Assembly: GCF_021735935.1 (NCBI RefSeq)
Contig: NZ_WMDZ01000001.1
Location: 1,240,001 to 1,304,000 of the forward strand
Length of the DNA: 64,000 nt
Source of the DNA: Sulfitobacter sp. M39
Lineage (GTDB): Bacteria > Pseudomonadota > Alphaproteobacteria > Rhodobacterales > Rhodobacteraceae
Direction of reading: 5' to 3'
Shown: piece by piece, positions 1 through 64,000 of the stretch
Numbering within the stretch: the stretch's first letter is position 1
How the letters are laid out: every line of letters starts with the position of its first letter
Program-made: the position numbers and the translations under genes
The notes under the pieces: model-generated
Database searches by the model: none
The model's input: only the letters and a program-made list of their open reading frames with translations
What the model was told of the DNA's origin: nothing

Positions 1-1
1 G

Positions 2-781
2 ATCACGGGTGTCATCCATGCGATGATGCTACCGGTCCCCCCAATCTATGCAGGTTCGTTCGGCGAGCCAGGGCTGATCCTGCCAGACTCCTTCGTTGCA
101 GCCGATGCACCAAACGGCACTTTGGAGAGCTTGTTGGCCGCAGCCGAGGACGCTCTTCAAGAAGCCGGTGCCAAGATCAAACTGGCATCCTACGTGGCGG
201 ACAAAGTCTGGCGGACCGCGTTCGAGGCAAGCGGCTATGAACCTCTGACGCTTTATCTGTCGCGCAGCGACCTTGGCGATCAGGGAGTGCCCGCCGATGT
301 TCGACAAGCGAGGGAAGACGATGTTCCAGGTATCGTTGCCCGCAGCGCCGAGAACCGTCAGGTTCTTTTTGACATCGATCCGTTCTGGGAAATCCATCCC
401 GAAGCTGATCCACGGTTTTCAGCCTGGATGACGCGGAGTTTAACTCTCCGAGATCGGGACATGATGGTTCTGAGACCGTCCGAGGACTTGCAAGGCTATA
501 TCATCGCACAGCCCGCCTCACGGCTGCACTTTCCCCCTGCCCACGACATCACGGGGACGGGTGTGATTGACGATTACTACCACTCTGAGCTGGCCAACCC
601 GGCGGCTCTCGACCACGGTGGTGAAGGTGCGAGGGCGCTATTGCGAGCGGCTGAGGCGGCATTTGCCAACCGTGGGATAGGAGCCGCCTTTGTCGTCTGT
701 CCGGCAGGTTGGGCTTCTAAGATTGAGTTGCTGGAATCTGCGGGTTACGAAACCGCGATGGTCTGGTCTATCAAGCGATAG
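2..781 (+). CDS. GNAT-family acetyltransferase, 5' end outside the window
   Basis: The frame is open from the first bases of the window, so the ATG at 23 is probably internal and the gene starts upstream. The C-terminal half has a GNAT-like layout: an opening REDD segment after residue 95, then a Gly/Ala-rich helix around residues 200-215 and a terminal 'ESAGYE' strand typical of the acetyl-CoA fold. The N-terminal 85 residues look like the end of a second GNAT-like unit ('FEASGYEPLTLYLSR'), suggesting a tandem-GNAT protein. Function is acetyl transfer to an unknown small molecule or protein. No partner gene is visible. Followed by a gap without genes. The family call is by motif only; the substrate is unknown. 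Confidence 0.65.
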   Translation: MTGVIHAMMLPVPPIYAGSFGEPGLILPDSFVAADAPNGTLESLLAAAEDALQEAGAKIKLASYVADKVWRTAFEASGYEPLTLYLSRSDLGDQGVPADVRQAREDDVPGIVARSAENRQVLFDIDPFWEIHPEADPRFSAWMTRSLTLRDRDMMVLRPSEDLQGYIIAQPASRLHFPPAHDITGTGVIDDYYHSELANPAALDHGGEGARALLRAAEAAFANRGIGAAFVVCPAGWASKIELLESAGYETAMVWSIKR

Positions 782-1159
782 CATCTGCAAAGCAGCCTTT
801 GGAGTGTTGTGCAGCATCGGTGACTGTGGGCTCAAAGAAGACGGTAGCTGCAACAAGCCCTTAGGTCCGCAATGCGGACAAAGCTGCCGTTCGGCGCTGT
901 CATGCAGACGACCGCTTCATCCGAAAACCGCGTGCATGTTGTGAAAACGGAAAGTGTTAGGCGGTTTTGAACCAACTCAAGTAAGGCTGTCTTGATATGG
1001 ACATTCAGGACGTGCCGCTGGAAATTTGTAGTGCAGCAAGGTGCGTTGCGTCGGAGAAGATGTCAATTTGGCCAATAGGGCGATGAGCTTGCCGAACTTG
1101 CCTCGGTAGGAATGATTTGGCATGCATAGATCAACCGATCGGATAAGAGGTCGATATCT
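782..1159. other. Gene-free stretch
   Basis: I see no credible gene. The stretch carries a 15-bp palindrome at 865-879 (GTCCGC-aat-GCGGAC) and text that resembles decayed coding sequence. Short open frames here have no start signal or recognisable product. Confidence 0.5.
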
Positions 1160-1564
1160 ATGAAAAAGTTCATATGGTTAGTTTCTGGCATCGTCGTATT
1201 GGGAGGCGCAGTTGCTTCCTGCTCAAATAACGAACGCCTCTTATGCTTAAATCCAACAGGCTATTGTGGGGGAAGCAGCACGCCGGACCCTGATCGCATC
1301 GGGGGGCCGCCGTGGTTCCTTTGGCAATCCAGCGCCGAGGAAAGATTGGCGTATTACCGTGAGGAATGCTCAACCAGCACCATGCCGATGCCCTCCAACG
1401 ATGTGACGACATGTGCGCTTGAGCGCATTAAGTATCAGACCCATTCAAATTGCGTTCAGTATTATCTGCCGCCGACCAGGCCCAAGGACGCGGCAGAGGA
1501 AGCGCAGCGCAACACGGCTTTTGAACGCTGCAAGCGCGATATTCTTGACCAGCATGGATTGTAA
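1160..1564 (+). CDS. Small predicted lipoprotein, unknown function
   Basis: A 134-residue protein with an N-terminal Lys pair, a hydrophobic stretch (residues 4-17) and a lipobox ending in Cys21 (GAVASC), so it should be lipidated and membrane-anchored. The mature part is rich in Cys (several after residue 21) and polar residues and has no motif I recognise. A purine-rich stretch (AAGAGG) sits about 13 bases before the ATG, a rather long spacing. It stands alone between two gaps. The lipoprotein call is supported by the signal; the role is unknown. Confidence 0.6.
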   Translation: MKKFIWLVSGIVVLGGAVASCSNNERLLCLNPTGYCGGSSTPDPDRIGGPPWFLWQSSAEERLAYYREECSTSTMPMPSNDVTTCALERIKYQTHSNCVQYYLPPTRPKDAAEEAQRNTAFERCKRDILDQHGL

Positions 1565-1714
1565 CAATTGATCGGTGCCGTAAACGGCCCAGACCGTCCA
1601 TTCCCAAGTTGTGCCGACGCCGCAGCGCAGGTGCAAAGGTGTGGAACGCGGACTTATGAGACCTTCGCAATCAGGCATCGCAGGTCCGCTTCCATCAGAG
1701 CAATTTTGATCCGC

Positions 1715-2560
1715 TCACTTGCCGATGGGTATCCATATCTCGATATCGCCAATCCCTGTTTTCGTATTGAAACCTTCGCCATAGCGTTCCAGCTGCGGTG
1801 CATCGACCGGTTTGTATTTCGCTTCTGGCAGCCAGTCAGTGAAGATGGCTTTCCAAGTCCGCCCGATCTCGGCCACATGGCCCTCGTGTCGGAAAACGGC
1901 ATAGGTTTGCGCGGCGACACGGAGGCCATCCAACTCTTTGGTGACATCCATGTATCGGCTGACTTCAACACCGGTGATGTAGTCGATATTGCCGTCGTCG
2001 TCGCTGTTGCAGAGCACACCAAAGGCCACATCTCCCTTTTGGTTGTCGATATTTCCGATATGCGCTTGAAATGCTTGCCATTGGGACGGCATCTGTACAC
2101 TCGTTTTGTCGTCGTAACGCTTCTTCAGCCCGACAATCACCATCGCATCACCCTCGATAAGCCGGGGGCCGGATAGATTAGCTGAAGTGTCTTTCTCGTT
2201 GTTGTCCATCTTAATTGGCTCCACTATTTTAATAGTCTCAAGGGAGGGGGTTCTTCGGAACTGGTCCGGCGTAATCCCGAACTGTTCTTTGAACGCCCGC
2301 GTGAATGCCTCGTGAGAGTTGTAACCTGCACCAAGTGCTACATCGAGAATGCCACTGGGCTCCATGACAAGCCGTTTTGCGGCTTCGCTGAGACGTCTGG
2401 CACGAACATACCGCATTACCGAGCGTCCCGCATAAATGCCGAATGCACGAACAAGATGGAATTTGGATAGCCCGGATGCCTGAGCTACATCGGCGAGCGA
2501 TATCTCGCTGCCAAAGTGCATTGCTATATACCAGACTGCTCTACCGATTGGGTTCATCAT
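1715..2560 (-). CDS. AraC-family regulator with GyrI-like effector domain
   Basis: A 281-residue transcription regulator. Residues about 8-105 form the two helix-turn-helix units of the AraC DNA-binding domain, with 'DVAQASGLSKFHLVRAF' and 'DVALGAGYNSHEAFTRAFKE', and 'GITPDQFRR' closing the domain. Residues about 130-281 match the GyrI-like/AraC effector-binding fold, which binds small molecules in the Rob/BmrR/SbmC group. The DNA-binding domain is N-terminal, as in Rob and unlike classical AraC. Start ATG at 2560 is preceded by a GAGAGAG purine run. It is transcribed away from the recombinase gene that follows. Target genes cannot be told from the sequence. Confidence 0.88.
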   Translation of the reverse strand: MMNPIGRAVWYIAMHFGSEISLADVAQASGLSKFHLVRAFGIYAGRSVMRYVRARRLSEAAKRLVMEPSGILDVALGAGYNSHEAFTRAFKEQFGITPDQFRRTPSLETIKIVEPIKMDNNEKDTSANLSGPRLIEGDAMVIVGLKKRYDDKTSVQMPSQWQAFQAHIGNIDNQKGDVAFGVLCNSDDDGNIDYITGVEVSRYMDVTKELDGLRVAAQTYAVFRHEGHVAEIGRTWKAIFTDWLPEAKYKPVDAPQLERYGEGFNTKTGIGDIEIWIPIGK

Positions 2561-2786
2561 TCTCTCTCACAAGCCACATTTAAGATGCAGGGTGTGGAAA
2601 GGGAATTCTTGACCGGAATTGCGGTGGTCCCGATCAGAAGAAATTGCTGAAGCGTTCTCGTACAAAACGCAGCATCCGCGACATCGGGCTCAAAGCCGAC
2701 CTCGGATGCGGCGCAGCATCATATGGTATGATGTCTTGTCAACGTCGGGTTGTCGATGTGGGAGGGCGTGGTGGATCGGAGGATCC

Positions 2787-3422
2787 ATCAGGGAAACATC
2801 AAACTTACCGGCCATCCGCGCCTTACGCCCAGCCTGGAACAAAGGCCGGATCGTCGGCCAGAAAAGGCCGCTCAAGCCCAAACACGTCTGGGCGATCAGG
2901 GTGCGGCTGGAATTGGCCGAGAACCACCGTGATCTGGCCCTCTTCAATCTTGCCATCGACAGCAAGCTGCGCGGCTGCGATCTGGTGAAAATGAGGGTGG
3001 TCGATGTTATGGCATCCGGCCAAATCAAGGAACGCGCGTCGGTTCTTCAGAGCAAGACCCAGAAACCTGTGCGCTTCGAAATCTCCGAAGGCACCCGTGC
3101 ATCGCTGGCAAGATGGATGCGGGAGCCGCTGATGGTCGGATCCGAATACCTCTGGCCTGGGCGTTTTCACGAACGGCTTCACATCTCTACCCGCCAGTAC
3201 GCGCGCATTGTGCGTGACTGGGTGACATCCATTGGTCTGGAGGCAAGTGCCTATGGCACGCACTCGATGCGGCGAACGAAAGTCACGCAGATTTACAAGA
3301 AAACAGGCAACCTAAGGGCGGTCCAACTGCTGTTGGGTCACACCAAGATGGACAGCACTGTCAGGTACCTCGGCGTCGAGCTTGAAGATGCGCTGGTGAT
3401 CGCCGAAGCTATCGAAATCTAA
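2787..3422 (+). CDS. Short tyrosine recombinase/integrase
   Basis: The recognisable protein of about 211 residues is a small tyrosine recombinase. Counting from codon 2787, I see the catalytic Arg62 (KLRGCDL), His159-x-x-Arg162 (HSMRR), His185 (LLGHTKM) and nucleophile Tyr194 (TVRYLG). It lacks a long N-terminal arm-binding domain. No ATG, GTG or TTG starts the protein at the expected place: the codon at 2787 is ATC, 4 bases after GGAGG (2778-2782). In-frame TTG at 2619 would add about 56 low-complexity residues that look non-coding. The start is therefore unusual, or the gene was silenced by loss of its start codon. A 13-bp stem hairpin follows the stop. Confidence 0.75.
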   Translation: MRETSNLPAIRALRPAWNKGRIVGQKRPLKPKHVWAIRVRLELAENHRDLALFNLAIDSKLRGCDLVKMRVVDVMASGQIKERASVLQSKTQKPVRFEISEGTRASLARWMREPLMVGSEYLWPGRFHERLHISTRQYARIVRDWVTSIGLEASAYGTHSMRRTKVTQIYKKTGNLRAVQLLLGHTKMDSTVRYLGVELEDALVIAEAIEI

Positions 3423-3423
3423 A

Positions 3424-3455
3424 CCGCTGGGCCGTCGCCACAGACGGCCCAGCGG
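3424..3455 (+). terminator. Strong hairpin after the recombinase gene
   Basis: Arms CCGCTGGGCCGTC (3424-3436) and GACGGCCCAGCGG (3443-3455) pair perfectly over 13 bp with a 6-base loop. No T-run follows, so it may be a non-canonical terminator or an RNA-stabilising hairpin. Confidence 0.5.
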
Positions 3456-3842
3456 ACTCTCAACAAGCAATACGTCCGCTGCGCTGCGGCCTGTCAAAGG
3501 AGACATTCGCTGCGGCGGTAATTACCAACGGCTTTCAATGTATCGCGATGACAAAACTTGCATCAGAAACAGCCAATTCGTCATAGAAACCTTTGAGCAC
3601 CCTCAATGGGATCGACCAGCGCATTGGCGCTACCCCCAGAACGCAACCGTTATCTGAGAACCAAGTCGAAGGTTTAAGGTCGCACTACATCGTCACATGA
3701 AATTCCCCTATCCCGAGTAAATGCGCGGTATTTTGTTGCAGTGACGAATAGGACGTTTTGCCCCCGAAATGTGCTCTGAATACCCAACACACCGGAACCG
3801 CAAGCTCACCGAAACACCTGCGGCTTTGTAAATTGTGACCAT
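3456..3842. other. Gene-free stretch
   Basis: No gene is visible. The region lies between the recombinase hairpin and the tail of the broken LysR gene and holds no RNA gene or repeat that I recognise. Confidence 0.45.
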
Positions 3843-4766
3843 GTCTCCAAGAGACCTGGTATCATGTCGACCAGCCAGATCGGTTTCCCAGCCGTTCGAT
3901 CAGGAAATCTATAATATTCTTGTTTTTGGGGTCAACACATTAGAGCGAGGGTGGATGAGCCATAGGACCGTCGCTTCGTTCAAGGACCGATCCGGCAGCA
4001 CACGGACCAAACTTCCAGCCGCAATTTCGTGTTCGACATTCCACAGCGAACTGATTGAAATTCCGACACCTGATACTGCCGCCTCGCGACGCGCGTCGCC
4101 GTCATCGACGATTGTGCGGCATGTCATGGTTTGCGGATTAAGTTTTACAATTTCCCCCTCGGTGCTGATCAATTCGCGGGGCTCAAGGGTGGACCACGCG
4201 ATGAAGCGGTGGTTCGACAGATCAGATGGTCACGTGGACGTACCGTGGGCATCCAGATAGCTTGGCGATGCACACAGAACGCGGGTGTCATCCGACAACT
4301 TCCGCCCTTTCAAACTGCTGTCCGCCAGCGGGGCACTTCTGAGGGCCAGATCAAAGCTGCCTTCGATAGTATCAAAACTCGTGTCCGACAGGCGCAGGTC
4401 CAGCGTCGGATCGGGGAAGAGGGTTTGGAATTCGGGCAGGAGAGGCATGATGTGCTGCTGCGCGAAACTGCTGGGCGCCGCAAAGCGCAACGTGCTTTTT
4501 GAGCCGACATCCCTGCCGCCAAGAGCCGCCTGTGCGGCCTCTGACCGCGCGAGAATTTCGCGAGCATTGGGTGGGAAATCCGCGCCCTCCAAAGACAATG
4601 AAACCTTGCGCGTAGTGCGCTGTAACAGCTCCACCCCAAGCTCGGTTTCCAACTTGGCAAGCCGGGTGCTTGCCACGGCAGGGGCAAGGCCGAGTTCACG
4701 ACCCGCAGCACTGATATTTAACCGCTCTCCCCCATCACAACCAGACGAAGGTGGATCGGTATCCAT
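3843..4766 (-). pseudogene. LysR-family regulator interrupted by an in-frame TGA
   Basis: Two minus-strand open segments (about 4233-4766 and 3843-4229) lie in the same frame and join into one LysR-type regulator. The first has the helix-turn-helix ('ISAAGRELGLAPAVASTRLAKLE') and the start of the co-inducer domain; the second continues it ('SDLSNHRFIAWSTLEP' onward). They are separated by a single TGA at 4230-4232, which a C-to-T change in CGA (Arg) would explain. The first ten or so residues also look scrambled compared with family members, as if two small frameshifts compensate. The 3' limit is approximate. It is divergent from the CmcJ-like gene, the usual LysR/target arrangement. Regulatory function is probably lost unless TGA is read through. 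Confidence 0.8.
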
Positions 4767-4767
4767 C

Positions 4768-4803
4768 AATTATACTCAAAATCAAAAAAGTGAACTCTAA
4801 TAT
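4768..4803. promoter_or_regulatory. Probable LysR operator, copy 1
   Basis: The intergenic space between the broken LysR gene and the CmcJ-like gene holds AATTAT-(A)-CTC-(A)-AAATCA-(A)-AAAA-(G)-TGAACTCT. The same string with only scattered changes recurs at 14052-14087 before the MDR oxidoreductase gene. Position beside a LysR start is typical of a LysR recognition/activation region. Binding is inferred. Confidence 0.55.
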
Positions 4804-4923
4804 CGGCAGTTTACCCCAGAAAACGCAAGGCATAAATTGCTCTTCAACAGACAAGACATCAGGTCGGCCCGTTGCCAATTTCCCCAAGCGTCGAGGCAAG
4901 ATCATGTTGAGAAGGAGTTTCTG

Positions 4924-5700
4924 ATGACACAGACCGGAACCGTAAACTACCACGTCCACAAGCCGTTTCGACAGGCGTTTGAAATTGATGTGGACGGCAT
5001 TGCCGGCAACTTGATCGAGCCGGAGTTTTCATCCGCCCAGATCGCGCTGCTGGATCAACGGAACGGCGAAGCCACCACGGAGTTTGCAGAAGACGGATTT
5101 GCCTTTGCCAACTCCCCGACGGGTATATCGGATTTCAAAGGTGGCCATTGGCAAAGCCAATATGATGCCGAACTGGCCGATCTATTGATGCAGGAAGTCG
5201 GCGCAAAAGAGGTGATCACCTTTGACCACACGGTTCGCGTCGACGACCCGGAGGCCAAGCGCCGCCCGGCGCGCCATGTCCACAGCGACTATAGCCGCGA
5301 AGGTGCGCAGAAACGCCTTGTGGATATTCTTGGCCCCGAGACGGCCAATGAATGGGCGCAAGGTCACTATGCCTTTATCAACACTTGGCGCCCGATCGCG
5401 AACCCGATCAACTCTGCACCTCTTGGCTTTGTTCGTCCGTCGACTGTTAAGGAAGCGGATTGGATCATAATCGACCTGATCTACCCCGATCGCAAGGGAC
5501 AGGTTATGGGGCTCGCAAAAGACGCTGCGCACGAATGGATTTACCGCTCACGGATGACGCCTGACGAGGTCGCTTTTTTCAACATCTACGACAATTCCGG
5601 CCGCCCCTGTGTGGGCCACAGTGCGATTGATTTGGTCGAAGACCCGACAGTCACGACACCCCGCCAAAGCCTCGAGAGCCGTACGTTGGTTCGCTATTAA
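4924..5700 (+). CDS. CmcJ/NvfI-like oxidoreductase
   Basis: A 258-residue protein resembling the CmcJ/NvfI and asaB-type group, related to the cephamycin 7-alpha-methoxylase P8 chain and fungal desaturase-like proteins. Marks of that family are 'RRPARHVHSDYS' near residue 115, the 'NTWRPI' segment near 155 and the C-terminal 'YDNSGRPCVGHSAID'. Family members are thought to use a non-haem iron-like site, but the reaction here is unknown. The chosen ATG follows GAGAAGGAG at 6-8 bases; an upstream in-frame ATG at 4837 lacks this. It is followed by an SDR gene after 42 bases and probably shares its transcript. The LysR-type operator lies upstream. Confidence 0.75.
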   Translation: MTQTGTVNYHVHKPFRQAFEIDVDGIAGNLIEPEFSSAQIALLDQRNGEATTEFAEDGFAFANSPTGISDFKGGHWQSQYDAELADLLMQEVGAKEVITFDHTVRVDDPEAKRRPARHVHSDYSREGAQKRLVDILGPETANEWAQGHYAFINTWRPIANPINSAPLGFVRPSTVKEADWIIIDLIYPDRKGQVMGLAKDAAHEWIYRSRMTPDEVAFFNIYDNSGRPCVGHSAIDLVEDPTVTTPRQSLESRTLVRY

Positions 5701-5742
5701 AGTGCGCCCACCCGCGCCTTGCTTAACTAAGGAGACATTCAC

Positions 5743-6525
5743 ATGACCAAGACAATTCTTATCACAGGCGCGACGGACGGGATCGGCCTTTTGACTGCCA
5801 AGACGCTGGCCGCTGAGGGCCATAACGTCCTGTTGCACGGGCGCAGCGCGGGCAAGCTGGAAGCCGCCGCGCGCGAGGTCGGGGGCAATCCGGAAACGTA
5901 CCGCGCGGACCTTTCGCGGCTGGACGATGTTAACGCCTTGGTGGCAAATGTTGGTGCCAAACACGACACCCTGGATGTGTTGATCAACAACGCCGGGGTT
6001 CTGAAAGTGCCGAACACCCAGACTGACAGCGGACTGGACGTCCGTTTCATGGTCAACACAATCGCGCCCTGGGCTTTGACCATCGGCCTGTTGCCGATCA
6101 TCCCGAAAGACGGTCGCGTGGTGAGCCTTTCCTCAGCCGCACAAGCCCCTGTCAACATAAATGCCCTGCGCGGCAAGCAGCAGCTTGGCCACAACGAAGC
6201 CTACGCGCAAAGCAAGCTTGCGTTGACAATCTGGTCGCAGGAATTGGCGCGCGAACACCCCGATGGCCCGGTTTTCGTCTCGGTCAATCCGGGATCTCTT
6301 TTGGCCACGAAGATGGTCAAGGAATCCTATGGGATGGCGGGCAACGACCTGCGGATCGGGGCAGATATCCTGCGCCGCGCGGCGGTGTCAGATGAATTCG
6401 CCAATGCCTCGGGACAGTATTACGACAACGATGCAGGACGCATCGCACGGCCCCATCCCGCAGCCGCAGACCGCGCACATGTCGCGCAACTGATGGCGGC
6501 TATTCGTGAGCTGGGTGGCGCATAA
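5743..6525 (+). CDS. Short-chain dehydrogenase/reductase (SDR)
   Basis: A 260-residue NAD(P)-dependent oxidoreductase of the classical SDR type. The cofactor loop TGATDGIG is at residues 8-15, INNAG at 81-85, the active Ser lies in 'SLSSAAQ' near 130, and Tyr154/Lys158 form YxxxK in 'YAQSK'. His32-Arg34 after the second strand hints at NADP preference. AAGGAG sits 8 bases before the ATG. It follows the CmcJ-like gene closely and likely works on the same unknown substrate, reducing or oxidising a carbonyl/alcohol. A GAF-Fis regulator follows on the same strand. Confidence 0.88.
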   Translation: MTKTILITGATDGIGLLTAKTLAAEGHNVLLHGRSAGKLEAAAREVGGNPETYRADLSRLDDVNALVANVGAKHDTLDVLINNAGVLKVPNTQTDSGLDVRFMVNTIAPWALTIGLLPIIPKDGRVVSLSSAAQAPVNINALRGKQQLGHNEAYAQSKLALTIWSQELAREHPDGPVFVSVNPGSLLATKMVKESYGMAGNDLRIGADILRRAAVSDEFANASGQYYDNDAGRIARPHPAAADRAHVAQLMAAIRELGGA

Positions 6526-6591
6526 AAGCATCCCAAAACATTTGCCGATCAAGGGGATTACGCACTAAGATAAGAGTCGGGAGGAGATTTG

Positions 6592-8460
6592 ATGGGAGGT
6601 TTCATTACCTCAAATCAAACGGATGCGATTGCCGCATCTTGGGATCGGTGTGCGCGGCAGTATAAACTGCGGCACGATGCTGGGCGACCTATCCTGCGCT
6701 TGCAGTCCTCCGAAGTCGCCCCCCGACTTGAACAGATCGTCGAGAGCACCGGCGGCAGGCAGGGCTTCTTTCAACATCTCGCTTCGGTCGCGGGCGAAAT
6801 CGGTCATTGTCTGGTGGTCACCGACGCCGATGGCGTCTCTGTTCGGATTGAACATAGCGGGGCGACGAGCGGCTCTGACGGATGGAATGGCATCGCGCTT
6901 GGATCGTGTTGGGACGAGCGCGTGGCCGGTACAAACGGCGTATCCATGGCCTTGCGGACGGGCCACGCAATCACTGTGCGCGGTGCGGATCATTACTTTT
7001 CGACGCTCAGGCAGTTTGCCTGTACAGGCGTTCCGGTGCTGGATGCAAACGGGGGGCTGATTGGTGCCATAAACCTGGTCTCGGTCGATCGGGGCAATCG
7101 CGCGGATTATCTGTTTGGGCAGCAGCTGTTGGCGAAGACCGCGCATCGCATTCAGCGCAACCTGTTTGAAAAGGAGTTTATCGACGCGATGCTTGTGACG
7201 GTCTCGCGTGGAGGGCGTGATCACGTCCTGTCCGAAGATGCACTGGTCGCCGTGAACGAGGCAGGGATGATTATTGGTGCCACTTCGACCGTTTCTGCGA
7301 GTCTTGACGGCGCAAACGCGACATCGCTGAAGGGTCAGGCGTTCGAGGCGATCTTTAACGTCGACAGCAACCGGCTGGTGAATGTGCCCGAGAGGGTACT
7401 TTCGATGCCCGTCAATCATGGGGCCGCCGTGAACCTGACGGTTGCTTTGCCAAGGGCCGCCACACCTCAACGCGCGTCCAAGCCGCAGCCGCCCAGCTTT
7501 TCGCGCAAACGGCGCTTGGCACCATCGCTACAGCAGTTGGCGACCGGAAGTCATAGCATGGCTGCCGCCTGTCGCCGTGCGCGAACCATGTTGGAAGACA
7601 CAGCTATGCTGCATCTGGAAGGCGAAACCGGAACCGGGAAATCCGCGCTTGTGGCCGCATTGCTGCAAACCGATGCCCCTGACGCACCGGTTTTAGATCT
7701 GGATTGTGCGACGCTTGGCGACTGTGACACCGACACAGACCATTTGCGCAGGGTCATTGAGCAAGCCCGCGTCGTTTCAAGAATGTCCTATGGCAAGGGC
7801 GTCCGCGCTACCTTGGTGTTTGACAATGTGGACGAGTTGCCGCGCACTTCGCAGGCAGAGCTGCGACGTTTCCTGAATGAACAGGAAGAACACCGCCACC
7901 AAACGGATGACCATGGGCATGACAACCGCCTGCGTGTGGTTTCCACCAGCCGCAAACCTTTGATAGACGCCGTCAACGCGGGGCATTTCAGAGACGACCT
8001 ATTTTATCTTCTAACAGGCTCGAAGGTCTTCCTGCCCCCTGTCCGTAAGCGTGAACATCCCGAGGTTCTGGCCCAGGCCCTGTGCGCGCAGCTGACTGGT
8101 TGGAACGTCACCTTCAGTGCCGAGGCCAAAGATGCGCTTTGTCGCCTACCGTTCCATGGCAATGTCCGCGAAATGCGCGGCGCGCTTCAGAACGCATTGG
8201 CAACGGCACAGGACAACCGGATCAACCTGCTTGATTTGCAACAAGCCTGTGTTGGCGCTCCTCTGACCTCTGCGATACCGGAACCGGTTTGCGCCATTGT
8301 ACCCGCCAATCCGGTAACCGCCTATGACGAACGCAGCATGATCCTTGATGCGCTCGCAAACAGCCGATGGAATGTCAGCGAAGCTGCTCGCGTACTTGGC
8401 ATGGGGCGCGCAACGATTAACCGGAAACTGAAAATGTACGAGATCCGGCGGCCGACCTGA
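6592..8460 (+). CDS. AcoR-like GAF-AAA-Fis transcription regulator lacking GAFTGA
   Basis: A 622-residue regulator with a GAF-like sensor region (about 60-180), a linker, an AAA+ domain with Walker A GETGTGKS near 343 and Walker B-like 'TLVFDNVDE' near 407, and a C-terminal Fis-type helix-turn-helix ('NVSEAARVLGMGRATINRKL'). This is the layout of AcoR and relatives that control acetoin and related dehydrogenase genes. The GAFTGA loop that contacts sigma-54 is absent between Walker A and B, and the AAA+ core is shortened, so sigma-54 activation is doubtful. GAGGAG precedes the ATG at 6592. It converges on the dehydrogenase operon; the palindrome at 12841-12865 is a plausible target. Confidence 0.85.
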   Translation: MGGFITSNQTDAIAASWDRCARQYKLRHDAGRPILRLQSSEVAPRLEQIVESTGGRQGFFQHLASVAGEIGHCLVVTDADGVSVRIEHSGATSGSDGWNGIALGSCWDERVAGTNGVSMALRTGHAITVRGADHYFSTLRQFACTGVPVLDANGGLIGAINLVSVDRGNRADYLFGQQLLAKTAHRIQRNLFEKEFIDAMLVTVSRGGRDHVLSEDALVAVNEAGMIIGATSTVSASLDGANATSLKGQAFEAIFNVDSNRLVNVPERVLSMPVNHGAAVNLTVALPRAATPQRASKPQPPSFSRKRRLAPSLQQLATGSHSMAAACRRARTMLEDTAMLHLEGETGTGKSALVAALLQTDAPDAPVLDLDCATLGDCDTDTDHLRRVIEQARVVSRMSYGKGVRATLVFDNVDELPRTSQAELRRFLNEQEEHRHQTDDHGHDNRLRVVSTSRKPLIDAVNAGHFRDDLFYLLTGSKVFLPPVRKREHPEVLAQALCAQLTGWNVTFSAEAKDALCRLPFHGNVREMRGALQNALATAQDNRINLLDLQQACVGAPLTSAIPEPVCAIVPANPVTAYDERSMILDALANSRWNVSEAARVLGMGRATINRKLKMYEIRRPT

Positions 8461-8670
8461 AGCAGGCCGGCCCACCGTCTCGTAAATAAGGACCGCCTGT
8501 CAAGGGCGACCGGAGCGCGTTGCTGCGTCATTTCGCCGAGCCTCACGTGCGAGGTGTGATAGAGTACAGATCACACTCACATTGTGGGTTTATTAGGCTT
8601 TTCTTGGCGTTCTCACAGGCCGTCGGCAGGAGCGGAATTCGCAAGGACACCGCTGGGTATCTTAAGGTGC

Positions 8671-8973
8671 TCAGGCAAGCTCGTCCTTGCCGTCGATGAT
8701 GAAATGAACGCTGGTCGATCCTTTGTGGCGGGCCTCAAGATAGGGTGCGTAGTCCGGATCGTTCACGAAATCGCGGGCGGCTTGCGCATCCGGCCATTCA
8801 AGGATCACGCGCAGGGCTGCGGGCTGGTCTGCCCCCTCGACCTGTTCGTGGCTGGTTGTGCGCGCAATATACTTGCCGCCATGTTTGGCGATGATCTTGC
8901 CGACCGGCTCGATATAGCCGGGTATCCAGCTGTCGTCGGTGGGTGTCACGGCCAGAACTGAATAGGCTGTCAT
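8671..8973 (-). CDS. DUF1330 family protein
   Basis: A 100-residue protein of the DUF1330 dimeric alpha/beta-barrel type, recognised from 'GGKYIAR' (residues 33-39), 'ALRVILEWPDAQAARDFVNDPDYAPY' and the C-terminal strand. Such proteins are often small enzymes or accessory proteins next to catabolic genes; no reaction is established. It is downstream of the lipoate ligase-like gene by about 56 bases, so it may be the last gene of the dehydrogenase operon. Start ATG at 8973 is preceded by GAGGAGGAACC. Confidence 0.8.
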   Translation of the reverse strand: MTAYSVLAVTPTDDSWIPGYIEPVGKIIAKHGGKYIARTTSHEQVEGADQPAALRVILEWPDAQAARDFVNDPDYAPYLEARHKGSTSVHFIIDGKDELA

Positions 8974-9029
8974 GGGTTGGTTCCTCCTCTTTGGTATCGA
9001 TTACCCTTGTTGTTAACGCGGGTTTGGGT

Positions 9030-9728
9030 TCAGGCCGCTCGGCGACCTAAATGCTGTGTTGCGCGTCCGATGTCGCGCTGTGCTATTTCATTGAGTGAAA
9101 CGGCCAATGTGTTCATCGGATCACGCAGCGACGGGATGACCCTGTCCAACGTCGTGTGAACATTCTCATCGATTGGGCCAAGGGAAAGGTCGCGGTGAAA
9201 CGCATCGACGGCTGCTGCCCCTGCGGCCAGATCGCCCTCCACCAAAATCAGCGCATGGGCCAGAATGCGGCGCTGCCCGTTGCCAACAGGGCGTATGCGC
9301 TGTGCCGTGCCAACGACCTTACGGCCCTTCAGGGACAGATTCCATGTGCCGTCGCAAAAGCTGTTCGGGGTCGCTCCCGTGGTCCAACCGGCAGGTATTG
9401 CGTCCTGAATGATCTGTGTAATCAGGCGGTATCCATCCTCGATGGTGAATGTCCGATCAGTGGTAAACGCCAGCGCGAGGTTCATGACCCCCGGCCCTTG
9501 GGGGACCGCGCCGCCGCCTGTGGGGCGCAGATACAACGGCCAGCCGCGCGTAGCTGAATTGCGTTTCGCCACGTCAAACCCGGGCCTGCGCCGGAGGTTC
9601 GCCGGACAGACCAACGCGCGGCGGCGCGGGCTCCAGAGACAGGTTACAGGACCCTGCGCCGTGAAGGCCGCTGCCTCAAGGGCAAGCCCCTCGGCCACGC
9701 CCTCCACATATTCGAGGGGTGCGTTCAC
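9030..9728 (-). CDS. Lipoate-protein ligase-like protein (BPL/LplA/LipB fold)
   Basis: A 232-residue protein with the biotin/lipoate attachment fold: 'RPTGGGAVPQGPGVMNLAL' (about 68-86) is the RRxxGGG-type substrate loop, and 'GRKVVGTAQRI' near 130-140 holds the conserved Lys. It probably attaches or transfers lipoate (or octanoate) to the stand-alone lipoyl domain made two genes upstream. It starts inside the E2 stop codon (ATGA overlap at 9725-9728), so translation is coupled. The length is shorter than full LplA, with no separate C-terminal accessory domain. A dedicated ligase inside such an operon is seen in some acetoin/2-oxoacid dehydrogenase clusters. Specificity is inferred from context. 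Confidence 0.8.
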   Translation of the reverse strand: MNAPLEYVEGVAEGLALEAAAFTAQGPVTCLWSPRRRALVCPANLRRRPGFDVAKRNSATRGWPLYLRPTGGGAVPQGPGVMNLALAFTTDRTFTIEDGYRLITQIIQDAIPAGWTTGATPNSFCDGTWNLSLKGRKVVGTAQRIRPVGNGQRRILAHALILVEGDLAAGAAAVDAFHRDLSLGPIDENVHTTLDRVIPSLRDPMNTLAVSLNEIAQRDIGRATQHLGRRAA

Positions 9729-10396
9729 ACCGCCATCCTTTCGATCTCTTCGCAGATGGAAGTCAGCAGATCACCCGCTGGTGCGCCATCAAGCGCGCGA
9801 TGATCAAAGGTCAGCGACAGGCCCACATGGGGGCGCAGTTCGATCCCACCATCCTCGCCCCGCATCGCGCGATCCGTCATACGCCCAATGCCAAGAATGC
9901 AGATTTGCCCCGCATTGATGATCGGAGTGAAATGTTCCACCCGCGTCAGGCCGAGGTTGGAGACGGTGAATGTGCCGCCGGTCATTTCTGTCACGGTCAG
10001 CTTGTTGGTCTTCGCCCGCGCGGCCAGATCCTGCCTCGCCGCGCGAAGCTCGGCCACGTCCATCGCATCAGCGCCGAACATGGCAGGTGCGACCAAGAGA
10101 TTACCGGGCAAGGCGATGGCCACCGACAGGTCAACCGCATCAGACAAATGCACCTCGCGCCCCTCGACCCGGCCGTTTGCCTCGGGGTTCTTTTTCAGGG
10201 CGCGCACCACGGCCAACATCAACAGATCCTCAACAGAAACCTTGGTGCCTGCCGCGCCCAGACGAGTTTTTTCGGCCATCAGCGCCGTCGCATCGGCGCT
10301 ACCGTGGTGGGTCAGTTGCGCGCCTGTCGCGAGGCTTTTCACCATGGCATCCGCGATCATGCCGCGCACGCCTTTGAGGGGAACAACCTTGGTCAT
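9725..10396 (-). CDS. Bare E2 acyltransferase core of a 2-oxoacid/acetoin dehydrogenase
   Basis: A 223-residue 2-oxoacid dehydrogenase acyltransferase catalytic domain. The active-site signature is 'FDHRALDGAPAGDLL' near residue 200, with His and Asp present, and 'GGTFTVSNLGL' marks the core fold. It begins directly with 'VVPLKGVRGMIADAM', so both the lipoyl domain and the peripheral E1/E3-binding domain normally fused to E2 are missing; the lipoyl domain is encoded by the gene just upstream. It overlaps that gene and the ligase gene by ATGA. The reaction is acyl (acetyl) transfer from lipoate to CoA. No E3 gene is present here. Confidence 0.88.
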   Translation of the reverse strand: MTKVVPLKGVRGMIADAMVKSLATGAQLTHHGSADATALMAEKTRLGAAGTKVSVEDLLMLAVVRALKKNPEANGRVEGREVHLSDAVDLSVAIALPGNLLVAPAMFGADAMDVAELRAARQDLAARAKTNKLTVTEMTGGTFTVSNLGLTRVEHFTPIINAGQICILGIGRMTDRAMRGEDGGIELRPHVGLSLTFDHRALDGAPAGDLLTSICEEIERMAV

Positions 10397-10626
10397 TCGA
10401 CCGAACCAATGACTGCACCCTTGGGCACAACGGCGTCTGCTTCTTCCTTGATCCGCAGGGTGCCAGAGGCAGGTGCGTTGATCTCGTATTGCACCTTGGC
10501 GGTCATAATCTCGACCACCAGCGCGCCCTCCTCGACGGTTGCGCCATCATCGGCAAGCCAGCCGGTGATCACTGTTTCTTCGTCCTCTTCCCAGAGGTCG
10601 GATGGGATGACGATATCTGTTGCCAT
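10393..10626 (-). CDS. Stand-alone lipoyl-domain protein
   Basis: A 77-residue single lipoyl domain. The lipoylated residue should be Lys44 in 'EIMTAKVQYEI', placed on the hairpin as in E2 lipoyl domains and GcvH, and the C-terminal half repeats the fold ('GTLRIKEEADAVVPKGAVIG'). It would act as the swinging arm of the dehydrogenase, carrying acyl groups from E1 to the separate E2 core. I chose ATG at 10626, preceded by an AAAGGAC ribosome site; an upstream start at 10662 adds residues that do not belong to the fold. Its stop overlaps the E2 start. It lies 76 bases after E1 beta. Confidence 0.88.
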   Translation of the reverse strand: MATDIVIPSDLWEEDEETVITGWLADDGATVEEGALVVEIMTAKVQYEINAPASGTLRIKEEADAVVPKGAVIGSVE

Positions 10627-10702
10627 TTGAAGTGTCCTTTCCTGTTCGGGGTCGCGTTGCATGCGACCCCGTTGATCAGTGATTTGTAGGTTTTGGTTTG
10701 GC

Positions 10703-11722
10703 TCAGGCCGCTTGCATCTCGTCCCAGGCAGCGACGATCTTGTCAGGGTTGGGCAGGCAGAACTGCTCCATCACCCGCGCGAATGGGATCGGCACATCAG
10801 GGAAGGCAACGCGTTTTGGCGCGGCCTTGAGGACCGAGATATCATGCTCGGTCACGGTTGCGATGATTTCGCCGGACAGGCCGTAGCTCATATAGTCCTC
10901 GTCAACGACAATCAGCCTGCCGGTCTTGGCGACGCTGGCGCGGATGGTGTCGCGGTCCAGCGGAACAAGGCTAACAAGATCGACGACCTCCGCGCCGACA
11001 CCTTGTTCTTCAAGCTTTTTTGCCGCCTTCAACGCGTTGTGAACGCCCATGCCGCAGCTGACGATGCTTACGTCCTTGCCTTCGCGCACGACTTTGGCCT
11101 TGCCGATTTCCAGCGTGTAGGGCTCTTCCGGCACATGCACGGTTGCCCCCGCCTCGGTGCCAAGCCAACCCATCCCCTGCAAACCTTTGTGGTACATGTA
11201 AACCACCGGACTGTCGTCGCGCATGGCAGCTGTCATCAATCCCTTGGCGTCATAGGCATTGGACGGGGCAACAACCTTCATCCCCGGCAGGTGCGCGAAT
11301 GTGCCGTAGAGACATTGCGAATGCTGCCCACCATCAGAATAGCCACCACCGGTTGAGGTCATGAGCACCATCGGCACCTTCACGTTGCCGCCGGAGAAAT
11401 AGATGTTCTTGGCCATCAGATTGTAGATCGCATCAAAGCAGACGCCAAAGAAGTCGACGAACATCAGCTCGACCACAGGGCGCATGCCATCCTGCGCTGC
11501 TCCTACGGCTGCACCGATAAAGGCGGTCTCCGAAATCGGAGTGTCGCGGATGCGTTCCGCCCCAAACTCCTCGATTAACCCACGGGTGTTGCCATAGACG
11601 CCACCCAGAGGGCCGATGTCCTCGCCCATCACGAAGACGGACGGGTCGATGCGCATTTCCTGTGCGGTGGCTTCTGCCATAGCACGGGCGATGGTAAGTT
11701 TTCTCTCATTGGATTTAGTCAT
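10703..11722 (-). CDS. Dehydrogenase E1 component, beta subunit (AcoB-like)
   Basis: A 339-residue transketolase-fold subunit. It has the N-terminal pyrimidine-binding domain ('FVMGEDIGPLGGVYGNTRGL', residues 29-48) and a C-terminal transketolase domain ('GKDVSIVSCGMGVHNALKAA', 'VVDLVSLVPLDRDTIRASV'). The conserved Glu of 'GEDIG' activates thiamin diphosphate. With the alpha subunit 15 bases upstream it forms the E1 heterotetramer that decarboxylates a 2-oxoacid or cleaves acetoin. The AcoR-like regulator and bare E2 favour an acetoin-type complex, but pyruvate or a branched substrate cannot be excluded. Located in the cytoplasm. Confidence 0.9.
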   Translation of the reverse strand: MTKSNERKLTIARAMAEATAQEMRIDPSVFVMGEDIGPLGGVYGNTRGLIEEFGAERIRDTPISETAFIGAAVGAAQDGMRPVVELMFVDFFGVCFDAIYNLMAKNIYFSGGNVKVPMVLMTSTGGGYSDGGQHSQCLYGTFAHLPGMKVVAPSNAYDAKGLMTAAMRDDSPVVYMYHKGLQGMGWLGTEAGATVHVPEEPYTLEIGKAKVVREGKDVSIVSCGMGVHNALKAAKKLEEQGVGAEVVDLVSLVPLDRDTIRASVAKTGRLIVVDEDYMSYGLSGEIIATVTEHDISVLKAAPKRVAFPDVPIPFARVMEQFCLPNPDKIVAAWDEMQAA

Positions 11723-11737
11723 GTCTCTCCCTCCCGT

Positions 11738-12727
11738 TTATGCCGCGAACACACGCGTCAGCGCGTCTTCTGGGGCTGCATCATCGCTTTCGCGGGCAAA
11801 TTTGATCGCGGCGTCAACGCGCGCGGCAGATTCTTCCTCGATCGTGCTCAGTTCCGCCTCGCTGGCAGCACCTTCGGCGAGCAATCTTTCACGCATTTTC
11901 GGGATCGGGTCCTTTTCAAATAGCGCGTCTTTCTCGCCTTCAGGGCGGTAGGCTTCGGCGTCCCCCATAAAGTGGCCCGCTAAACGGTAGGTTTCACATT
12001 CCAGCAGCGATGGGCCTTCACCTGCTCGTGCCCGCGCGATCGCCTCGCCTGCTGCTTCATAGATGGCGTAGGGGTCGTTGCCCTCAATCCGTTTGCCGGG
12101 GATGCCGTAGGCCGCGGCGCGGTCTGCGTGGCTGCCGATGCTGCTGGCGGTTTTCTTGGCGACAGAAATGCCCCAGCCGTTATCCTCGACCACGCAAATA
12201 AAGGGCAGATTCCAAACGGCAGCGAGGTTCATCGCCTCGTGCCAGCCGCCCTGGTTCACCGCGCCTTCACCGACGAAGGCAACGGCAACGCCCGGCTTGC
12301 CCTGCATCTTGCGGCTGAGCGCCGCGCCGACGGCGGGGCCCATGCCCTGCGCAATAATGCCGGAACAGGCAAAGTTCACATCATCATCAAACAGATGCAT
12401 ATGCCCGCCGCGACCGCCGGACAGGCCGGTTTTCTTACCGAAAATCTCGGCGGCCATTTTGTCCAGGTCAACGCCCTTGGCGATGGCTTGATGGTGTGGA
12501 CGGTGGGTGGCTGTGACCACATCCTCGGGAGTCAGGTGCGCACAAACCCCCACCGCCACTGGCTCCTGCCCGTCGGACAGGTGCATTTCACCGGGAATCG
12601 GCCCGTTGGCCATGTTGAACGCCGGTGATTTTCCTTCGAAATAGATCTTCGCAATGGCCTCTTCGAACCTCCGGCTCGTGACCATATTGCGATACATCCA
12701 ATGTTGTTCTTCGCGTGTCGGTGACAT
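11738..12727 (-). CDS. Dehydrogenase E1 component, alpha subunit (AcoA-like)
   Basis: A 329-residue thiamin diphosphate-dependent E1 alpha subunit. The cofactor motif, usually GDG...NN, reads GEG near residue 150 ('GEGAVNQG') and ends 'VEDNGWG', a variant of the usual 'CENNGYG'. 'GGRGGHMHLFD' near 104 is the conserved phosphate-binding loop. The first gene of the operon alpha-beta-lipoyl-E2-ligase-(DUF1330). Start ATG at 12727 is preceded by GGGAGGAGGAATTC. The promoter region upstream contains a palindrome at 12841-12865. Likely part of an acetoin-type dehydrogenase; E3 must come from elsewhere in the genome. Confidence 0.9.
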   Translation of the reverse strand: MSPTREEQHWMYRNMVTSRRFEEAIAKIYFEGKSPAFNMANGPIPGEMHLSDGQEPVAVGVCAHLTPEDVVTATHRPHHQAIAKGVDLDKMAAEIFGKKTGLSGGRGGHMHLFDDDVNFACSGIIAQGMGPAVGAALSRKMQGKPGVAVAFVGEGAVNQGGWHEAMNLAAVWNLPFICVVEDNGWGISVAKKTASSIGSHADRAAAYGIPGKRIEGNDPYAIYEAAGEAIARARAGEGPSLLECETYRLAGHFMGDAEAYRPEGEKDALFEKDPIPKMRERLLAEGAASEAELSTIEEESAARVDAAIKFARESDDAAPEDALTRVFAA

Positions 12728-12840
12728 GAATTCCTCCTCCCATGTGCACGGCTTATCTGCCGCATGAACGTTTGGGTGAGGATTGAACGTGGTGAGTTAC
12801 GGAACAACGAAGATGATGTCGAAACAGGGGATGAGCATCA

Positions 12841-12865
12841 AAACTGTCTCACCGTGAGACAGTTT
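12841..12865. promoter_or_regulatory. Palindromic regulator site before the dehydrogenase operon
   Basis: AAACTGTCTCA and TGAGACAGTTT are perfect 11-bp inverted arms around CCG, and a third half-site TGAGACAA follows directly. It lies 114 bases upstream of the E1 alpha start and 250 bases upstream of the enoyl-CoA hydratase start, between divergent genes. A TGTCTCA/TGAGACA dyad suits the dimeric Fis-type domain of the AcoR-like protein nearby. The match to that regulator is inference. Confidence 0.6.
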
Positions 12866-13115
12866 GAGACAACTTGATCCAAAAGATGACGCAACTCGAG
12901 CAGGGGTCAGCCAGCGCGCGGCAGGCAACGACCGCAATCGACTGAGCAACAAAGCCGTCACACACATTTATATTCAAAAACCGAATTCTGTAGCCAGCTT
13001 CATCCCCGTTTATTCGAAGTTGGGATTAAATCAACATAGAGCTCACCGAAAAGGAACCATCTCGGTTCACAACTCAAGCCTTGTGCAAAACAGGGCACCA
13101 CAACGGAGCGAAACT

Positions 13116-13961
13116 ATGAAGTACGAGAATTTCACAACCTTTAGCGTCGATGTCAAAGATGCCATTGCTACCGTGACGTTCGATTACGGAACGGTCAACA
13201 TTCAGGGGCAAGAGATGCTCGCCGACCTCAACAGCCTTGCCATGCGGCTTGAGAGGGACCGCGATACGAAGGTTGTTATCTTCCAGTCGGCGCATCCCGA
13301 AATCTGGGTGGCGCATTATGATACGGAGCTCCTCAAAGATATGGCGATCGAAGCCGTTTCGCGCGAGAATGCGGTATTGCTTGATCTACAAATGGTCTGC
13401 GAACGGATCAGCAGGGTGCCGCAAGCGACCATTGCCAAGCTGGAAGGTTTTGCACGTGGCGGCGGCCATGAACTGGCACTGGCGCTCGATATGAGGTTCG
13501 CCGCACGCGGCAAGTACAAGTTTATGCAAATGGAAGTCGGCATGGGCATCCTGCCCTGTGGAGGCGGCGCGTCTCGTATGGCCCGTCAAACCGGTTTGGG
13601 CAAAGCGTTGGAAATTATCCTTAGTGCAAATGATTACGACGCGGACGATGCGGAACGCATGGGCACAATCAACAAGGCGCTTGAGCCCGATGAGATCGGC
13701 CCCTACGTTGACGCTCTGGCGCAGCGCATTTCCAAATTTCCCGCGGCTTCGATTAACGCCTGCAAGCAGATGGTCTACGAATCTATCGACAAATCAATTG
13801 AAGAAGCTCTGAAGGCAGAGGCCTATTGGCTTTATCAAGCGACCAGCAAGACCCCAGCCATCAAACGTTTCACAGTCGCTGACGAACAGGGGCTCGAACA
13901 TGACATCGAAAACCAGCGCAATTGGGGAGATTTGGTCATGAAGGTACAGGACATCAACTAA
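13116..13961 (+). CDS. Enoyl-CoA hydratase/isomerase family protein
   Basis: A 281-residue crotonase-fold protein. The family features are 'ATVTFDYGTVNIQGQEML' (residues 18-35), 'FARGGGHELALALDMRFAA' (the oxyanion-hole helix) and 'GILPCGGGASRMARQTG'. In typical hydratases two Glu act in catalysis; here the second region reads 'EVGMGILPCGGGASRMAR', so the exact reaction is not clear and may be isomerase, hydrolase or a non-CoA reaction. I chose ATG at 13116 because GGAG sits 8 bases ahead; the open frame begins earlier at 12864 without support. A rho-independent terminator follows. The gene is divergent from the dehydrogenase operon. Confidence 0.85.
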   Translation: MKYENFTTFSVDVKDAIATVTFDYGTVNIQGQEMLADLNSLAMRLERDRDTKVVIFQSAHPEIWVAHYDTELLKDMAIEAVSRENAVLLDLQMVCERISRVPQATIAKLEGFARGGGHELALALDMRFAARGKYKFMQMEVGMGILPCGGGASRMARQTGLGKALEIILSANDYDADDAERMGTINKALEPDEIGPYVDALAQRISKFPAASINACKQMVYESIDKSIEEALKAEAYWLYQATSKTPAIKRFTVADEQGLEHDIENQRNWGDLVMKVQDIN

Positions 13962-13987
13962 GACCTATCTCTTGGACCAACACTCAG

Positions 13988-14022
13988 GAACCGCGCCGGT
14001 ATTCACGGCGCGGTTCTTTCCG
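13988..14022 (+). terminator. Rho-independent terminator after the enoyl-CoA hydratase gene
   Basis: GAACCGCGCCG (13988-13998) pairs with CGGCGCGGTTC (14006-14016) over 11 bp with a 7-base loop, followed by TTTCCGTTT. Confidence 0.8.
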
Positions 14023-14051
14023 TTTGGTCGCCCTCCGCGATAAAATGACAT

Positions 14052-14087
14052 AATTATCCTCTAAATCAGAAAACTGAACTCTGATTT
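14052..14087. promoter_or_regulatory. Probable LysR operator, copy 2
   Basis: AATTAT-(C)-CTC-(T)-AAATCA-(G)-AAAA-(C)-TGAACTCT repeats the element at 4768-4803 with isolated substitutions. It lies 67 bases before the MDR oxidoreductase start, which suggests co-regulation of that gene with the CmcJ-like/SDR pair. Confidence 0.55.
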
Positions 14088-14153
14088 GCACCGATTACCT
14101 TACACATCAGATATGTTATCTCTCTGACAGCAAATAAACGAAAGGAAAACCCG

Positions 14154-15140
14154 ATGAAAACCATGGCACTCTCCGAATACGGACCCGCCTCCACCTTTGC
14201 GTTGACCGAGCTGGCAAAGCCAACCGCAGACACCGGTCATGTGATTGTTCGCGTTCAAGCAACCAGCATCAACACGATCGACATGATGATCCGCAATATG
14301 GGTACGGACCTCGGTTTTGCCCCCGCTACACCTGCTGTTTTGGGCATGGATTTTGCCGGAACGATCGAAGAAGTCGGTGAAGGCGTGACCGGTTTCGCCG
14401 TGGGCGACGAAGTATATGGCTGCGCCGGTGGTCTGGCCGACCTTCAGGGCGCTCTGGCGGAATACATGCCGGCTGATGCACGGCTGATCGCAAAAAAGCC
14501 CAAATCCTTGTCCATGCGTGAAGCGGCCGCGATCCCTTTGGTCGGGATCACCGCTTATGAGGGGCTCAAGCGGGCTGGCGTAAGCAAGGGCCAGAACGTG
14601 CTTGTGCATGGTGGTTCTGGCGGTGTCGGGCACATCGGCGTGCAATTGGCGCGTGAGTTCGGCGCAGATGTCTATGCCACCGACAACGGCGACGAACGTC
14701 TGTCCGTTGTGCGCGCTCTTGGTGCCGAAGCGATCGATTTCAAAGCGGAGTCCGTCGAGGACTACGTCGCCAAGCATACTGACGGCAAAGGTTTTGACGC
14801 GGTGCTGGATACAGTGGGGGCTGGCAACCTGACGAATTCGTTTAACGCGGTCGCCCTGAACGGCCATGTGGCCACGACGCTCGCGCTGGCAGAGCTTGAC
14901 CTGTCACCGGCCCACCTCAAGGGTGCCTCGCTTCACATCGTTTTCATGCTGATCCCAATGTTGCATGACAAAGACCGCGCAGACCACGGTGCAATCCTGG
15001 CCGAACTGGCAAAGCTGGTTGATAGCGGCGCACTGAAACCGGTGGTGGATGAGCCCCAGTTTACCCTTGAAGAGGTCGGTGCAGCCTATGACCGGCTTGC
15101 CAGCGGCAAGGCAATCGGCAAGGTGGTCGTAGACGTATAA
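14154..15140 (+). CDS. MDR-superfamily NADP-dependent oxidoreductase
   Basis: A 328-residue medium-chain dehydrogenase/reductase of the zinc-free quinone-reductase type. The nucleotide loop 'HGGSGGVGHIGVQLAREFGADV' lies near residue 155, and the GroES-like N-terminal half ends with 'VGDEVYGCAGG'. The Cys/His zinc ligands of alcohol dehydrogenases are absent. It should reduce an enone or quinone with NADPH. AAAGGAAAA precedes the ATG. It carries the operator shared with the CmcJ-like/SDR promoter and is followed by a strong terminator, so it is probably a single-gene unit. Confidence 0.88.
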   Translation: MKTMALSEYGPASTFALTELAKPTADTGHVIVRVQATSINTIDMMIRNMGTDLGFAPATPAVLGMDFAGTIEEVGEGVTGFAVGDEVYGCAGGLADLQGALAEYMPADARLIAKKPKSLSMREAAAIPLVGITAYEGLKRAGVSKGQNVLVHGGSGGVGHIGVQLAREFGADVYATDNGDERLSVVRALGAEAIDFKAESVEDYVAKHTDGKGFDAVLDTVGAGNLTNSFNAVALNGHVATTLALAELDLSPAHLKGASLHIVFMLIPMLHDKDRADHGAILAELAKLVDSGALKPVVDEPQFTLEEVGAAYDRLASGKAIGKVVVDV

Positions 15141-15164
15141 CGCACCACAAGGCACGTGCGACAT

Positions 15165-15200
15165 GGCGCGGCGAGCTTCAGCTCGCCGCGCCTTTCGTTT
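15165..15200 (+). terminator. Rho-independent terminator after the MDR gene
   Basis: GGCGCGGCGAGC (15165-15176) and GCTCGCCGCGCC (15181-15192) form a perfect 12-bp stem with a TTCA loop, followed by TTTCGTTT. Confidence 0.88.
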
Positions 15201-15359
15201 GTGAAGATATGATTTTGAAGAGGAATCCCACCTTAACGCAAATCGCTGATTATATCCATTATACGAATTTTGATTACAAAATATGTCCATTTACCACGCA
15301 AATATCGATCAATAAGTGTTGTGTATCAAACCCGCACCAATATAATTAGGATGCCCCAA

Positions 15360-16271
15360 ATGACCCTTTCATCTCTTCAACAAGCCCGCGCCGTTGCCCG
15401 TCCAAGCCGGGAACAAATGCTTAACCGCGATATCTCTGTCCAACAATTCTGGGACCAGAACCGCGATCTGTTTGAAAGCGCTTGGTGGGAATGGCAGACG
15501 GAGAACGAGGCTAAGCTGCCTCAGCTCGACAGCTCTATTTTCGATCCGAAACTGCGCGCGGCTGTGGAACAAGCTTGGGCAGATCCGACAGCCGAAGGAG
15601 CGGTTAAGGATCTTTGGGAAGAGGTATTTCCCGGCGTCTATCGCGCGCAATTTTTTAATGTCGAACGCCTTGCGGCCCTGCGTGAATACCTTGACGGCGT
15701 TGCCGATGCGGACATCCCATTGCGCCCCCCTTATGGGATCGTTTTGAACCGCGGTGGCGCTATGCTTGACCCGCGCTCCGAAGGGTATCTTGCGGCACCC
15801 GGGTTTCAGGGCTTCTATCGCGAGATGATGGACGCCTACATGCGGCCGGTATCGCGACTGCTATTTCCTGACGTCGTGGGCTACGACACACAGACATTCG
15901 GGTTCTCTATCCGCTGGCAGGCCAGCAAGGACACATCCTTGCGCCCCCATTCGGATGCCTCTGCGGTGACATTGAACATCAACCTGAACCTGCCCGATGA
16001 AGGGTACTCCGGTTCTGCGGTAAGCTTCATTGATCCGGTTTCACGCCGCGTTGAAAAACTGACGTTCGAACCCGGTACCGCCTTGATCCACCACGGGAGC
16101 GTCCCGCACGCGTCCGAGCCGATCACTGAGGGCGAACGCTATAACTTTGTTCTGTGGCTGTATGGCCAGCAGGGGCAGATCCCGCATGGCGGAATCCAAA
16201 CGCCGCAAATTTCGGCCAAAGACAGGTGGTCGGTACCAACGGAAAAGTTTGACAACTTCGCGCCGTTCTGA
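15360..16271 (+). CDS. Fe(II)/2-oxoglutarate-type oxygenase
   Basis: A protein of about 303 residues whose centre holds 'LRPHSDAS', giving the HxD iron ligands, followed about 50 residues later by 'IHHGSVPHASEPITEGERYNFVLW', giving the distal His and the Arg that binds the 2-oxoglutarate carboxylate. This is the prolyl-4-hydroxylase-like jelly-roll pattern. I prefer ATG at 15360, with AGGA 8 bases ahead; ATG 15351 and the open frame from 15270 are less likely. The substrate is unknown. It sits between the MDR gene and the cNMP-flavin reductase and may belong to the same metabolic island. Confidence 0.8.
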   Translation: MTLSSLQQARAVARPSREQMLNRDISVQQFWDQNRDLFESAWWEWQTENEAKLPQLDSSIFDPKLRAAVEQAWADPTAEGAVKDLWEEVFPGVYRAQFFNVERLAALREYLDGVADADIPLRPPYGIVLNRGGAMLDPRSEGYLAAPGFQGFYREMMDAYMRPVSRLLFPDVVGYDTQTFGFSIRWQASKDTSLRPHSDASAVTLNINLNLPDEGYSGSAVSFIDPVSRRVEKLTFEPGTALIHHGSVPHASEPITEGERYNFVLWLYGQQGQIPHGGIQTPQISAKDRWSVPTEKFDNFAPF

Positions 16272-16460
16272 GGCCGGGCTGTCCCTTAAGATAGCGACAC
16301 ATTCGGGCGGTTCAGGTCGCCGGAATGTGCGACGGGAATAACGTGCGGCACGCCTGTAATATAAGGTTCATTGAGCGTCTGTGCATCTTGCGTCTATCCT
16401 CATCAACGGAGACGCGACGCGGCAAGAGCAAGCAATGAACAGCAAAAAGGGACGCCAAGC

Positions 16461-18071
16461 ATGGAAAGCTTTGCTAACGATCTTAACCAAATGCAGCGGA
16501 CGCCCTTGCATGCGGACCATGTCGAGGCGCTGCGAGAGGTTGGAACGATACGGACTTATGGCGCAGGCGACACGATTATTCGACCCGGTGATCCGCTGGA
16601 GGAGCTGCTTTATATTGAAAGCGGGGAGATAGAGGTTGTGCATCCGATTACGCAGGACCGGACAATCGCGGCCACAATGGGACCATCGCAATTTACCGGT
16701 GAAATCGGGACGCTGTCCGGTGCGGTGTCAATGATCCAAATGAGGGCGTGTGAAGGCTCGACAGTGATCGTGGTCAAAAACACAGACCTGATTAAACTGA
16801 TGTCCCGCATCCCCGAGATGAGCGACATTATTCTGACTGTCTTTGCCGCCAGACGGCGCGGGAATGTCGAGCATGGACAAACCGAGCTTAAATTGATCGG
16901 CGCGGATGTTGATAAGGGTATTCAGAAGATCGCCTTCTTTGCACAGCGCAACCGGATCGCGGCGCAACTGATTGATCTTGAAAGTGCCGAGGCCGAAGCG
17001 GAACGCACAAGCTGTGATTTGCGGGACTGTGGCCCTGCGGTGATTTTCGGCGGTAAGGTGATCGACGATCCGACCCCGGAAAAACTCGCACGGACCCTGG
17101 GGCTCGAGCTGGTGATCCCGAACGACGAAGTGGTTGATGTTCTTATAGTCGGGGGCGGGCCTGCGGGAGTGGCCGCAGGGGTCTATGCCGGTGCCGAGGG
17201 GCTATCCGCGGTCGTCGCCGAAGATATTGCCATAGGTGGGCAGGCAGGCACCTCCAGCCGGATCGAAAACTACATGGGGTTTCCCACTGGCATCTCTGGT
17301 GGTGACCTTGTCTGGCGCGGCGAGGTTCAAGCGATGAAATTCGGCACCCGTTTTGCCATGCCATTGAGGATCGAGGCGCTGGCCTGTCGCGACGACCGCT
17401 TTTACGCCACCTGTTCAAACGGTCGCGAACTCTGCGCACGGTCGATTGTGGTGGCAACGGGTGTTCAGTATCGCAAGCTGCCGATTCCGCGACTGGAAGA
17501 ATTCGAGGGCCTTGGCGTTTATTATGCCGCCACTGAAATGGAAGCTCGGTTTTGCCGCAACTCGGAAGCCATCGTTGTAGGCGGCGGCAATTCCGCGGGG
17601 CAAGCGGCCATGTTCCTCAGCCGCGCGGCGGCGCACGTGCATCTTCTGGTGCGGTCCGGCAGCCTTGCCGCCTCTATGTCGGATTACCTGTCGTCCCGCC
17701 TTAAGGCCGATCCACGGATATCAATCCATTACCAAGCCGAAATTTCCGATCTGCATGGCGATGACAAGCTATCCGCAGTGACAGTGAAAAACAAAGCCGA
17801 CAGCACGCATCATCGCTATGACAGCCGCACAGTTTTCATCATGGCGGGGGCTGCGCCCAATACAGATTGGCTGGCCGGGCATGCCGCATTGGACGATAAG
17901 GGCTTCGTTCTGACAGGCACCGAAAACGGTGGCCGGTCGCCGTTTGAAACATCGACCCACGGCATTTTTGCAGTTGGCGACGTGCGGTCCGGCTCGGTCA
18001 AGCGAGTGGCGTCATCGGTGGGCGAAGGCTCGGTCGTGATGAGTGAGGTCTGGAACCATTTGAATAGCTGA
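16461..18071 (+). CDS. cNMP-binding/glutaredoxin-like/thioredoxin-reductase-like flavoprotein
   Basis: A 536-residue fusion. Residues about 15-130 resemble a cyclic-nucleotide-binding domain ('IIRPGDPLEELLYIESGEIEVV'), about 140-215 a glutaredoxin-like domain without a CxxC ('GPAVIFGGKVIDDPTPEKLARTLGL'), and 225-536 an FAD/NAD(P) reductase with GGGPAG (231-236) and GGGNSAG (374-380). At the place where thioredoxin reductases carry CxxC the sequence reads YYAATEME (354-361), so it is not a thioredoxin-type disulfide reductase. AAAGGGA precedes the ATG at 16461. A small GNAT gene follows after 30 bases. The electron acceptor is unknown. Confidence 0.85.
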   Translation: MESFANDLNQMQRTPLHADHVEALREVGTIRTYGAGDTIIRPGDPLEELLYIESGEIEVVHPITQDRTIAATMGPSQFTGEIGTLSGAVSMIQMRACEGSTVIVVKNTDLIKLMSRIPEMSDIILTVFAARRRGNVEHGQTELKLIGADVDKGIQKIAFFAQRNRIAAQLIDLESAEAEAERTSCDLRDCGPAVIFGGKVIDDPTPEKLARTLGLELVIPNDEVVDVLIVGGGPAGVAAGVYAGAEGLSAVVAEDIAIGGQAGTSSRIENYMGFPTGISGGDLVWRGEVQAMKFGTRFAMPLRIEALACRDDRFYATCSNGRELCARSIVVATGVQYRKLPIPRLEEFEGLGVYYAATEMEARFCRNSEAIVVGGGNSAGQAAMFLSRAAAHVHLLVRSGSLAASMSDYLSSRLKADPRISIHYQAEISDLHGDDKLSAVTVKNKADSTHHRYDSRTVFIMAGAAPNTDWLAGHAALDDKGFVLTGTENGGRSPFETSTHGIFAVGDVRSGSVKRVASSVGEGSVVMSEVWNHLNS

Positions 18072-18101
18072 ACCCCAGTTGAGAATTTGACGGAGATCCT
18101 C

Positions 18102-18380
18102 ATGCAAATAGATTTTGAAGACGGAGAAACAGGCGGACGCTATGTCCTGCGAACCGAGGATGGCGAGGCCGTGTCGACCTTCTCCAAAGCTGGAGATAAG
18201 ATCGTCATCATCGACCACACCGAAGTCGACGACGCCTTGCGGGGCCTCGGGTACGGGCAGATGCTTATCGAACGAATTGTCGCTGACATGCGAAAGCAAA
18301 GCAAAAAGATCGTGCCGCTGTGCCCCTTCGCCGCCTCACAGTTTCGAAAACACCCCGAATGGGCTGAAGTGCTGAATTAG
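18102..18380 (+). CDS. Small GNAT acetyltransferase (YjdJ/COG2388 type)
   Basis: A 92-residue protein of the short GNAT group. Marks are 'IIDHTEVDDALRGLGYGQMLIERIVADMRKQSKKIVPLCPFAASQFRKHPEW', with the acetyl-CoA loop RGLGYG and the conserved 'PLCPFA' end. ATG at 18102 has CGGAG 6 bases before it; an in-frame TTG at 18087 is less likely. It follows the cNMP-flavoprotein gene closely and is probably co-transcribed. In this family the substrate is not established. Confidence 0.85.
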   Translation: MQIDFEDGETGGRYVLRTEDGEAVSTFSKAGDKIVIIDHTEVDDALRGLGYGQMLIERIVADMRKQSKKIVPLCPFAASQFRKHPEWAEVLN

Positions 18381-18922
18381 GCTTATATAGCGTAGAGAAA
18401 CCTGAAATTTTTGGCGAACACCTGACTTGTCATGAAGAAACTGACGTAGAGAAAATAGCCAAGCCGCCTTGACTAAGACTGTTTCTTCGGGGTTTTAACG
18501 CGCTTCTGGCAGTTGATCACTCTGTTTTCGAAACCTTATTCGCACCGTCTACTTTCAGGCCAATTGAAATTGAAGCGGACAAAATTCAACAGACGGCTTT
18601 GGCACATCGGAAAACAGGACCGCCGCACTGAACGTCTCCTTTTTCAAGTTGCGCAATTTAGTTTGCCTACGCAGCGAACGGCAGCTTCCCGCCCTTCCTG
18701 TGTTGCTGATCATGGCCGTAGAACTAACATCGCAACGAGGATTTAGGTTTTAGACTTCTGCATTTAGGAGTCTGCTCAGGCGAACTTTTTTCTGGCGTTG
18801 CTGTTAAGATCGCCTCGTTTTAGTTGGTCACTTACGGAAAACAAGTAGAGGCATATGCAACGATTTCTTCCATAAGAACGTTGATCCACGATACCTGCCG
18901 CTTGAAGAAAGAGCCGTACAGC
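18381..18922. other. Gene-free stretch at the change of base composition
   Basis: No gene or RNA is recognisable. The GC content drops here compared with the metabolic island, and the text resembles decayed sequence. The open frame at 18513-18746 has no start signal or family resemblance. Confidence 0.45.
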
Positions 18923-19537
18923 ATGCTTGATTGGATCGCCGAAAACGCTGGTACACTGCAAGTCGCAATTAGCTTGTTTACAGCATTTGTTTGGCTTGCC
19001 TACCTCCATATTCTTTGGATGAATTTTCGTCGCCAGAGGCAAGCTGTAATACTTATCAATCGATCTGTTGCCCAAGATGAGAACGCCCATTGCTTCGTAA
19101 CTAATATGGGAGCTGAGCCAATATATTTAATGGAAGTTATGGCTCGGATAGTCACTGAAGACAAAGAGTACGTCGTCAAAGTCACGGAGCGCGAGGAGAT
19201 TGCACTTGAGGAAATTGATGACCCTCTAACTCGTACCAATCAGGGCCCAATCGACAGTGGCAACTTCATCGATATCGGCTCATTTCTGGATCTCCTTAAC
19301 CGTGCGAACGCTCGCATGGGCACCGAAGGTTTGTTCGAGAAAGTTAAAGAGATGGAGCTGACGGTAGCCGCCGCCGATGGGCATGCAACCCATCTTGTGG
19401 CCGCTCGACGCAGGTTTAAGGCAGAGTGGAAAGACAGAAAACCTTATTTTGTGCCAGAGAGCATCATGACCCATCAGATACGCAATGTTTTTCAGCGCCG
19501 TAAAATTGGCGAGATGCTTCAGGAGCAGATTGAATGA
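18923..19537 (+). CDS. Membrane-anchored protein of unknown function
   Basis: About 204 residues starting 'MLDWIAENAGTLQVAISLFTAFVWLAYLHIL': one N-terminal membrane segment (about 10-30) with a short outside tail and a basic stop ('NFRRQRQ'), then a soluble part that begins with beta strands ('VILINRSVAQDENAHCFVTNMGAEPIYLMEVMARIV'). I recall similar small proteins in roseobacters but cannot assign a function. The ATG at 18923 is chosen because it opens the membrane segment; the open frame extends upstream to 18824 with no better start. It precedes the CHASE-type kinase by 474 bases. Confidence 0.6.
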   Translation: MLDWIAENAGTLQVAISLFTAFVWLAYLHILWMNFRRQRQAVILINRSVAQDENAHCFVTNMGAEPIYLMEVMARIVTEDKEYVVKVTEREEIALEEIDDPLTRTNQGPIDSGNFIDIGSFLDLLNRANARMGTEGLFEKVKEMELTVAAADGHATHLVAARRRFKAEWKDRKPYFVPESIMTHQIRNVFQRRKIGEMLQEQIE

Positions 19538-20011
19538 TGAGATTGTCATGCTAAGAAATACACAGCAACAATAGCAGCTTTTATAACAGCGTATTATTAG
19601 ACCACTGGGCTTGTTTGGGCGTCCATCCATATTCTGTGTAGAGCGGCTTTACCTAAGCTGGCGGACGTCAGGTTCGCTGGAGTAGAGAGATTGATCAATG
19701 CATTGCGCACCGTTGCAAAATGAGTGCTTCCCATACCGGTCTGTTGCGCACTATCCCATCCGGCAAGGCTTCCGATGCTGACAGCCACGCGTTTTTCACG
19801 CATCGGTTTGCGATCAGGGCAGGTCATAGCCTTAGCGCTTACGCTGATGACCTTAGCAATATCCTGGAAGCATCCTTTAGAATAAATCGGCACTTCACGC
19901 GAAATGACACATGGTGTCAGATTTGGGTACCCAAGTTTACGTTAGTTTAAATGTCGCTCCTGGCGTATGCTTGTAACAGCGTATTCGCAGAAAAACAGAC
20001 TGGAGTTGGTA
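19538..20011. other. Gene-poor stretch before the sensor kinase
   Basis: No convincing gene. A minus-strand open frame (19597-19893, GTG start) encodes about 98 residues including 'AVSIGSLAGWDSAQQTGMG' and could be a remnant or small hypothetical gene, but it has no ribosome site. Confidence 0.4.
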
Positions 20012-22129
20012 TTGCAGTTTAGAATACTTGGGCGAATGCGCATTGGTGGGCCATGGGCTGTAATAAGTGTCTGCGTCGTGCTAATGATCATCACGATTGC
20101 AGCGTATCGAATCGACAGGTTGCTATATGCTTCACATCTTCAAGGCGTGAAATCTGCTACCTATCGTGAGCTCTTAGAGGTGCGTGAGAACTTCGAAAGC
20201 GTGCTCCACTCGCAGTCGCTTGTTCTACGTGAACTTTCTACCTTTATTGGTGAAAATCCAGATATATCGCAGAAACAGTTTGCAGAACGCGTGTCGAATA
20301 TTCGTGGAATTGATGACAGTGTAAGAGGTATTGCTGCGGCACCCAATATGGTCATCACTTTAGCTCATCCTTTAGACCAGAATAGAGGTGCTCTGGGGTT
20401 AGACTACCGACAGAACTCACCAGAATATCCTTCAATTGTTAGAATGTTTACGAGCGGAGATGAAATGATCACCGGGCCCGTAAATTTGGCACAAGGGGGT
20501 GCTGGGTTGATATTAAGGGCTCCTGTCTACCGACCAAAACTTGATGGAAATTCAAACGCTGTATCCGGTTTGGACCAAAGACGTGCCTGGGGGGTGGTCT
20601 CATTGGTGCTGGATTATGATCTGTTCCTTAAGAAGTCTGGCATTGCGGACGCTGAAAAGAGATACGATCTCTACATCGATATTTCCGGACACTCGCCTGA
20701 TGATGAAGGTACATTTGTCTATGGCAAACAGGCCTTGCTGAAAGAAAGCACCGTGCAGCTAAAGTTCGACTTCGAGTTCGAAGACTGGGTGCTTCACGCA
20801 GCTACAAAGGGTGGTTGGCCGCAAACCTACCCCGGCCGTTGGATGCATCGTACCATGATTTCGGTTGCGGCCGTGACTTTGATACTCACACTGTTTTACG
20901 TGCTCTGGGTTTCGGAAAAACGAAAGCAAGCGGAGTCCTTGCTAAACAGAGGGGTGGAAGCACTGAGTGACGGCTTCGTCATGTTTGATGAATACGATCG
21001 CTTGATAATGAGTAATGAAAGGTACAGGGAGATTTATGGCTTTCCGAGGTCACTTATGACGCCGGGAACGCACTTGAGGCAGTTTTTAAACGCTGGAGCG
21101 AAAATACTGAATAAATCGCACGATTCTGCTAATGAAACTGATTGGATGCGGGATCGTTTGGCGTCTTACCAATCGACGAATCCGACTGATAGTGAACAGC
21201 ATTTTTCCGATGACAGGGTCGTTAAGGTTTCTGACCATCGTTTAGAAAATGGCAGCTACGTTGGCCTTCGTGTAGATATTACAGAATTGAGTAAGGCTAA
21301 AAAAGAAGCTGAGTGTGCAAGTAATGCCAAAACTGACTTCATGGGAGTTTTGAGCCATGAACTCCGCACGCCCCTTACTGTTATCCTTGGAGTTGCCAAA
21401 ATTTCCCAGAATGCGCGTATGTTACCTGCCTCCAAGCAGTTGTTTAAGGCATACGAAGATGGGGAACTTGCATCGTCAAAAGCGTTGGTATTGATCGATG
21501 AAGTTTTCGATCAGCTTTCGAGTATGATGGACCGGTTGGTAAAATCCGGAGAGCATCTGCTATTTTTGGTAAATGAGATGCTTGATGTAGCAAAAGTTGA
21601 ATCTGGGACCTTGGTCGTGGAACCGACGCTGTGTGCCGTTTCCGACATCGCAGAGCCCGTTATAGATCAGCTTAGAACGCTTTCCTATCAGAAGGGGCTG
21701 GACTTTGAAGTGGAGCAAAACGCGGAAGTGGTGTTTGCCGACGCTGTCCGGTCCCGTCAAATCCTGTTCAATTTGATAGGTAATGCGATAAAATTCACCG
21801 ATGCCGGTTTTGTTCGAATGAATATTAGCGCCGAGCAAGGGATGGTTCACTTCACAGTCGAGGACAGCGGACCTGGCATACCGGACGAGGATTTAGACAG
21901 CATTTTTGAAATCTTCTACCAAGTCGACTCCTCCGCGACACGGCGGGCCGGTGGTACCGGAATGGGCTTAGCCATTGCTCGAAGTCTGGCAACGTTACAA
22001 AATGGTAGTCTAACCGTCAGCAGCACGCTTGGAGAAGGTACTTGTTTCGTGCTGAGCTTGCCCGAGCCACCTGAAGATGGGCCCATTATCGAAACGAAAG
22101 AAAACGAAGCCGCTCATTTAGCCGCTTGA
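20012..22129 (+). CDS. CHASE-domain sensor histidine kinase
   Basis: About 705 residues. An N-terminal membrane helix (near 15-35) leads to an extracytoplasmic CHASE-like domain (about 50-270, including 'LRELSTFIGENPDISQKQFAERV' and 'SGDEMITGPVNLAQGGAGLILRAPVY'), then a second membrane helix near 290-310, a PAS-like domain ('VEALSDGFVMFDEYDRLIMSNERYREIYGF'), HisKA with the phosphoacceptor in 'LSHELRTPL', and the ATPase boxes 'NLIGNAIKF', 'EDSGPGIP' and 'GGTGMGLAI'. It has no receiver domain. TTG at 20012 has GGAG 6 bases before; ATG 20036 and ATG 19967 are alternatives. The ligand is unknown. It converges on the hybrid kinase gene. Confidence 0.85.
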   Translation: MQFRILGRMRIGGPWAVISVCVVLMIITIAAYRIDRLLYASHLQGVKSATYRELLEVRENFESVLHSQSLVLRELSTFIGENPDISQKQFAERVSNIRGIDDSVRGIAAAPNMVITLAHPLDQNRGALGLDYRQNSPEYPSIVRMFTSGDEMITGPVNLAQGGAGLILRAPVYRPKLDGNSNAVSGLDQRRAWGVVSLVLDYDLFLKKSGIADAEKRYDLYIDISGHSPDDEGTFVYGKQALLKESTVQLKFDFEFEDWVLHAATKGGWPQTYPGRWMHRTMISVAAVTLILTLFYVLWVSEKRKQAESLLNRGVEALSDGFVMFDEYDRLIMSNERYREIYGFPRSLMTPGTHLRQFLNAGAKILNKSHDSANETDWMRDRLASYQSTNPTDSEQHFSDDRVVKVSDHRLENGSYVGLRVDITELSKAKKEAECASNAKTDFMGVLSHELRTPLTVILGVAKISQNARMLPASKQLFKAYEDGELASSKALVLIDEVFDQLSSMMDRLVKSGEHLLFLVNEMLDVAKVESGTLVVEPTLCAVSDIAEPVIDQLRTLSYQKGLDFEVEQNAEVVFADAVRSRQILFNLIGNAIKFTDAGFVRMNISAEQGMVHFTVEDSGPGIPDEDLDSIFEIFYQVDSSATRRAGGTGMGLAIARSLATLQNGSLTVSSTLGEGTCFVLSLPEPPEDGPIIETKENEAAHLAA

Positions 22130-22314
22130 AAAATCAACTTAGATTACAGCGTACACCACTGGAAACGGCGTACTCGCGACCACTTGCTAACAACCACGCA
22201 AGTGCGCGCTTGAACTTTTTCCGGTCTTCTTACGACCTTCGCTACGCTATCAGATAGCCGTAAAACGAATTGTCGGTTTAGTTATGAGCAGAAGATGGTC
22301 GATATAGAACCGGC

Positions 22315-25200
22315 TTAGGGTTTGGCCATCGAAGCTTTGATCGCAGCCAGAAGATCGGTATCGGAAAAGGGTTTGATCAGTACTTTGCAGTTACCGATGC
22401 CCGTACCAGTTTGGGCGTGGGCACCTCCCGTGGCGAACACGACTGGCAATTCACTATTTAATTCCCTCGCTTCTTCAGCGAGTTCCAAGCCCGTACGGTC
22501 GGGTAAGCCAACATCGGTAATAAGCATATCTATGTTTTCTGTTTTTAGCAGAGTAAGCGCACTGTCAGCACTTGAAGATTCAAACACATGGTGCCCCGCG
22601 TCACGCAACATGTCCGTCATGTCCATCCGTATCAAAGCATCGTCTTCACAGACCAGAAGGCGAAGACCGTCGGCACCTTCGGCACTTTGCACCTTACTCG
22701 AACTGGGTTTGCGTTGTGCTCTATCTGATCGCTCCGCAAGAGGTTTCCCTTCGCGACCGATAACTTCTCTTAGTTTGCTGGCTAATTCCACTTGTGTGTA
22801 CGGCTTGCTGATTAGCTGAACGCCATTGAGCAATCGACCGTCTTGAAAGACCGTATCTTGTACAAAGCCGGAAGTGAAAAGTACCAGTATTTCGGGGCGT
22901 AAGTTCGCGACTTGTAGCGCCAGGTCATGCCCATTCATCGCACCTGGCATGACAACGTCCGTAAATACGAGATCTATATGGTGCCCTTCTTTCACTTTAG
23001 CTAAAGCTTCTTCTGCATCGGTGGCTTGGATAACTGTATAACCAAGTTCGGATAGCAAATTGAACGCAGTATCTCGTACGCTATCGTCGTCTTCGACAAG
23101 CAGGATCGTTTCTGTCCCACCGATCAGCCTGTGCTCTCCAGCGGGTTCGTTAATCATCTCAGTTTCGAGTGAGCGGGGCAGGTAGATAGATATTGTAGTC
23201 CCTTCACCAACCTGGGATTCAACAGTCATATGCCCACCGGATTGCTTTGCGAAACCGTAAACCATCGACAAACCAAGACCGGTTCCGCGGCCACTTTCTT
23301 TGGTGGTAAAGAAAGGCTCGAAAATGCGATCAGCGGTTTCTTGAGACATTCCGCATCCCGTGTCAGAGACCGCCAGCCTGATGTACTCACCAGCGCTGAC
23401 ATCAGGGTGTAACCTCACGAAGCTTTCCCCCAGCACCACATTGGCAGCATTTATGGTGAGCTTCCCTTGACCAGACATAGCGTCGCGAGAATTGATCGCG
23501 AGGTTGAGCAACGCATTTTCCATACTGTTAGGGTCTACGCTCGTATTCCAAAGGCCTTCGTCAAATAAGGCCTCAAGTTCGATCCCCTGACCAACTGCGC
23601 TATGCAAAATCTCTTTAGTGTTCTCAATCAACCAGCCCATGTTAATCACTACCGGTGAAAGAGGCTGTTTACGGGCGAAGGATAAAAGCTGAGATGCCAG
23701 TGTTGCGCCACGCTTTACGCTTATCACCGCCTGTTCCAATCGCTTTTGAACGGTCGAGTCTTCGGGCACATTGCGCATCGCACTCTGTAGGTTACCCATT
23801 ACGACCTGAAGAAGGTTGTTAAAATCATGGGCGATCCCACCTGCCAAGCTGCCAATAGATTCGAGCTTTTGGCTTTGCCTCAACTCCGCGTTGACGGCAT
23901 CAAGTTCACGGGTTCGCTTTTCGACCCGTTCTTCAAGCGTGGAATTAAGCTTGGCAATTATGGCTTCGGAATTCTTTCGATCTTCAATGTCGGTATTCGT
24001 GCCGACCCAACCCGTCAAAGTTCCATCATCGCCCCGCAATGGCGTGGCTCTCACAAGGTGCCAGCGATACGTACCATTTGCTTTCCGGATTCGAAATTCA
24101 GTTTCATACCCTTCAACGTTTTGAATGGCGTTGTTCCAGCTTTCAACAGCGGGCCTTAAATCGTCAGGATGGACAACGCGGCCCCATTCGGCTCCGTATA
24201 AATCACCCTCAGAGTAACCTGTGAACTCATAGATACGCACGTTCAGCCAGTTCAGCCCACCATCCTTATCTGCCGTCCAGACATGGACCGGCATTGTCTG
24301 AGCCATGGTCCTGAATTTTTCACGAGTAGCAGTCAGCGCGGCTTCGGCGTTCTTCTGGTCAGTGACATCGTGGCCTTGAACAAAAATTCCTGTGGGTGCA
24401 CCAGCGCTGTCCTTCAGAGGGTAGAATATGAAATCTACGAAATGCTCTTCGGGCTGAACATCGGGCGAGGGACGTAGCTTCGCTAACATTGACTTGACCG
24501 AGACCGGTTCACCCGACTGAAACACTTGATCCAGCATTTCATAAAAACCTTGCCCCTCAATGTCTGGTAGTGCTTTGCGCACAGGCAAACCGACGACGTC
24601 ACGAGTACCGATCAATTCAATATAGGCTTGGTTCACAAACTGAAAAACATGCTGCGGCCCGTTTAAGACCGCCATGAAACCGGGAGCCTGCTCAAAGGCG
24701 GATTGGAAAAACTCTGTGGCCTTCCCGAGTTCCAGATTTTTTGAAGTAACAGCTTCCGCGCGCTGCATAAGCTCAGCGTTTCGCAAGATATCGCCAGGAC
24801 CCTTTACCTGTGCATCAAGATAAAGATCGGTCACATCGACGGTATTCTGGAGGATGAACTCCACACGACCTTGGTCATTAAGGATCGGAGTATGCGTCGC
24901 ACTCCAATACCGTTCAACGAGATGACCGTTTGCGTCCTCAATAGGGTAGGGGATCAGTGGAAGGTGATCCGGTTTCCCGGTTGTTAGCACACGCCTGAAC
25001 GAACCGCGCAGCATCTCATCAGAAACGGATTCAGGCTGTACCGGAAACTCCTCTGTCATGAGCTTCCCAATTATCGAGTCACGGGTTCTCCCTGTTACTT
25101 CGAGGTAGGCGGTGTTCGCCCAAACCATCCTAAGGTCAGGATCAAGCAGGATATAGGGAGATGGTGCATTCGCAAAAATTGTGTCCAGATCAATATTCAT
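22315..25200 (-). CDS. Multi-PAS hybrid histidine kinase with two receiver domains
   Basis: A soluble 961-residue hybrid kinase. Order: PAS (about 10-125), PAS (about 165-280), PAS-PAC (about 290-410), HisKA with 'SLAGGIAHDFNNLLQ', the ATPase domain ('NALLNLAINSRDAM', 'DTGCGMS', 'GRGTGLGLSMVYG'), receiver 1 with phospho-Asp in 'DLVFTDVVMPG' and receiver 2 with Asp in 'DMLITDVGLPD'. No membrane helix and no LOV cysteine motif, so it probably senses a cytoplasmic signal. Phosphorelay output must go to another protein because no DNA-binding or enzyme output domain is present. It faces the CHASE kinase across a 185-base gap, and the two may belong to one network. Confidence 0.92.
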   Translation of the reverse strand: MNIDLDTIFANAPSPYILLDPDLRMVWANTAYLEVTGRTRDSIIGKLMTEEFPVQPESVSDEMLRGSFRRVLTTGKPDHLPLIPYPIEDANGHLVERYWSATHTPILNDQGRVEFILQNTVDVTDLYLDAQVKGPGDILRNAELMQRAEAVTSKNLELGKATEFFQSAFEQAPGFMAVLNGPQHVFQFVNQAYIELIGTRDVVGLPVRKALPDIEGQGFYEMLDQVFQSGEPVSVKSMLAKLRPSPDVQPEEHFVDFIFYPLKDSAGAPTGIFVQGHDVTDQKNAEAALTATREKFRTMAQTMPVHVWTADKDGGLNWLNVRIYEFTGYSEGDLYGAEWGRVVHPDDLRPAVESWNNAIQNVEGYETEFRIRKANGTYRWHLVRATPLRGDDGTLTGWVGTNTDIEDRKNSEAIIAKLNSTLEERVEKRTRELDAVNAELRQSQKLESIGSLAGGIAHDFNNLLQVVMGNLQSAMRNVPEDSTVQKRLEQAVISVKRGATLASQLLSFARKQPLSPVVINMGWLIENTKEILHSAVGQGIELEALFDEGLWNTSVDPNSMENALLNLAINSRDAMSGQGKLTINAANVVLGESFVRLHPDVSAGEYIRLAVSDTGCGMSQETADRIFEPFFTTKESGRGTGLGLSMVYGFAKQSGGHMTVESQVGEGTTISIYLPRSLETEMINEPAGEHRLIGGTETILLVEDDDSVRDTAFNLLSELGYTVIQATDAEEALAKVKEGHHIDLVFTDVVMPGAMNGHDLALQVANLRPEILVLFTSGFVQDTVFQDGRLLNGVQLISKPYTQVELASKLREVIGREGKPLAERSDRAQRKPSSSKVQSAEGADGLRLLVCEDDALIRMDMTDMLRDAGHHVFESSSADSALTLLKTENIDMLITDVGLPDRTGLELAEEARELNSELPVVFATGGAHAQTGTGIGNCKVLIKPFSDTDLLAAIKASMAKP

Positions 25201-25795
25201 GGGGAGGATCTACTGAGCATTCCAGATTAAAACTACGACAGAAAACCGTGATAAATTTATTCGACTTAGTCAATGCAGCGGCAGAAGTACCTCGTACAAA
25301 AGTGGAGGTTGCAGTCCTGTTGTTTGAATAGGTTGCGATGCTTGTCCGTCCACAAATAATCAAGGCAGCAAGAAATTGCGTCAAATCCTTTGATACAAAG
25401 ACACCGAACGGCCCATTGCCGACATTCGACAAATAGCAAATCCAGCCAGCCGCCTTCCCCAAAGCTGACGTTCATGCATCCTGCAGCACTTAGAGTGCTG
25501 CAGGATGACCGCATCGCGGACAAAGCGCTTATTCGCTGCAGACGGATAAAGATCTGCTTCAATGATCAGAGCGGGTCAAAATCCTCCGGCAAAGCGGTTG
25601 GAAAGTCGTCAGGAGGGCAGAAACTGGTGCAGGTTTTTTAGGTCAGCAGTTTGTTGCAGCCAAGTAGAAATTTCCTGCTGCGCGCTTCTTGTTGCCGCCA
25701 TAGGACGGAGTGGTGTTGGTCGATTGACGAGGCTATCTCAGGCCTTTGTGGCGCGCTATGATTGCGGAGTGCAGTTAGGCCGTGGAGGATGTTAA
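25201..25795. other. Gene-free stretch with a long palindrome
   Basis: No gene is recognisable. The stretch separates the divergent hybrid-kinase and GIY-YIG genes and contains the palindrome described at 25477-25507. Confidence 0.5.
25477..25507. repeat. Near-perfect 31-bp palindrome
   Basis: CATCCTGCAGCACT (25477-25490) and AGTGCTGCAGGATG (25494-25507) pair over 14 bp around TAG. There is no T-run on either side, so a simple terminator is unlikely; a protein-binding dyad or the trace of a mobile element fits better. Confidence 0.7.
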
Positions 25796-26917
25796 ATGAC
25801 GCTGATCAACCGGATGTGGTGGGACCATCTGGTTCCCAAGGAGATGGCCCCGCTTCGGGGCCATTTGCAGGCTATGCTGGTTTCCTTTGCCAAGACCGAG
25901 TACGGTGCCCAGTGGATGAAGACAGCCTTGAATCCCAACGGCGTTATACGCCTTGTGCCGGGGCAAATCATACCCGTGTTTCACGTCATCTTTCTGGAGG
26001 GGGCCGCACCCTTCGTTGCACCCCAAAAGAAAATAGAACCCCAGCACAGAGCCGTTTCGCGGGATATAGCCTTTCAATCAGGTCGTCCGCCACAGGATGG
26101 GGAAATCGTTATAGCCCCCATCATTCAGGTCGAGGTTGTCTCGGATCCCGCGCTTCTTACGGCAGCACGCGCGCGAAAGACAGAGATTGACGAAGGCACA
26201 GTGGCGAAGCCTGCGGCGATATTCAGTTGTCCCGCGCATATGCTATTCAAGCCCCAAGGGTATCCCAAGAAGTCATATGTACTCTACCAGCACATTTTTG
26301 GCAGCGGCGGCTCCTATCCAGATCAAGGATGGTTTTATGTGGGCGTAACGACACGCAGTTGGCAGAAGCGATGGGCTGAGCACCACCGCAACATCGACCA
26401 TGGCAGCCTGCTTCTGTTTCACCGCAGGTTTCGCGAAGAACGCGATGCGGGTCGGCTCACATACATTCACCACAAAGTCATGGCCGCGACCGATGATGTA
26501 GAAGCGCTTTATGAGGCGGAGGAGTTTATGGTGGACGGCCATTGGGACGATCAAAGACGTCTCAATATGATTCCGGGCGGGAAGTCGGGCTTACGCTACA
26601 TGCGAGAACACGGACTGCTTTCCAAAAATGTGGTCCCGGTGCCGGACGAGCGGGACCGGGTTGTCCTGAAATGGTTGCAGGAGCATCCGCGCAAAGGCTT
26701 GCCTGCACCTTGGGTTGCGGAAAAATGGCGCGACGACGCGTGGGCTATTGCGCAAATCTGCGGACGCGATGGACGGCTGTCGATTAAGCAGGTTCAGGCT
26801 ATTCGGACGTTGGCGAAAAAACACGGCGCTGAAGAGATCGCCGGACGCATCGGTGCGAAAAACATCGCACAGGTGGAACGGGTTTTGGCCGGGAAGACCT
26901 ACACGCGGGTACAATGA
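25796..26917 (+). CDS. GIY-YIG nuclease-domain protein
   Basis: A 373-residue protein with a GIY-YIG-like catalytic region in the middle: 'YVLYQHIFGSG' stands for GIY, 'GWFYVGVTTRSWQKRWAEHHRN' for YIG with the conserved Arg, and 'EALYEAEEFMVDGHWDDQRRLNMIPGG' holds the Glu and the closing Asn/Gly. Residues 1-150 resemble no family I know, and the C-terminal 70 residues contain an HTH-like segment ('SIKQVQAIRTLAKKHGAEEIAGRIGAKNIAQVERVLAG'). GTGGAGGATG precedes the ATG. Such solo GIY-YIG proteins may be homing or defence nucleases. It stands alone in the accessory region. Confidence 0.78.
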   Translation: MTLINRMWWDHLVPKEMAPLRGHLQAMLVSFAKTEYGAQWMKTALNPNGVIRLVPGQIIPVFHVIFLEGAAPFVAPQKKIEPQHRAVSRDIAFQSGRPPQDGEIVIAPIIQVEVVSDPALLTAARARKTEIDEGTVAKPAAIFSCPAHMLFKPQGYPKKSYVLYQHIFGSGGSYPDQGWFYVGVTTRSWQKRWAEHHRNIDHGSLLLFHRRFREERDAGRLTYIHHKVMAATDDVEALYEAEEFMVDGHWDDQRRLNMIPGGKSGLRYMREHGLLSKNVVPVPDERDRVVLKWLQEHPRKGLPAPWVAEKWRDDAWAIAQICGRDGRLSIKQVQAIRTLAKKHGAEEIAGRIGAKNIAQVERVLAGKTYTRVQ

Positions 26918-26932
26918 TAAGCGCTTGAGGCC

Positions 26933-26949
26933 AAAAACGGTCGTTTTTT
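26933..26949 (+). terminator. Possible terminator after the GIY-YIG gene
   Basis: AAAAAC and GTTTTT pair around GGTC with a run of six T's. The stem is AT-rich and short. Confidence 0.35.
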
Positions 26950-27331
26950 GTCACGGGCGACGATGCGCTGACAAGCATTGAAAATCTTGTGCTACAAACC
27001 CTGGCTTAACCCGGTTTGATTTTGTCACGATTTTGTCCACGTCCCGGAGAGTGGACATCGGCGCATGGTGCAGCATCCAGTAACTTGGGCTCACAACGGC
27101 CATCGGATGCAGCGCGGCATCAGCACGACTTTTGCCATTTTGAGAGGTTCGGACGGCCCGAATCAGACCTTGACTATACAATCAAGTTGCTGCGGAGCAG
27201 ACCGTCAAAGCGGCCATTCGTGCATGTCGCAGCATTTTTGTCGGCGTTATATTCAGTCTGTCCAACAGGCTGACATTCGATTCAGTTGCGGTTAGAGGCG
27301 AAATTCTGAAGTGACCTTCTATCCAAAGAAA
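26950..27331. other. Gene-free stretch
   Basis: No gene, RNA or repeat is recognisable between the GIY-YIG and the secreted-protein genes. Confidence 0.4.
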
Positions 27332-27892
27332 CTAACCCGAGAATGTGCAATATGCAGCTTGGTAATTATTCAAAAGTGAAAGTAAGCGGCGGGGCTGTTT
27401 CTCATCTACGATAGGCTCCATCAAAAACCGAATAAACACAGCTGGCTGCTCAAACTCTGCTTCAGATGTTTTTGACCAGACTATCGGTTCATAGGGGGAC
27501 AAAAAGTGCATCTCGAACATCGCCGAGCCGTTTGGCTCATCTCCGCTACCAGTCATGAAGGCATACTCATCACCAATCGGCACAGACGGATCAGGGATCC
27601 TCGTGCGATTGAGGTCGAATGTAATTTCGATAAACGGCCCTTCCGAAGAATTCTCGTCGCTGATTTTGAAAGTTAACGCTGTGACATCGCAATCATTAAT
27701 TTGCATTTCACGACGGTATATTAGAGGAGGATATAACTGCCATCCGAAACTTACACCTGTATCTAAGTATGGCTGGTTTGATGTGACTGACGCTTCCTCA
27801 ATCTGGCGAGCAAGTTCGCTTCGGGCATCTTCAGCTTGAGCACTGACCGCCAGAAATCCAATAACCAATGAAGAAACAGCGGATCGGATCAT
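27332..27892 (-). CDS. Secreted protein of unknown function
   Basis: A 186-residue protein with a Sec signal peptide ending near 'VSAQA-ED' (about residue 20). The mature part is acidic with strands such as 'DVTALTFKISD' and 'PFIEITFDL' and two Cys, one near the middle (INDCDV) and one near the end (AYCTF), that could form a disulfide in the periplasm. No family is recognised. ATG at 27892 has GGGAGGA 5 bases before it, better than the TTG at 27895. It is unlinked to other genes. Confidence 0.6.
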   Translation of the reverse strand: MIRSAVSSLVIGFLAVSAQAEDARSELARQIEEASVTSNQPYLDTGVSFGWQLYPPLIYRREMQINDCDVTALTFKISDENSSEGPFIEITFDLNRTRIPDPSVPIGDEYAFMTGSGDEPNGSAMFEMHFLSPYEPIVWSKTSEAEFEQPAVFIRFLMEPIVDEKQPRRLLSLLNNYQAAYCTFSG

Positions 27893-28278
27893 CAAATCCT
27901 CCCAACAATGTTACGGTCTGTGTCAATCAAAGATGACGTCGGACAGGCAAATGGGGTACGGAGTATTTTTCTCGCAAAATCATTTATTAAATAGTTTAAA
28001 GTTGCCTTATCAAAGCATAACGACCCTATTCGCAACTGCCCCGCGTTATTGGCGAATAGGGCTCATCGCCACCATTTGTTCGGATGCGATATTCGTGGAT
28101 TGGACCTCACATTGTGCAGCTACTTTAGCCAGATCGTACCAAACCCAGTACAATTACTTAAAAGATCCGTATCTCGCTCACTGTGTAGATGTCACTCTAT
28201 GACCTTTAAAATATATTCCAGCGGCTTCACCGCTCGGGCGAGAGCATCTGCCACTGGTTAGCGCGAATTCCTTCCTAC
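27893..28278. other. Gene-free stretch
   Basis: Nothing recognisable. AT-richer than its surroundings. Confidence 0.4.
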
Positions 28279-28692
28279 CTACTCCTGTATCGCTTCGAGG
28301 TAGTCGAGCAAATTTGCAAAATCGGTTTCCAGTACCTCTCCATCTGCGCCCCCATTCGGGTAAACATGGCGAAGCCCGACCGTCGAAAAATCGGGCATTG
28401 CAGAAAAGGGATCTTCTTTTTCGAGACGGCCCATGATGAAGCGACTAACAAATTCCCGAGGGAAGTACCCGCCATTGCGTTGCTTGATCCCTGTTAAGTC
28501 AGGCGCTACGATCCCCATGGCCAGTGATGGAGACCCTGCGCCTTTGCCACGCACACCATGGCAAGCAGAGCATTCTTTTGCAAAAATTAGTTGCCCTTCA
28601 CGAATTTCTTCAGACCCCTTGATAGAGCCTTCGGAACAACCTGATAGAAGAACGCAGAAAAAACCGGCGATTGTTGAGAGACGGATTCGCAT
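28279..28692 (-). CDS. Lipoprotein cytochrome c
   Basis: A 137-residue class I-type cytochrome c. The lipobox ends in Cys19 (LLSGC), so the protein should be anchored to a membrane and face the periplasm. Haem is bound at CSACH (41-45); Met near 98 ('AMPDFS') is the likely sixth ligand. It would carry electrons to an oxidase or from a dehydrogenase, but no redox partner gene lies beside it. The nearest reductase-like genes are over 10 kb away. The start ATG at 28692 lacks a strong ribosome site. Confidence 0.8.
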   Translation of the reverse strand: MRIRLSTIAGFFCVLLSGCSEGSIKGSEEIREGQLIFAKECSACHGVRGKGAGSPSLAMGIVAPDLTGIKQRNGGYFPREFVSRFIMGRLEKEDPFSAMPDFSTVGLRHVYPNGGADGEVLETDFANLLDYLEAIQE

Positions 28693-29073
28693 TAAAAGAG
28701 CCCCCTAATTTGTGACTGACCATCGTTATGCCCTGTTGTTAAGTCAATCACTTCTCTGTCAGGTCTGAGGTCAGCGCTCCTGGGACAGATTTGAGATAAT
28801 TGAGTATAGGAGGATTTCTGGTTCATCTCGACGATGTGGAGATCGAGATGACGAAGAAGCCGCGCGGACCGGCGAGCCCCTTCAAGAGCACGCGGCCCAT
28901 AGCGATGGCAACACCTGCCACAGCCATAATCTGCTTGCGCGAAGCTTGCACGCTTTTGGGGCTTCAGGCAGGCCGCGGCTAAGTTTCGCACTATCTAATC
29001 AAAGGTTGACGCGGGGTGCTTCCACAACACTTGGTAGCATGTGTTCTTATGCTCCCATCAAAAGGGCAATAAA
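28693..29073. other. Gene-free stretch, perhaps decayed sequence
   Basis: The minus strand around 28800-28980 reads as a plausible but stop-interrupted peptide ('MAVAGVAIAMGRVLLKGLAG'), which looks like a gene remnant I cannot name. No intact gene is present. Confidence 0.4.
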
Positions 29074-29460
29074 TTGCAAATCGGCAAGTTTAAATTCCCC
29101 GTCGAAGCGTCATTGGTTTTAGTCGTGTTCGCTATCTTCAGCGGACTGGGCGTTTGGGTGGTGAAAAGCTTTCCAGAGCGATCTCCAGTTTCAGCTTCGC
29201 CTAAGCTTCAGGAGCAGACTAAAGAAGTCTGCGAGGAGAAGATTTTGGACAGCCTTTCTGGCTCAAGAAGATCCACAGAAGAAACAAGTATTGGTGATTC
29301 AGATTTTGTCTGGAAGATCACGAGCTACGGAAATGAGATCACAGCTGACGCAAAAGTAAACAGCCATAACATCTTCGGAGCTCTTCTTGGCTCGAGCTGG
29401 AGCTGCAAGGTGCAGTTGGTTTCACAAAGGATACAATTCGTTAGCTTGGTCGAAAACTAA
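29074..29460 (+). CDS. Small membrane-anchored protein, unknown function
   Basis: About 128 residues starting at TTG 29074, with AAAAGGG 7 bases before it; the frame is open from GTG 29041. One membrane helix ('VEASLVLVVFAIFSGLGVWVV', about 8-28) is followed by a polar outside domain with Cys residues ('TKEVCEEKIL', 'SSWSCKVQL') that may pair. No family recognised. It stands alone. Confidence 0.5.
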   Translation: MQIGKFKFPVEASLVLVVFAIFSGLGVWVVKSFPERSPVSASPKLQEQTKEVCEEKILDSLSGSRRSTEETSIGDSDFVWKITSYGNEITADAKVNSHNIFGALLGSSWSCKVQLVSQRIQFVSLVEN

Positions 29461-29810
29461 CCGTTTGATTTGTTAGCGGATGATTGGATCCGAGAATTGA
29501 CCTGAGGTAGCGGGCGACAAGTCGGGCTAACTTGGAGGTAGTTGATGTAGATACACAGCCGCGTGAATTCTTCGGTTGAGCCCAGATAAAAGGGGTGATT
29601 ACCCTGCCGAATGGCTGCTATTGTCCAATAGTGGACCAACACTTCGCAATCGCAGCGAATGTCTGGTTTCCGCCCTTTCAGCACGCGCGCTAAATACAGT
29701 GTTTACATCCAGCTGCATCGGGTTTCTGCCCAAAGTCGTCTCGTAGTGCTACGGATTATGCTACTGCGAATATCGTGGCGCTGCGGTGCGGTCTGTGAGA
29801 CGTTCCAAGT
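29461..29810. other. Gene-free stretch
   Basis: No gene is convincing; a minus-strand open frame (29457-29684) has no start signal. Confidence 0.4.
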
Positions 29811-30533
29811 ATGATCGAATACCAAACTCTCGCTGACGGCCATCACGACCTCCTACGGTCACCGCTGCTACGGGCTGCTCTACTAACTCTGCGATATACG
29901 CAGGAACATGGACCGATAGGGATCACCAAAAACAAGGCGTTCAAGCGTACGTTCGTTCAATGGGCTGTACGGAATTTTGACTGGCCAGGAGAAGGTGCGG
30001 ATGACGTGTTCCGTTATCAAAGGGTAATCAACGAAGCTGACTTCGCCCCGCTCGAAGTGCTGCACTTCCTGCTGATTGAATTACGCCTTGGTGGCCACTT
30101 TAAAGACGAGTTCCGGCTCACCAAGCGCGGCAAAGAGTTGGCCCAATCGCCCGGGCGCTTATTTGTCGAATTGATCCCGTATTTTGTACACGAGGTCGAT
30201 CACACCTCTTATGCGCGCTTTGATGACCAACCCTTCGGGAATTGGGATGTATGGATGAATGTGATCAGCGTAGAGGCCGATCACGGCATAAGCGACGTTG
30301 CCTTATACCAAAAGTTCTATGGTGAACCGGAGAGTGATCGCAATGCTGCCAGGCGGGACATATACGCCTTTAAGGCCTGCGTGTTGCGACCGCTTGAATG
30401 GGCTGGACTGCTGATGTCGACCCACGAGCAGGGCAGGGAGATGCGCGCTATCCATGTGTTTAAAAGCCCTCTTTGGCGCAGTGTTTTGAAGTTAGGCACT
30501 GACGATATGCTTCAGTCGGTACCCTTGCAGTGA
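29811..30533 (+). CDS. Conserved-looking protein of unknown function
   Basis: A 240-residue cytoplasmic protein with helical segments and a winged-helix-like feel ('LEVLHFLLIELRLGGHFKDEFRLTKRGKELA' near 80-115, resembling a helix-turn-helix followed by a wing). No catalytic motif and no membrane helix. It ends 123 bases before the IS3 remnant. I cannot assign a function; a DNA-binding or defence role is only a guess. Confidence 0.5.
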   Translation: MIEYQTLADGHHDLLRSPLLRAALLTLRYTQEHGPIGITKNKAFKRTFVQWAVRNFDWPGEGADDVFRYQRVINEADFAPLEVLHFLLIELRLGGHFKDEFRLTKRGKELAQSPGRLFVELIPYFVHEVDHTSYARFDDQPFGNWDVWMNVISVEADHGISDVALYQKFYGEPESDRNAARRDIYAFKACVLRPLEWAGLLMSTHEQGREMRAIHVFKSPLWRSVLKLGTDDMLQSVPLQ

Positions 30534-30656
30534 GGTGCTCTTCACATTCTGTAAGCACGGCAGGGGCTTAGGGCGCTACCCACCATCGTTGTGAAGCCGG
30601 CCTCCAACACGGCATATGGCCCTGGCAGTCGCTCTGTCGCCGTGAAGTAGGCTGCT

Positions 30657-31795
30657 GTGGTCAGGCTATATAGCCGTCAAGAAAGTGCCCAAGCCTTGGC
30701 GGAAAAGTTCGGAGTTAGCTGGCCGACGCCCTATGCTTGGAAAACTCAGATTCTTGGCCTGGAGGCTCCTGCCATGATGAAACGCAAGAAGAGTGCCCTT
30801 CCCCCAGAACTCGAAGGGTTGGAGCGTCAGCGCGAAGCCCTGCAGCGCGACATCCGCGAGCTCCAGAATGAGCATGATCTTCTCAAGACTGCGAGCGAAA
30901 TGAATAAAGGATCTTGGCGGCGATCTGCGGAACCTGAGCAATCGGGAAAAGACCATGCTCATTGTAGCTCTAAAAAACCGGTATAGGACGCTGGCGCTAT
31001 TGGCTCGGCTCGGTCTCGCGCGCAGCACTTACTTTTACCACCGCGCTCGCATGAATCTGGAAGATAAGTATCTTTCTATTCGACAGGCCATGAAGGTTGC
31101 TTTCGAAAGCAACCATCGCTGCTACGGGTACCGCCGCCTCAAAGCATATATGACGCGGGAATTCATCTTGATCTCCGAGAAAGTGGTGCGGCGCTTGATG
31201 AAACAGGAATCTCTGTTCGTCCCAAAGCCGAAGCGGCGGCGTTACAGCTCATATCTGGGAGAGTTCAGCCCAGCGCCGGAGAATATCATCGACCGGGAAT
31301 TCCAGGCAGCAGCGCCAAATGAGAAATGGCTAACCGATATCACAGAGTTCCACATCCGAGCAGGTAAAGTCTATCTTTCCCCGATCATTGATTACTTCGA
31401 CGGCCTCGTCATAAGTTGGACCATAGGGACCAGCTCGGATGCCGACCTTGTAAATACCATGCTTGATGCAACGGTAGAGCCCATCGCTGACAGCGAAGCG
31501 CGGCCAATCGCCAACAGCGATCGCGGAGGCCACTATCGCTGGCCTGACTGGCTGGAACGTATCGACGCAGCGACGCTCGATGTCACGAAAGGCGAGCTCG
31601 CAGGACAATCCCGCATGTGAAGGCTTCTGTGGACGCCTGAAGATTAAGTTCTTCTATCCTCGCGATTGGCGAGCCTTCACCTTGGCCCAGTTTATTGACG
31701 AGGTTGATGCCTAAATCCGCCGGTACAACGAAACACGCATCAAGATGTCTCTTGGTGGCAGAGGCCCGATCGAATAACGTAAAAGCCTCGGTCTT
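30657..31795 (+). pseudogene. IS3-family element remnant (orfA and orfB, disrupted)
   Basis: orfA (30657-30986) reads 'SAQALAEKFGVSWPTPYAWKTQ', the N-terminal HTH of IS3-type proteins; orfB begins in another frame near 30900-30955 ('NREKTMLIVALKNRYRTLALLARLGLARSTYFYHRAR') and continues through 'HRCYGYRRLKAYM' and the DDE core (Asp in 'WLTDITEF', Asp in 'SDRGGHY'). The frame breaks near 31615; the third acid (CEGFFGRLK) and the tail 'RRYNETRIKMSLGG' continue in another frame with stops. It is therefore inactive. No inverted ends or target duplication were found, and the limits are approximate. Its right side abuts the 156-bp tandem array. Confidence 0.8.
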
Positions 31796-31868
31796 ATGCC
31801 GTGAAAACAGTCCAAGTTTTTGTCCGCACCCCCACCGGGCAGTGCTCAGTGACAATCAACATGCTGGC

Positions 31869-33180
31869 ATTCACCGATCTTCTCAGCTGCCTGCGCGGCA
31901 GCTCATCGAACGCAGTCTTGGATGAAGATGGGGTCAACTGACAAAACAGCAAAACTCCATCTTCGCGACTGCCTATTCGGCAGCTCATTTCAGGCCCCGT
32001 TACCGGGTCGTCAGGTTTTCTGACATTCACCGTTCTTCTCAGCTGCCTGCGCGGCAGCTCATCGACCGAAATCTTGGATGAAGATGGGATCAACTGACAA
32101 AACAGCAAAACTCCATCTTCGCGACTGCCTATTCGGCAGCTCATTTCAGGCCCCGTTACCGGGTCGTCAGGCTTGCTGACATTCACCGTTCTTCTCAACT
32201 GCCTGCGCGGCAGCTCATCGACCGCAGTCTTGGATGAAGATGGGGTCAACTGACAAAACAGCAAAACTCCATCTTCGCGACTGCCTATTCGGCAGCTCAT
32301 TTCAGGCCCCGTTACCGGGTCGTCAGGCTTGCTGACATTCACCGTTCTTCTCAGCTGCCTGCGCGGCAGCTCATCGACCGAAGTCTTGGATGAAGATGGG
32401 GTCAACTGACAAAACAGCAAAACTCCATCTTCGCGACTGCCTATTCGGCAGCTCATTTCAGGCCCCGTTACCGGGTCGTCAGGCTTGCTGACATTCACCG
32501 TTCTTCTCAGCTGCCTGCGCGGCAGCTCATCGACCGAAGTCTTGGATGAAGATGGGGTCAACTGACAAAACAGCAAAACTCCATCTTCGCGACTGCCTAT
32601 TCGGCAGCTCATTTCAGGCCCCGTTACCGGGTCGTCAGGCTTGCTGACATTCACCGTTCTTCTCAGCTGCCTGCGCGGCAGCTCATCGACCGAAGTCTTG
32701 GATGAAGATGGGGTCAACTGACAAAACAGCAAAACTCCATCTTCGCGACTGCCTATTCGGCAGCTCATTTCAGGCCCCGTTGCCGGGTCGTCAGGTTTTC
32801 TGACATTCACCGATCTTCTCAGCTGCCTGCGCGGCAGCTCATCGACCGAAGCCTTGGATAAAGATGGGGTCAACTAACAAAACAGCAAAACTCCATCTTC
32901 GCGACTGCCTATTCGGCAGCTCATTTCAGGCCCCGTTGCCGGGTCGTCAGGTTTTCTGACATTCACCGATCTTCTCAGCTGCCTGCGCGGCAGCTCATCG
33001 ACCGAAGCCTTGGATAAAGATGGGGTCAACTAACAAAACAGCAAAACTCCATCTTCGCGACTGCCTATTCGGCAGCTCATTTCAGGCCCCGTTGCCGGGT
33101 CGTCAGGTTTTCTGACATTCACCGATCTTCTCAGCTGTCTACGTGGCAGCTCATAGACCGGAGCCTGGGATGAAGGTGGG
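31869..33180. repeat. 156-bp tandem repeat array, eight full units plus a degenerate ninth
   Basis: The string ATTCACCG recurs at 31869, 32025, 32181, 32337, 32493, 32649, 32805, 32961 and 33117, always 156 bases apart. The inner units are nearly identical; the outermost are more diverged, and the ninth is degraded. Each unit has two hairpins with the stem CTGCC/GGCAG and different loops (TGCGC at 31887-31901, TATTC at 31969-31983 on the plus strand), an inverted repeat GAAGATGG/CCATCTTC (31924-31964), and GTCAG/CTGAC whose loop varies (GCTTG or GTTTT) while the stem is kept. Because 156 is 52 codons, an open frame (31794-32873, minus) runs through it, but I do not count it as a gene. Confidence 0.95.
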
Positions 33181-33889
33181 ATCGACTGGTAATACAGCAA
33201 AATCCCAGAGGGACCCGCTATATTAGGGGTGAGGGCTGGAGCAACGCCACATAGATATCAGTATTGACTAATCGGCGATCCTGCTCCCAAGTCACGGTAA
33301 ATTGCGGTGCTAATGCACTGTGGAAACAACGAATTTCGTGGTCAGATATCATGTCTGTGTCCTCTTGCTTGAGTAGATCGTATTGCACAACCAAAAGTTT
33401 AAAAGGCTATAATTGAAAAGCGTGGAAGCATGACGGTACTACCAAAAACCTTGGCCTATTTCAGAATTTGAATGTCAGGTTTATACCAATCATGCACTCC
33501 GAACTCATACGCAGCGAATGTTGTCAAACCGCCCAAACTGTTTGGATGGATGCGAACGGTCAATACCGTACATTGAACGAGCACTTTCTCGTTTGGGGGC
33601 ATCACCCACGAAGTAGATCAGGATCAACTCCGCTCACACTAAAAAAGACTTAGCTTATGAACCCTACACAGCTTAGAGCGCGGCTCGCGTAATTCGATTT
33701 TTCTGAAGGTGTTGACTCAACCCCTGGGTGCGACCAGCATACGACTGGGTATGTTGTCACTTGGTTGCGCCGGCCTTGAAAAGATCGCAAAGGGAAAAAA
33801 AGAGTTGCGATTAAAATTCGGTGGGTTGGAGATGCGGCAGGATTAATTTGTGGTCAGCGACCCAGCAAACAATTGCTTGGAGGAGCATC
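33181..33889. other. Gene-free stretch after the tandem array
   Basis: No gene, RNA or further array unit is visible. An open frame at 33468-33653 lacks a start signal or family resemblance. Confidence 0.45.
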
Positions 33890-35044
33890 ATGATATTATC
33901 GCGACACATCTTAAGGTCTGCCACAACCGTTTTGGCAGTATCACTGGCTTTGCAGGCAGAAGCTAAAGAGCAGTTGAACTATGCATATGGCTATCCTGCT
34001 AATTCCAACATCGGGCTCGCTGTTGACGCATACATTAGTGGTATTGAGGAGCGTTCAAACGGGGAGGTGGCAGTTACCGGGTACCCGATGACTTTGCTCA
34101 CCTTGTCTGAGAGCAGCGCTGGCGTACGAGATGGTTTGGCGGATATTGGTTATGTGCTTACCGCATATTTCGCCGCTGAATACCCAACAAACCTATACCT
34201 CCACGAGTTAAACCTTCTGGTTAACTTGGTAGAGAAACCCACAGGCAAAGAGCCATTAGCATTCACAGGCGCTATGGTTGAGTACACGACCTTGAAATGC
34301 CCCGAATGTCTGGACGAATTCAGATCCCAAAATCAAGTGTATACTGCCGGTGGTGTCACGCCTACCTACAGTCTCTTGTGCAAGGATACCAAGATTACCA
34401 AAGTCAATGAGCTAAAGGGTAAGCGCTTGCGCGCCGCCAGTGCTGGTTTTGTGCGCTTTGCGGAACACTTTGGGGCTCAGGGGGTATCCCTGCCAGTGAA
34501 CGAAGTTTACGAAGCGCTTGATCAGGGCATTATTGATTGCGCGATGCTCAATGCTCCGGAGATTACAAACTATAGCTTGGATGAGGTTCTTACGGACATC
34601 ACTATCGGTGTCCCTGGCGGACTCTATGCAGCGACAGCGGGGGCGAATATCAATCTTGATCGTTGGAAAAGCATGGATGACGGATCGCGTGAGGCTCTTT
34701 TGTGGGGAGGGAGTGTGATAACTGCTGCCACGACTTGGAACTATTACAAAGATGACGCGGTTGCGATTGAAAAGGCCAAAGATGGAGGGGCTTCCGTCCA
34801 TCAGCCGGAACCGGAGTTGATTGCTGCTACGCGAGAGTTCGGTCGCAAAGATCTTGAAGGTGTCGCGACCTTATTCGCGGAAACCTATAATGTGCCCCGC
34901 GCTCAAGAAATAGTGGAAGAGTTCACTGTAATTCTTGCTAAGTGGATGGATCTCGTAGCAGGCGTTGAAGATGTAGACGCACTTCAAGAGCTCTACTGGG
35001 ACGAAGTTTTTTCGAAGTTGGATCCCGCGACGTACGGTCAATAG
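33890..35044 (+). CDS. TRAP transporter solute-binding protein (DctP family)
   Basis: A 384-residue periplasmic binding protein with a signal peptide ending near 'LALQAEA-KEQ'. The DctP features are 'SAGVRDGLADIGYV', 'ELKGKRLRAASAGFVRFAEHFGAQGVSLPVNEVYEALDQGIIDCAMLNAPE' and a Trp-rich C-terminal helix. An Arg in 'GKRLRA' would bind a carboxylate substrate. GGAGGAG precedes the ATG at 33890. No DctQ or DctM membrane subunits lie beside it, so it is an orphan that must work with distant permease genes or act as a sensor. The substrate is unknown. Confidence 0.9.
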   Translation: MILSRHILRSATTVLAVSLALQAEAKEQLNYAYGYPANSNIGLAVDAYISGIEERSNGEVAVTGYPMTLLTLSESSAGVRDGLADIGYVLTAYFAAEYPTNLYLHELNLLVNLVEKPTGKEPLAFTGAMVEYTTLKCPECLDEFRSQNQVYTAGGVTPTYSLLCKDTKITKVNELKGKRLRAASAGFVRFAEHFGAQGVSLPVNEVYEALDQGIIDCAMLNAPEITNYSLDEVLTDITIGVPGGLYAATAGANINLDRWKSMDDGSREALLWGGSVITAATTWNYYKDDAVAIEKAKDGGASVHQPEPELIAATREFGRKDLEGVATLFAETYNVPRAQEIVEEFTVILAKWMDLVAGVEDVDALQELYWDEVFSKLDPATYGQ

Positions 35045-35305
35045 TACATGAGACGATTGAACGGTGACCGAAAGCGGTTCCCGTTCAATTAGTTGGCGTT
35101 CGCTTTTTTGGGGTTCGGAGTAATCGTTCTTGGCAAATCGTTGTACATTGCACTTTTAACTGCAGCAGAATAGTCCCAAAAAAACCACCGTATGGTTTTC
35201 CCCTGATAAACTCCCTCCGGATGACTGAGCCCATAGGGGGTAACAGAGACACCGAGGCCAACAATCTCACCTCGCCGCGTTCTGCTTTTTTCCCTATTAT
35301 CGCAT

Positions 35306-36574
35306 TCAATAACGCGTTGCGCTGACCACGCCGGACCTTTTGGTCGAGCTGGTGACTCCAGATTTAGGCCAGCACCACCCGCTTTTGACGACGTAAGACA
35401 CTGCATGGCAGTATTCATACGCCAGGCACTCAATCTGACATTGGCGAAAGGAAATACCTTTTATTCCAGTGCGCAAAAGATCGTTCCCGTCTATATCACG
35501 ATCTTCGAATACTTGCATTGATCCGACTGGTTCAAGCGTTTCAGTCTTTGGAATTACCTGGTGGGTCTTACAGTTTGCAATCGTATCACGCAGTTTCTCA
35601 TCACGAATATTCTGCTCGAAACCGTAGAAAAGCTCTTTGGAGGGTGTCCTTATTCGCGCACCAAAACTATTCGCGTCTGCGACTACATCGCGCAGCTGGT
35701 CGGGCAGTTGAAAAGCGACGTGCGTTCTGAACTCAGCCCGTTTCACAATATCCCAGTCTGTGAGCTGATAGGGCTCCGCGTCGATCACGAGGAAGAAGTC
35801 ACCAATTGCCGCTGACTCTGGCTCCTGCAACGTCGCAACACCAACCAGACCCGCATCACCGCAAAGCAGTGTCATAGTGCTGGCCCCGTGGAGCGCTACA
35901 TGTTCCAGCCGCAGACCAAGGGAGCCGTTGATATTGTGATATTCAGCCGTTTCGCTATAAACCGGACCGGTCACAACGTTCCATCGTACAAGATCACTTT
36001 CGGAAACGAAATCAATGCCCTCGGCCGACATGTCCGTCATGCGTTCGAAGAAGTTCACATCGACCCTCATCTCCTGAATGTAAGACACCAGGAGGGAAGA
36101 AATCGTTTGAGCTGTCGAAAGTGCGCTTTGCCCATCGAGATCAGGATCGGTGCTGCTAAATTGGTGTACGCCTATTCGGCCTCCGTTTGAAAGATACCGA
36201 AAATCAGCCCCAAGGTACAAAAAAACGCAAGCACTGGCGCAAATAGCCTTGGTGCCTTCCTGGTTTGCAACATCGGACGAGACGATCTCGTCCCGGTCGT
36301 TTAGGATCCTACCCATCGTTAGGCCTGCAGCGAGGCTGCCACCGGGGCTATCGACGGTTACGGATATATCTCGAATGTAAGTATCGTCGTAGCGGGCAAG
36401 GATAGTCCGAAGCTTATCGGGATCCGTATCTTCGATTGGACCCGTCATTTGAATGCGCAATACCGGTGCCGTAATCGGACGCATGTCGAAAAACTCTTCC
36501 TCTATGTCCATTGCGAGGGTCGTCGACCCGACCGCGCAGAACATGAGACCGAGAAAGGCTCGCAAGACTTTCAT
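35306..36574 (-). CDS. Periplasmic ClpP-like protein with PAN/Apple-like C-terminus
   Basis: A 422-residue secreted protein (signal peptide about 1-21). Residues about 40-200 have the ClpP/crotonase-like fold seen in periplasmic 'SPGGS' proteins: SPGGS at 76-80, 'CASACVFLYLG' (112-122) with the Ser114 nucleophile position, and His137 in 'IGVHQF'. A middle region (about 230-340) has no family I know. The end, from about 365, holds a PAN/Apple-type Cys pattern ('FRQCQIECLAYEYCHAVSYV', then 'GWCWPKSG'), usually a protein- or sugar-binding module. A protease with a binding domain is plausible. It is transcribed towards the TRAP gene, which points at it. Confidence 0.75.
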   Translation of the reverse strand: MKVLRAFLGLMFCAVGSTTLAMDIEEEFFDMRPITAPVLRIQMTGPIEDTDPDKLRTILARYDDTYIRDISVTVDSPGGSLAAGLTMGRILNDRDEIVSSDVANQEGTKAICASACVFLYLGADFRYLSNGGRIGVHQFSSTDPDLDGQSALSTAQTISSLLVSYIQEMRVDVNFFERMTDMSAEGIDFVSESDLVRWNVVTGPVYSETAEYHNINGSLGLRLEHVALHGASTMTLLCGDAGLVGVATLQEPESAAIGDFFLVIDAEPYQLTDWDIVKRAEFRTHVAFQLPDQLRDVVADANSFGARIRTPSKELFYGFEQNIRDEKLRDTIANCKTHQVIPKTETLEPVGSMQVFEDRDIDGNDLLRTGIKGISFRQCQIECLAYEYCHAVSYVVKSGWCWPKSGVTSSTKRSGVVSATRY

Positions 36575-36842
36575 TCCATGACCCCAATCTCTAATAGAGC
36601 GTGATATTTACCGCTGAACTTATCAACAGAAAAACTGCGGAAATGTGTTCCTTTGGGGGAATTTCATCAGCAACACAATCAAGATTCCAGCCAAATCCTT
36701 CGAAGGGTATGAAATCCGGCTAATCCGATAAATACCTTGTCGACTGAGACGTCCAGTTTAGTACCATCGTAGTCTGACGTCAGGCTCTTGTCCGCATCGG
36801 CCCAAACCAAACTTGACATCGGGCAGGTGAATCGCAGATTGA

Positions 36843-36857
36843 GAACAAATAGTGAAC
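36843..36857. promoter_or_regulatory. SOS box (LexA site) of the umuDC operon
   Basis: GAAC-AAATAGT-GAAC matches the alphaproteobacterial LexA consensus GTTC-N7-GTTC read on the other strand. It lies 13 bases before the umuD ATG, so bound LexA would block transcription or initiation. Confidence 0.85.
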
Positions 36858-36870
36858 AATTAGGATTCCC

Positions 36871-37305
36871 ATGCCAGTTTACCCAGTTGATGGACCCGTC
36901 CACATACCATCCCAATCTGTTCGAATTGTCAGCACACCAGTCAGCGCCGGTTTTCCTTCGCCAGCTGGAGACGATCTCGAAGACGAGATTGACCCTATGG
37001 CCTGGGTAGTTCGGCATCCTTCATCCACATTTTGGTGGCGCGTAGAAGGGGACTGCCTGTGGGACGCTGGGATACGTGATGGTGACATCATCGCTGTAGA
37101 CCGTGCTGGCAAGCGACGCATCGGGAGAGCCGTGCTGGCCGTGGTAGATGGTGCTGTCACAGCAAAGATCCTGCGTAAGCGTGGTGACAGGTACTACCTC
37201 GCACCTGCGAATAGTCAGGAGCAGTTCCCCGACGTCGAACTAACTGAGGATAGTGAAATTTGGGGCGTCATCGCTGGTGTTGTCCGGCGTTACGACTTGG
37301 CATGA
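36871..37305 (+). CDS. umuD: UmuD-like protein with Cys at the catalytic Ser position
   Basis: A 144-residue S24-type protein. The self-cleavage site is kept as A26-G27 in 'SAGFPSPA', and the general-base Lys is K99. The residue that is Ser in 'GDSM' of UmuD/LexA is Cys62 ('EGDCLWDAGIRDGD'), with Met also replaced by Leu. In UmuD the serine attacks the peptide bond after RecA contact, giving UmuD' for Pol V. A cysteine nucleophile could still act, perhaps more slowly, or cleavage may be lost. AGGA sits before the ATG, and an SOS box overlaps the upstream region. The stop overlaps the umuC start (ATGA). Confidence 0.88.
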   Translation: MPVYPVDGPVHIPSQSVRIVSTPVSAGFPSPAGDDLEDEIDPMAWVVRHPSSTFWWRVEGDCLWDAGIRDGDIIAVDRAGKRRIGRAVLAVVDGAVTAKILRKRGDRYYLAPANSQEQFPDVELTEDSEIWGVIAGVVRRYDLA

Positions 37306-38573
37306 AGCGGCCTGTAGCCATTAGCGACAGCGCGAACTTCTATGTGAGCGCTGAGAGGATATTTGATCCAACGCTAAAGAACGTCCCGGTGATTGTTCTA
37401 TCCAATAACGACGGCTGCGCTATAGCGCGCAGCGATGAGGCCAAGGCCTTGGGGATCAAGATGGGCACTCCGCTGCATCACATTCGCGAAAAGGTTGATG
37501 CTCATGGTATCCGCGTCTTCAGCTCGAACTACACCCTCTATGGTGATATCTCTCGTCGGGTGGTTGAGGTCTACGAAGACTTCACGCCAAACGTCGAGAT
37601 CTATTCCATCGATGAATGCTTCCTCGACTTCGTCGGGTTCAAGGACCGCACTGCACATGCCATGGCGCTGCGTGCAGCGGTCCTAAGAAGAGTAGGGGTG
37701 CCAGTACGTATTGGCATCGCGCCCACCAAGACCCTTGCGAAATGTGCGAACGATATCGCCAAGAAGAACCCCATTTTTGCAGGGGTCTTGGATATGATGG
37801 ATGAGAGCCTTGCGCGCTGGCTGCTACCGCGTGTGCCAGTCGGGGACATCTGGGGCGTTGGTCGCAAGACCACCGACAAGTTGAAGGCCCTGGGTGTACA
37901 CACGGCAGCCGATCTTCGTGATCTGCCAATCCGGCAGGCACGGGCTGTTGGTACTGTGGTGCTGGAGAGGATCGTATTGGAGCTACAGGGTGAGGCCTGC
38001 CTCGCTTTTGAGGACGTAGAGCCACAGCGCAAAGGTATGGCTGTAACACGATCAGCAGGCACTCCGATGACAGACTTCGACACGCTGTTCCAGGCGATTA
38101 CCGCGCACGCATCACGGGGCGCTGAAAAGCTGCGCCAGCACGGTTTGGTCGCTGGCACGCTGACTGTGTTCTTTCACACCAATAAGCACCGGCCAGATCG
38201 CCCTCAGTATACCGCATCCAGAACAACCCGCATGACCCCGATGTCGTCAGATACCTTCGATCTCGTTGAAGCGGCTCGGCACTGCGCGGAAGCCGGTTGG
38301 CCGAAGTCGGACGCTAAAAGCTATGGCTTCACCAAGGCTGGTATCATGCTGAATGACCTGGTGCGGTTCGAAGATCGTCCTCAAACGCTCTTCGACCAAG
38401 CGCGTCCGAAATCACCGGCGCTGATGAAGGCTCTGGATGACGTGAATGATCGGTTTGGGAAGAAGACGATGGTTCTGGCCAGCGAAGGTAAGAACCAAAC
38501 GTGGCGTCTTCGCGCAGATCATCGGAGCCCGCGCTATACCACGCGAATGGAAGACCTGCCGGTGGTGAGATAG
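37302..38573 (+). CDS. umuC: UmuC-like Y-family translesion polymerase subunit
   Basis: A 423-residue Y-family polymerase. The catalytic acids are in place: Asp9 ('AISDSANFYVS'), Asp104 and Glu105 ('YSIDECFLD'). The helix-hairpin-helix region 'DIWGVGRKTTDKLKALGVHTAADL' and the C-terminal little-finger and UmuC tail ('RFGKKTMVLASEG') are present. Instead of the usual 'DCNNFYVSCE' it reads 'DSANFYVSAE'. It starts inside the umuD stop codon, as in Pol V operons. Expected role: error-prone bypass after SOS induction. Location in the mobile region fits plasmid-type umuDC (rumAB-like) pairs. Confidence 0.92.
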   Translation: MKRPVAISDSANFYVSAERIFDPTLKNVPVIVLSNNDGCAIARSDEAKALGIKMGTPLHHIREKVDAHGIRVFSSNYTLYGDISRRVVEVYEDFTPNVEIYSIDECFLDFVGFKDRTAHAMALRAAVLRRVGVPVRIGIAPTKTLAKCANDIAKKNPIFAGVLDMMDESLARWLLPRVPVGDIWGVGRKTTDKLKALGVHTAADLRDLPIRQARAVGTVVLERIVLELQGEACLAFEDVEPQRKGMAVTRSAGTPMTDFDTLFQAITAHASRGAEKLRQHGLVAGTLTVFFHTNKHRPDRPQYTASRTTRMTPMSSDTFDLVEAARHCAEAGWPKSDAKSYGFTKAGIMLNDLVRFEDRPQTLFDQARPKSPALMKALDDVNDRFGKKTMVLASEGKNQTWRLRADHRSPRYTTRMEDLPVVR

Positions 38574-38656
38574 GGGAGCGAAACGGCTTGTCTTAAGGTT
38601 GAGCCGTACTCTCACATAGCTATCTGTATGTAATAAAGCTGACGACCTCTAACCGG

Positions 38657-38836
38657 TCATTCCCCTCGCTCTGCAGCCTTCCTGCGCAGTTCCGCAAAAA
38701 AGGCCTCTTCTTCAGGGGTTGATTTAGTCATCTTTTCCGCGAAACGATCCGACCAGATTTTGACTTCTTCTTCGGTTAGCTGTGTCGTGCATAGCTTGGC
38801 GCAAAGAGCCGCTTCGATCTTAGCTTCGTCTATCAT
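38657..38836 (-). CDS. 59-residue acidic/helical protein coupled to a GNAT gene
   Basis: A short gene: ATG at 38836, TGA at 38657-38659. It starts inside the GNAT stop codon (ATGA overlap at 38833-38836) and has AAGGGG 7 bases ahead, so it is translated with the GNAT. The product begins 'MIDEAKIEAALCAKLCTTQL' and ends in a highly charged helix (TPEEEAFFAELRRKAAERGE). No family recognised. It could be a small partner or antitoxin of the GNAT protein, but nothing beyond the overlap shows this. Confidence 0.65.
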   Translation of the reverse strand: MIDEAKIEAALCAKLCTTQLTEEEVKIWSDRFAEKMTKSTPEEEAFFAELRRKAAERGE

Positions 38837-39333
38837 CTTTGAACCCCTTCAGTTTTTGCCGAGTTTGCAAATTGTTCACAGTTGGTACGGAGCTGCGCAG
38901 TGCATTCAGAACCGATGCACTCAACATCACCGCCCTCATCAATGCAGAGCTTGTGCATTGCGATATTACTTCGCACGAAGTTCACATCTACAGTCAACAT
39001 CTTATGTGCCCGGGCTTCGCTAAGGCCACGCTTGAATAGTGTCCGCCCAAGGCCGCGCCCCTGGTACGCGTCTTCGACAGATAGACCTACTTCAGCATGC
39101 GCGTATTCACCGAAATACAGTTCAAGCATCGCACGCGGGGCACTGTCTCTCTCGATCGCAAGCGTTAAGTCAGGCCGCGACTGCTGAGCGAAGCACGTTA
39201 GGGCTTCATCACTTATGCTACCCATAAATCGCTGTGAACGAGATGCCGCACTAAGTCGGCCGTAATGTTCGATGCGGCTTTGCTGTAAAGTTGACAGGCT
39301 CAGTGGCAATATCGCTGGGGACGAACGTTCCAT
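38833..39333 (-). CDS. GNAT-family acetyltransferase
   Basis: About 166 residues starting at ATG 39333, with GGAG 6 bases before it. The acetyl-CoA-binding loop 'EDAYQGRGLGRTLFKRGLSEARAHKMLTVDVNFVRSNIAMHKLCIDEGG' is clear. The N-terminus reads 'PLSLSTLQQSRIEHYGRLSAASRSQRFMGSISDEAL', the opening of the small-molecule GNAT type. The open frame extends to 39444, but that part lacks support. A 59-residue gene overlaps its stop codon. The substrate is unknown. Confidence 0.82.
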   Translation of the reverse strand: MERSSPAILPLSLSTLQQSRIEHYGRLSAASRSQRFMGSISDEALTCFAQQSRPDLTLAIERDSAPRAMLELYFGEYAHAEVGLSVEDAYQGRGLGRTLFKRGLSEARAHKMLTVDVNFVRSNIAMHKLCIDEGGDVECIGSECTAQLRTNCEQFANSAKTEGVQR

Positions 39334-39890
39334 GTTTTCTCCGATCTCAGTCCCGAGATGGGTGCTGATCGCACGGATAGAAGGCGTATAATCGAAGGTT
39401 GGGGATGCGCGTTGTGCATGGGTTCGGTTGGCCGTGTGTACCAAACGCGGCTATAGCTCGGTATGGCTCAGACCCTCTGAGGTGTCGCAGGCCATACGTG
39501 CTGTCAGCAGACGCCAGTGGTTCAGGGGAGTGGCGAACGATGACCTGATGCACTCTGCACAAGAGGCTCTCAGCAGAGGCTGACGGCAGGACGAACGAAG
39601 CACGAAGTGCGGAAGAAAAAATGGGTGGCTCTGCCGGGTCCTATTTTTTTCTATTGTGAGCCATGGAAAATCCTTACGGGTTTTCTGTACCGCGGCAGCG
39701 TTCTTCAATTCGGTTTTGTCGCCCGAATGCATCGTTTGGTAGCTTCACTGCAAGATTTGATTTTCTCTAAGGAATAAAACGCTGTTCGTTTGTACAGCTG
39801 TTTTTGCGGCGCGATTTTACCTTACGGAAAGTCGGAGCGGCATCGCGCCCGGGGCCGCATCTCCTCTTCAGACAAGAATAGGAGAACGCA
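39334..39890. other. Gene-free stretch before the relaxase; possible oriT region
   Basis: No gene is supported. The part next to the relaxase start (about 39730-39885) is where an oriT would usually lie. It has an imperfect GC-rich inverted repeat (GCGGC/GCCGC, about 39836-39867) and AT-rich text before it. I cannot identify a nick site. Confidence 0.35.
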
Positions 39891-41147
39891 ATGTCAGAAC
39901 CTTTCAAGCCGAAGACCGTCGTCGATTTAAAGCGTATGACGCGCTCAGATATCATCGCTTTATACAAACACTGTATGAGAGCGACCGGACAAGACGATCA
40001 CATCATCAAATCTCAAACCAAGGACAACAAATGGCTCATTGGAGACGACACCAACTTTCTGAGTGTTGTTGACACCTACATTCGGATCCAAGGAGCGACG
40101 ATTGACAAACGGAATGTAAAATCGGCGACAGCTTTGGTGCTTCAGGCGAGCCCAGAATACTTCCGACCAGAATTTCACAGGGATGACCCTGAGGGCTTCG
40201 GGAAGTATGATACCCAAAAACTCGATGATTGGGTGTTGGCGAATGTTAAATGGCTCAAAAACACCTTTGGAAGCGACTGCATCGCAGCTCATCTTCACGT
40301 TGATGAACGTACTCCGCATATTCATGCGGTAATTGTCCCAATGTTCGAAAAGGCACCAACCATGCCAAAGAATAAACGCAAGGGCGAGACGCAAGCGCAC
40401 TTTGACCTTCGGGTCGAACGAGCCAAGAAGAAAAAGGGGCGGAAAGTGGTGTCGCATCACAAGCACTACCTCTTTGGCGCGGGCCGAAAAAGCTATGAAA
40501 AAGTTGTCGACTCATATGCGGCCGCGGTTAAGCATCTTGGTATCGTGAGGTCTGAGCGAGGGTCGAAGGCGACACCGACAACGAAGCAAGAGTGGGCGCG
40601 ACTACTCTACAAGAAGTCGAAAGAAATAGAGCAAAACGTGATCGGCATGCACAAGCGCCAAAGGTTGGAAGACGCAAGCTTTGAAATCGGGGTGGCAGCG
40701 CTGATGGACGACAAAATTCGATACGCTGAAGCAAAGGATGGAAGGGAGGAGGGGCTTTTGCCGTCTACAAATTGGCCGCAGGAAAAACATGAGCAGGACG
40801 AGATCAAATCAGGAGTTAAGCCGGCTAAAGCTCGGATCGTCGCGTTTGCGAAAAAGATCAGAGATTTTACCAACTCTTCGTTTGAAAAGGCGAAGAAGCG
40901 CGTCTTCGAGATGCTCAAAGCCGTTGAAAGACGCGAGGCCGCTGTGAAGGCCAAAGAGCTCGAGCTTGCGGAGCGCGAAAAAGCTCTTGGTCTTATAGAA
41001 GGCATCGACGACACATGGTTCGAGGACGGGGAGATGAGCGAAGCAAACGAACGGACCCTCCGCGAAAGCGGCATCATTCAGGACCAGATACAGCATCAGC
41101 CGACTCTTGAAGTCCGAAAGGAATTCGTAAGGGTGCAGGTACGTTGA
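39891..41147 (+). CDS. MobV-type relaxase (Pre/Mob mobilisation protein)
   Basis: A 418-residue DNA-nicking relaxase of the MobV group. The metal-binding motif 'HLHVDERTPHIH' lies at residues 134-145. Near the N-terminus 'LYKHCMRATGQDDH' may correspond to the first conserved motif, in a divergent form. The end has a coiled-coil-like stretch ('AVERREAAVKAKELELAEREKALG', about 340-365). It would nick at an oriT and lead a single strand into a conjugation system supplied by another element. AGGAGAACGCA precedes the ATG. The ParB-ParA pair follows on the same strand, so these form a mobilisation/stability module. Confidence 0.85.
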   Translation: MSEPFKPKTVVDLKRMTRSDIIALYKHCMRATGQDDHIIKSQTKDNKWLIGDDTNFLSVVDTYIRIQGATIDKRNVKSATALVLQASPEYFRPEFHRDDPEGFGKYDTQKLDDWVLANVKWLKNTFGSDCIAAHLHVDERTPHIHAVIVPMFEKAPTMPKNKRKGETQAHFDLRVERAKKKKGRKVVSHHKHYLFGAGRKSYEKVVDSYAAAVKHLGIVRSERGSKATPTTKQEWARLLYKKSKEIEQNVIGMHKRQRLEDASFEIGVAALMDDKIRYAEAKDGREEGLLPSTNWPQEKHEQDEIKSGVKPAKARIVAFAKKIRDFTNSSFEKAKKRVFEMLKAVERREAAVKAKELELAEREKALGLIEGIDDTWFEDGEMSEANERTLRESGIIQDQIQHQPTLEVRKEFVRVQVR

Positions 41148-41493
41148 GGTCACGGCATTCCGTGACATATCGCGTATGTAAGGCCCGAGACCCTAATACT
41201 TCAGACCAGTCGGCAGATTATATGTCCAACCAAATTAAGTTGACCTACTGCGGATGTGCTCGCAGGGCGGCTAAAACGTGCGGTGCCGCCGGTTTCAAGT
41301 AACCGCGCTGGTCTTAACCGATATTTTGCGGATCACGCGATGCCAAGGTGCTTCCCCAAGAAGAGAAATGCCTATTTCGTCTTAACAGATTTCCGCGCCG
41401 TATAAACGAACCAATCTCCTTTTTGAGATGCTGACGGGCCATTGTTCATCATTGGTCCCTGCGGCTCACAAATTAAACCATGGAGATTGAAAC
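41148..41493. other. Gene-free stretch before parB
   Basis: No gene is supported. Short inverted patches occur, but the only strong palindrome of the locus lies inside parB. Confidence 0.4.
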
Positions 41494-42480
41494 GTGACGT
41501 ATCAAAAGACCAAATCCCTTCGCGAGCTTGCCGCAGCCGAGCGCGCCCCAAGCGAAAAGTTGGCAGCTGCCAACTTTTCCGAAACGATATTGGAAATCTC
41601 TCCATACGAGATCGATGACAGCACCGGTATCAGAGACCGATATTCGCATTCTAATCGCGATTTTGATGGCTTGAAGGAAAGCATCGAGCGGAATGGCCAG
41701 CAACAACCCATACTGGTTGGTTCGTGCGACCCGAAAACAGGCAAGTACCCGATAATAGCCGGACGTAATCGACTTCGTGTTGCTTCACTCTTGGGGATCA
41801 GCCTCAAAGCTATTGTGCGACCGATTGACGGTGAAGAGAGGTTGGTGGCGCAGCTGCAAGAAAACATTTCCAGAAGCGATTATACGGTTGGTGACAAGAT
41901 TGGCATCATGATCGAGTTGAAGAAGATGTCCTTCAAGCAGGTTCGCATCGCCGAAATGATGAGTGTCTCGAAAACCGACATCTCAAAGTTACTTGGGTTG
42001 TACGAAAAGTTAGTGGACCTGGCGGGGTCACATGACTTTGCGAGGGCGCTCCTCGCGTCCAAGGCTGGTCGACCCAAATGGCAAAACTTGGCCAAGGCAC
42101 TGGAAGAATTACCGCACGGTTCTCGGAGTAAAATTTGTGAGAAGGTTGTTGAAGATCTTCAGGGTGAATGTGACGCGGATCCAATATCTTTGGCGATATC
42201 GGCTATCAAAGATGAAATGAAAACCTCGCAATCTGTGACCGATTTCCTGCCACTTGAACGATCATACAAGGAAGCGTCAGAGGCCTTGTCAAACGCCACT
42301 TTAAACACGCGCGACCTGTGTGAGTTGAAGTACGAGGGTGATCCTCATGTAAACGCGCTCCTCCAGAAGGCTATTCAGATCGAACACTCGACTTTGAAAG
42401 CAATGATCATCGAACGCTTTGAGGCGCTGGTAGCAAAGTCACTTGGTGCCGCAAAAAACCTTGATCGGGGGATGCAATGA
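41494..42480 (+). CDS. ParB/RepB-like partition protein
   Basis: A 328-residue partition DNA-binding protein. The ParB N-domain with the CTPase-type GRNRLR motif ('AGRNRLRVASLLG', about 90-102) and 'AQLQENISRSDYTVGDK' (box 2) are clear, followed by the HTH ('KQVRIAEMMSVSKTDISKLLGLYEKL'). The C-terminus is a helical dimerisation region. It precedes parA, the reverse of the usual parA-parB order, and overlaps it by ATGA. A 26-bp palindrome of the repABC parS type lies within codons 21-29 of the gene. It probably binds that site and segregates the element when it exists as a circle. Confidence 0.88.
   Translation: MTYQKTKSLRELAAAERAPSEKLAAANFSETILEISPYEIDDSTGIRDRYSHSNRDFDGLKESIERNGQQQPILVGSCDPKTGKYPIIAGRNRLRVASLLGISLKAIVRPIDGEERLVAQLQENISRSDYTVGDKIGIMIELKKMSFKQVRIAEMMSVSKTDISKLLGLYEKLVDLAGSHDFARALLASKAGRPKWQNLAKALEELPHGSRSKICEKVVEDLQGECDADPISLAISAIKDEMKTSQSVTDFLPLERSYKEASEALSNATLNTRDLCELKYEGDPHVNALLQKAIQIEHSTLKAMIIERFEALVAKSLGAAKNLDRGMQ
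41554..41579. promoter_or_regulatory. parS-like 26-bp palindrome within parB
   Basis: The arms GAAAAGTTGGCAG and CTGCCAACTTTTC are exact reverse complements. The central 16 bases, 41559-41574, GTTGGCAGCTGCCAAC, fit the repABC parS consensus GTTNNCNGCNGNNAAC at every fixed position. It lies in codons 21-29 of parB, so nucleation and autoregulation are both plausible. Confidence 0.75.
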
Positions 42481-43118
42481 CCAAGGTTATTAGTTTGGTC
42501 GGTCAGAAGGGCGGTAGCGGAAAATCTACAATTGCAGTTCATCTTGCGATGGAAGCCCTCCTGAAGAAAGAAGGTAGTCAGGTAGCAATTATCGACATGG
42601 ACCCGCAGGGGTCAGTCCTGGAATGGTCTCAAATGCGGGGAGATTCGAACCCTGTGGTGGTTCACGGTACGCCGGATACGCTGAATGATATCTTGGGTCA
42701 GGCCGCTGACGATGGTTTCGACTATGTCGTACTGGATACACCCGGTCGGCGAGATTCAACCCTGGTCGAGCTCGTAGCTGCCAGGTCTGATCTAATTCTA
42801 TTGCCGCTGCGCCCGTCGCTTTTTGACGTGCGCGCTGTCGCGGATACAGTCCGCCTTCTTAGATCCAAAGCCTATAAAATGCGATTTCTGCTGTCTCAAA
42901 CCCCGGCGCGTGGGAACCAAGTGGCAGACACAGAAGCATATTGCGCCAGCGCACACCCGGAAGTAGTGGTCGCTCAATCCAAAATCGGGTACCGAACAGC
43001 ATTTCAAAGCGCTTTGATTGATGGTCGTGGGGTCCAGGAAGCTGGTCGAAGCGGAAGCAAAGGCGCGCTGGAGATAGCAGGCCTATTTGATGAAATACTG
43101 GGCCTGCTGAACAGTTAG
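42477..43118 (+). CDS. ParA-family partition ATPase
   Basis: A 213-residue ATPase of the short ParA type. The deviant Walker A is at residues 11-17 (KGGSGKS), 'IIDMDPQGSVLEW' is the second switch (A'), and 'VLDTPG' is Walker B. It lacks an N-terminal HTH, so it is of the small type Ib-like group, whereas the ParB partner is long. It starts in the ParB stop codon (ATGA). It would drive movement of ParB-parS complexes. No replication gene lies nearby, so a plasmid replicon is not visible in the window. Confidence 0.9.
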   Translation: MTKVISLVGQKGGSGKSTIAVHLAMEALLKKEGSQVAIIDMDPQGSVLEWSQMRGDSNPVVVHGTPDTLNDILGQAADDGFDYVVLDTPGRRDSTLVELVAARSDLILLPLRPSLFDVRAVADTVRLLRSKAYKMRFLLSQTPARGNQVADTEAYCASAHPEVVVAQSKIGYRTAFQSALIDGRGVQEAGRSGSKGALEIAGLFDEILGLLNS

Positions 43119-43416
43119 CGAGACAGTTCCAAGCCCATTTTATGACTGGCGTTCGTCTCCTCCGATCCAAAATAATCGGGTTGGGTTGCGAAGATCAAAT
43201 TTAGCTTCGCTTACGGTTTCGGCGAATGTCAGTTTCGGCCTTTCAAATGGTCTTACCCATCGGCCTAAAGTGAACAGGATTAAAATGCCGTCACACACCT
43301 TGTTCGTTGCGGTCAAATGGACTGACCTCAACAATCATCAGGGTGCTCCGAGTACCTCAAGCTACGGATGCCGACATTCTGTCGCTGCTCAAATTAGACC
43401 TATCCAAGGGCTGTAA

Positions 43417-43758
43417 TTATTCAGCAACTTTCTTCACGAATTCAGACTTTAGGCCCATCTTACCAATTCCTGGAACTTTGCAATCTATGTCGTGATCGCC
43501 GTCCACCAATCGAATACCGCGGACCTTGGTCCCGACCTTGACCACCGAGGAAGAGCCTCTGATCTTCAAATCTTTGATAACGGTGACCGTATCACCATCC
43601 ACAAGGGTGTTTCCAACGCTGTCACGCACTTCTAATGCCGTATCGGCCGGTTCCTCAGATACCCATTCGTGACCGCATTCCGGGCAGGTCAATAAATTAT
43701 CGACTTGATAAACATAGGCCGAAGAGCATTCAGGACATGGGGGTAAGTGATCAGTCAT
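43417..43758 (-). CDS. PhnA/YjdM-like zinc-ribbon protein
   Basis: About 113 residues. The N-terminal zinc ribbon is '[25 protein letters not shown]', with four Cys, and the C-terminal PhnA domain reads '[52 protein letters not shown]'. The name alkylphosphonate-utilisation protein is historical; no phn genes are near. Starts at 43758, 43770 and 43806 are possible; none has a strong ribosome site. It stands alone on the minus strand. Confidence 0.8.
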
Positions 43759-43970
43759 AGATGTGGTCATAACTCGATGTGGGCCTGCGGCACAGCTAAA
43801 ATTCATCTACATCAGCAAATCGATAAACCATACTGCCTCTTGCATGATCTCGGCAGCGCTTCAATCGGGACGGTGGATACAAATATTTGCTATTCAAGAG
43901 CGCCCCTCAAGCTGTAAACCCTTTTGCTACGTACCTTTGGAGTCGCCCGGAGCATTTTTGTAGATCGTCG

Positions 43971-44531
43971 TTATCCGTGAAGGGGTTCTGAGATTTCAGC
44001 GTCAAAGCTGGCCACGATATCATCTGCATCATGCGGCAGTCTATCGCACGGCCGTGCGTCATTAAAGCTGCGGTTGGGAAGAGTAAGCCAGTGCAGAAGA
44101 TGGAAGTTGCTACCCCAAGCATCTGAGCGCATCTCCATCAGTTTGATAATTACCGGATAGACTTGTCTACCGGCCACATCGAACTGGAATAACGGATATG
44201 CTGTGCGTCCTTCATATTCTACCCGTAGGATTTTGCCCTGGTTCTCGAGACGCGCCAAGCTGGCAAAATCGTCTTCGGATGACAGGCCCAGCAAACGGCA
44301 GGCCTTATCCTGATCCACCATGCTTACAGACTTGAGGATTTCACCCCGCAGGACGTGATTTATATTGTCAAGTTTGTCGTTTTCGTGGGGATTAGTGCCA
44401 TAAGCACTACCGTGCTGCTTTTCCCGAAGTGCTCTTTCATCAGGGCAGGCTTCACGAACCGTCATGTGGCGCGGTGCCAACGGATTTGGGCCCGTTTTAT
44501 CTGTTTTCAGGTCTGTCATCAGATCGTTCAC
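43971..44531 (-). CDS. Protein resembling the MbcA/ParS/Xre antitoxin group
   Basis: A 186-residue protein. The C-terminal part ('FHLLHWLTLPNRSFNDARPCDRLPHDADDIVASFDAEI') resembles the C-terminal domain (DUF2384) of Xre/MbcA/ParS antitoxins. The middle has an HTH-like segment ('QDKACRLLGLSSEDDFASLARLENQGKILRVEYEGRTAYPLFQFD'). GTG start at 44531 with GAGGAGAGGG about 9 bases before it. No RES-domain toxin gene lies next to it, so it may be an orphan or a diverged regulator. Assignment is by eye and moderate. Confidence 0.55.
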   Translation of the reverse strand: MNDLMTDLKTDKTGPNPLAPRHMTVREACPDERALREKQHGSAYGTNPHENDKLDNINHVLRGEILKSVSMVDQDKACRLLGLSSEDDFASLARLENQGKILRVEYEGRTAYPLFQFDVAGRQVYPVIIKLMEMRSDAWGSNFHLLHWLTLPNRSFNDARPCDRLPHDADDIVASFDAEISEPLHG

Positions 44532-44866
44532 TTCTTTGTTCCCTCTCCTCTATACCACAATGGCACCAGCAAGTTTAATGGGCGTAAGATCTGCCCCGGT
44601 TTTATCGCGCACCGGTTGCATAAATCGCTCGTTAGTAGATCATGAAGATTATGGATTGAGCATGGGTGATGGGCACAGTCGCTTAATAGCAGACCGTGGT
44701 GCTCTTTGCGACGAACGACGGCTTAGAGCCAAACCGACCATCCCTGCGCGGCGAGTGAATGCGTGCCGAAATCGCAGTGGCCCTAAACCTCCCATAGCGG
44801 CAGAGTCTTTGAGCCGTTCTTTCGATGTAGTAAGCAGGCTCTCCGGTTGTTGCATGATCCGGCTTC
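44532..44866. other. Gene-free stretch
   Basis: No gene or repeat is recognisable between the antitoxin-like and MBL genes, which are both on the minus strand. Confidence 0.4.
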
Positions 44867-45724
44867 TCAGAGTGCTATGCGGATCGCATCATGGCCTACA
44901 ATAAGCTCGCCATTGTAGTGCCCAGCACAGGCGTCCTGCCAATCCTTTGCGTCATAGGCAGGGTCATCGGAAGGAATGAGGTGCGTGAGAGCAAGTCGTT
45001 TTACTCCTGCATTCGCTGCCGTCATTGCCGCCTCATGGGCAAAGGTGTGAGATCTTAGAAAGTGCGCCATCAACTTGTCACTGCCGTTTCCAACTCGTTC
45101 TAATAGCGCGGGTAGAGCGGACTCCAGCATTGCCTCGTGGATCAACAGATCCGCACCTCGCGCGAAATTTTCGAGCGCTCTGATTGGGGCGGTGTCGCCT
45201 GAAAATACGACGTGGACCTCATCAGTCTTGAACGAAAATGCGAAGGTATCGACGAGTGGTGGATGTTGGTTCCGAATGGCTGAGATCGTGACGCCATCAC
45301 GGGATACCACAAGCCCGGCGTCGATAGCATGAATGGTTATGAGATGACGCAAGTCCGGTCGACCTTCGTCTTCGATGCGCAGGTCGATGTCTGCCTCCAT
45401 CGAGGAGCAAAAACCTTCCCAATACATATCCAACCCGGGTGGGCCATAGATGTCTACGCGTGTTCTAAGACCTGCCGTCCACGCGGTGTGCAAAAGCGGC
45501 CCCAATTCAAGGTAGTGATCCGAATGCAAGTGGCTGATTATGATTAGTGACAGGTCTTTCAGTTGTATGCCTTGATCGACCAAACCTTTGGTCACACCCA
45601 ACCCACAGTCGACAATAATTTTCTGGCCGTTCAGTGCATATAACGATGACGTCGGCATCGCGGATCCCGGACGGATGGCTGGCCCTCCTTTCGTGCCCAA
45701 AAGAGCGACGTAATTGTCGGACAT
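44867..45724 (-). CDS. MBL-fold metallo-hydrolase
   Basis: A 285-residue metallo-beta-lactamase-fold hydrolase of the RNase Z/AtsA-like group. The zinc motif 'SHLHSDHYLELG' lies near 65-76; 'FSGDTAP' holds the Asp, 'HEAM' and 'SHTFAHEA' further His, and 'LALTHLIPSD' the last His. It would hydrolyse an ester, sulfate or phosphodiester. AAGGAG is 6-7 bases before ATG 45724. It is not linked to a known pathway in the island. Confidence 0.85.
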   Translation of the reverse strand: MSDNYVALLGTKGGPAIRPGSAMPTSSLYALNGQKIIVDCGLGVTKGLVDQGIQLKDLSLIIISHLHSDHYLELGPLLHTAWTAGLRTRVDIYGPPGLDMYWEGFCSSMEADIDLRIEDEGRPDLRHLITIHAIDAGLVVSRDGVTISAIRNQHPPLVDTFAFSFKTDEVHVVFSGDTAPIRALENFARGADLLIHEAMLESALPALLERVGNGSDKLMAHFLRSHTFAHEAAMTAANAGVKRLALTHLIPSDDPAYDAKDWQDACAGHYNGELIVGHDAIRIAL

Positions 45725-46056
45725 GGTGAAACTCCTTGGGGTGGAACTGCGAAACGGCGTTTAGCCTTCCAAGGATGATACATCCCAGATTGGCCCACGC
45801 AACCCGCACGTTGTTCGATGCAGTCGAGAAAGTTGCTGCAGGCAATTCAAAGGCTTGGTTGGATCACTCAGCTTCTTCAACGCTTCCTTCCTGTCTTTTA
45901 AACGACAGGAAGGAAGCCAGCGCGGTGTAATGCAGCATATGAGGCGAGCGCGTCGTTGCGGCATTACGCAGCCTTCAAGCCTTGCTTTGGATCCGCTGGT
46001 GAATGGTCAAAAAGTTCGTTGCTTAACGCAGTACTTCAATCCAGCCTTGAACAAGG
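45725..46056. other. Gene-free stretch with a hairpin
   Basis: Between the integrase 3' end and the MBL start. It contains the 14-bp hairpin at 45882-45917; no gene is seen. Confidence 0.45.
45882..45917. repeat. 14-bp stem hairpin with TTTTAAAC loop
   Basis: GCTTCCTTCCTGTC (45882-45895) pairs exactly with GACAGGAAGGAAGC (45904-45917). The loop is AT-rich. It may end transcription of the integrase gene or be a protein/DNA-processing site of the mobile element. Confidence 0.75.
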
Positions 46057-48204
46057 TCAGGCCAGTGCCAGCAAAGCCTCAAACGCTGCACGCTTTCCCG
46101 CGCTCTTTGGTAAATTGAGAGGGCGCAGCGCAGTTATTTCGCGTAGTCTTGCTGCTAACTGCCGCACCTTTTCATGCGATAGCTCTACAATACCCGAATG
46201 CATGAGAAGCGGTTGCGCCAGATTTGGGTCACGCACAACAACGGTATCCGCCTCGGAAAGTTCACCGAGTGTAATCTCCACATCGAGCGATGCGCCCTGT
46301 GCCAAGTCGCATGATATGATGACCGGAAAACCGTACTGACGTTTTTTACCGATTTGGAGTTTGAAATCTGCTTTATCGACGGCATCCTTCAAGTCACTGA
46401 GGTGATGCGCTGTATAGTGCACGTTGATGATTGAACCATGCTTGTGCCCTGCAATTGCTTGGCGTTGACCCTCCTCCACGTCCTCTCGCTTCAGGGCGCT
46501 CGAAAATGTCTTCCGAAGCGCATAGAAATCCTCATCAAAATCGCCAATCCCAATGTGATTGAATATTCGGCGAAGGTGCTTGCCATAGGCTGTACTTACT
46601 TCTCCGGACTGGGAGCGTCTGGCAGCCTCGGGGAACAAAAGAACACCGTGATCTTGCTGTAAAGACTGAAACCATTCGATGAATCCCAGATCGATCAGCA
46701 TCTTTGGGATAGGAACGAGGCGCTTCGCATCTTCGGTTTTACCACAATTTTCCGCACCTGATGCGATTGCCAATAAATAGATCCCATCACGGTAACGAAC
46801 ATCGCTTCGTTTGAGCAATAGGATCTCTTCAATTCGAGATCCTATTGTCAAAACAATCAGAGGCACCCAATAGTCTGCGTCGCGAATGATGAGCTTTCCG
46901 CGCTGCCAGCGACGGTGTTCTGACGCGCAGCCACTGTAGATTGGGCACGATAGAAGCTTTGAAATTCTTTCCTCCGTCCAAGGCATGCGGATCTTCGGTT
47001 TCGTGACACGGATATAAAGCTTGTCCTCTGGCGCGAGAGATCTGATGTGATGTTCCATTTTGGAGTATGGGATGGCCTCTGGCACATCGGCACCCAGTTC
47101 CTGTGCCGATTTGAACATGCGATTCATGGCGTCACGATATTTTCTAAGCGTATTGATGGTCACGCGCGGAACAAGACGATGCGCCAATAGCGCTCGCTTT
47201 TCGGCATCCGAAATGCCTTCAATCGATCGAATTTCTTCTAAGCAAAGAAGGTCCTCTGCATCGGCTTTCGAGATTTCTTCTGCCTTGGTTACAGTTTTTC
47301 CGGCCTGCCCATAGCGGTTCTTACCATGGCTCCTGCCTTGAGTTCTTGGCAACCTTGAAGCCCACCCCAGAAATTCCTTCTGTTTTTCCTTCGTCAATAT
47401 TGAGATGGGACTGTTGCCAAAGAATTCCTCCAGAAGTCGGTGAACCCCTGCCGTAATCCGCTTCATGTCTTTTGACGGGTAAAGCTCATCGGTTTTGTCT
47501 TTTGCTTCGGACAAGAGAATAGGAGCCTTAATAAAAGTATCAAAATCCGCAACGCCATGGTCTGCCAAAAGGTCTCGACTGGCTGTTCGTACGTCATCGC
47601 CTTCATCCATAGCGATTTTTACATCGTTGAGACGTCGCTTTAGCGTATTGGCACGTTGACCCAGATCGTTAGGGATGGGCTCTTGGAGGCCTACGGAAAC
47701 CAGAGCACTGGCCTCTTTCAGAAGAACCAGCACGTCTCCCCATTCCTTGTTGCGGGCTGCTCGCCGCAAGCGTCGGTTTTCCGCCTCAAGCGCTGCAAGT
47801 CGCTGATCAATATCTGCATCAGATACCGGATCCGCTTGTCTTTCTTCAGCGGCCATCTTGCCCAGTTCGCCGCGCATTGCCTCCAACAGTATCGCTTTAG
47901 CGGTATCGGGGCTCAATTTTTGTTCGGTCAGTGCGTCCACGAAATCTGTCTCCTTTTTCTCGTAGACCGAAAGCAGCCTGGCGGCACGCTTCACGGCGTC
48001 GAGTGGGAGGTGGGTTCGCAAAGAAAGACAGATAAATTGGTTTGGGCCGAATTTTGATATGCCTACTGGCAAACGTTTACGGAAATAGAACATCCGGCCT
48101 CTACGCATCAGGTAGGGGCCGGCTCGATATTTAGGTTTTCGTCGGTGGTTTCCGCGGACTGAAACGCGCTGCTGCTGGGCATAGCGCGCAAGGCCATGTG
48201 TCAC
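46057..48204 (-). CDS. Large tyrosine integrase of the tRNA-Gln island
   Basis: A tyrosine recombinase of up to 715 residues. The catalytic set is Arg in 'IGSRIEE', a Tyr-x-x-Arg box ('FYALRKTF', Tyr replacing the usual His), His in 'IAGHKHG' and nucleophile Tyr in 'NVHYTAH'. An N-terminal arm-like region ('RRGRMFYFRKRLP') is followed by a charged coiled stretch. Start is uncertain: GTG at 48204 gives this length, ATG at 48108 is an alternative; the frame is open to 48573 but that would run through the tRNA. Its start faces the 3' end of tRNA-Gln 90 bases away, the classic arrangement of an integrated island. Confidence 0.88.
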   Translation of the reverse strand: MTHGLARYAQQQRVSVRGNHRRKPKYRAGPYLMRRGRMFYFRKRLPVGISKFGPNQFICLSLRTHLPLDAVKRAARLLSVYEKKETDFVDALTEQKLSPDTAKAILLEAMRGELGKMAAEERQADPVSDADIDQRLAALEAENRRLRRAARNKEWGDVLVLLKEASALVSVGLQEPIPNDLGQRANTLKRRLNDVKIAMDEGDDVRTASRDLLADHGVADFDTFIKAPILLSEAKDKTDELYPSKDMKRITAGVHRLLEEFFGNSPISILTKEKQKEFLGWASRLPRTQGRSHGKNRYGQAGKTVTKAEEISKADAEDLLCLEEIRSIEGISDAEKRALLAHRLVPRVTINTLRKYRDAMNRMFKSAQELGADVPEAIPYSKMEHHIRSLAPEDKLYIRVTKPKIRMPWTEERISKLLSCPIYSGCASEHRRWQRGKLIIRDADYWVPLIVLTIGSRIEEILLLKRSDVRYRDGIYLLAIASGAENCGKTEDAKRLVPIPKMLIDLGFIEWFQSLQQDHGVLLFPEAARRSQSGEVSTAYGKHLRRIFNHIGIGDFDEDFYALRKTFSSALKREDVEEGQRQAIAGHKHGSIINVHYTAHHLSDLKDAVDKADFKLQIGKKRQYGFPVIISCDLAQGASLDVEITLGELSEADTVVVRDPNLAQPLLMHSGIVELSHEKVRQLAARLREITALRPLNLPKSAGKRAAFEALLALA

Positions 48205-48238
48205 ACTCTGTGTCACAGCAGTTTGAGACTGTGACACA
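48197..48238. promoter_or_regulatory. Three TGTGTCACA-type repeats upstream of the integrase
   Basis: TGTGTCACA (48197-48205), TGTGTCACAG (48209-48218) and its inverted copy CTGTGACACA (48229-48238). Two form a perfect 10-bp inverted repeat. They lie between the integrase start and the tRNA, where integrase/excisionase arm sites or a repressor operator are usual. Confidence 0.6.
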
Positions 48239-48293
48239 CACGACGTGCCAGACTTGGTTAAGTCTTTGTTATTTCGAGTGTGAGTAAGAAAGT

Positions 48294-48368
48294 TGGCTGG
48301 GATGGTAGGATTCGAACCTACGGTACACTGTACCAAAAACAGTTGCCTTACCACTTGGCTACATCCCA
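48294..48368 (-). tRNA. tRNA-Gln (anticodon TTG)
   Basis: 75 bases including the encoded CCA end. The acceptor stem TGGGATG/CATCCCA, the D-arm GCCAAGTGGTAAGGC, the anticodon loop TTTTGGT with TTG, and the TTCGAAT loop closed by GTAGG/CCTAC are all visible. The 3' end faces the integrase gene and is the probable attachment site. Confidence 0.95.
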
Positions 48369-48662
48369 ACGTGTGGGCGTAATTAGTCCGGAGTGCGGGG
48401 GGGTGCAATACCTTTCTGGAGAAAAAGTGGGGAGAATCTCGGAATTTATTCTTGTGCCGTGTTTGGGGCAGAGCAGGCTGTGTTCTTTTGGGGAGGATAA
48501 GGGGGGGCTCTGCCGCAGGGGGCCTATTGCCGCTGTATGTCTTGCTGCTGATATGCTGCAACCGAGCTAACACGTGATCGCGCGAAAAGGGGGGGCGGGG
48601 GCGCGCCGCCGCCGTCCTCCCTCTCGCTTTAAGAGTTCAGTATATGTCGCGGGCGAGCGCTG
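48369..48662. other. Gene-free stretch with long G runs
   Basis: Junction of accessory and core DNA. Three runs of seven G's occur (near 48396, 48496, 48589). No gene or RNA is assigned; G-quadruplex formation is possible on paper. Confidence 0.45.
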
Positions 48663-49652
48663 TCAGCCTTCGCAGTTGATCAAGATCGCACCTGCGCGGG
48701 CACCGGCTTCGACGGCTTCATGGGCTTTGACCGTGTCTGACAGCGCGAATGTTTGTTCGACCGGGCAGTGCAGCGCACCTTCGGCCAAGGCTTGATGGGT
48801 TTTCTTGATCGCGAGGGCACGTTCGGCCTCGGTCAGCAGGTAGACGAGGATGATGTCGATGGTCACCGCCTTGAAGAGCAGCGGCAGGAAGGGGAGCGTC
48901 GGCTCCATCACTTTGGCAGAGCCATAGGCCGCGATGCGCCCGTTGGGTTTGATCACCTCTGCATCCAGCGCGATATTGGCACCGAATTCGACCTCGATGA
49001 CCTGGTCGACGGGGGCACCACCGTTGGCATCAAGCACCTGTTGCGCCAGATCGGGGGCGCTATAGTCCAGCACGACGTCTGCACCGGCGGATTTTGCGCG
49101 CTCGGCCCCGCTGGCTCCGGTGGTGGCGATCACACGGGCGCCGGCCCAGGCGGCGAATTGTACGGCGAGATAGCCGACCGTGCCCGCGCCCCCTTGGATA
49201 AGCAGCGTTTGCCCCGCGACATCACCGCCGTTGAACACAGCGTGGGCCGCGGTTAGCCCGGGGATGCCAAGGCTGGCGGCAGTGTCAAAGCTCACGTCAT
49301 CGGGCAGCGGGACGGCCTGCGCTTGCGGCAGGGCGATATGGGTCGCAGCAGTGCCGAAGGGGCGCTGCCATTGCCCGTTCCAGATCCAGACGCGCTGGCC
49401 CACGCGGGCTTGGTCCACACCGTCGCCCACGGCCTCGATCACGCCGGCGCCATCGCTATGCGGGATCACTGTCTCGAAGGGGGGATGGGTCATGCCGGGG
49501 CGCCCGCGTCGGGATTTCACATCGGAGGGGTTCACCCCCGACACGGCCAGCCGCACCAGCACCTCGCCCGCAGCGGGGGCAGGGGTTGGCATCTCGGTCA
49601 GGGTCAGCACGTCGCGTGCTTCGCCAAGGGTGGAATAGGTGACTGCGCGCAT
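48663..49652 (-). CDS. NADPH:quinone reductase-like oxidoreductase
   Basis: A 329-residue MDR-superfamily enzyme. The nucleotide loop 'IQGGAGTVGYLAVQFAAWAGARVIATTG' is near 150, and the N-terminal domain 'VNPSDVKSRRG...PHSDGAGVIEAVG' is of the zinc-free quinone oxidoreductase type. It would reduce a quinone or enone with NADPH. The Leu/Ile-rich segment 230-260 is unusual but common in this group. First gene of the GC-rich core part; no operon partner is evident. Confidence 0.9.
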   Translation of the reverse strand: MRAVTYSTLGEARDVLTLTEMPTPAPAAGEVLVRLAVSGVNPSDVKSRRGRPGMTHPPFETVIPHSDGAGVIEAVGDGVDQARVGQRVWIWNGQWQRPFGTAATHIALPQAQAVPLPDDVSFDTAASLGIPGLTAAHAVFNGGDVAGQTLLIQGGAGTVGYLAVQFAAWAGARVIATTGASGAERAKSAGADVVLDYSAPDLAQQVLDANGGAPVDQVIEVEFGANIALDAEVIKPNGRIAAYGSAKVMEPTLPFLPLLFKAVTIDIILVYLLTEAERALAIKKTHQALAEGALHCPVEQTFALSDTVKAHEAVEAGARAGAILINCEG

Positions 49653-49722
49653 GAGAGCTCCTGATCATGGGGACGGTGTTGTGTCACCTAAACCCAAGAC
49701 CGCGGCATGTGCAATTGCGCGG

Positions 49723-50229
49723 TCAGTCGCGTAGCTCTTTCGGGCCCACGCCCCAAAGCCGCGCTTTGGGGGCCCAGCCTTTATAGCCGCCGACCCGCAG
49801 GAAACACCATTCAAGGTCGCAGGCTCCGAGCCGCGCGATCACGCCCAGTTCAAGCTCTGCCTCGACGGGGGCCTTGGGGTCGGGGCGGACAAGCAGCTGC
49901 AGACGGTCTTGTTCCACCAGCACGGTGCGTGTGCCCGACAAAAGCGAATAATGCACCCAGCCGCCCATGCCGTCGCGGTCTTCGACGCGGCGCCAGTGGC
50001 CATGCTCTGCCGTGATGCGCAGCGGCACGTCGCGATGTTTGAACACCCAGTCGATCCGGTGCGTCAGCGAAGGCCCGCGCCGCACGTTCCCCTCGCTGGC
50101 TTTCATGGACACGAAACGGGGCACCGGCAGGTTGGTCACCTGACCGACCTCTTGTGCGAAAACCGGGGTGGTGCACAGGTGAACGGCTGCAAGGGTGCCC
50201 AAAAGGACGGAACGTAACATCGGTTTCAT
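49723..50229 (-). CDS. Secreted SH3-domain protein
   Basis: A 168-residue protein with a signal peptide ending near 'TTPVFA-QE'. Two SH3-like units are seen: 'FVSMKASEGNVRRGPSLTHRIDWVFKHRDVPLRIT' (about 40-75) and 'RLQLLVRPDPKAPVEAELELGVIARLGACDLEWCFLRVGGYKGWAPKARLWGV'. Bacterial SH3 domains bind peptidoglycan. I place the start at ATG 50229; the frame extends to 50322. It is divergent from the 2-hydroxyacid dehydrogenase gene. Confidence 0.82.
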   Translation of the reverse strand: MKPMLRSVLLGTLAAVHLCTTPVFAQEVGQVTNLPVPRFVSMKASEGNVRRGPSLTHRIDWVFKHRDVPLRITAEHGHWRRVEDRDGMGGWVHYSLLSGTRTVLVEQDRLQLLVRPDPKAPVEAELELGVIARLGACDLEWCFLRVGGYKGWAPKARLWGVGPKELRD

Positions 50230-50355
50230 GACTGCCTGTCTGGTCTGTTGCCGTTGATTTAATGCAGTTTTGCCCTGCGAGGTTCTTGTGCCTCGTCTCT
50301 GCTTGGGACACCATGCCACCAAGCACAGTGCAAAGCCATATTTGGGAGGCCCACA

Positions 50356-51342
50356 ATGTCAAAGCAACCGCTAAGTGTTGTAGTCACGCGACGGTTGCCG
50401 GAAGTCGTCGAAAAGCGATTGACGGAACTGTTTCATGTGACGTTGCGCGCGGATGACACGCCGATGACCCGCTCTGAACTGGGCGAGGCGATGAAAACTG
50501 CGGATATCCTGGTGCCCACCGTGACCGATGAAATCGACGCGGCACTGATCGGGCAGGCGGGGGACCGGCTGAAACTGATCGCGAACTACGGGGCGGGGGT
50601 CGATCATATTGACGTGATGACAGCGCGGCAGCGCGGGATTCTGGTGTCCAATACCCCCGGTGTGCTGACGGAAGACACCGCCGATATGACCATGGCGCTG
50701 ATTCTCGCGGTCACACGGCGCATGTCCGAAGGCATGGCGCAGATGCAAAAAGGCGATTGGCAGGGCTGGGCCCCGACTGCGCTGCTTGGCGGGCGCGTCA
50801 GCGGCCGCCGTTTGGGTATTCTGGGGATGGGCCGCATTGGTCAGGCCGTCGCACGGCGCGCGGCTGCCTTTGGCATGCAGGTCCACTATCACAACCGCCG
50901 CCGTCTGCGCCCCGAGATCGAAGAGAGCCTTGGCGCGACCTATTGGGAAAGCCTTGACCAGATGGTGGCCCGCATGGACGTGATGAGCATCAACTGCCCG
51001 CACACCCCCAGCACCTTCCATCTGATGAACGCCCGCCGCCTGAAGCTGATGAAGCCCGACGCGGTGATCGTAAACACCTCCCGGGGGGAGGTGATCGACG
51101 AAAACGCCCTGACGCGGATGCTGCGCGCGGGCGAGCTGCAAGGCGCGGGGCTGGACGTTTATGAACACGGCACCGACATCAACCCGCGCTTGCGCGAGCT
51201 GACCAATGTCGTGCTCTTGCCGCATATGGGGTCTGCGACGCTCGAAGGGCGGGTAGAGATGGGCGAGAAGGTCATCATCAACATCAAGACCTTCGAAGAC
51301 GGACACCGTCCGCCGGATCAGGTCGTGCCCTCGATGCTTTAG
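50356..51342 (+). CDS. D-2-hydroxyacid dehydrogenase (glyoxylate/hydroxypyruvate reductase type)
   Basis: A 328-residue NAD(P)-dependent enzyme. The coenzyme motif GMGRIG is near 156, and the catalytic set is Arg in 'NTSRGEVID', Glu in 'DVYEHG' and His in 'LLPHMGSAT'. It would reduce glyoxylate or hydroxypyruvate to glycolate/glycerate. TTGGGAGG precedes the ATG. Two downstream genes on the same strand encode a gamma-glutamyltransferase and a FAD-linked oxidase of the glycolate/lactate type, a sensible neighbourhood, though gaps separate them. Confidence 0.9.
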   Translation: MSKQPLSVVVTRRLPEVVEKRLTELFHVTLRADDTPMTRSELGEAMKTADILVPTVTDEIDAALIGQAGDRLKLIANYGAGVDHIDVMTARQRGILVSNTPGVLTEDTADMTMALILAVTRRMSEGMAQMQKGDWQGWAPTALLGGRVSGRRLGILGMGRIGQAVARRAAAFGMQVHYHNRRRLRPEIEESLGATYWESLDQMVARMDVMSINCPHTPSTFHLMNARRLKLMKPDAVIVNTSRGEVIDENALTRMLRAGELQGAGLDVYEHGTDINPRLRELTNVVLLPHMGSATLEGRVEMGEKVIINIKTFEDGHRPPDQVVPSML

Positions 51343-51423
51343 GCGCAGCGCCGGTGCGGTTCAATTTGCGCTGGCGCTAAAAACAAGTAGGTTGACCCCG
51401 AGCACCGGAACGGGGAGGGGACC

Positions 51424-53235
51424 ATGCTTGCACATCACATTGTAAAATACATCGGGCGGACCTGCACAGCCATCGCCGTAGGTGGTTTTGTAAGCGGGGC
51501 CGCTTTCGCGCAACAGGCCGCCGATAGTGTCGCGCCCGAAGGTGCCAGCCAAGGCAGCTTTACCGGCATGTCGCCGCGGATCACCGCCGCCTTCGAGGCT
51601 AAGGATGCGGGCAAACCCGTCATCGCCCAGAACTGGATGGTCGCCGCCGCCAACCCGCATGCGGTTCAGGCGGGGGCGGGTGTGCTGGCACGGGGCGGCA
51701 CCGCTGCCGATGCGCTGGTCGCCGTCCAAGCGATGCTGGGGCTGGTGGAGCCGCAAAGCTCTGGCCTGGGCGGCGGGGCGTTTCTGGTCTGGTATGACGC
51801 CGCATCGGGCAGGCTGACCACGCTGGACGGGCGCGAAACCGCGCCGCTGGCGGTCACGCCGCAATTGTTTCAGGACGATCAGGGTGTCCCGCTGGGATTC
51901 TTTGACGCCGTCGTTGGCGGGCGGTCGGTCGGTACGCCGGGCACCCCTGCGTTGATGGCTGCAGCGCATGAGAAATGGGGCAACCAGCCCTGGGCCGAGC
52001 TGCTGGCCCCCTCTGTCGCACTGGCCGAGAAGGGTTTTGCCGTGTCCCCACGTCTTGCGGGGCTGGTGGCTGATGACGCCGAACGGCTGGCAACCTCCGC
52101 AACAACCGCAGATTACTTCATGCCCGATGGCGTGCCGGTGCAGGCGGGGGATACGCTCAAGAACCCCGATTATGCCCGCACGGTTGCAGCGCTGGCAGAA
52201 CGCGGGGTGGAGGCTTTCTATACCGGCGACATTGCGCGTGACATTGTGGCGACAGTGCAAGGGGCGAAAGGCAACCCCGGTGTGCTGTCAGAGGTCGATC
52301 TCTCGATCTATCGGGTCAAGGAACGCGACGCCCTTTGCGCGCCCTATCACGGGCACGAGGTCTGTGGCATGGGGCCGCCGTCCTCTGGTGCGCTGGCCGT
52401 TGGGCAAATACTGGGGCTGCTGGAAAACGCGGACCTGAGCGCGGGACCGGCGGACGCAGATGTACTGCGGCTGATCGGCGATGCCTCGCGGCTCGCCTTT
52501 GCGGATCGGGGGCGCTATGTGGCCGATACCGATTATGTGCCGGTGCCGGTGACCGGTATGCTCGACCGATCCTATCTGGAGGAACGCGCCAAGCTGTTGC
52601 AGGGCGACGATGCGCTGCCCGAAGTCACCGCGGGCGCGCCCGCTTTTGACCATGCCCTGAACTTTGCCGATGATATCTCTATCGAGCTGCCGTCAACCTC
52701 GCATGTGTCGATCGTGGACAGCATGGGCAATGTCGCAAGCATGACCACCACCATCGAAAACGGCTTTGGGAGCCGCCTGATGGTGCGCGGGTTTTTGTTG
52801 AACAACGAGCTGACGGATTTCTCTTTCCGGTCGCATACCGATGGCGTGCCGATTGCCAATCGGGTCGAGCCGGGAAAACGTCCGCGCTCGTCGATGGCAC
52901 CGACGATTGTGATGAAGGATGGCGCGCCGGTTCTGGCCGTGGGCAGCCCCGGTGGCAGCCGCATCATCGGCTATGTCGCGGGCGCGATCATCGCGCATCT
53001 GGATTGGGGCATGGACGTGCAACAGGCCGCAGCGCTGCCCCATGCGATCAACCGCTTCGGCCCCTACGACCTTGAGGAAGGCACCGACGCCGCCGCGATG
53101 GCCGATGCGTTGACCGCGCTTGGATACGAGGTGAACACCCGCGCGCTGACCTCGGGCTTGCATATGATTTCGATTGGCGATGATCTGCGCGGCGGGGCTG
53201 ACCCGCGCCGCGAAGGCATCGCCCTTGGCGAGTGA
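51424..53235 (+). CDS. ggt: Gamma-glutamyltransferase
   Basis: A 603-residue precursor with a signal peptide (ending near 'GAAFA-QQA'). The autocatalytic Thr lies near residue 424 in 'STSHVSIVDSMGNVASMTTT', which becomes the N-terminus of the small subunit, and 'LNNELTDFSF' and 'GSPGGSRII' are the substrate-loop signatures. It cleaves gamma-glutamyl bonds of glutathione in the periplasm. GGGGAGGG precedes the ATG. It ends 30 bases before the FAD-oxidase gene. Confidence 0.93.
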   Translation: MLAHHIVKYIGRTCTAIAVGGFVSGAAFAQQAADSVAPEGASQGSFTGMSPRITAAFEAKDAGKPVIAQNWMVAAANPHAVQAGAGVLARGGTAADALVAVQAMLGLVEPQSSGLGGGAFLVWYDAASGRLTTLDGRETAPLAVTPQLFQDDQGVPLGFFDAVVGGRSVGTPGTPALMAAAHEKWGNQPWAELLAPSVALAEKGFAVSPRLAGLVADDAERLATSATTADYFMPDGVPVQAGDTLKNPDYARTVAALAERGVEAFYTGDIARDIVATVQGAKGNPGVLSEVDLSIYRVKERDALCAPYHGHEVCGMGPPSSGALAVGQILGLLENADLSAGPADADVLRLIGDASRLAFADRGRYVADTDYVPVPVTGMLDRSYLEERAKLLQGDDALPEVTAGAPAFDHALNFADDISIELPSTSHVSIVDSMGNVASMTTTIENGFGSRLMVRGFLLNNELTDFSFRSHTDGVPIANRVEPGKRPRSSMAPTIVMKDGAPVLAVGSPGGSRIIGYVAGAIIAHLDWGMDVQQAAALPHAINRFGPYDLEEGTDAAAMADALTALGYEVNTRALTSGLHMISIGDDLRGGADPRREGIALGE

Positions 53236-53265
53236 TCGCCCACTCTGAACCAAAGGAAAGACCAC

Positions 53266-54678
53266 ATGGCACAGGCCACCGACATGCCCCGCAACGAGAC
53301 CGGGATCGACACCGCTTTGGGTATCCTCAAGCAGCAATTCGGCGAACGTTTCCAGACGGGCGAAGCGATCCGCGAACAGCACGGGCATACGACGACCTGG
53401 ATCAGAAATCAGGCCCCCGACGCCGTGGTCTTTGCCCGTTCGACCGACGATGTCGCCGCTGTGGTCAAGGTCTGCGCCGCGCATAAGGTGCCGGTCATCG
53501 CCTTTGGCACCGGCACCTCGCTTGAAGGGCATGTGAATGCGCCCGCGGGGGGCGTGTCAATTGACGTCACGCAGATGGACGCTGTGGTCGAAGTCAACGC
53601 CGGCGATTTGGATTGCCGCGTGCAACCCGGCGTCACGCGCGAGGCGCTGAACACCCATTTGCGGGATCAGGGGCTGTTCTTTCCCATTGATCCGGGGGCC
53701 AATGCTTCGCTTGGCGGGATGACGGCGACGCGGGCCTCGGGCACCAATGCGGTGCGCTATGGCACGATGAAGGACAACGTGCTGGCGGTCGAGGCGGTGA
53801 TGGCCGATGGCACGGTAATCCGCACTGGCGCACGGGCGCGCAAATCATCTGCCGGATACGATCTGACGCGTCTGATGGTGGGCTCTGAAGGGACATTGGG
53901 CGTGATCACCGAAATCACGCTGAAGCTGCAAGGCATACCCGAGGCGATCAGCTCTGCCCGCTGTTCCTTCCCCTCGGTCGAGGCGGCCTGTGAAACGGTG
54001 CAAAGCGTGATCCAATACGGGCTGCCCGTCGCGCGGATAGAGCTGCTGGACGCGATGGTCGTGCGCGCGGTGAACGGCTATGCCAAGCTGTCGCTACCCG
54101 AAACGCCGATGTTGTTGCTGGAGTTCCACGGCTCTGACGCGGGCGTGGTCGAACAGACCGAGACATTCGCAGCGCTCGCCGATGAAAACGGCGGCACCGA
54201 TTATCAGGCGACCACCACGATGGAGGAACGCAACAAGCTGTGGCAAGCGCGGCACGATGCCTATTGGGCAATCTTGGCCCTGCGCCCCGGCTGCAAGGCG
54301 GTTGCGACCGATGTCTGCGTGCCGATTTCTAGACTGGCCGAAGCGGTCGGGCGCGCGAACGCCAAAGCGGCGGAGCTGGACCTGATCGCGCCCATCGTCG
54401 GCCACGCAGGTGACGGCAATTTCCACGCCTCGCTGCTGCTGGATATGGACGACGCGGATGAAGTCGCCCGCGCCGAAGACTTCATCAGCTGGCTCAACGA
54501 GCTCGCGATCTCGATGGAGGGGACCTGTACGGGTGAGCATGGCATCGGGCAGGGCAAACGCCCCTATCTGGTCAAGGAACTGGGAGCGGCAGTGGGCGTC
54601 ATGGGCGCGATCAAACAGGCGCTCGACCCCGATAACATTATGAACCCGGGCAAGATTCTTCCCGAATCCTTGGTGTAG
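53266..54678 (+). CDS. FAD-linked oxidase (GlcD/D-lactate dehydrogenase family)
   Basis: A 470-residue vanillyl-alcohol-oxidase-fold flavoprotein. The FAD-binding half has 'GTGTSLEGHVNAPAGGVSID' (near 82) and 'DPGANASLGGMTATRASGTNAVRYG'; the C-terminal half has 'VGHAGDGNFHASLLLD' and the end motif 'CTGEHGIGQGKRPYL', all typical of D-lactate/glycolate dehydrogenases. It would oxidise a 2-hydroxyacid and pass electrons to the respiratory chain. AAAGGAAAG precedes the ATG. GlcE and GlcF are absent, so it is more likely a single-subunit D-lactate dehydrogenase type. A terminator-like hairpin follows. Confidence 0.88.
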   Translation: MAQATDMPRNETGIDTALGILKQQFGERFQTGEAIREQHGHTTTWIRNQAPDAVVFARSTDDVAAVVKVCAAHKVPVIAFGTGTSLEGHVNAPAGGVSIDVTQMDAVVEVNAGDLDCRVQPGVTREALNTHLRDQGLFFPIDPGANASLGGMTATRASGTNAVRYGTMKDNVLAVEAVMADGTVIRTGARARKSSAGYDLTRLMVGSEGTLGVITEITLKLQGIPEAISSARCSFPSVEAACETVQSVIQYGLPVARIELLDAMVVRAVNGYAKLSLPETPMLLLEFHGSDAGVVEQTETFAALADENGGTDYQATTTMEERNKLWQARHDAYWAILALRPGCKAVATDVCVPISRLAEAVGRANAKAAELDLIAPIVGHAGDGNFHASLLLDMDDADEVARAEDFISWLNELAISMEGTCTGEHGIGQGKRPYLVKELGAAVGVMGAIKQALDPDNIMNPGKILPESLV

Positions 54679-54703
54679 TTGGGGCGGCGCAGGCGGTATA
54701 TCG

Positions 54704-54724
54704 ATCCCTGCCACCGGCAGGGAT
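54704..54724 (+). terminator. Hairpin after the FAD-oxidase gene
   Basis: ATCCCTGCC and GGCAGGGAT pair over 9 bp with an ACC loop (54704-54724); a second GC-rich patch before ATTTTT (to 54748) may complete it. Confidence 0.6.
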
Positions 54725-54884
54725 GCGATGCCTCCGGCGGGGATTTTTAACCATTTGGAAGCGGCCTGCACGCGAGTTTTTCGACGTTGGTCGCATTTGT
54801 GCTGTCTTTGGTCGGCTGGGTTCTGCGTTTTGCGCGGGGACTGCTAAATGTCGCTAAGACCTATTCTGGCGGAGCATTGGATTC

Positions 54885-57377
54885 ATGAAAACTCAAGTCA
54901 AAGCACTGGTTGTGGGCGGCGGCGCCGTTGGCACGTCGATTGCCTATCATCTGGCCCGCGCCGGATGGGACGATGTGATGTTGCTTGAGCGGGACGAGCT
55001 GACTTCGGGGTCCACATGGCACGCGGCGGGGTTGCTGCCCTATTTCAACATGTCCTTTGCAACGACCCACATCCACGACTATTCGATCAAGTTCTACAAG
55101 ACGCTTGAGGAAGAGACCGGCCTGAACGCGGGCTTTGCCGTTGTGGGGAACCTGCGCATGGCGCAGACGGACGAACGCATGGATGAATACATGCTTTATG
55201 CCTCGACAGCAGAGACCTGCGGCGTGCCCTACACCTTCATGACGCCGGACGAGATCAAGGCAAAATGGCCGCTGATCAAGACCGGCGATCTGAAAGGCGC
55301 GCTGTATCACGAGACCGACGGCTACATTAACCCCGCCGATGTCACCATGGCGATGGCCAAGGGCGCGCGGCAGAGGGGGGTGGCAATTGAGCGTAAGTGG
55401 CAGGCGGATGCGTTTCACTGGAATGGCGCGGCATGGGAAGTGACCGTCACCAAGATGGTCGAGAAGGGCGGGAACCTTGTCCCCTCGGACGAGCAGGTCG
55501 TGATCACCGCCGAGCACGTCGTCACCGCTAGCGGCAACCACGCGCAGCGCACCGCCAAGATGCTGGGTATCAAGATGCCCGCCATTCCGGTTGAACATAC
55601 GTTTATCGTGATGGATCAGGACCCCGAGCTGGTCAAATGGCGCGCCAAGGGCAATCCGGAGCATCCGGTTGTGCGGGATGCGGACAATGAATCCTACGCG
55701 CGCGAGGAACGCGGCGGCTGGATCCTAGGCATCTACGAGCACGGCGCTCCAGCGCGGTTTGAATACGGCGTGCCGGACAGCTTCCGGGCTGATCTGTTCC
55801 CGCTGGATCTGGACCGGATCGCGGATCAGTACATGGCGATGGCCGAACGTGTGCCGTCCTGCGCCGACTCCGGTCTGAAGGACGATTTCAACGGACCGAT
55901 CTGCTATACGCCCGACGGCAACCCGCTGGTTGGACCGGCACCCGGCCTGCGCAATATGTGGCTGGCCGAAGGGTTCTCCTTCGGGATCACGGCGGCAGGT
56001 GGCACGGGCTACTACCTTGCGCAGATGATGGTCGAGGGCGAGGCCGAGATCGACATGGCCTCGCTGGACCCCAAACGCTATGGCGACTGGATGACCACCG
56101 AATATGCCGCGCGCAAGAACGAAGAGGCGTATGAGCACGTCTATATCCTGCACCACCCGGATGAGGAGCGCCCCGCGTGTCGGCCCTTGCGTACCTCGCC
56201 TGCCTACGACCGTCAGGCCGCCCGTGGCGCACAGTTCGGCCATGTGAACGGGTGGGAACGCCCGAACTACTTTGCGCCGCTGGGGTTCAATGACCACGAC
56301 AGCCGGTCCTTCCGGCGCGGCGGCTGGTGGCAGCATGCGGTCGATGAGGCCAAGGCGATCCGCGAGGGCGTGGGCCTGATCGATGCGACCGCCTTTACCA
56401 AACATCTGGTCAAGGGGCCGGGGGCCACGGCCTTTCTGGATTGGTTTACCTGCAACAAGCTGCCCTCGGTCGGGCGCATCAACCTGACCTATGCGCTGAC
56501 GATCAACGGCACCACGCGCACCGAATATACCATCGTGCGGCTCGCTCAGGATGAATACTACCTTGTGTCCGCCGGGGCCTGGACGGCATATGACAGTGAT
56601 TTCCTGCGCAAGGCCATTGCCGATAAAGCGCCCGAATTCGGTTATATCGCATGTCATGACGTGACCACGCAATGGGGTGTCTTTGCCATTGCGGGCCCCA
56701 AATCGCGCGATGTCCTGAAAGAGGTCATCAAGGACGCGGACCCCGAGACGGTGCTGAGCAACAAGCGGTTCCCCTGGCTGACCATGCGCAATATCGAGCT
56801 GGGGATGGTCCCCGTCCGTGCGATCCGCGTCGCCTATACCGGAGAGCTCGGCTGGGAGCTGCACCACCCGATCGAGATGCAGAACCACCTGTTCGATCTG
56901 CTGGAGAGGGCGGGCGAGAAACATGGGATGAAACTGGTTGGCGCGCGCGCACAGAACTGGCTGCGGCAAGAGAAATCCTACCGCGCTTTCGGCAATGAAC
57001 TGGGCCGCGATGCCACCCCCCTAGAGGCCGACCTGCCGCGTTTTGTCGATCTGTCCAAGGACTTCCACGGCAAGGACGCAATGCAGGCCCATGGCATTCG
57101 CAGCAAATGCGTGACCTTGCTGATCGACGGGCCCGACGACGCCGACCCTTGGGGCCGCGAAGTGCTGTATCACGGCGACACCCGCGTTGGTCGTCTGACT
57201 TCGGGCGGGTATTCTGTGGCCTTCGGAAAATCCATCGGCATGGGCTACGTCAAACCCGAAATCGCGGTGGTCGGCACGAAGCTGAAGGTCAAGATGTTCG
57301 ACCAGCTATGGGACGCCGAAGTGGTCGAAGACAGCCCCTACGACCCGAAAAACGCAACGATCCGCGTGGATGGTTGA
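54885..57377 (+). CDS. GcvT-family flavoprotein (dimethylglycine/sarcosine dehydrogenase-like)
   Basis: An 830-residue protein. The N-terminal DAO domain has 'VVGGGAVGTSIAYHLARAG' (about 9-27) and 'SGSTWHAAGLLPYFN', where His is the usual covalent-FAD position; an FAO_M linker region (about 370-425), a GcvT folate-binding domain (about 430-700) and a GcvT C-terminal barrel (about 720-820) follow. Such enzymes demethylate dimethylglycine, sarcosine or related amines and pass the methyl to tetrahydrofolate. The actual substrate cannot be read from the sequence. It converges on the interrupted HNH gene, 9 bases apart. Confidence 0.9.
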   Translation: MKTQVKALVVGGGAVGTSIAYHLARAGWDDVMLLERDELTSGSTWHAAGLLPYFNMSFATTHIHDYSIKFYKTLEEETGLNAGFAVVGNLRMAQTDERMDEYMLYASTAETCGVPYTFMTPDEIKAKWPLIKTGDLKGALYHETDGYINPADVTMAMAKGARQRGVAIERKWQADAFHWNGAAWEVTVTKMVEKGGNLVPSDEQVVITAEHVVTASGNHAQRTAKMLGIKMPAIPVEHTFIVMDQDPELVKWRAKGNPEHPVVRDADNESYAREERGGWILGIYEHGAPARFEYGVPDSFRADLFPLDLDRIADQYMAMAERVPSCADSGLKDDFNGPICYTPDGNPLVGPAPGLRNMWLAEGFSFGITAAGGTGYYLAQMMVEGEAEIDMASLDPKRYGDWMTTEYAARKNEEAYEHVYILHHPDEERPACRPLRTSPAYDRQAARGAQFGHVNGWERPNYFAPLGFNDHDSRSFRRGGWWQHAVDEAKAIREGVGLIDATAFTKHLVKGPGATAFLDWFTCNKLPSVGRINLTYALTINGTTRTEYTIVRLAQDEYYLVSAGAWTAYDSDFLRKAIADKAPEFGYIACHDVTTQWGVFAIAGPKSRDVLKEVIKDADPETVLSNKRFPWLTMRNIELGMVPVRAIRVAYTGELGWELHHPIEMQNHLFDLLERAGEKHGMKLVGARAQNWLRQEKSYRAFGNELGRDATPLEADLPRFVDLSKDFHGKDAMQAHGIRSKCVTLLIDGPDDADPWGREVLYHGDTRVGRLTSGGYSVAFGKSIGMGYVKPEIAVVGTKLKVKMFDQLWDAEVVEDSPYDPKNATIRVDG

Positions 57378-57628
57378 CGCTTGAACCTAATCGAGCGGCG
57401 GCATGCTCTGCCGCTCGGCCATGCGCTTCCGGTGATGTCTAAGATACGCAGGGTCGGGCAGGAACCGTTCTGGTAATTGCAACCTTTTGGAGGCCCCGAC
57501 AGCTAGTTTGCGTTTAGAGTCAGCGGGCAAATCATCGGCCATGATCATGCGGTAATCATCGTGACCTGCCCCCCGAAACTTCCCTCAGTTTAATGTAGAG
57601 TTTGCTCAAGCTTTGAAGGAGCAAACAA

Positions 57629-57892
57629 ATGCGACAGAGCCGATTTACCGAAGCCCAAATAATCGGGATGATCAAAGAACAGGAAGCTGGGATGCCGACG
57701 GCAGAGGTGTGTCGTAGGCATGGCCTGAGCCCGGCGTCGTTTTACAAGCTCAAAGCCAAGTATGGCGGCATGAACGTGTCAGACACCCACCGGCTTAAAT
57801 CGCTGGAAGATGAGAACGCGAAGCTGAAGCGTCTGCTGGCCGATACGATGCTCGATAACGTTGTTCTGAAGGATTTGCTGGGAAAGAGCTGA
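57629..57892 (+). CDS. IS3-family transposase OrfA
   Basis: An 87-residue HTH protein ('RFTEAQIIGMIKEQEAGMPTAEVCRRHGLSPASFYKLKAKYGG') ending in a leucine-zipper-like helix ('LKSLEDENAKLKRLLADTMLDNVVLKDLL'). It binds the element ends and partners with OrfB. AAGGAG precedes the ATG. Confidence 0.92.
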   Translation: MRQSRFTEAQIIGMIKEQEAGMPTAEVCRRHGLSPASFYKLKAKYGGMNVSDTHRLKSLEDENAKLKRLLADTMLDNVVLKDLLGKS

Positions 57893-57903
57893 CGACACCG
57901 AAT

Positions 57904-58827
57904 GTGCGACGGGCTGTAGCACGCAAGGCGATGCGGGATCATGATATCTCGCAACGTCGTGCGTGCAGGCTGGTCGGTGTCGATCCCAAGACCGTTCGGC
58001 GCGACAAGCCGCCGGATAATCCTGAAGTTCGCGAAGAGATGAAAGCGATTGCCAGCAAACGGCGTCGGTTCGGCTATCGCCGGATTGGCGTGCTGTTGGA
58101 ACGCAAAGGCATGATTATGAACCACAAGAAGCTGTATCGTCTCTACACCGAGGAAAAGCCGGGTGTCAGGCGGCGCAGAGGCCGTAAACGTGCGCGTGGA
58201 TCGCGGACACCTATGCCTGTGGCTTTGCGACCAGGCGAGCGTTGGTCGTTGGATTTTGTGTCTGATACGTTCGGCGCATCCGCTGCCCGGCAGTGGTTTG
58301 TTTACAAACCATGAGAGGGGCGCAAGTTCCGCATGCTGGCAGTGAATGACGACTGCTGCCGTGAGAACCTGTGCCTGATGGCCGATACCAGCATCTCAGG
58401 TGCGAGGGTGGCACGCGAGTTAGATGCGCTTGTGCGCGTTTATGGGAAGCCTGCCTGTATCGTCAGTGATAACGGCACAGAGTTCACCAGTCGTGCGATC
58501 CTGAAGTGGGCTGGCGATAACGATGTTGATTGGCATTATATCGATCCGGGCAAACCGCAGCAGAATGCCTTCATCGAAAGCTTCAACGGCAGTCTGCGCG
58601 ACGAGCTGCTCAACGAGGAGATCTTCGACACCTTGGATGATGCTCGCCGCAAGCTGGCTCTCTGGCGATACGATTACAACAACGTCAGACCGCACTCATC
58701 ACTCGGAAACCAAGCACCTGCTGAAGCGCGCCGTGCGCTTGAGCAATTTGAGGGCACCGCACACGACGCGCTTGCCCAAAATGACGATGAAGAATATGAA
58801 ATCCAAACCCGCAAACTCTCACTATGA
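57904..58827 (+). pseudogene. IS3-family transposase OrfB with an in-frame insertion and stop
   Basis: The integrase-like catalytic protein: 'RRFGYRRIGVLLERKG', then the DDE residues Asp in 'WSLDFVSDTF', Asp in 'VSDNGTEF' and Glu in '[12 protein letters not shown]'. Between 'TFGAS' and 'RKFRML', which are joined in relatives, 39 extra bases (58282-58320) add 13 codons, one of them TGA at 58312-58314. The flanking frame is kept. The insert holds a small palindrome GGTTTGT-tt-ACAAACC. OrfB is therefore broken, and the copy is probably not autonomous. The start is uncertain because IS3 orfB is normally made by a frameshift from orfA. Confidence 0.82.
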
Positions 58828-59540
58828 ATGAGGGAGCCTCGGGGGGCAGGTCAATCGTCAAAACTGATCAGATGTCGGTCAAAGGCGCGATCATGAAGGG
58901 CGTTCAGGCAAATGCCATTTTCGGGGTAGAACCGTTGAGCATCGTCCTCTTGCCACTCGACGATATGGCTTGCGGTCAGCAGGCGCGTATCGTCGATACC
59001 AGTTAGTGCACAGCGAGAGCGATAGTTGTTCAGGATCATCTCGCGAAAGAAGCTTTGTCCGCGCCGCTGTATAACAGTACGTTCGGCGACTTCGGATTGC
59101 TTAGCGATCCAGTTTGCCTGCCGCTGCTCGGAAAAACCGGGTGTGTGCTGGGGTGACTGCAAGATCTGCGCTTCATAGGCGTTAAATACGATAGAGGGGT
59201 CTTGACGGAACCGCGCCCAGACTTGCCGGTCCATCGCAGAAAGGTTGGCGAGCCCCCTTTGCGGCAGCGTGTCATCCAGCGCGGCAAGATTGGACAGTTT
59301 CATTGCCACAGCCGATGGCGTGCGTCCGATCCGTTCTGCCATGCGGATGATCTGCGGTGTGCTGGAATGGAACTTGCCAAAAGGAAGCCGCAGATACAGT
59401 GACAAAGCATCAGCTACCTCGTCTTCGGTCCAATTTCGACGTGTCGCCATATACCTGCCGTTTTCGCTCGGAAAACCCTGCCAGGTTCAATTTATAATAG
59501 CAATGTCAAAGGTCTTGCTCTGCTGGATTGTAGCGGCGAT

Positions 59541-60323
59541 CTACCGCACCTGACGCCGCGCGAGCCAGTTGTCCCAGCTGCTGGGGCTGCCGGCGTAGGC
59601 GTTGATGTCGATGTCGCCGGCGGCACCGGGGACACGGCCGGTGCTGGTGTATTGCCAGAAGGTCCAGCGCTCATTGGGGTATTTCTCGGAGGGGTGGGCC
59701 GCGGTGGAGCGGAGCCAGAATTCAACGCCGCGCAGACGCCCCATATCGTTCTGGGCATAGAACTCTGGCGTGGTGTAGACGACGGGCTGTTGCCCGTAAT
59801 GCGCGCGCAGGATGCTTAGGAAGGTCTGCGCGTTGCGGCGGACGGTATCAGCGGGCGGGCGCAGGGTGCAGGTGGGGGAAAAGGGGTTCCACTCCAAATC
59901 CAGCACGGGGGGCAGCATACCTGCGGTCTTGGGCACGTTTTCGATGAACCAGCGGGCCTGTTTCTCGGGCGTCGTGCAGAAATAATAGAAGTGGTAGGCC
60001 CCGCGGGCGACACCGGCGCGGCCGGCACCCTCCCAGTGGTTCTGGAACATCGGGTCCAGCAGATCGCCGCCTTCGGTGGCTTTGATGAAGGCGAAGTTCA
60101 CGCCGGAGACGCGGGCCTCGCCCCAGTTCAGCGGTTGCTGGAAGCGCGCCACATCGATGCCGTGCACCGCATAGCGGTCGGGGCTTTGGCCGGGCCAGTC
60201 GAACGGCTTGCGGTCGCCGAAATTGGCCGCCGTCACATCCCCCACAGGGACAGAGAGTTGCGGCGCACCACAGGCCGAAAGGGCAAGGGCAGAGAGGAGG
60301 GCAAGGACGCGAAGTCGGGGCAT
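59541..60323 (-). CDS. GH25 muramidase-like lipoprotein
   Basis: A 260-residue protein of the GH25 lysozyme family with a lipobox ending in Cys18 (ALSACG). The catalytic acids are expected in 'HGIDVARFQ' (about 54-62) and 'PVLDLEWNPF' (about 145). It would hydrolyse peptidoglycan in the periplasm. It is next to a DUF938 gene on the same strand, separated by 4 bases, so the genes may be co-transcribed. Confidence 0.88.
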   Translation of the reverse strand: MPRLRVLALLSALALSACGAPQLSVPVGDVTAANFGDRKPFDWPGQSPDRYAVHGIDVARFQQPLNWGEARVSGVNFAFIKATEGGDLLDPMFQNHWEGAGRAGVARGAYHFYYFCTTPEKQARWFIENVPKTAGMLPPVLDLEWNPFSPTCTLRPPADTVRRNAQTFLSILRAHYGQQPVVYTTPEFYAQNDMGRLRGVEFWLRSTAAHPSEKYPNERWTFWQYTSTGRVPGAAGDIDINAYAGSPSSWDNWLARRQVR

Positions 60324-60327
60324 AGGG

Positions 60328-60978
60328 TCACGGCTTTCGTGCGATAAAGGCCAGATTATTGGCGGGCATGTCGATCCTGTCGATCGGGCTTAGTGCAGCA
60401 TCGCTGAGCCAACGTGTGATGTCGACCGTATCCTTGTACCCGATCGCAGGATCGGCGGTGCGCAGCTCGGCGTCGAATTTCGCGTCACCGTCGGAGGTGA
60501 GCACGCCCTCGCGGCGGAACGGACCATAGAGGATCAACGTGCCACCGGGGGCGAGCGCAAGGGCGGCTTCGGCGATGACCTGCTGTACGGCCTCTGTCGG
60601 GATCAGATGCAGCAGGTTGGCGAGGAAGATCAGGTCTTGCGGTGGCCGTGTCTCGTGCCAGCCCGCCGCTGTTGCATCCAGTGGGGCGGCGGGGGCGACG
60701 TTGGTCAGCCCGGCCTCGGCGATATAGGCGTCGATGCTGGCGCGGCGGTCGGGGGCGGGCTCGGTCGGCTGCCAGTGCAGATCGGGCAGGGCGCGAGCGA
60801 AGGCGGCGATATGCTGCCCCGTCCCGCTGGCAATCTCGAGCGCGCGACCAGTCTGAGGTGCATGGTCACGCAGCAGGTCACACAGGGCGTCTTTGTTACG
60901 GTCGGCGGCGGGGGCGTGCAGCATGGCACCGCGGGTGGGCAGAGCGACGCTGGCGCTTGGGGGAAGCTTGGCTGTCAT
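60328..60978 (-). CDS. DUF938 class I methyltransferase-like protein
   Basis: A 216-residue SAM-dependent methyltransferase fold. The SAM loop is 'ALEIASGTGQHIAAFARALP' (about 46-65), with 'DLIFLANLLHLIPTEAVQQVIAEAALALAPGGTLILYGPF' following, the classic acidic/hydrophobic strand pattern. The substrate is not known for this family. Its ATG overlaps the stop of the upstream DAO-family gene (ATGA), so translation is coupled. Confidence 0.88.
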   Translation of the reverse strand: MTAKLPPSASVALPTRGAMLHAPAADRNKDALCDLLRDHAPQTGRALEIASGTGQHIAAFARALPDLHWQPTEPAPDRRASIDAYIAEAGLTNVAPAAPLDATAAGWHETRPPQDLIFLANLLHLIPTEAVQQVIAEAALALAPGGTLILYGPFRREGVLTSDGDAKFDAELRTADPAIGYKDTVDITRWLSDAALSPIDRIDMPANNLAFIARKP

Positions 60979-62060
60979 GCGCGCAGCCTGTCGGGGCGCA
61001 GCGCCTCGACCACCGGATCGGGCAGCGAGGGGGCGTTGCCGAGGGTCAGATCGGCCACCAGTTGCGAGGCGGCGGCGCTGGTCTGGAAACCGTACCCGCC
61101 TTGTCCCGCGCTCCAGATGAAGTCGGGCTGGGCGGGATCGGGGCCCAGCACCAGCGTGCGGTCCACGGCAAAGCTGCGCAGCCCCGCCCATGTCGCGATG
61201 GGTTTCGTCAGCGGCACGGCGACCATGTTCTGATACCGCTCCAACCCTTCGGCCAGTACCATGTCATCGGCCCATGCGTCCTGCGGTTCGGTCGCGTCCT
61301 CATCGGCGGGCGAGATCAGCAGCGCGCCCGCGTCGGGCTTGGCGTACCATGTTTCGCCGACGCCAAAGAACATCGGCCAGCGCGACAGGTCATGCCCGCC
61401 CGGTGCCGCAATGCGGGCCATGGACCGGCGGTAGGGGGTGATGCCGATGGGGGGCACACCGGCCAGAATGGCGATCTGGTCGGCCCAGGCTCCGGCGGCG
61501 TTGACCAGTTTTGCGGCGTGATAGGTGTGCGGGCCTGCGGTGACCTTCCACGTATTGCCTTTGCGGGTGATGGATGTGACGGGATCCCCGGTTTCAATCT
61601 GCCCGCCATTGCCGCGCAGCTCTTTGGCGAAATCCTGCAGCAAGCGGTCGGTATCAATGTCATGGGCGTCAGCGTGGTAGCCGGCAAAGGCGACGCGCTC
61701 AGCGGCCAGGATCGGCACAAGGCGGCGCGCATCGTCGGGGGTGATCTGTTCGACCCCCATATGGGCGAGATCGCTGTGAAACGCCTCTTCCTCGTGGCGG
61801 TCGGCGATGATCATCAAGCCGCGCGGGGTCAGGTAGCCGCCGTCGCGGAGATAACCGACCGTGGCCTTGTTCAGCGCCTGCACAGAGGGCGCACCGTAAT
61901 TCTCTTCGATCAGCGCGGCCGACCGGCCAGAGGCGTGATAGCCAAGCGCTTTTTCCCCTTCGATCACCGTGACTTTTGCATCACCAGACAGGCGCGCCGC
62001 GGCAGAGATGCCCGCGATGCCGCCGCCGATCACAAGGATATCGGATGTGTTTTCTGTCAT
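60975..62060 (-). CDS. DAO-family FAD-dependent oxidoreductase
   Basis: A 361-residue flavoprotein of the glycine/D-amino-acid oxidase family. GGGIAG is at residues 12-17, followed by 'EGEKALGYHASGRSAALIEENYG' and the C-terminal 'GQGGYGFQTSAAASQLVADL'. The ATG at 62060 follows GGGGG; the frame extends to 62156 without support. It may oxidise a D-amino or N-methylated amino acid. It couples to the DUF938 gene. Confidence 0.88.
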   Translation of the reverse strand: MTENTSDILVIGGGIAGISAAARLSGDAKVTVIEGEKALGYHASGRSAALIEENYGAPSVQALNKATVGYLRDGGYLTPRGLMIIADRHEEEAFHSDLAHMGVEQITPDDARRLVPILAAERVAFAGYHADAHDIDTDRLLQDFAKELRGNGGQIETGDPVTSITRKGNTWKVTAGPHTYHAAKLVNAAGAWADQIAILAGVPPIGITPYRRSMARIAAPGGHDLSRWPMFFGVGETWYAKPDAGALLISPADEDATEPQDAWADDMVLAEGLERYQNMVAVPLTKPIATWAGLRSFAVDRTLVLGPDPAQPDFIWSAGQGGYGFQTSAAASQLVADLTLGNAPSLPDPVVEALRPDRLRA

Positions 62061-62164
62061 AGGTACCCCCTGTCCCTTGCACCGGTTTCGCGCAGGTCTA
62101 TCCCGCCGGCCCCACGTTCCGTGCTTATGGGTGACATGGGCCGGTGGGACGTGCAACCGCGCGG

Positions 62165-62779
62165 TTAGGCATCGGTCTTGCCGCGCGCGGTGGCGCGGCC
62201 ATAGGCGGGGCGCGCGTGGATCATCTCGACAAAGCCGGCGAGCGCCGGATAATCCTTGGCGCGGCCCTGCTGCATCGCGATCTCTGCCGGAAAGCTGAGC
62301 ATGATATCCGCCGCTGACAATGTATCCTGCACAAAATGCCCCGAGGCCCGCACGCGGCTGTTCATGTAGCTATAATGGTTGTCCAGCTCAGACGTGATGC
62401 GCGGATGCAGCGGCGCACCGGCGTCGCCTAAGCGGCTGACATAGAGGTTCAGCAGGATCGGCGTCATCGCGGACCCTTCGGCGAAATGCATCAGTTCAAG
62501 GTGCTGCAGATAGGCGGCGCTGTCACGATCCGGTATCATCTCGGGGGCGAAACGGGTGCAGAGCACTTCGGTGATTGCGGCGCTCTCGGCAATCAGCGTG
62601 CCGTCAATCTCGACCATGGGGGATTTGCCCAAGGGGTGCACGAGCTTTAGCTCGGGCGGGGCGAGGTTGGTCTTGGCATCGCGGGTATAGGGAATGACAT
62701 CATAAGGCGCGCCGATTTCTTCGAGCAGCCACAAAATGCGATGAGAGCGGGACCGGTTCAGGTGGTGGATTTTGATCAT
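62165..62779 (-). CDS. Glutathione S-transferase
   Basis: A 204-residue GST. The N-terminal thioredoxin-like domain begins 'MIKIHHLNRSRSHRILWLLEEIG', with the Ser of 'SRSHR' at the usual activating position, and 'LAPPELKLVHPLGKSPMVEIDGTLIAESAAI' holds the cis-Pro and the ES glutathione-binding pair. The all-helical C-terminal half is complete. Cytoplasmic conjugation or peroxidase function; substrate unknown. Confidence 0.92.
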   Translation of the reverse strand: MIKIHHLNRSRSHRILWLLEEIGAPYDVIPYTRDAKTNLAPPELKLVHPLGKSPMVEIDGTLIAESAAITEVLCTRFAPEMIPDRDSAAYLQHLELMHFAEGSAMTPILLNLYVSRLGDAGAPLHPRITSELDNHYSYMNSRVRASGHFVQDTLSAADIMLSFPAEIAMQQGRAKDYPALAGFVEMIHARPAYGRATARGKTDA

Positions 62780-62869
62780 GACGCTGATGATAGCGTGTTG
62801 CAGGCGGATGGGTAGTGGGCATGCATCCCCCGCGCCGTATTTGACAAGCGGCGCGGGGGGGGCTTTAGG

Positions 62870-64000
62870 TCAGGTCAGACGGTGGCGCAGCGCGGGTAGG
62901 CGCGACAGGATCAACACATCGACCGCCAGCACGCTCAGCAGCACGGCCCCGGCCATGGGAAAGGCCATCGACACGAACAGTCCGACCAGCACGGCACCCT
63001 GCCACAACGGCAGCTCTGACGGCATGGGCGGAGCGGACAGGCGGCCAGCGGCGGTAGGGCGACGCTTCCACCAAAGCACCAGCGCACTGACGCAGAGGAA
63101 CAGCACCGACAGGCAGACCAGCGTATTGGCCAGCACGCTCAGCAGCCCCAAGGTGCCCATGTGCAGCGCAATCCCCACTGCCATGGCTTTGCCCGCAAGC
63201 GAATAATCGGCATAGCGCACATCGACGAGGATATTGCCGCTGTGCCGGTCGATATGCACGGTGCGGTCCGACATCGGGTCGGTGCTGTCGGTGTTCATGG
63301 AATCGCGGCTCAGCGTCCAGACGCCAGTATCGTCCTGCGGCAGGTTCATCTGATAGCGCGCGTCAAAGCCGATCTCGCGCGCCAATGCATCGATGCTGTC
63401 AATGGTGACGGCCCCTGCAATGCCCGCGTCCCCAGCCGCGCTTCCAGAGGCAGGCATCGGCGTTTGCTCAAGCGCCCAAGGCACCTCGCGGCGGTGGTGG
63501 TTCATGCTGGCGTGGATGTCGTCCGATAGGGGCACGGCGTCCCATTTCTCGGCGGGGAACTGGCTCCAGGCTTGCACCATCTTGCCGCCCCAGATGCCCG
63601 CCCACGACAGGCCCGAGATCAGGAACAGCACCAGAAAGGCAGACACCCAGATGCCCACAACGCCATGCAGCGATTTCCACATCGCACGGCCCTTGGTGAA
63701 ACGTGGCACCAGCGTTCCGCGCCAGCCTGCACCGCGGGGCCACCACATATAAAGCCCCGTGGTAATCAGCACCAAGGCGATCGAGGCCGCGGCTTCTATC
63801 ATGCGATCACCGGTCACCCCCAGCATCAGATCACTGTGCATGCCATCCGCGAAATCGTACCAGCCGGACCGACGCGGAAAGCTCTCGATCACCTTGGCCG
63901 TATAGGGATCAACCGCAACCATCACCGCATCCCCATCGTGGTCCACGCGGAACAGGGCCGCCAGATCAGGCGCGCGCGGCGCCACATATTGCACCAGCGT
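62870..64000 (-). CDS. PepSY-associated membrane protein, 5' end outside the window
   Basis: At least 376 residues; the open frame runs out of the right edge and the start is beyond it. PepSY_TM-type features are the helices 'AASIALVLITTGLYMWWPRG', 'VVGIWVSAFLVLFLISGLSWAGIWG' and 'MGTLGLLSVLANTLVCLSVLFLCVSALVLWW', with a periplasmic segment between them, and 'HGVVGIW' on a helix. Such proteins occur in iron/siderophore-reduction and membrane-redox operons. The function here is unproven. Confidence 0.85.
   Translation of the reverse strand, partial: TLVQYVAPRAPDLAALFRVDHDGDAVMVAVDPYTAKVIESFPRRSGWYDFADGMHSDLMLGVTGDRMIEAAASIALVLITTGLYMWWPRGAGWRGTLVPRFTKGRAMWKSLHGVVGIWVSAFLVLFLISGLSWAGIWGGKMVQAWSQFPAEKWDAVPLSDDIHASMNHHRREVPWALEQTPMPASGSAAGDAGIAGAVTIDSIDALAREIGFDARYQMNLPQDDTGVWTLSRDSMNTDSTDPMSDRTVHIDRHSGNILVDVRYADYSLAGKAMAVGIALHMGTLGLLSVLANTLVCLSVLFLCVSALVLWWKRRPTAAGRLSAPPMPSELPLWQGAVLVGLFVSMAFPMAGAVLLSVLAVDVLILSRLPALRHRLT

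Follow-up and report, generated by a model that had tools for sequence, protein, structure and literature searches.

The window analysed here is a stretch of 64,000 nucleotides from Sulfitobacter sp. M39, and it contains a tandem array of eight full units with cut or decayed ends (31862–33202, − strand). By sequence comparison, the unit is homologous to a single-copy element in another genus of the same family (genome G389), and the two are related by compensated changes in three stems. We estimate a probability of about 0.5 that the array is a folded structured element that selection has maintained in two or more genera, the simplest form being a − strand small RNA. The candidate RNA reads leftward.

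The array has a period of 156 bp and 8.6 copies, with 96% matches and 0% indels (TRF, 64-kb window). The eight full units (31884–33131) align without gaps and vary at 12 of 156 sites. A ninth unit, at the right end, is a decayed half-unit that matches at 58 of its first 71 sites. Inner units are near-identical and outer units diverged. Eight units at 156-bp spacing with a degraded ninth had been described in an earlier note, as had the gradient from centre to edge, and the TRF result and the gap-free alignment confirm that description; the renewal by recombination proposed there fits the homogeneous centre. In the 3.34-Mb genome, the unit is found at this one locus, with all eight of its eight matches inside the array, and three one-mismatch hairpins lie elsewhere in the genome.

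All inverted repeats named previously are present in the unit, and a further hairpin, CCCG/CGGG, is absent from that list. The two CTGCC/GGCAG hairpins (H1 and H2) are distinct, as claimed, but each has one invariant loop across the eight units. Loop variation among the units consists of two co-varying sites in GTCAG/CTGAC and one in CCCG/CGGG. The inverted repeat GAAGATGG/CCATCTTC can pair locally, or alternatively as a closing stem around both CTGCC hairpins. Counted over the whole structure, the closing-stem form shows five two-sided changes and the local form four.

In the proposed structure, each unit would contain a folded domain of ~131 nt, in which a closing stem, CCAUCUUC/GAAGAUGG, would surround the two hairpins and smaller inner hairpins. 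The two hairpins would carry five-base loops (CUGCC-GNNNA-GGCAG). A covariance model (R1) was built from an alignment (A4) of seven window rows and the G389 sequence and was run on 59 sources (311,917 bases), namely the window and 58 of 255 loci. The model, itself built from such units, finds on the − strand domain 1, with closing stem, H1, inner hairpins, and H2 (31957–32087, 165.4 bits), domain 2 (32113–32243, 162.6 bits), domains 3, 4, and 5 (32269–32399, 32425–32555, and 32581–32711, 167.2 bits each; domain 5 is reference row W5-6), domains 6 and 7 (32737–32867 and 32893–33023, 164.3 bits each), and domain 8, whose 5′ part lies inside the decayed ninth unit (33049–33179, 152.9 bits). It also finds the remains of a domain cut by an insertion sequence (IS) element (31862–31931, − strand; model match 31826–31931, 66.6 bits, extending into the IS), the G389 element (107.8 bits), and a copy in genome G432, which is not in the model (83.4 bits, E 6e-21). 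Four other matches, of 19.2 to 12.3 bits, lie in loci fetched by similarity to the element.

The G389 element was found in an order-level search of 390 genomes, which gave two short matches besides the own genome. One of them extends to a full homolog, with a local score of 128, compared with 59 for the best of 300 dinucleotide shuffles and 67 for a yardstick, a viral stretch picked by its hairpin pattern. The other match (L245) lies in an open frame and was judged to be chance. G389 has one copy in the 15.7-kb stretch read, between open frames. The homolog adjoins an open frame of 1749 residues (L253, 9220–14469), which by eye reads like fused RecQ-type and UvrD-type helicases.

Across the closing stem, H1, and H2, four of 20 pairs are changed on both sides in G389 with pairing kept, and no pair is changed on one side only. 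In other words, eight of 40 stem sites differ and form four complete pairs, compared with differences at 21 of 60 unpaired sites. This one divergent sequence supplies every compensated change, and it had been seen before the three stems were picked out; a permutation restricted to these kept stems gives 6e-5, a post hoc value. Among all 29 gap-free pairs, five of six double changes are kept (permutation P=0.00015). The fifth, in H4, adjoins a gap and could reflect misalignment. G389 does not keep H5, has gaps in three of five H4 pairs, and carries its four one-sided changes in H5 and the UNCG stem. In a sequence-only alignment (A2), the closing-stem structure has five two-sided pairs, a number reached by none of 500 shuffles (mean 1.0), and slid versions have at most two. 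The percentage of paired sites (0/500 shuffles) and the covariation score (3/500) agree with the two-sided count; the number of pair types is not above shuffles (438/500). The local GAAGATGG/CCATCTTC pairing gives four two-sided changes (1/500). Between species, pairing is thus kept by compensated changes in three stems against one genus.

Within the array, the covariation check proposed earlier finds no compensated changes among the eight units. Their stems hold two of the 12 variable sites in 58 of 156 positions, not significantly less variable (P=0.108), and their loops hold three of the 12 in 19 positions, not significantly more variable (P=0.165). Read on the + strand, one H1 pair is lost in one unit and one GAAGATGG/CCATCTTC pair in two; read on the − strand, such one-sided changes give G-T pairs in the eight units, and two in unit 9 are broken. 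Within the array, the argument from stems conserved against changing loops is weak. Selection on structure, which had been argued from it, is supported by the G389 homolog and not by that argument.

The main rival is a neutral satellite, which we regard as a serious though less probable explanation: a decayed, dyad-rich piece of a mobile region would have been tandem-duplicated, would be kept alike by unequal crossing-over, and would now be without function, whatever role its ancestor had. Stem conservation within the array is not significant, the array copy number seems to vary, the array sits in an insert with a truncated IS beside an IS21 relic, and it occupies one locus in its own genome. 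A consensus promoter scan of the − strand near the array found no promoter-like site, nor did one of the G389 locus; the consensus says little for this group. Against neutrality stand the four compensated and zero one-sided changes in three stems relative to another genus, and the eight full-length domains that score >150 bits and fold well.

The folds themselves favor the − strand in G389. The 139-nt stretch of the window around domain 5 (32577–32715) has a fold z of −3.88 on the − strand and −3.66 on the + strand, and domain 8 has a z of −4.79 (−), with 0/200 shuffles as good in each case. The G389 domain reaches −5.18 on the − strand (0/200) and −2.27 on the + strand (6/200). The domain boundaries were set only once the fold had been seen. 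For one unit taken in a different register, the z values are −3.15 and −3.74, and a longer, 224-nt G389 stretch is unremarkable (−2.18 on the − and −0.98 on the + strand, with strand names following the array). The loop sequences on the − strand are GCGCA, GAAUA and GAACA, GUAA or GCAA, and U-N-CG. To our reading, they resemble stable tetraloop and pentaloop classes, and their variable positions are those that such classes presumably tolerate. The − strand was chosen for the candidate RNA from the modelled fold and the loops. The element probably works as RNA rather than DNA, and the array may be transcribed.

Alternatively, selection could act on pairing at the DNA level, in a single strand or a cruciform, with the element serving, say, as a recombination site or protein-binding site able to spread among genomes. 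The copies in the own genome (G000), G432, and G389 are at unrelated places, two of them adjoining an IS21 3′ end, and both strands fold alike in the window. We consider this unlikely, as the element is not dispersed in many copies and the G389 − strand folds better than its + strand.

The earlier note placed the array next to a dead IS3 copy, and a truncated IS3-type element is indeed located there (30593–31861, + strand), with HTH_21 and rve in a frame at 30955–31620 and 91% identity to an element of genome G404. Its left end is missing: similarity to the G404 element begins only at 30593, 386 bp short of where that element has its inverted end. The right end, which cuts the array, is common to other copies (L181 and L177) and falls at 31861 in the window. 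The array therefore begins exactly at the IS (31862), and this edge sits inside the GTCAG/CTGAC loop. On this mapping, the left edge of the array is not natural. The IS thus appears to have inserted into the array within the GTCAG/CTGAC loop, and the sequence originally to the left appears to be lost.

One insert of 6.2 kb comprises the IS, the array, and the sequence as far as 36772, including a DctP-type gene. The flanks of the insert (29643–30591 and 36773–38582) are only ~20 bp apart in G424, in G413, and in a second copy in the own genome. The insert separates a 240-residue gene from a umuDC-like pair (Peptidase S24 and IMS), and the second copy of this gene and pair is uninterrupted (G000:C1:2236500-2241500; L180). 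Further on in the window (39891–43115), genes for a Mob_Pre relaxase, a ParB_N protein, and a ParA-like protein are consecutive on the chromosome, and we read them as the remains of an integrated mobilisable plasmid or element.

In roseobacter IS21 elements, istB is followed at the element end by a long, imperfect hairpin resembling a terminator (L217, 1495–1548; L218, 1495–1547). A relic of this hairpin lies at the right end of the array (33196–33228, + strand), with local scores of 41 (L218) and 37 (L217), compared with 27 and 29, respectively, for the best of 300 shuffles. Aligned directly with the same place in G432, the relic scores 22, not significant against shuffles (30). G432 in turn matches the IS21-type hairpins of G400 (E 1.5e-8) and G420 (E 4.1e-7). 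Neither the relic at 33196–33228 nor that in G432 is accompanied by an istB match. The unit was also compared, as a possible 3′ end of istB, with 14 elements, and this idea was rejected: the alignments are below the shuffle maximum, except those of G432 with L233 and L242, which cover the terminal hairpin or a coding stretch.

The G432 copy is single (L176:4669-4785) and is 83% identical to the unit over 117 bp. Four of its 20 differences from the unit are in the stems, which make up 40 of the 117 positions (P=0.111), and none is compensated. Compared directly with G389, it scores 62, which is not significant (shuffles up to 68). Its left flank is common to G424 and G405 up to the boundary, and it does not fold well (z −0.89). 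Because of the shared flank and the unremarkable fold, the copy looks like a remnant. By pattern search, G432 is the one genome with the unit among 61 other genomes of the genus, a scarcity that also suits the neutral reading, and the element is known from three genomes only (own, G432, and G389).

A family-level search of 394 genomes with the unit gave two short matches judged to be chance, and missed G389 though it was in the sample. Short matches at L009 and L010 were likewise judged to be chance. The same search with the G432 stretch found the core in the own genome only, the IS21-type hairpin in nine others, and one chance match. With 2 to 9 BLAST candidates scored per genome, these searches test absence weakly, and more homologs probably exist. 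The search of other roseobacter genomes and plasmids suggested earlier thus yielded homologs in G432 and G389, but none in plasmids, where neither the unit nor the G389 element has a match. Plasmid candidates were rejected: two units gave one record, in a kdgD gene (E 3), and the G432 stretch gave ten, of which nine match just the IS21-type hairpin and one (Neorhizobium, E 0.2) was judged to be chance from its position in an apparent coding frame. The array has no match in the phages searched. Twelve phage records obtained with the G389 element (E 0.03 to 4; in tail, portal, and one unannotated stretch) were judged to be chance. In viral contigs, a loose pattern gave 29 matches, none among the best 20 blastn rows, and the two tight matches, scoring 67 and 50 compared with 128 for G389 and 59 reached by 100 plain shuffles, were also judged to be chance. 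In genome contigs, the exact H2 pattern was not found, and the loose hairpin pattern marked at least 116 stretches, in other genera. Most of the loci read (9 + 4) are coding-looking repeats, and three or four look like I-F arrays. In the open-licence literature, we found nothing relevant on tandem repeats in Sulfitobacter, roseobacters, or Rhodobacteraceae, or on Csy4 with GNRA.

An open frame of 359 residues runs through part of the array (31794–32873, − strand), and 156 is divisible by 3, so that a repeat protein with 52 residues per unit is conceivable; a typical unit has no stop in this frame. However, a CAG to TAG change closes the frame in two of eight units, the changes are by eye mostly non-synonymous, and no stretch of the Pfam matches passes alone. 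A protein search, in which 7989 candidates were scored of 5.77 billion sequences, gave one match (P0001), itself an array of the same units without a named source. The frame is not open through the array and was judged not to be coding; we give the repeat protein almost no credence. P0001 has only four units against six in the corresponding part of the window, differs at one residue, and shares the IS-derived tail. By this comparison, it looks like a shorter allele, unless assembly collapsed repeats. Copy-number variation was one part of what had been named as the mark of a neutral satellite, and it seems to occur here, with the reservation that assembly collapse may explain it.

H1 resembles type I-F CRISPR repeats. 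It matches the Rfam model CRISPR-DR4 in all eight full units below threshold (22.4 bits in seven, 19.7 in one; gathering 35), and more weakly in G389 (18.7 bits, E 0.98), and blastn aligns 29 bp of it at 93% with arrays in L051 and L132. I-F-like repeats with a GCGCA loop match H1 over ~29 bp in L051, L074, and L132 (Ramlibacter, Halomonas, and Marinobacterium); repeats were actually read only in L051, with a similar one in L089. The array could on this account be an orphan I-F CRISPR-like array, or a tandem RNA anti-CRISPR decoying Cas6f (Csy4). Type I-F arrays have 28-bp repeats and changing spacers of 32 bp. In the array, by contrast, the spacing between hairpins is 82 and 74 bp and the intervening sequence recurs in every unit, so there are no ~32-bp differing spacers. 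Phage RNAs that mimic I-F repeats are reported to bind Cas6f (PMC10651486). However, Cas6f (PF09618) was found neither in the own genome nor in any of 394 family genomes, Cas1 (PF01867) was not found in the own genome, and control genomes were positive for both. The unit is also absent from the phages and plasmids searched. As neither Cas6f nor Cas1 was found in these searches, we reject the link to I-F function, which we consider very improbable, and the likeness of H1 to I-F repeats is probably convergent. What is shared with CRISPR-DR4 and the phage RNA anti-CRISPR RacrIF1 is the hairpin CUGCC-GNNNA-GGCAG and the sub-threshold model match; the array differs in its constant 156-bp unit, which contains two diverged hairpins, in the lack of changing spacers, and in that none of the cas genes tested was found.

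G389 suggests how the array may have formed. Sequences similar to GATGAAGATGGGGTCAACTGACAAAACAGC, the segment that separates the hairpins of one unit from those of the next, flank the G389 hairpin pair on either side, and such a pair could set off unequal crossing-over. Probably the array originated in this way, by exchange between the two similar segments around the hairpins of the single-copy form, and would then have been homogenised by recombination and truncated later by the IS element. With tandem copies, the RNA dose would rise, or the number of binding hairpins per transcript. We tentatively propose a more specific and distinctly less probable form of the preferred reading of a selected folded element, a new roseobacter RNA family in which one long transcript of eight tandem ~131-nt folded units would be cut at or between the closing stems and would act, unrelated to CRISPR function, as a multivalent sponge for an RNA-binding protein through the G...A pentaloop hairpins.

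As stated earlier, the array corresponds to no known feature type when judged by Rfam gathering thresholds, at which the whole window gives only a tRNA, elsewhere than the array. Like Rfam-type structured RNA candidates, the unit has a multi-branched fold with compensated changes in another genus; unlike them, it reaches no Rfam gathering score and is present eight times in tandem. With minisatellites (VNTR), the array shares head-to-tail units, alike in mid-array, and a seemingly variable copy number, but its unit has a single-copy homolog in another genus, in which the fold is kept. REP/BIME are small dispersed palindromic repeats, intergenic hairpins that are sometimes in tandem. The array shares these hairpins and the tandem arrangement, but occurs at one locus of its own genome and is not dispersed.

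A tandem repeat easily filed as junk can thus consist of conserved folded units. Hairpins like Cas6f substrates, in a family in which no Cas6f was found, are a warning against calling I-F repeats by hairpin likeness alone. With the covariance model of the unit, the question can now be put directly to other genomes. A fold that is single-copy elsewhere but present here in an eight-fold array renewed by recombination would be a natural dosage experiment.
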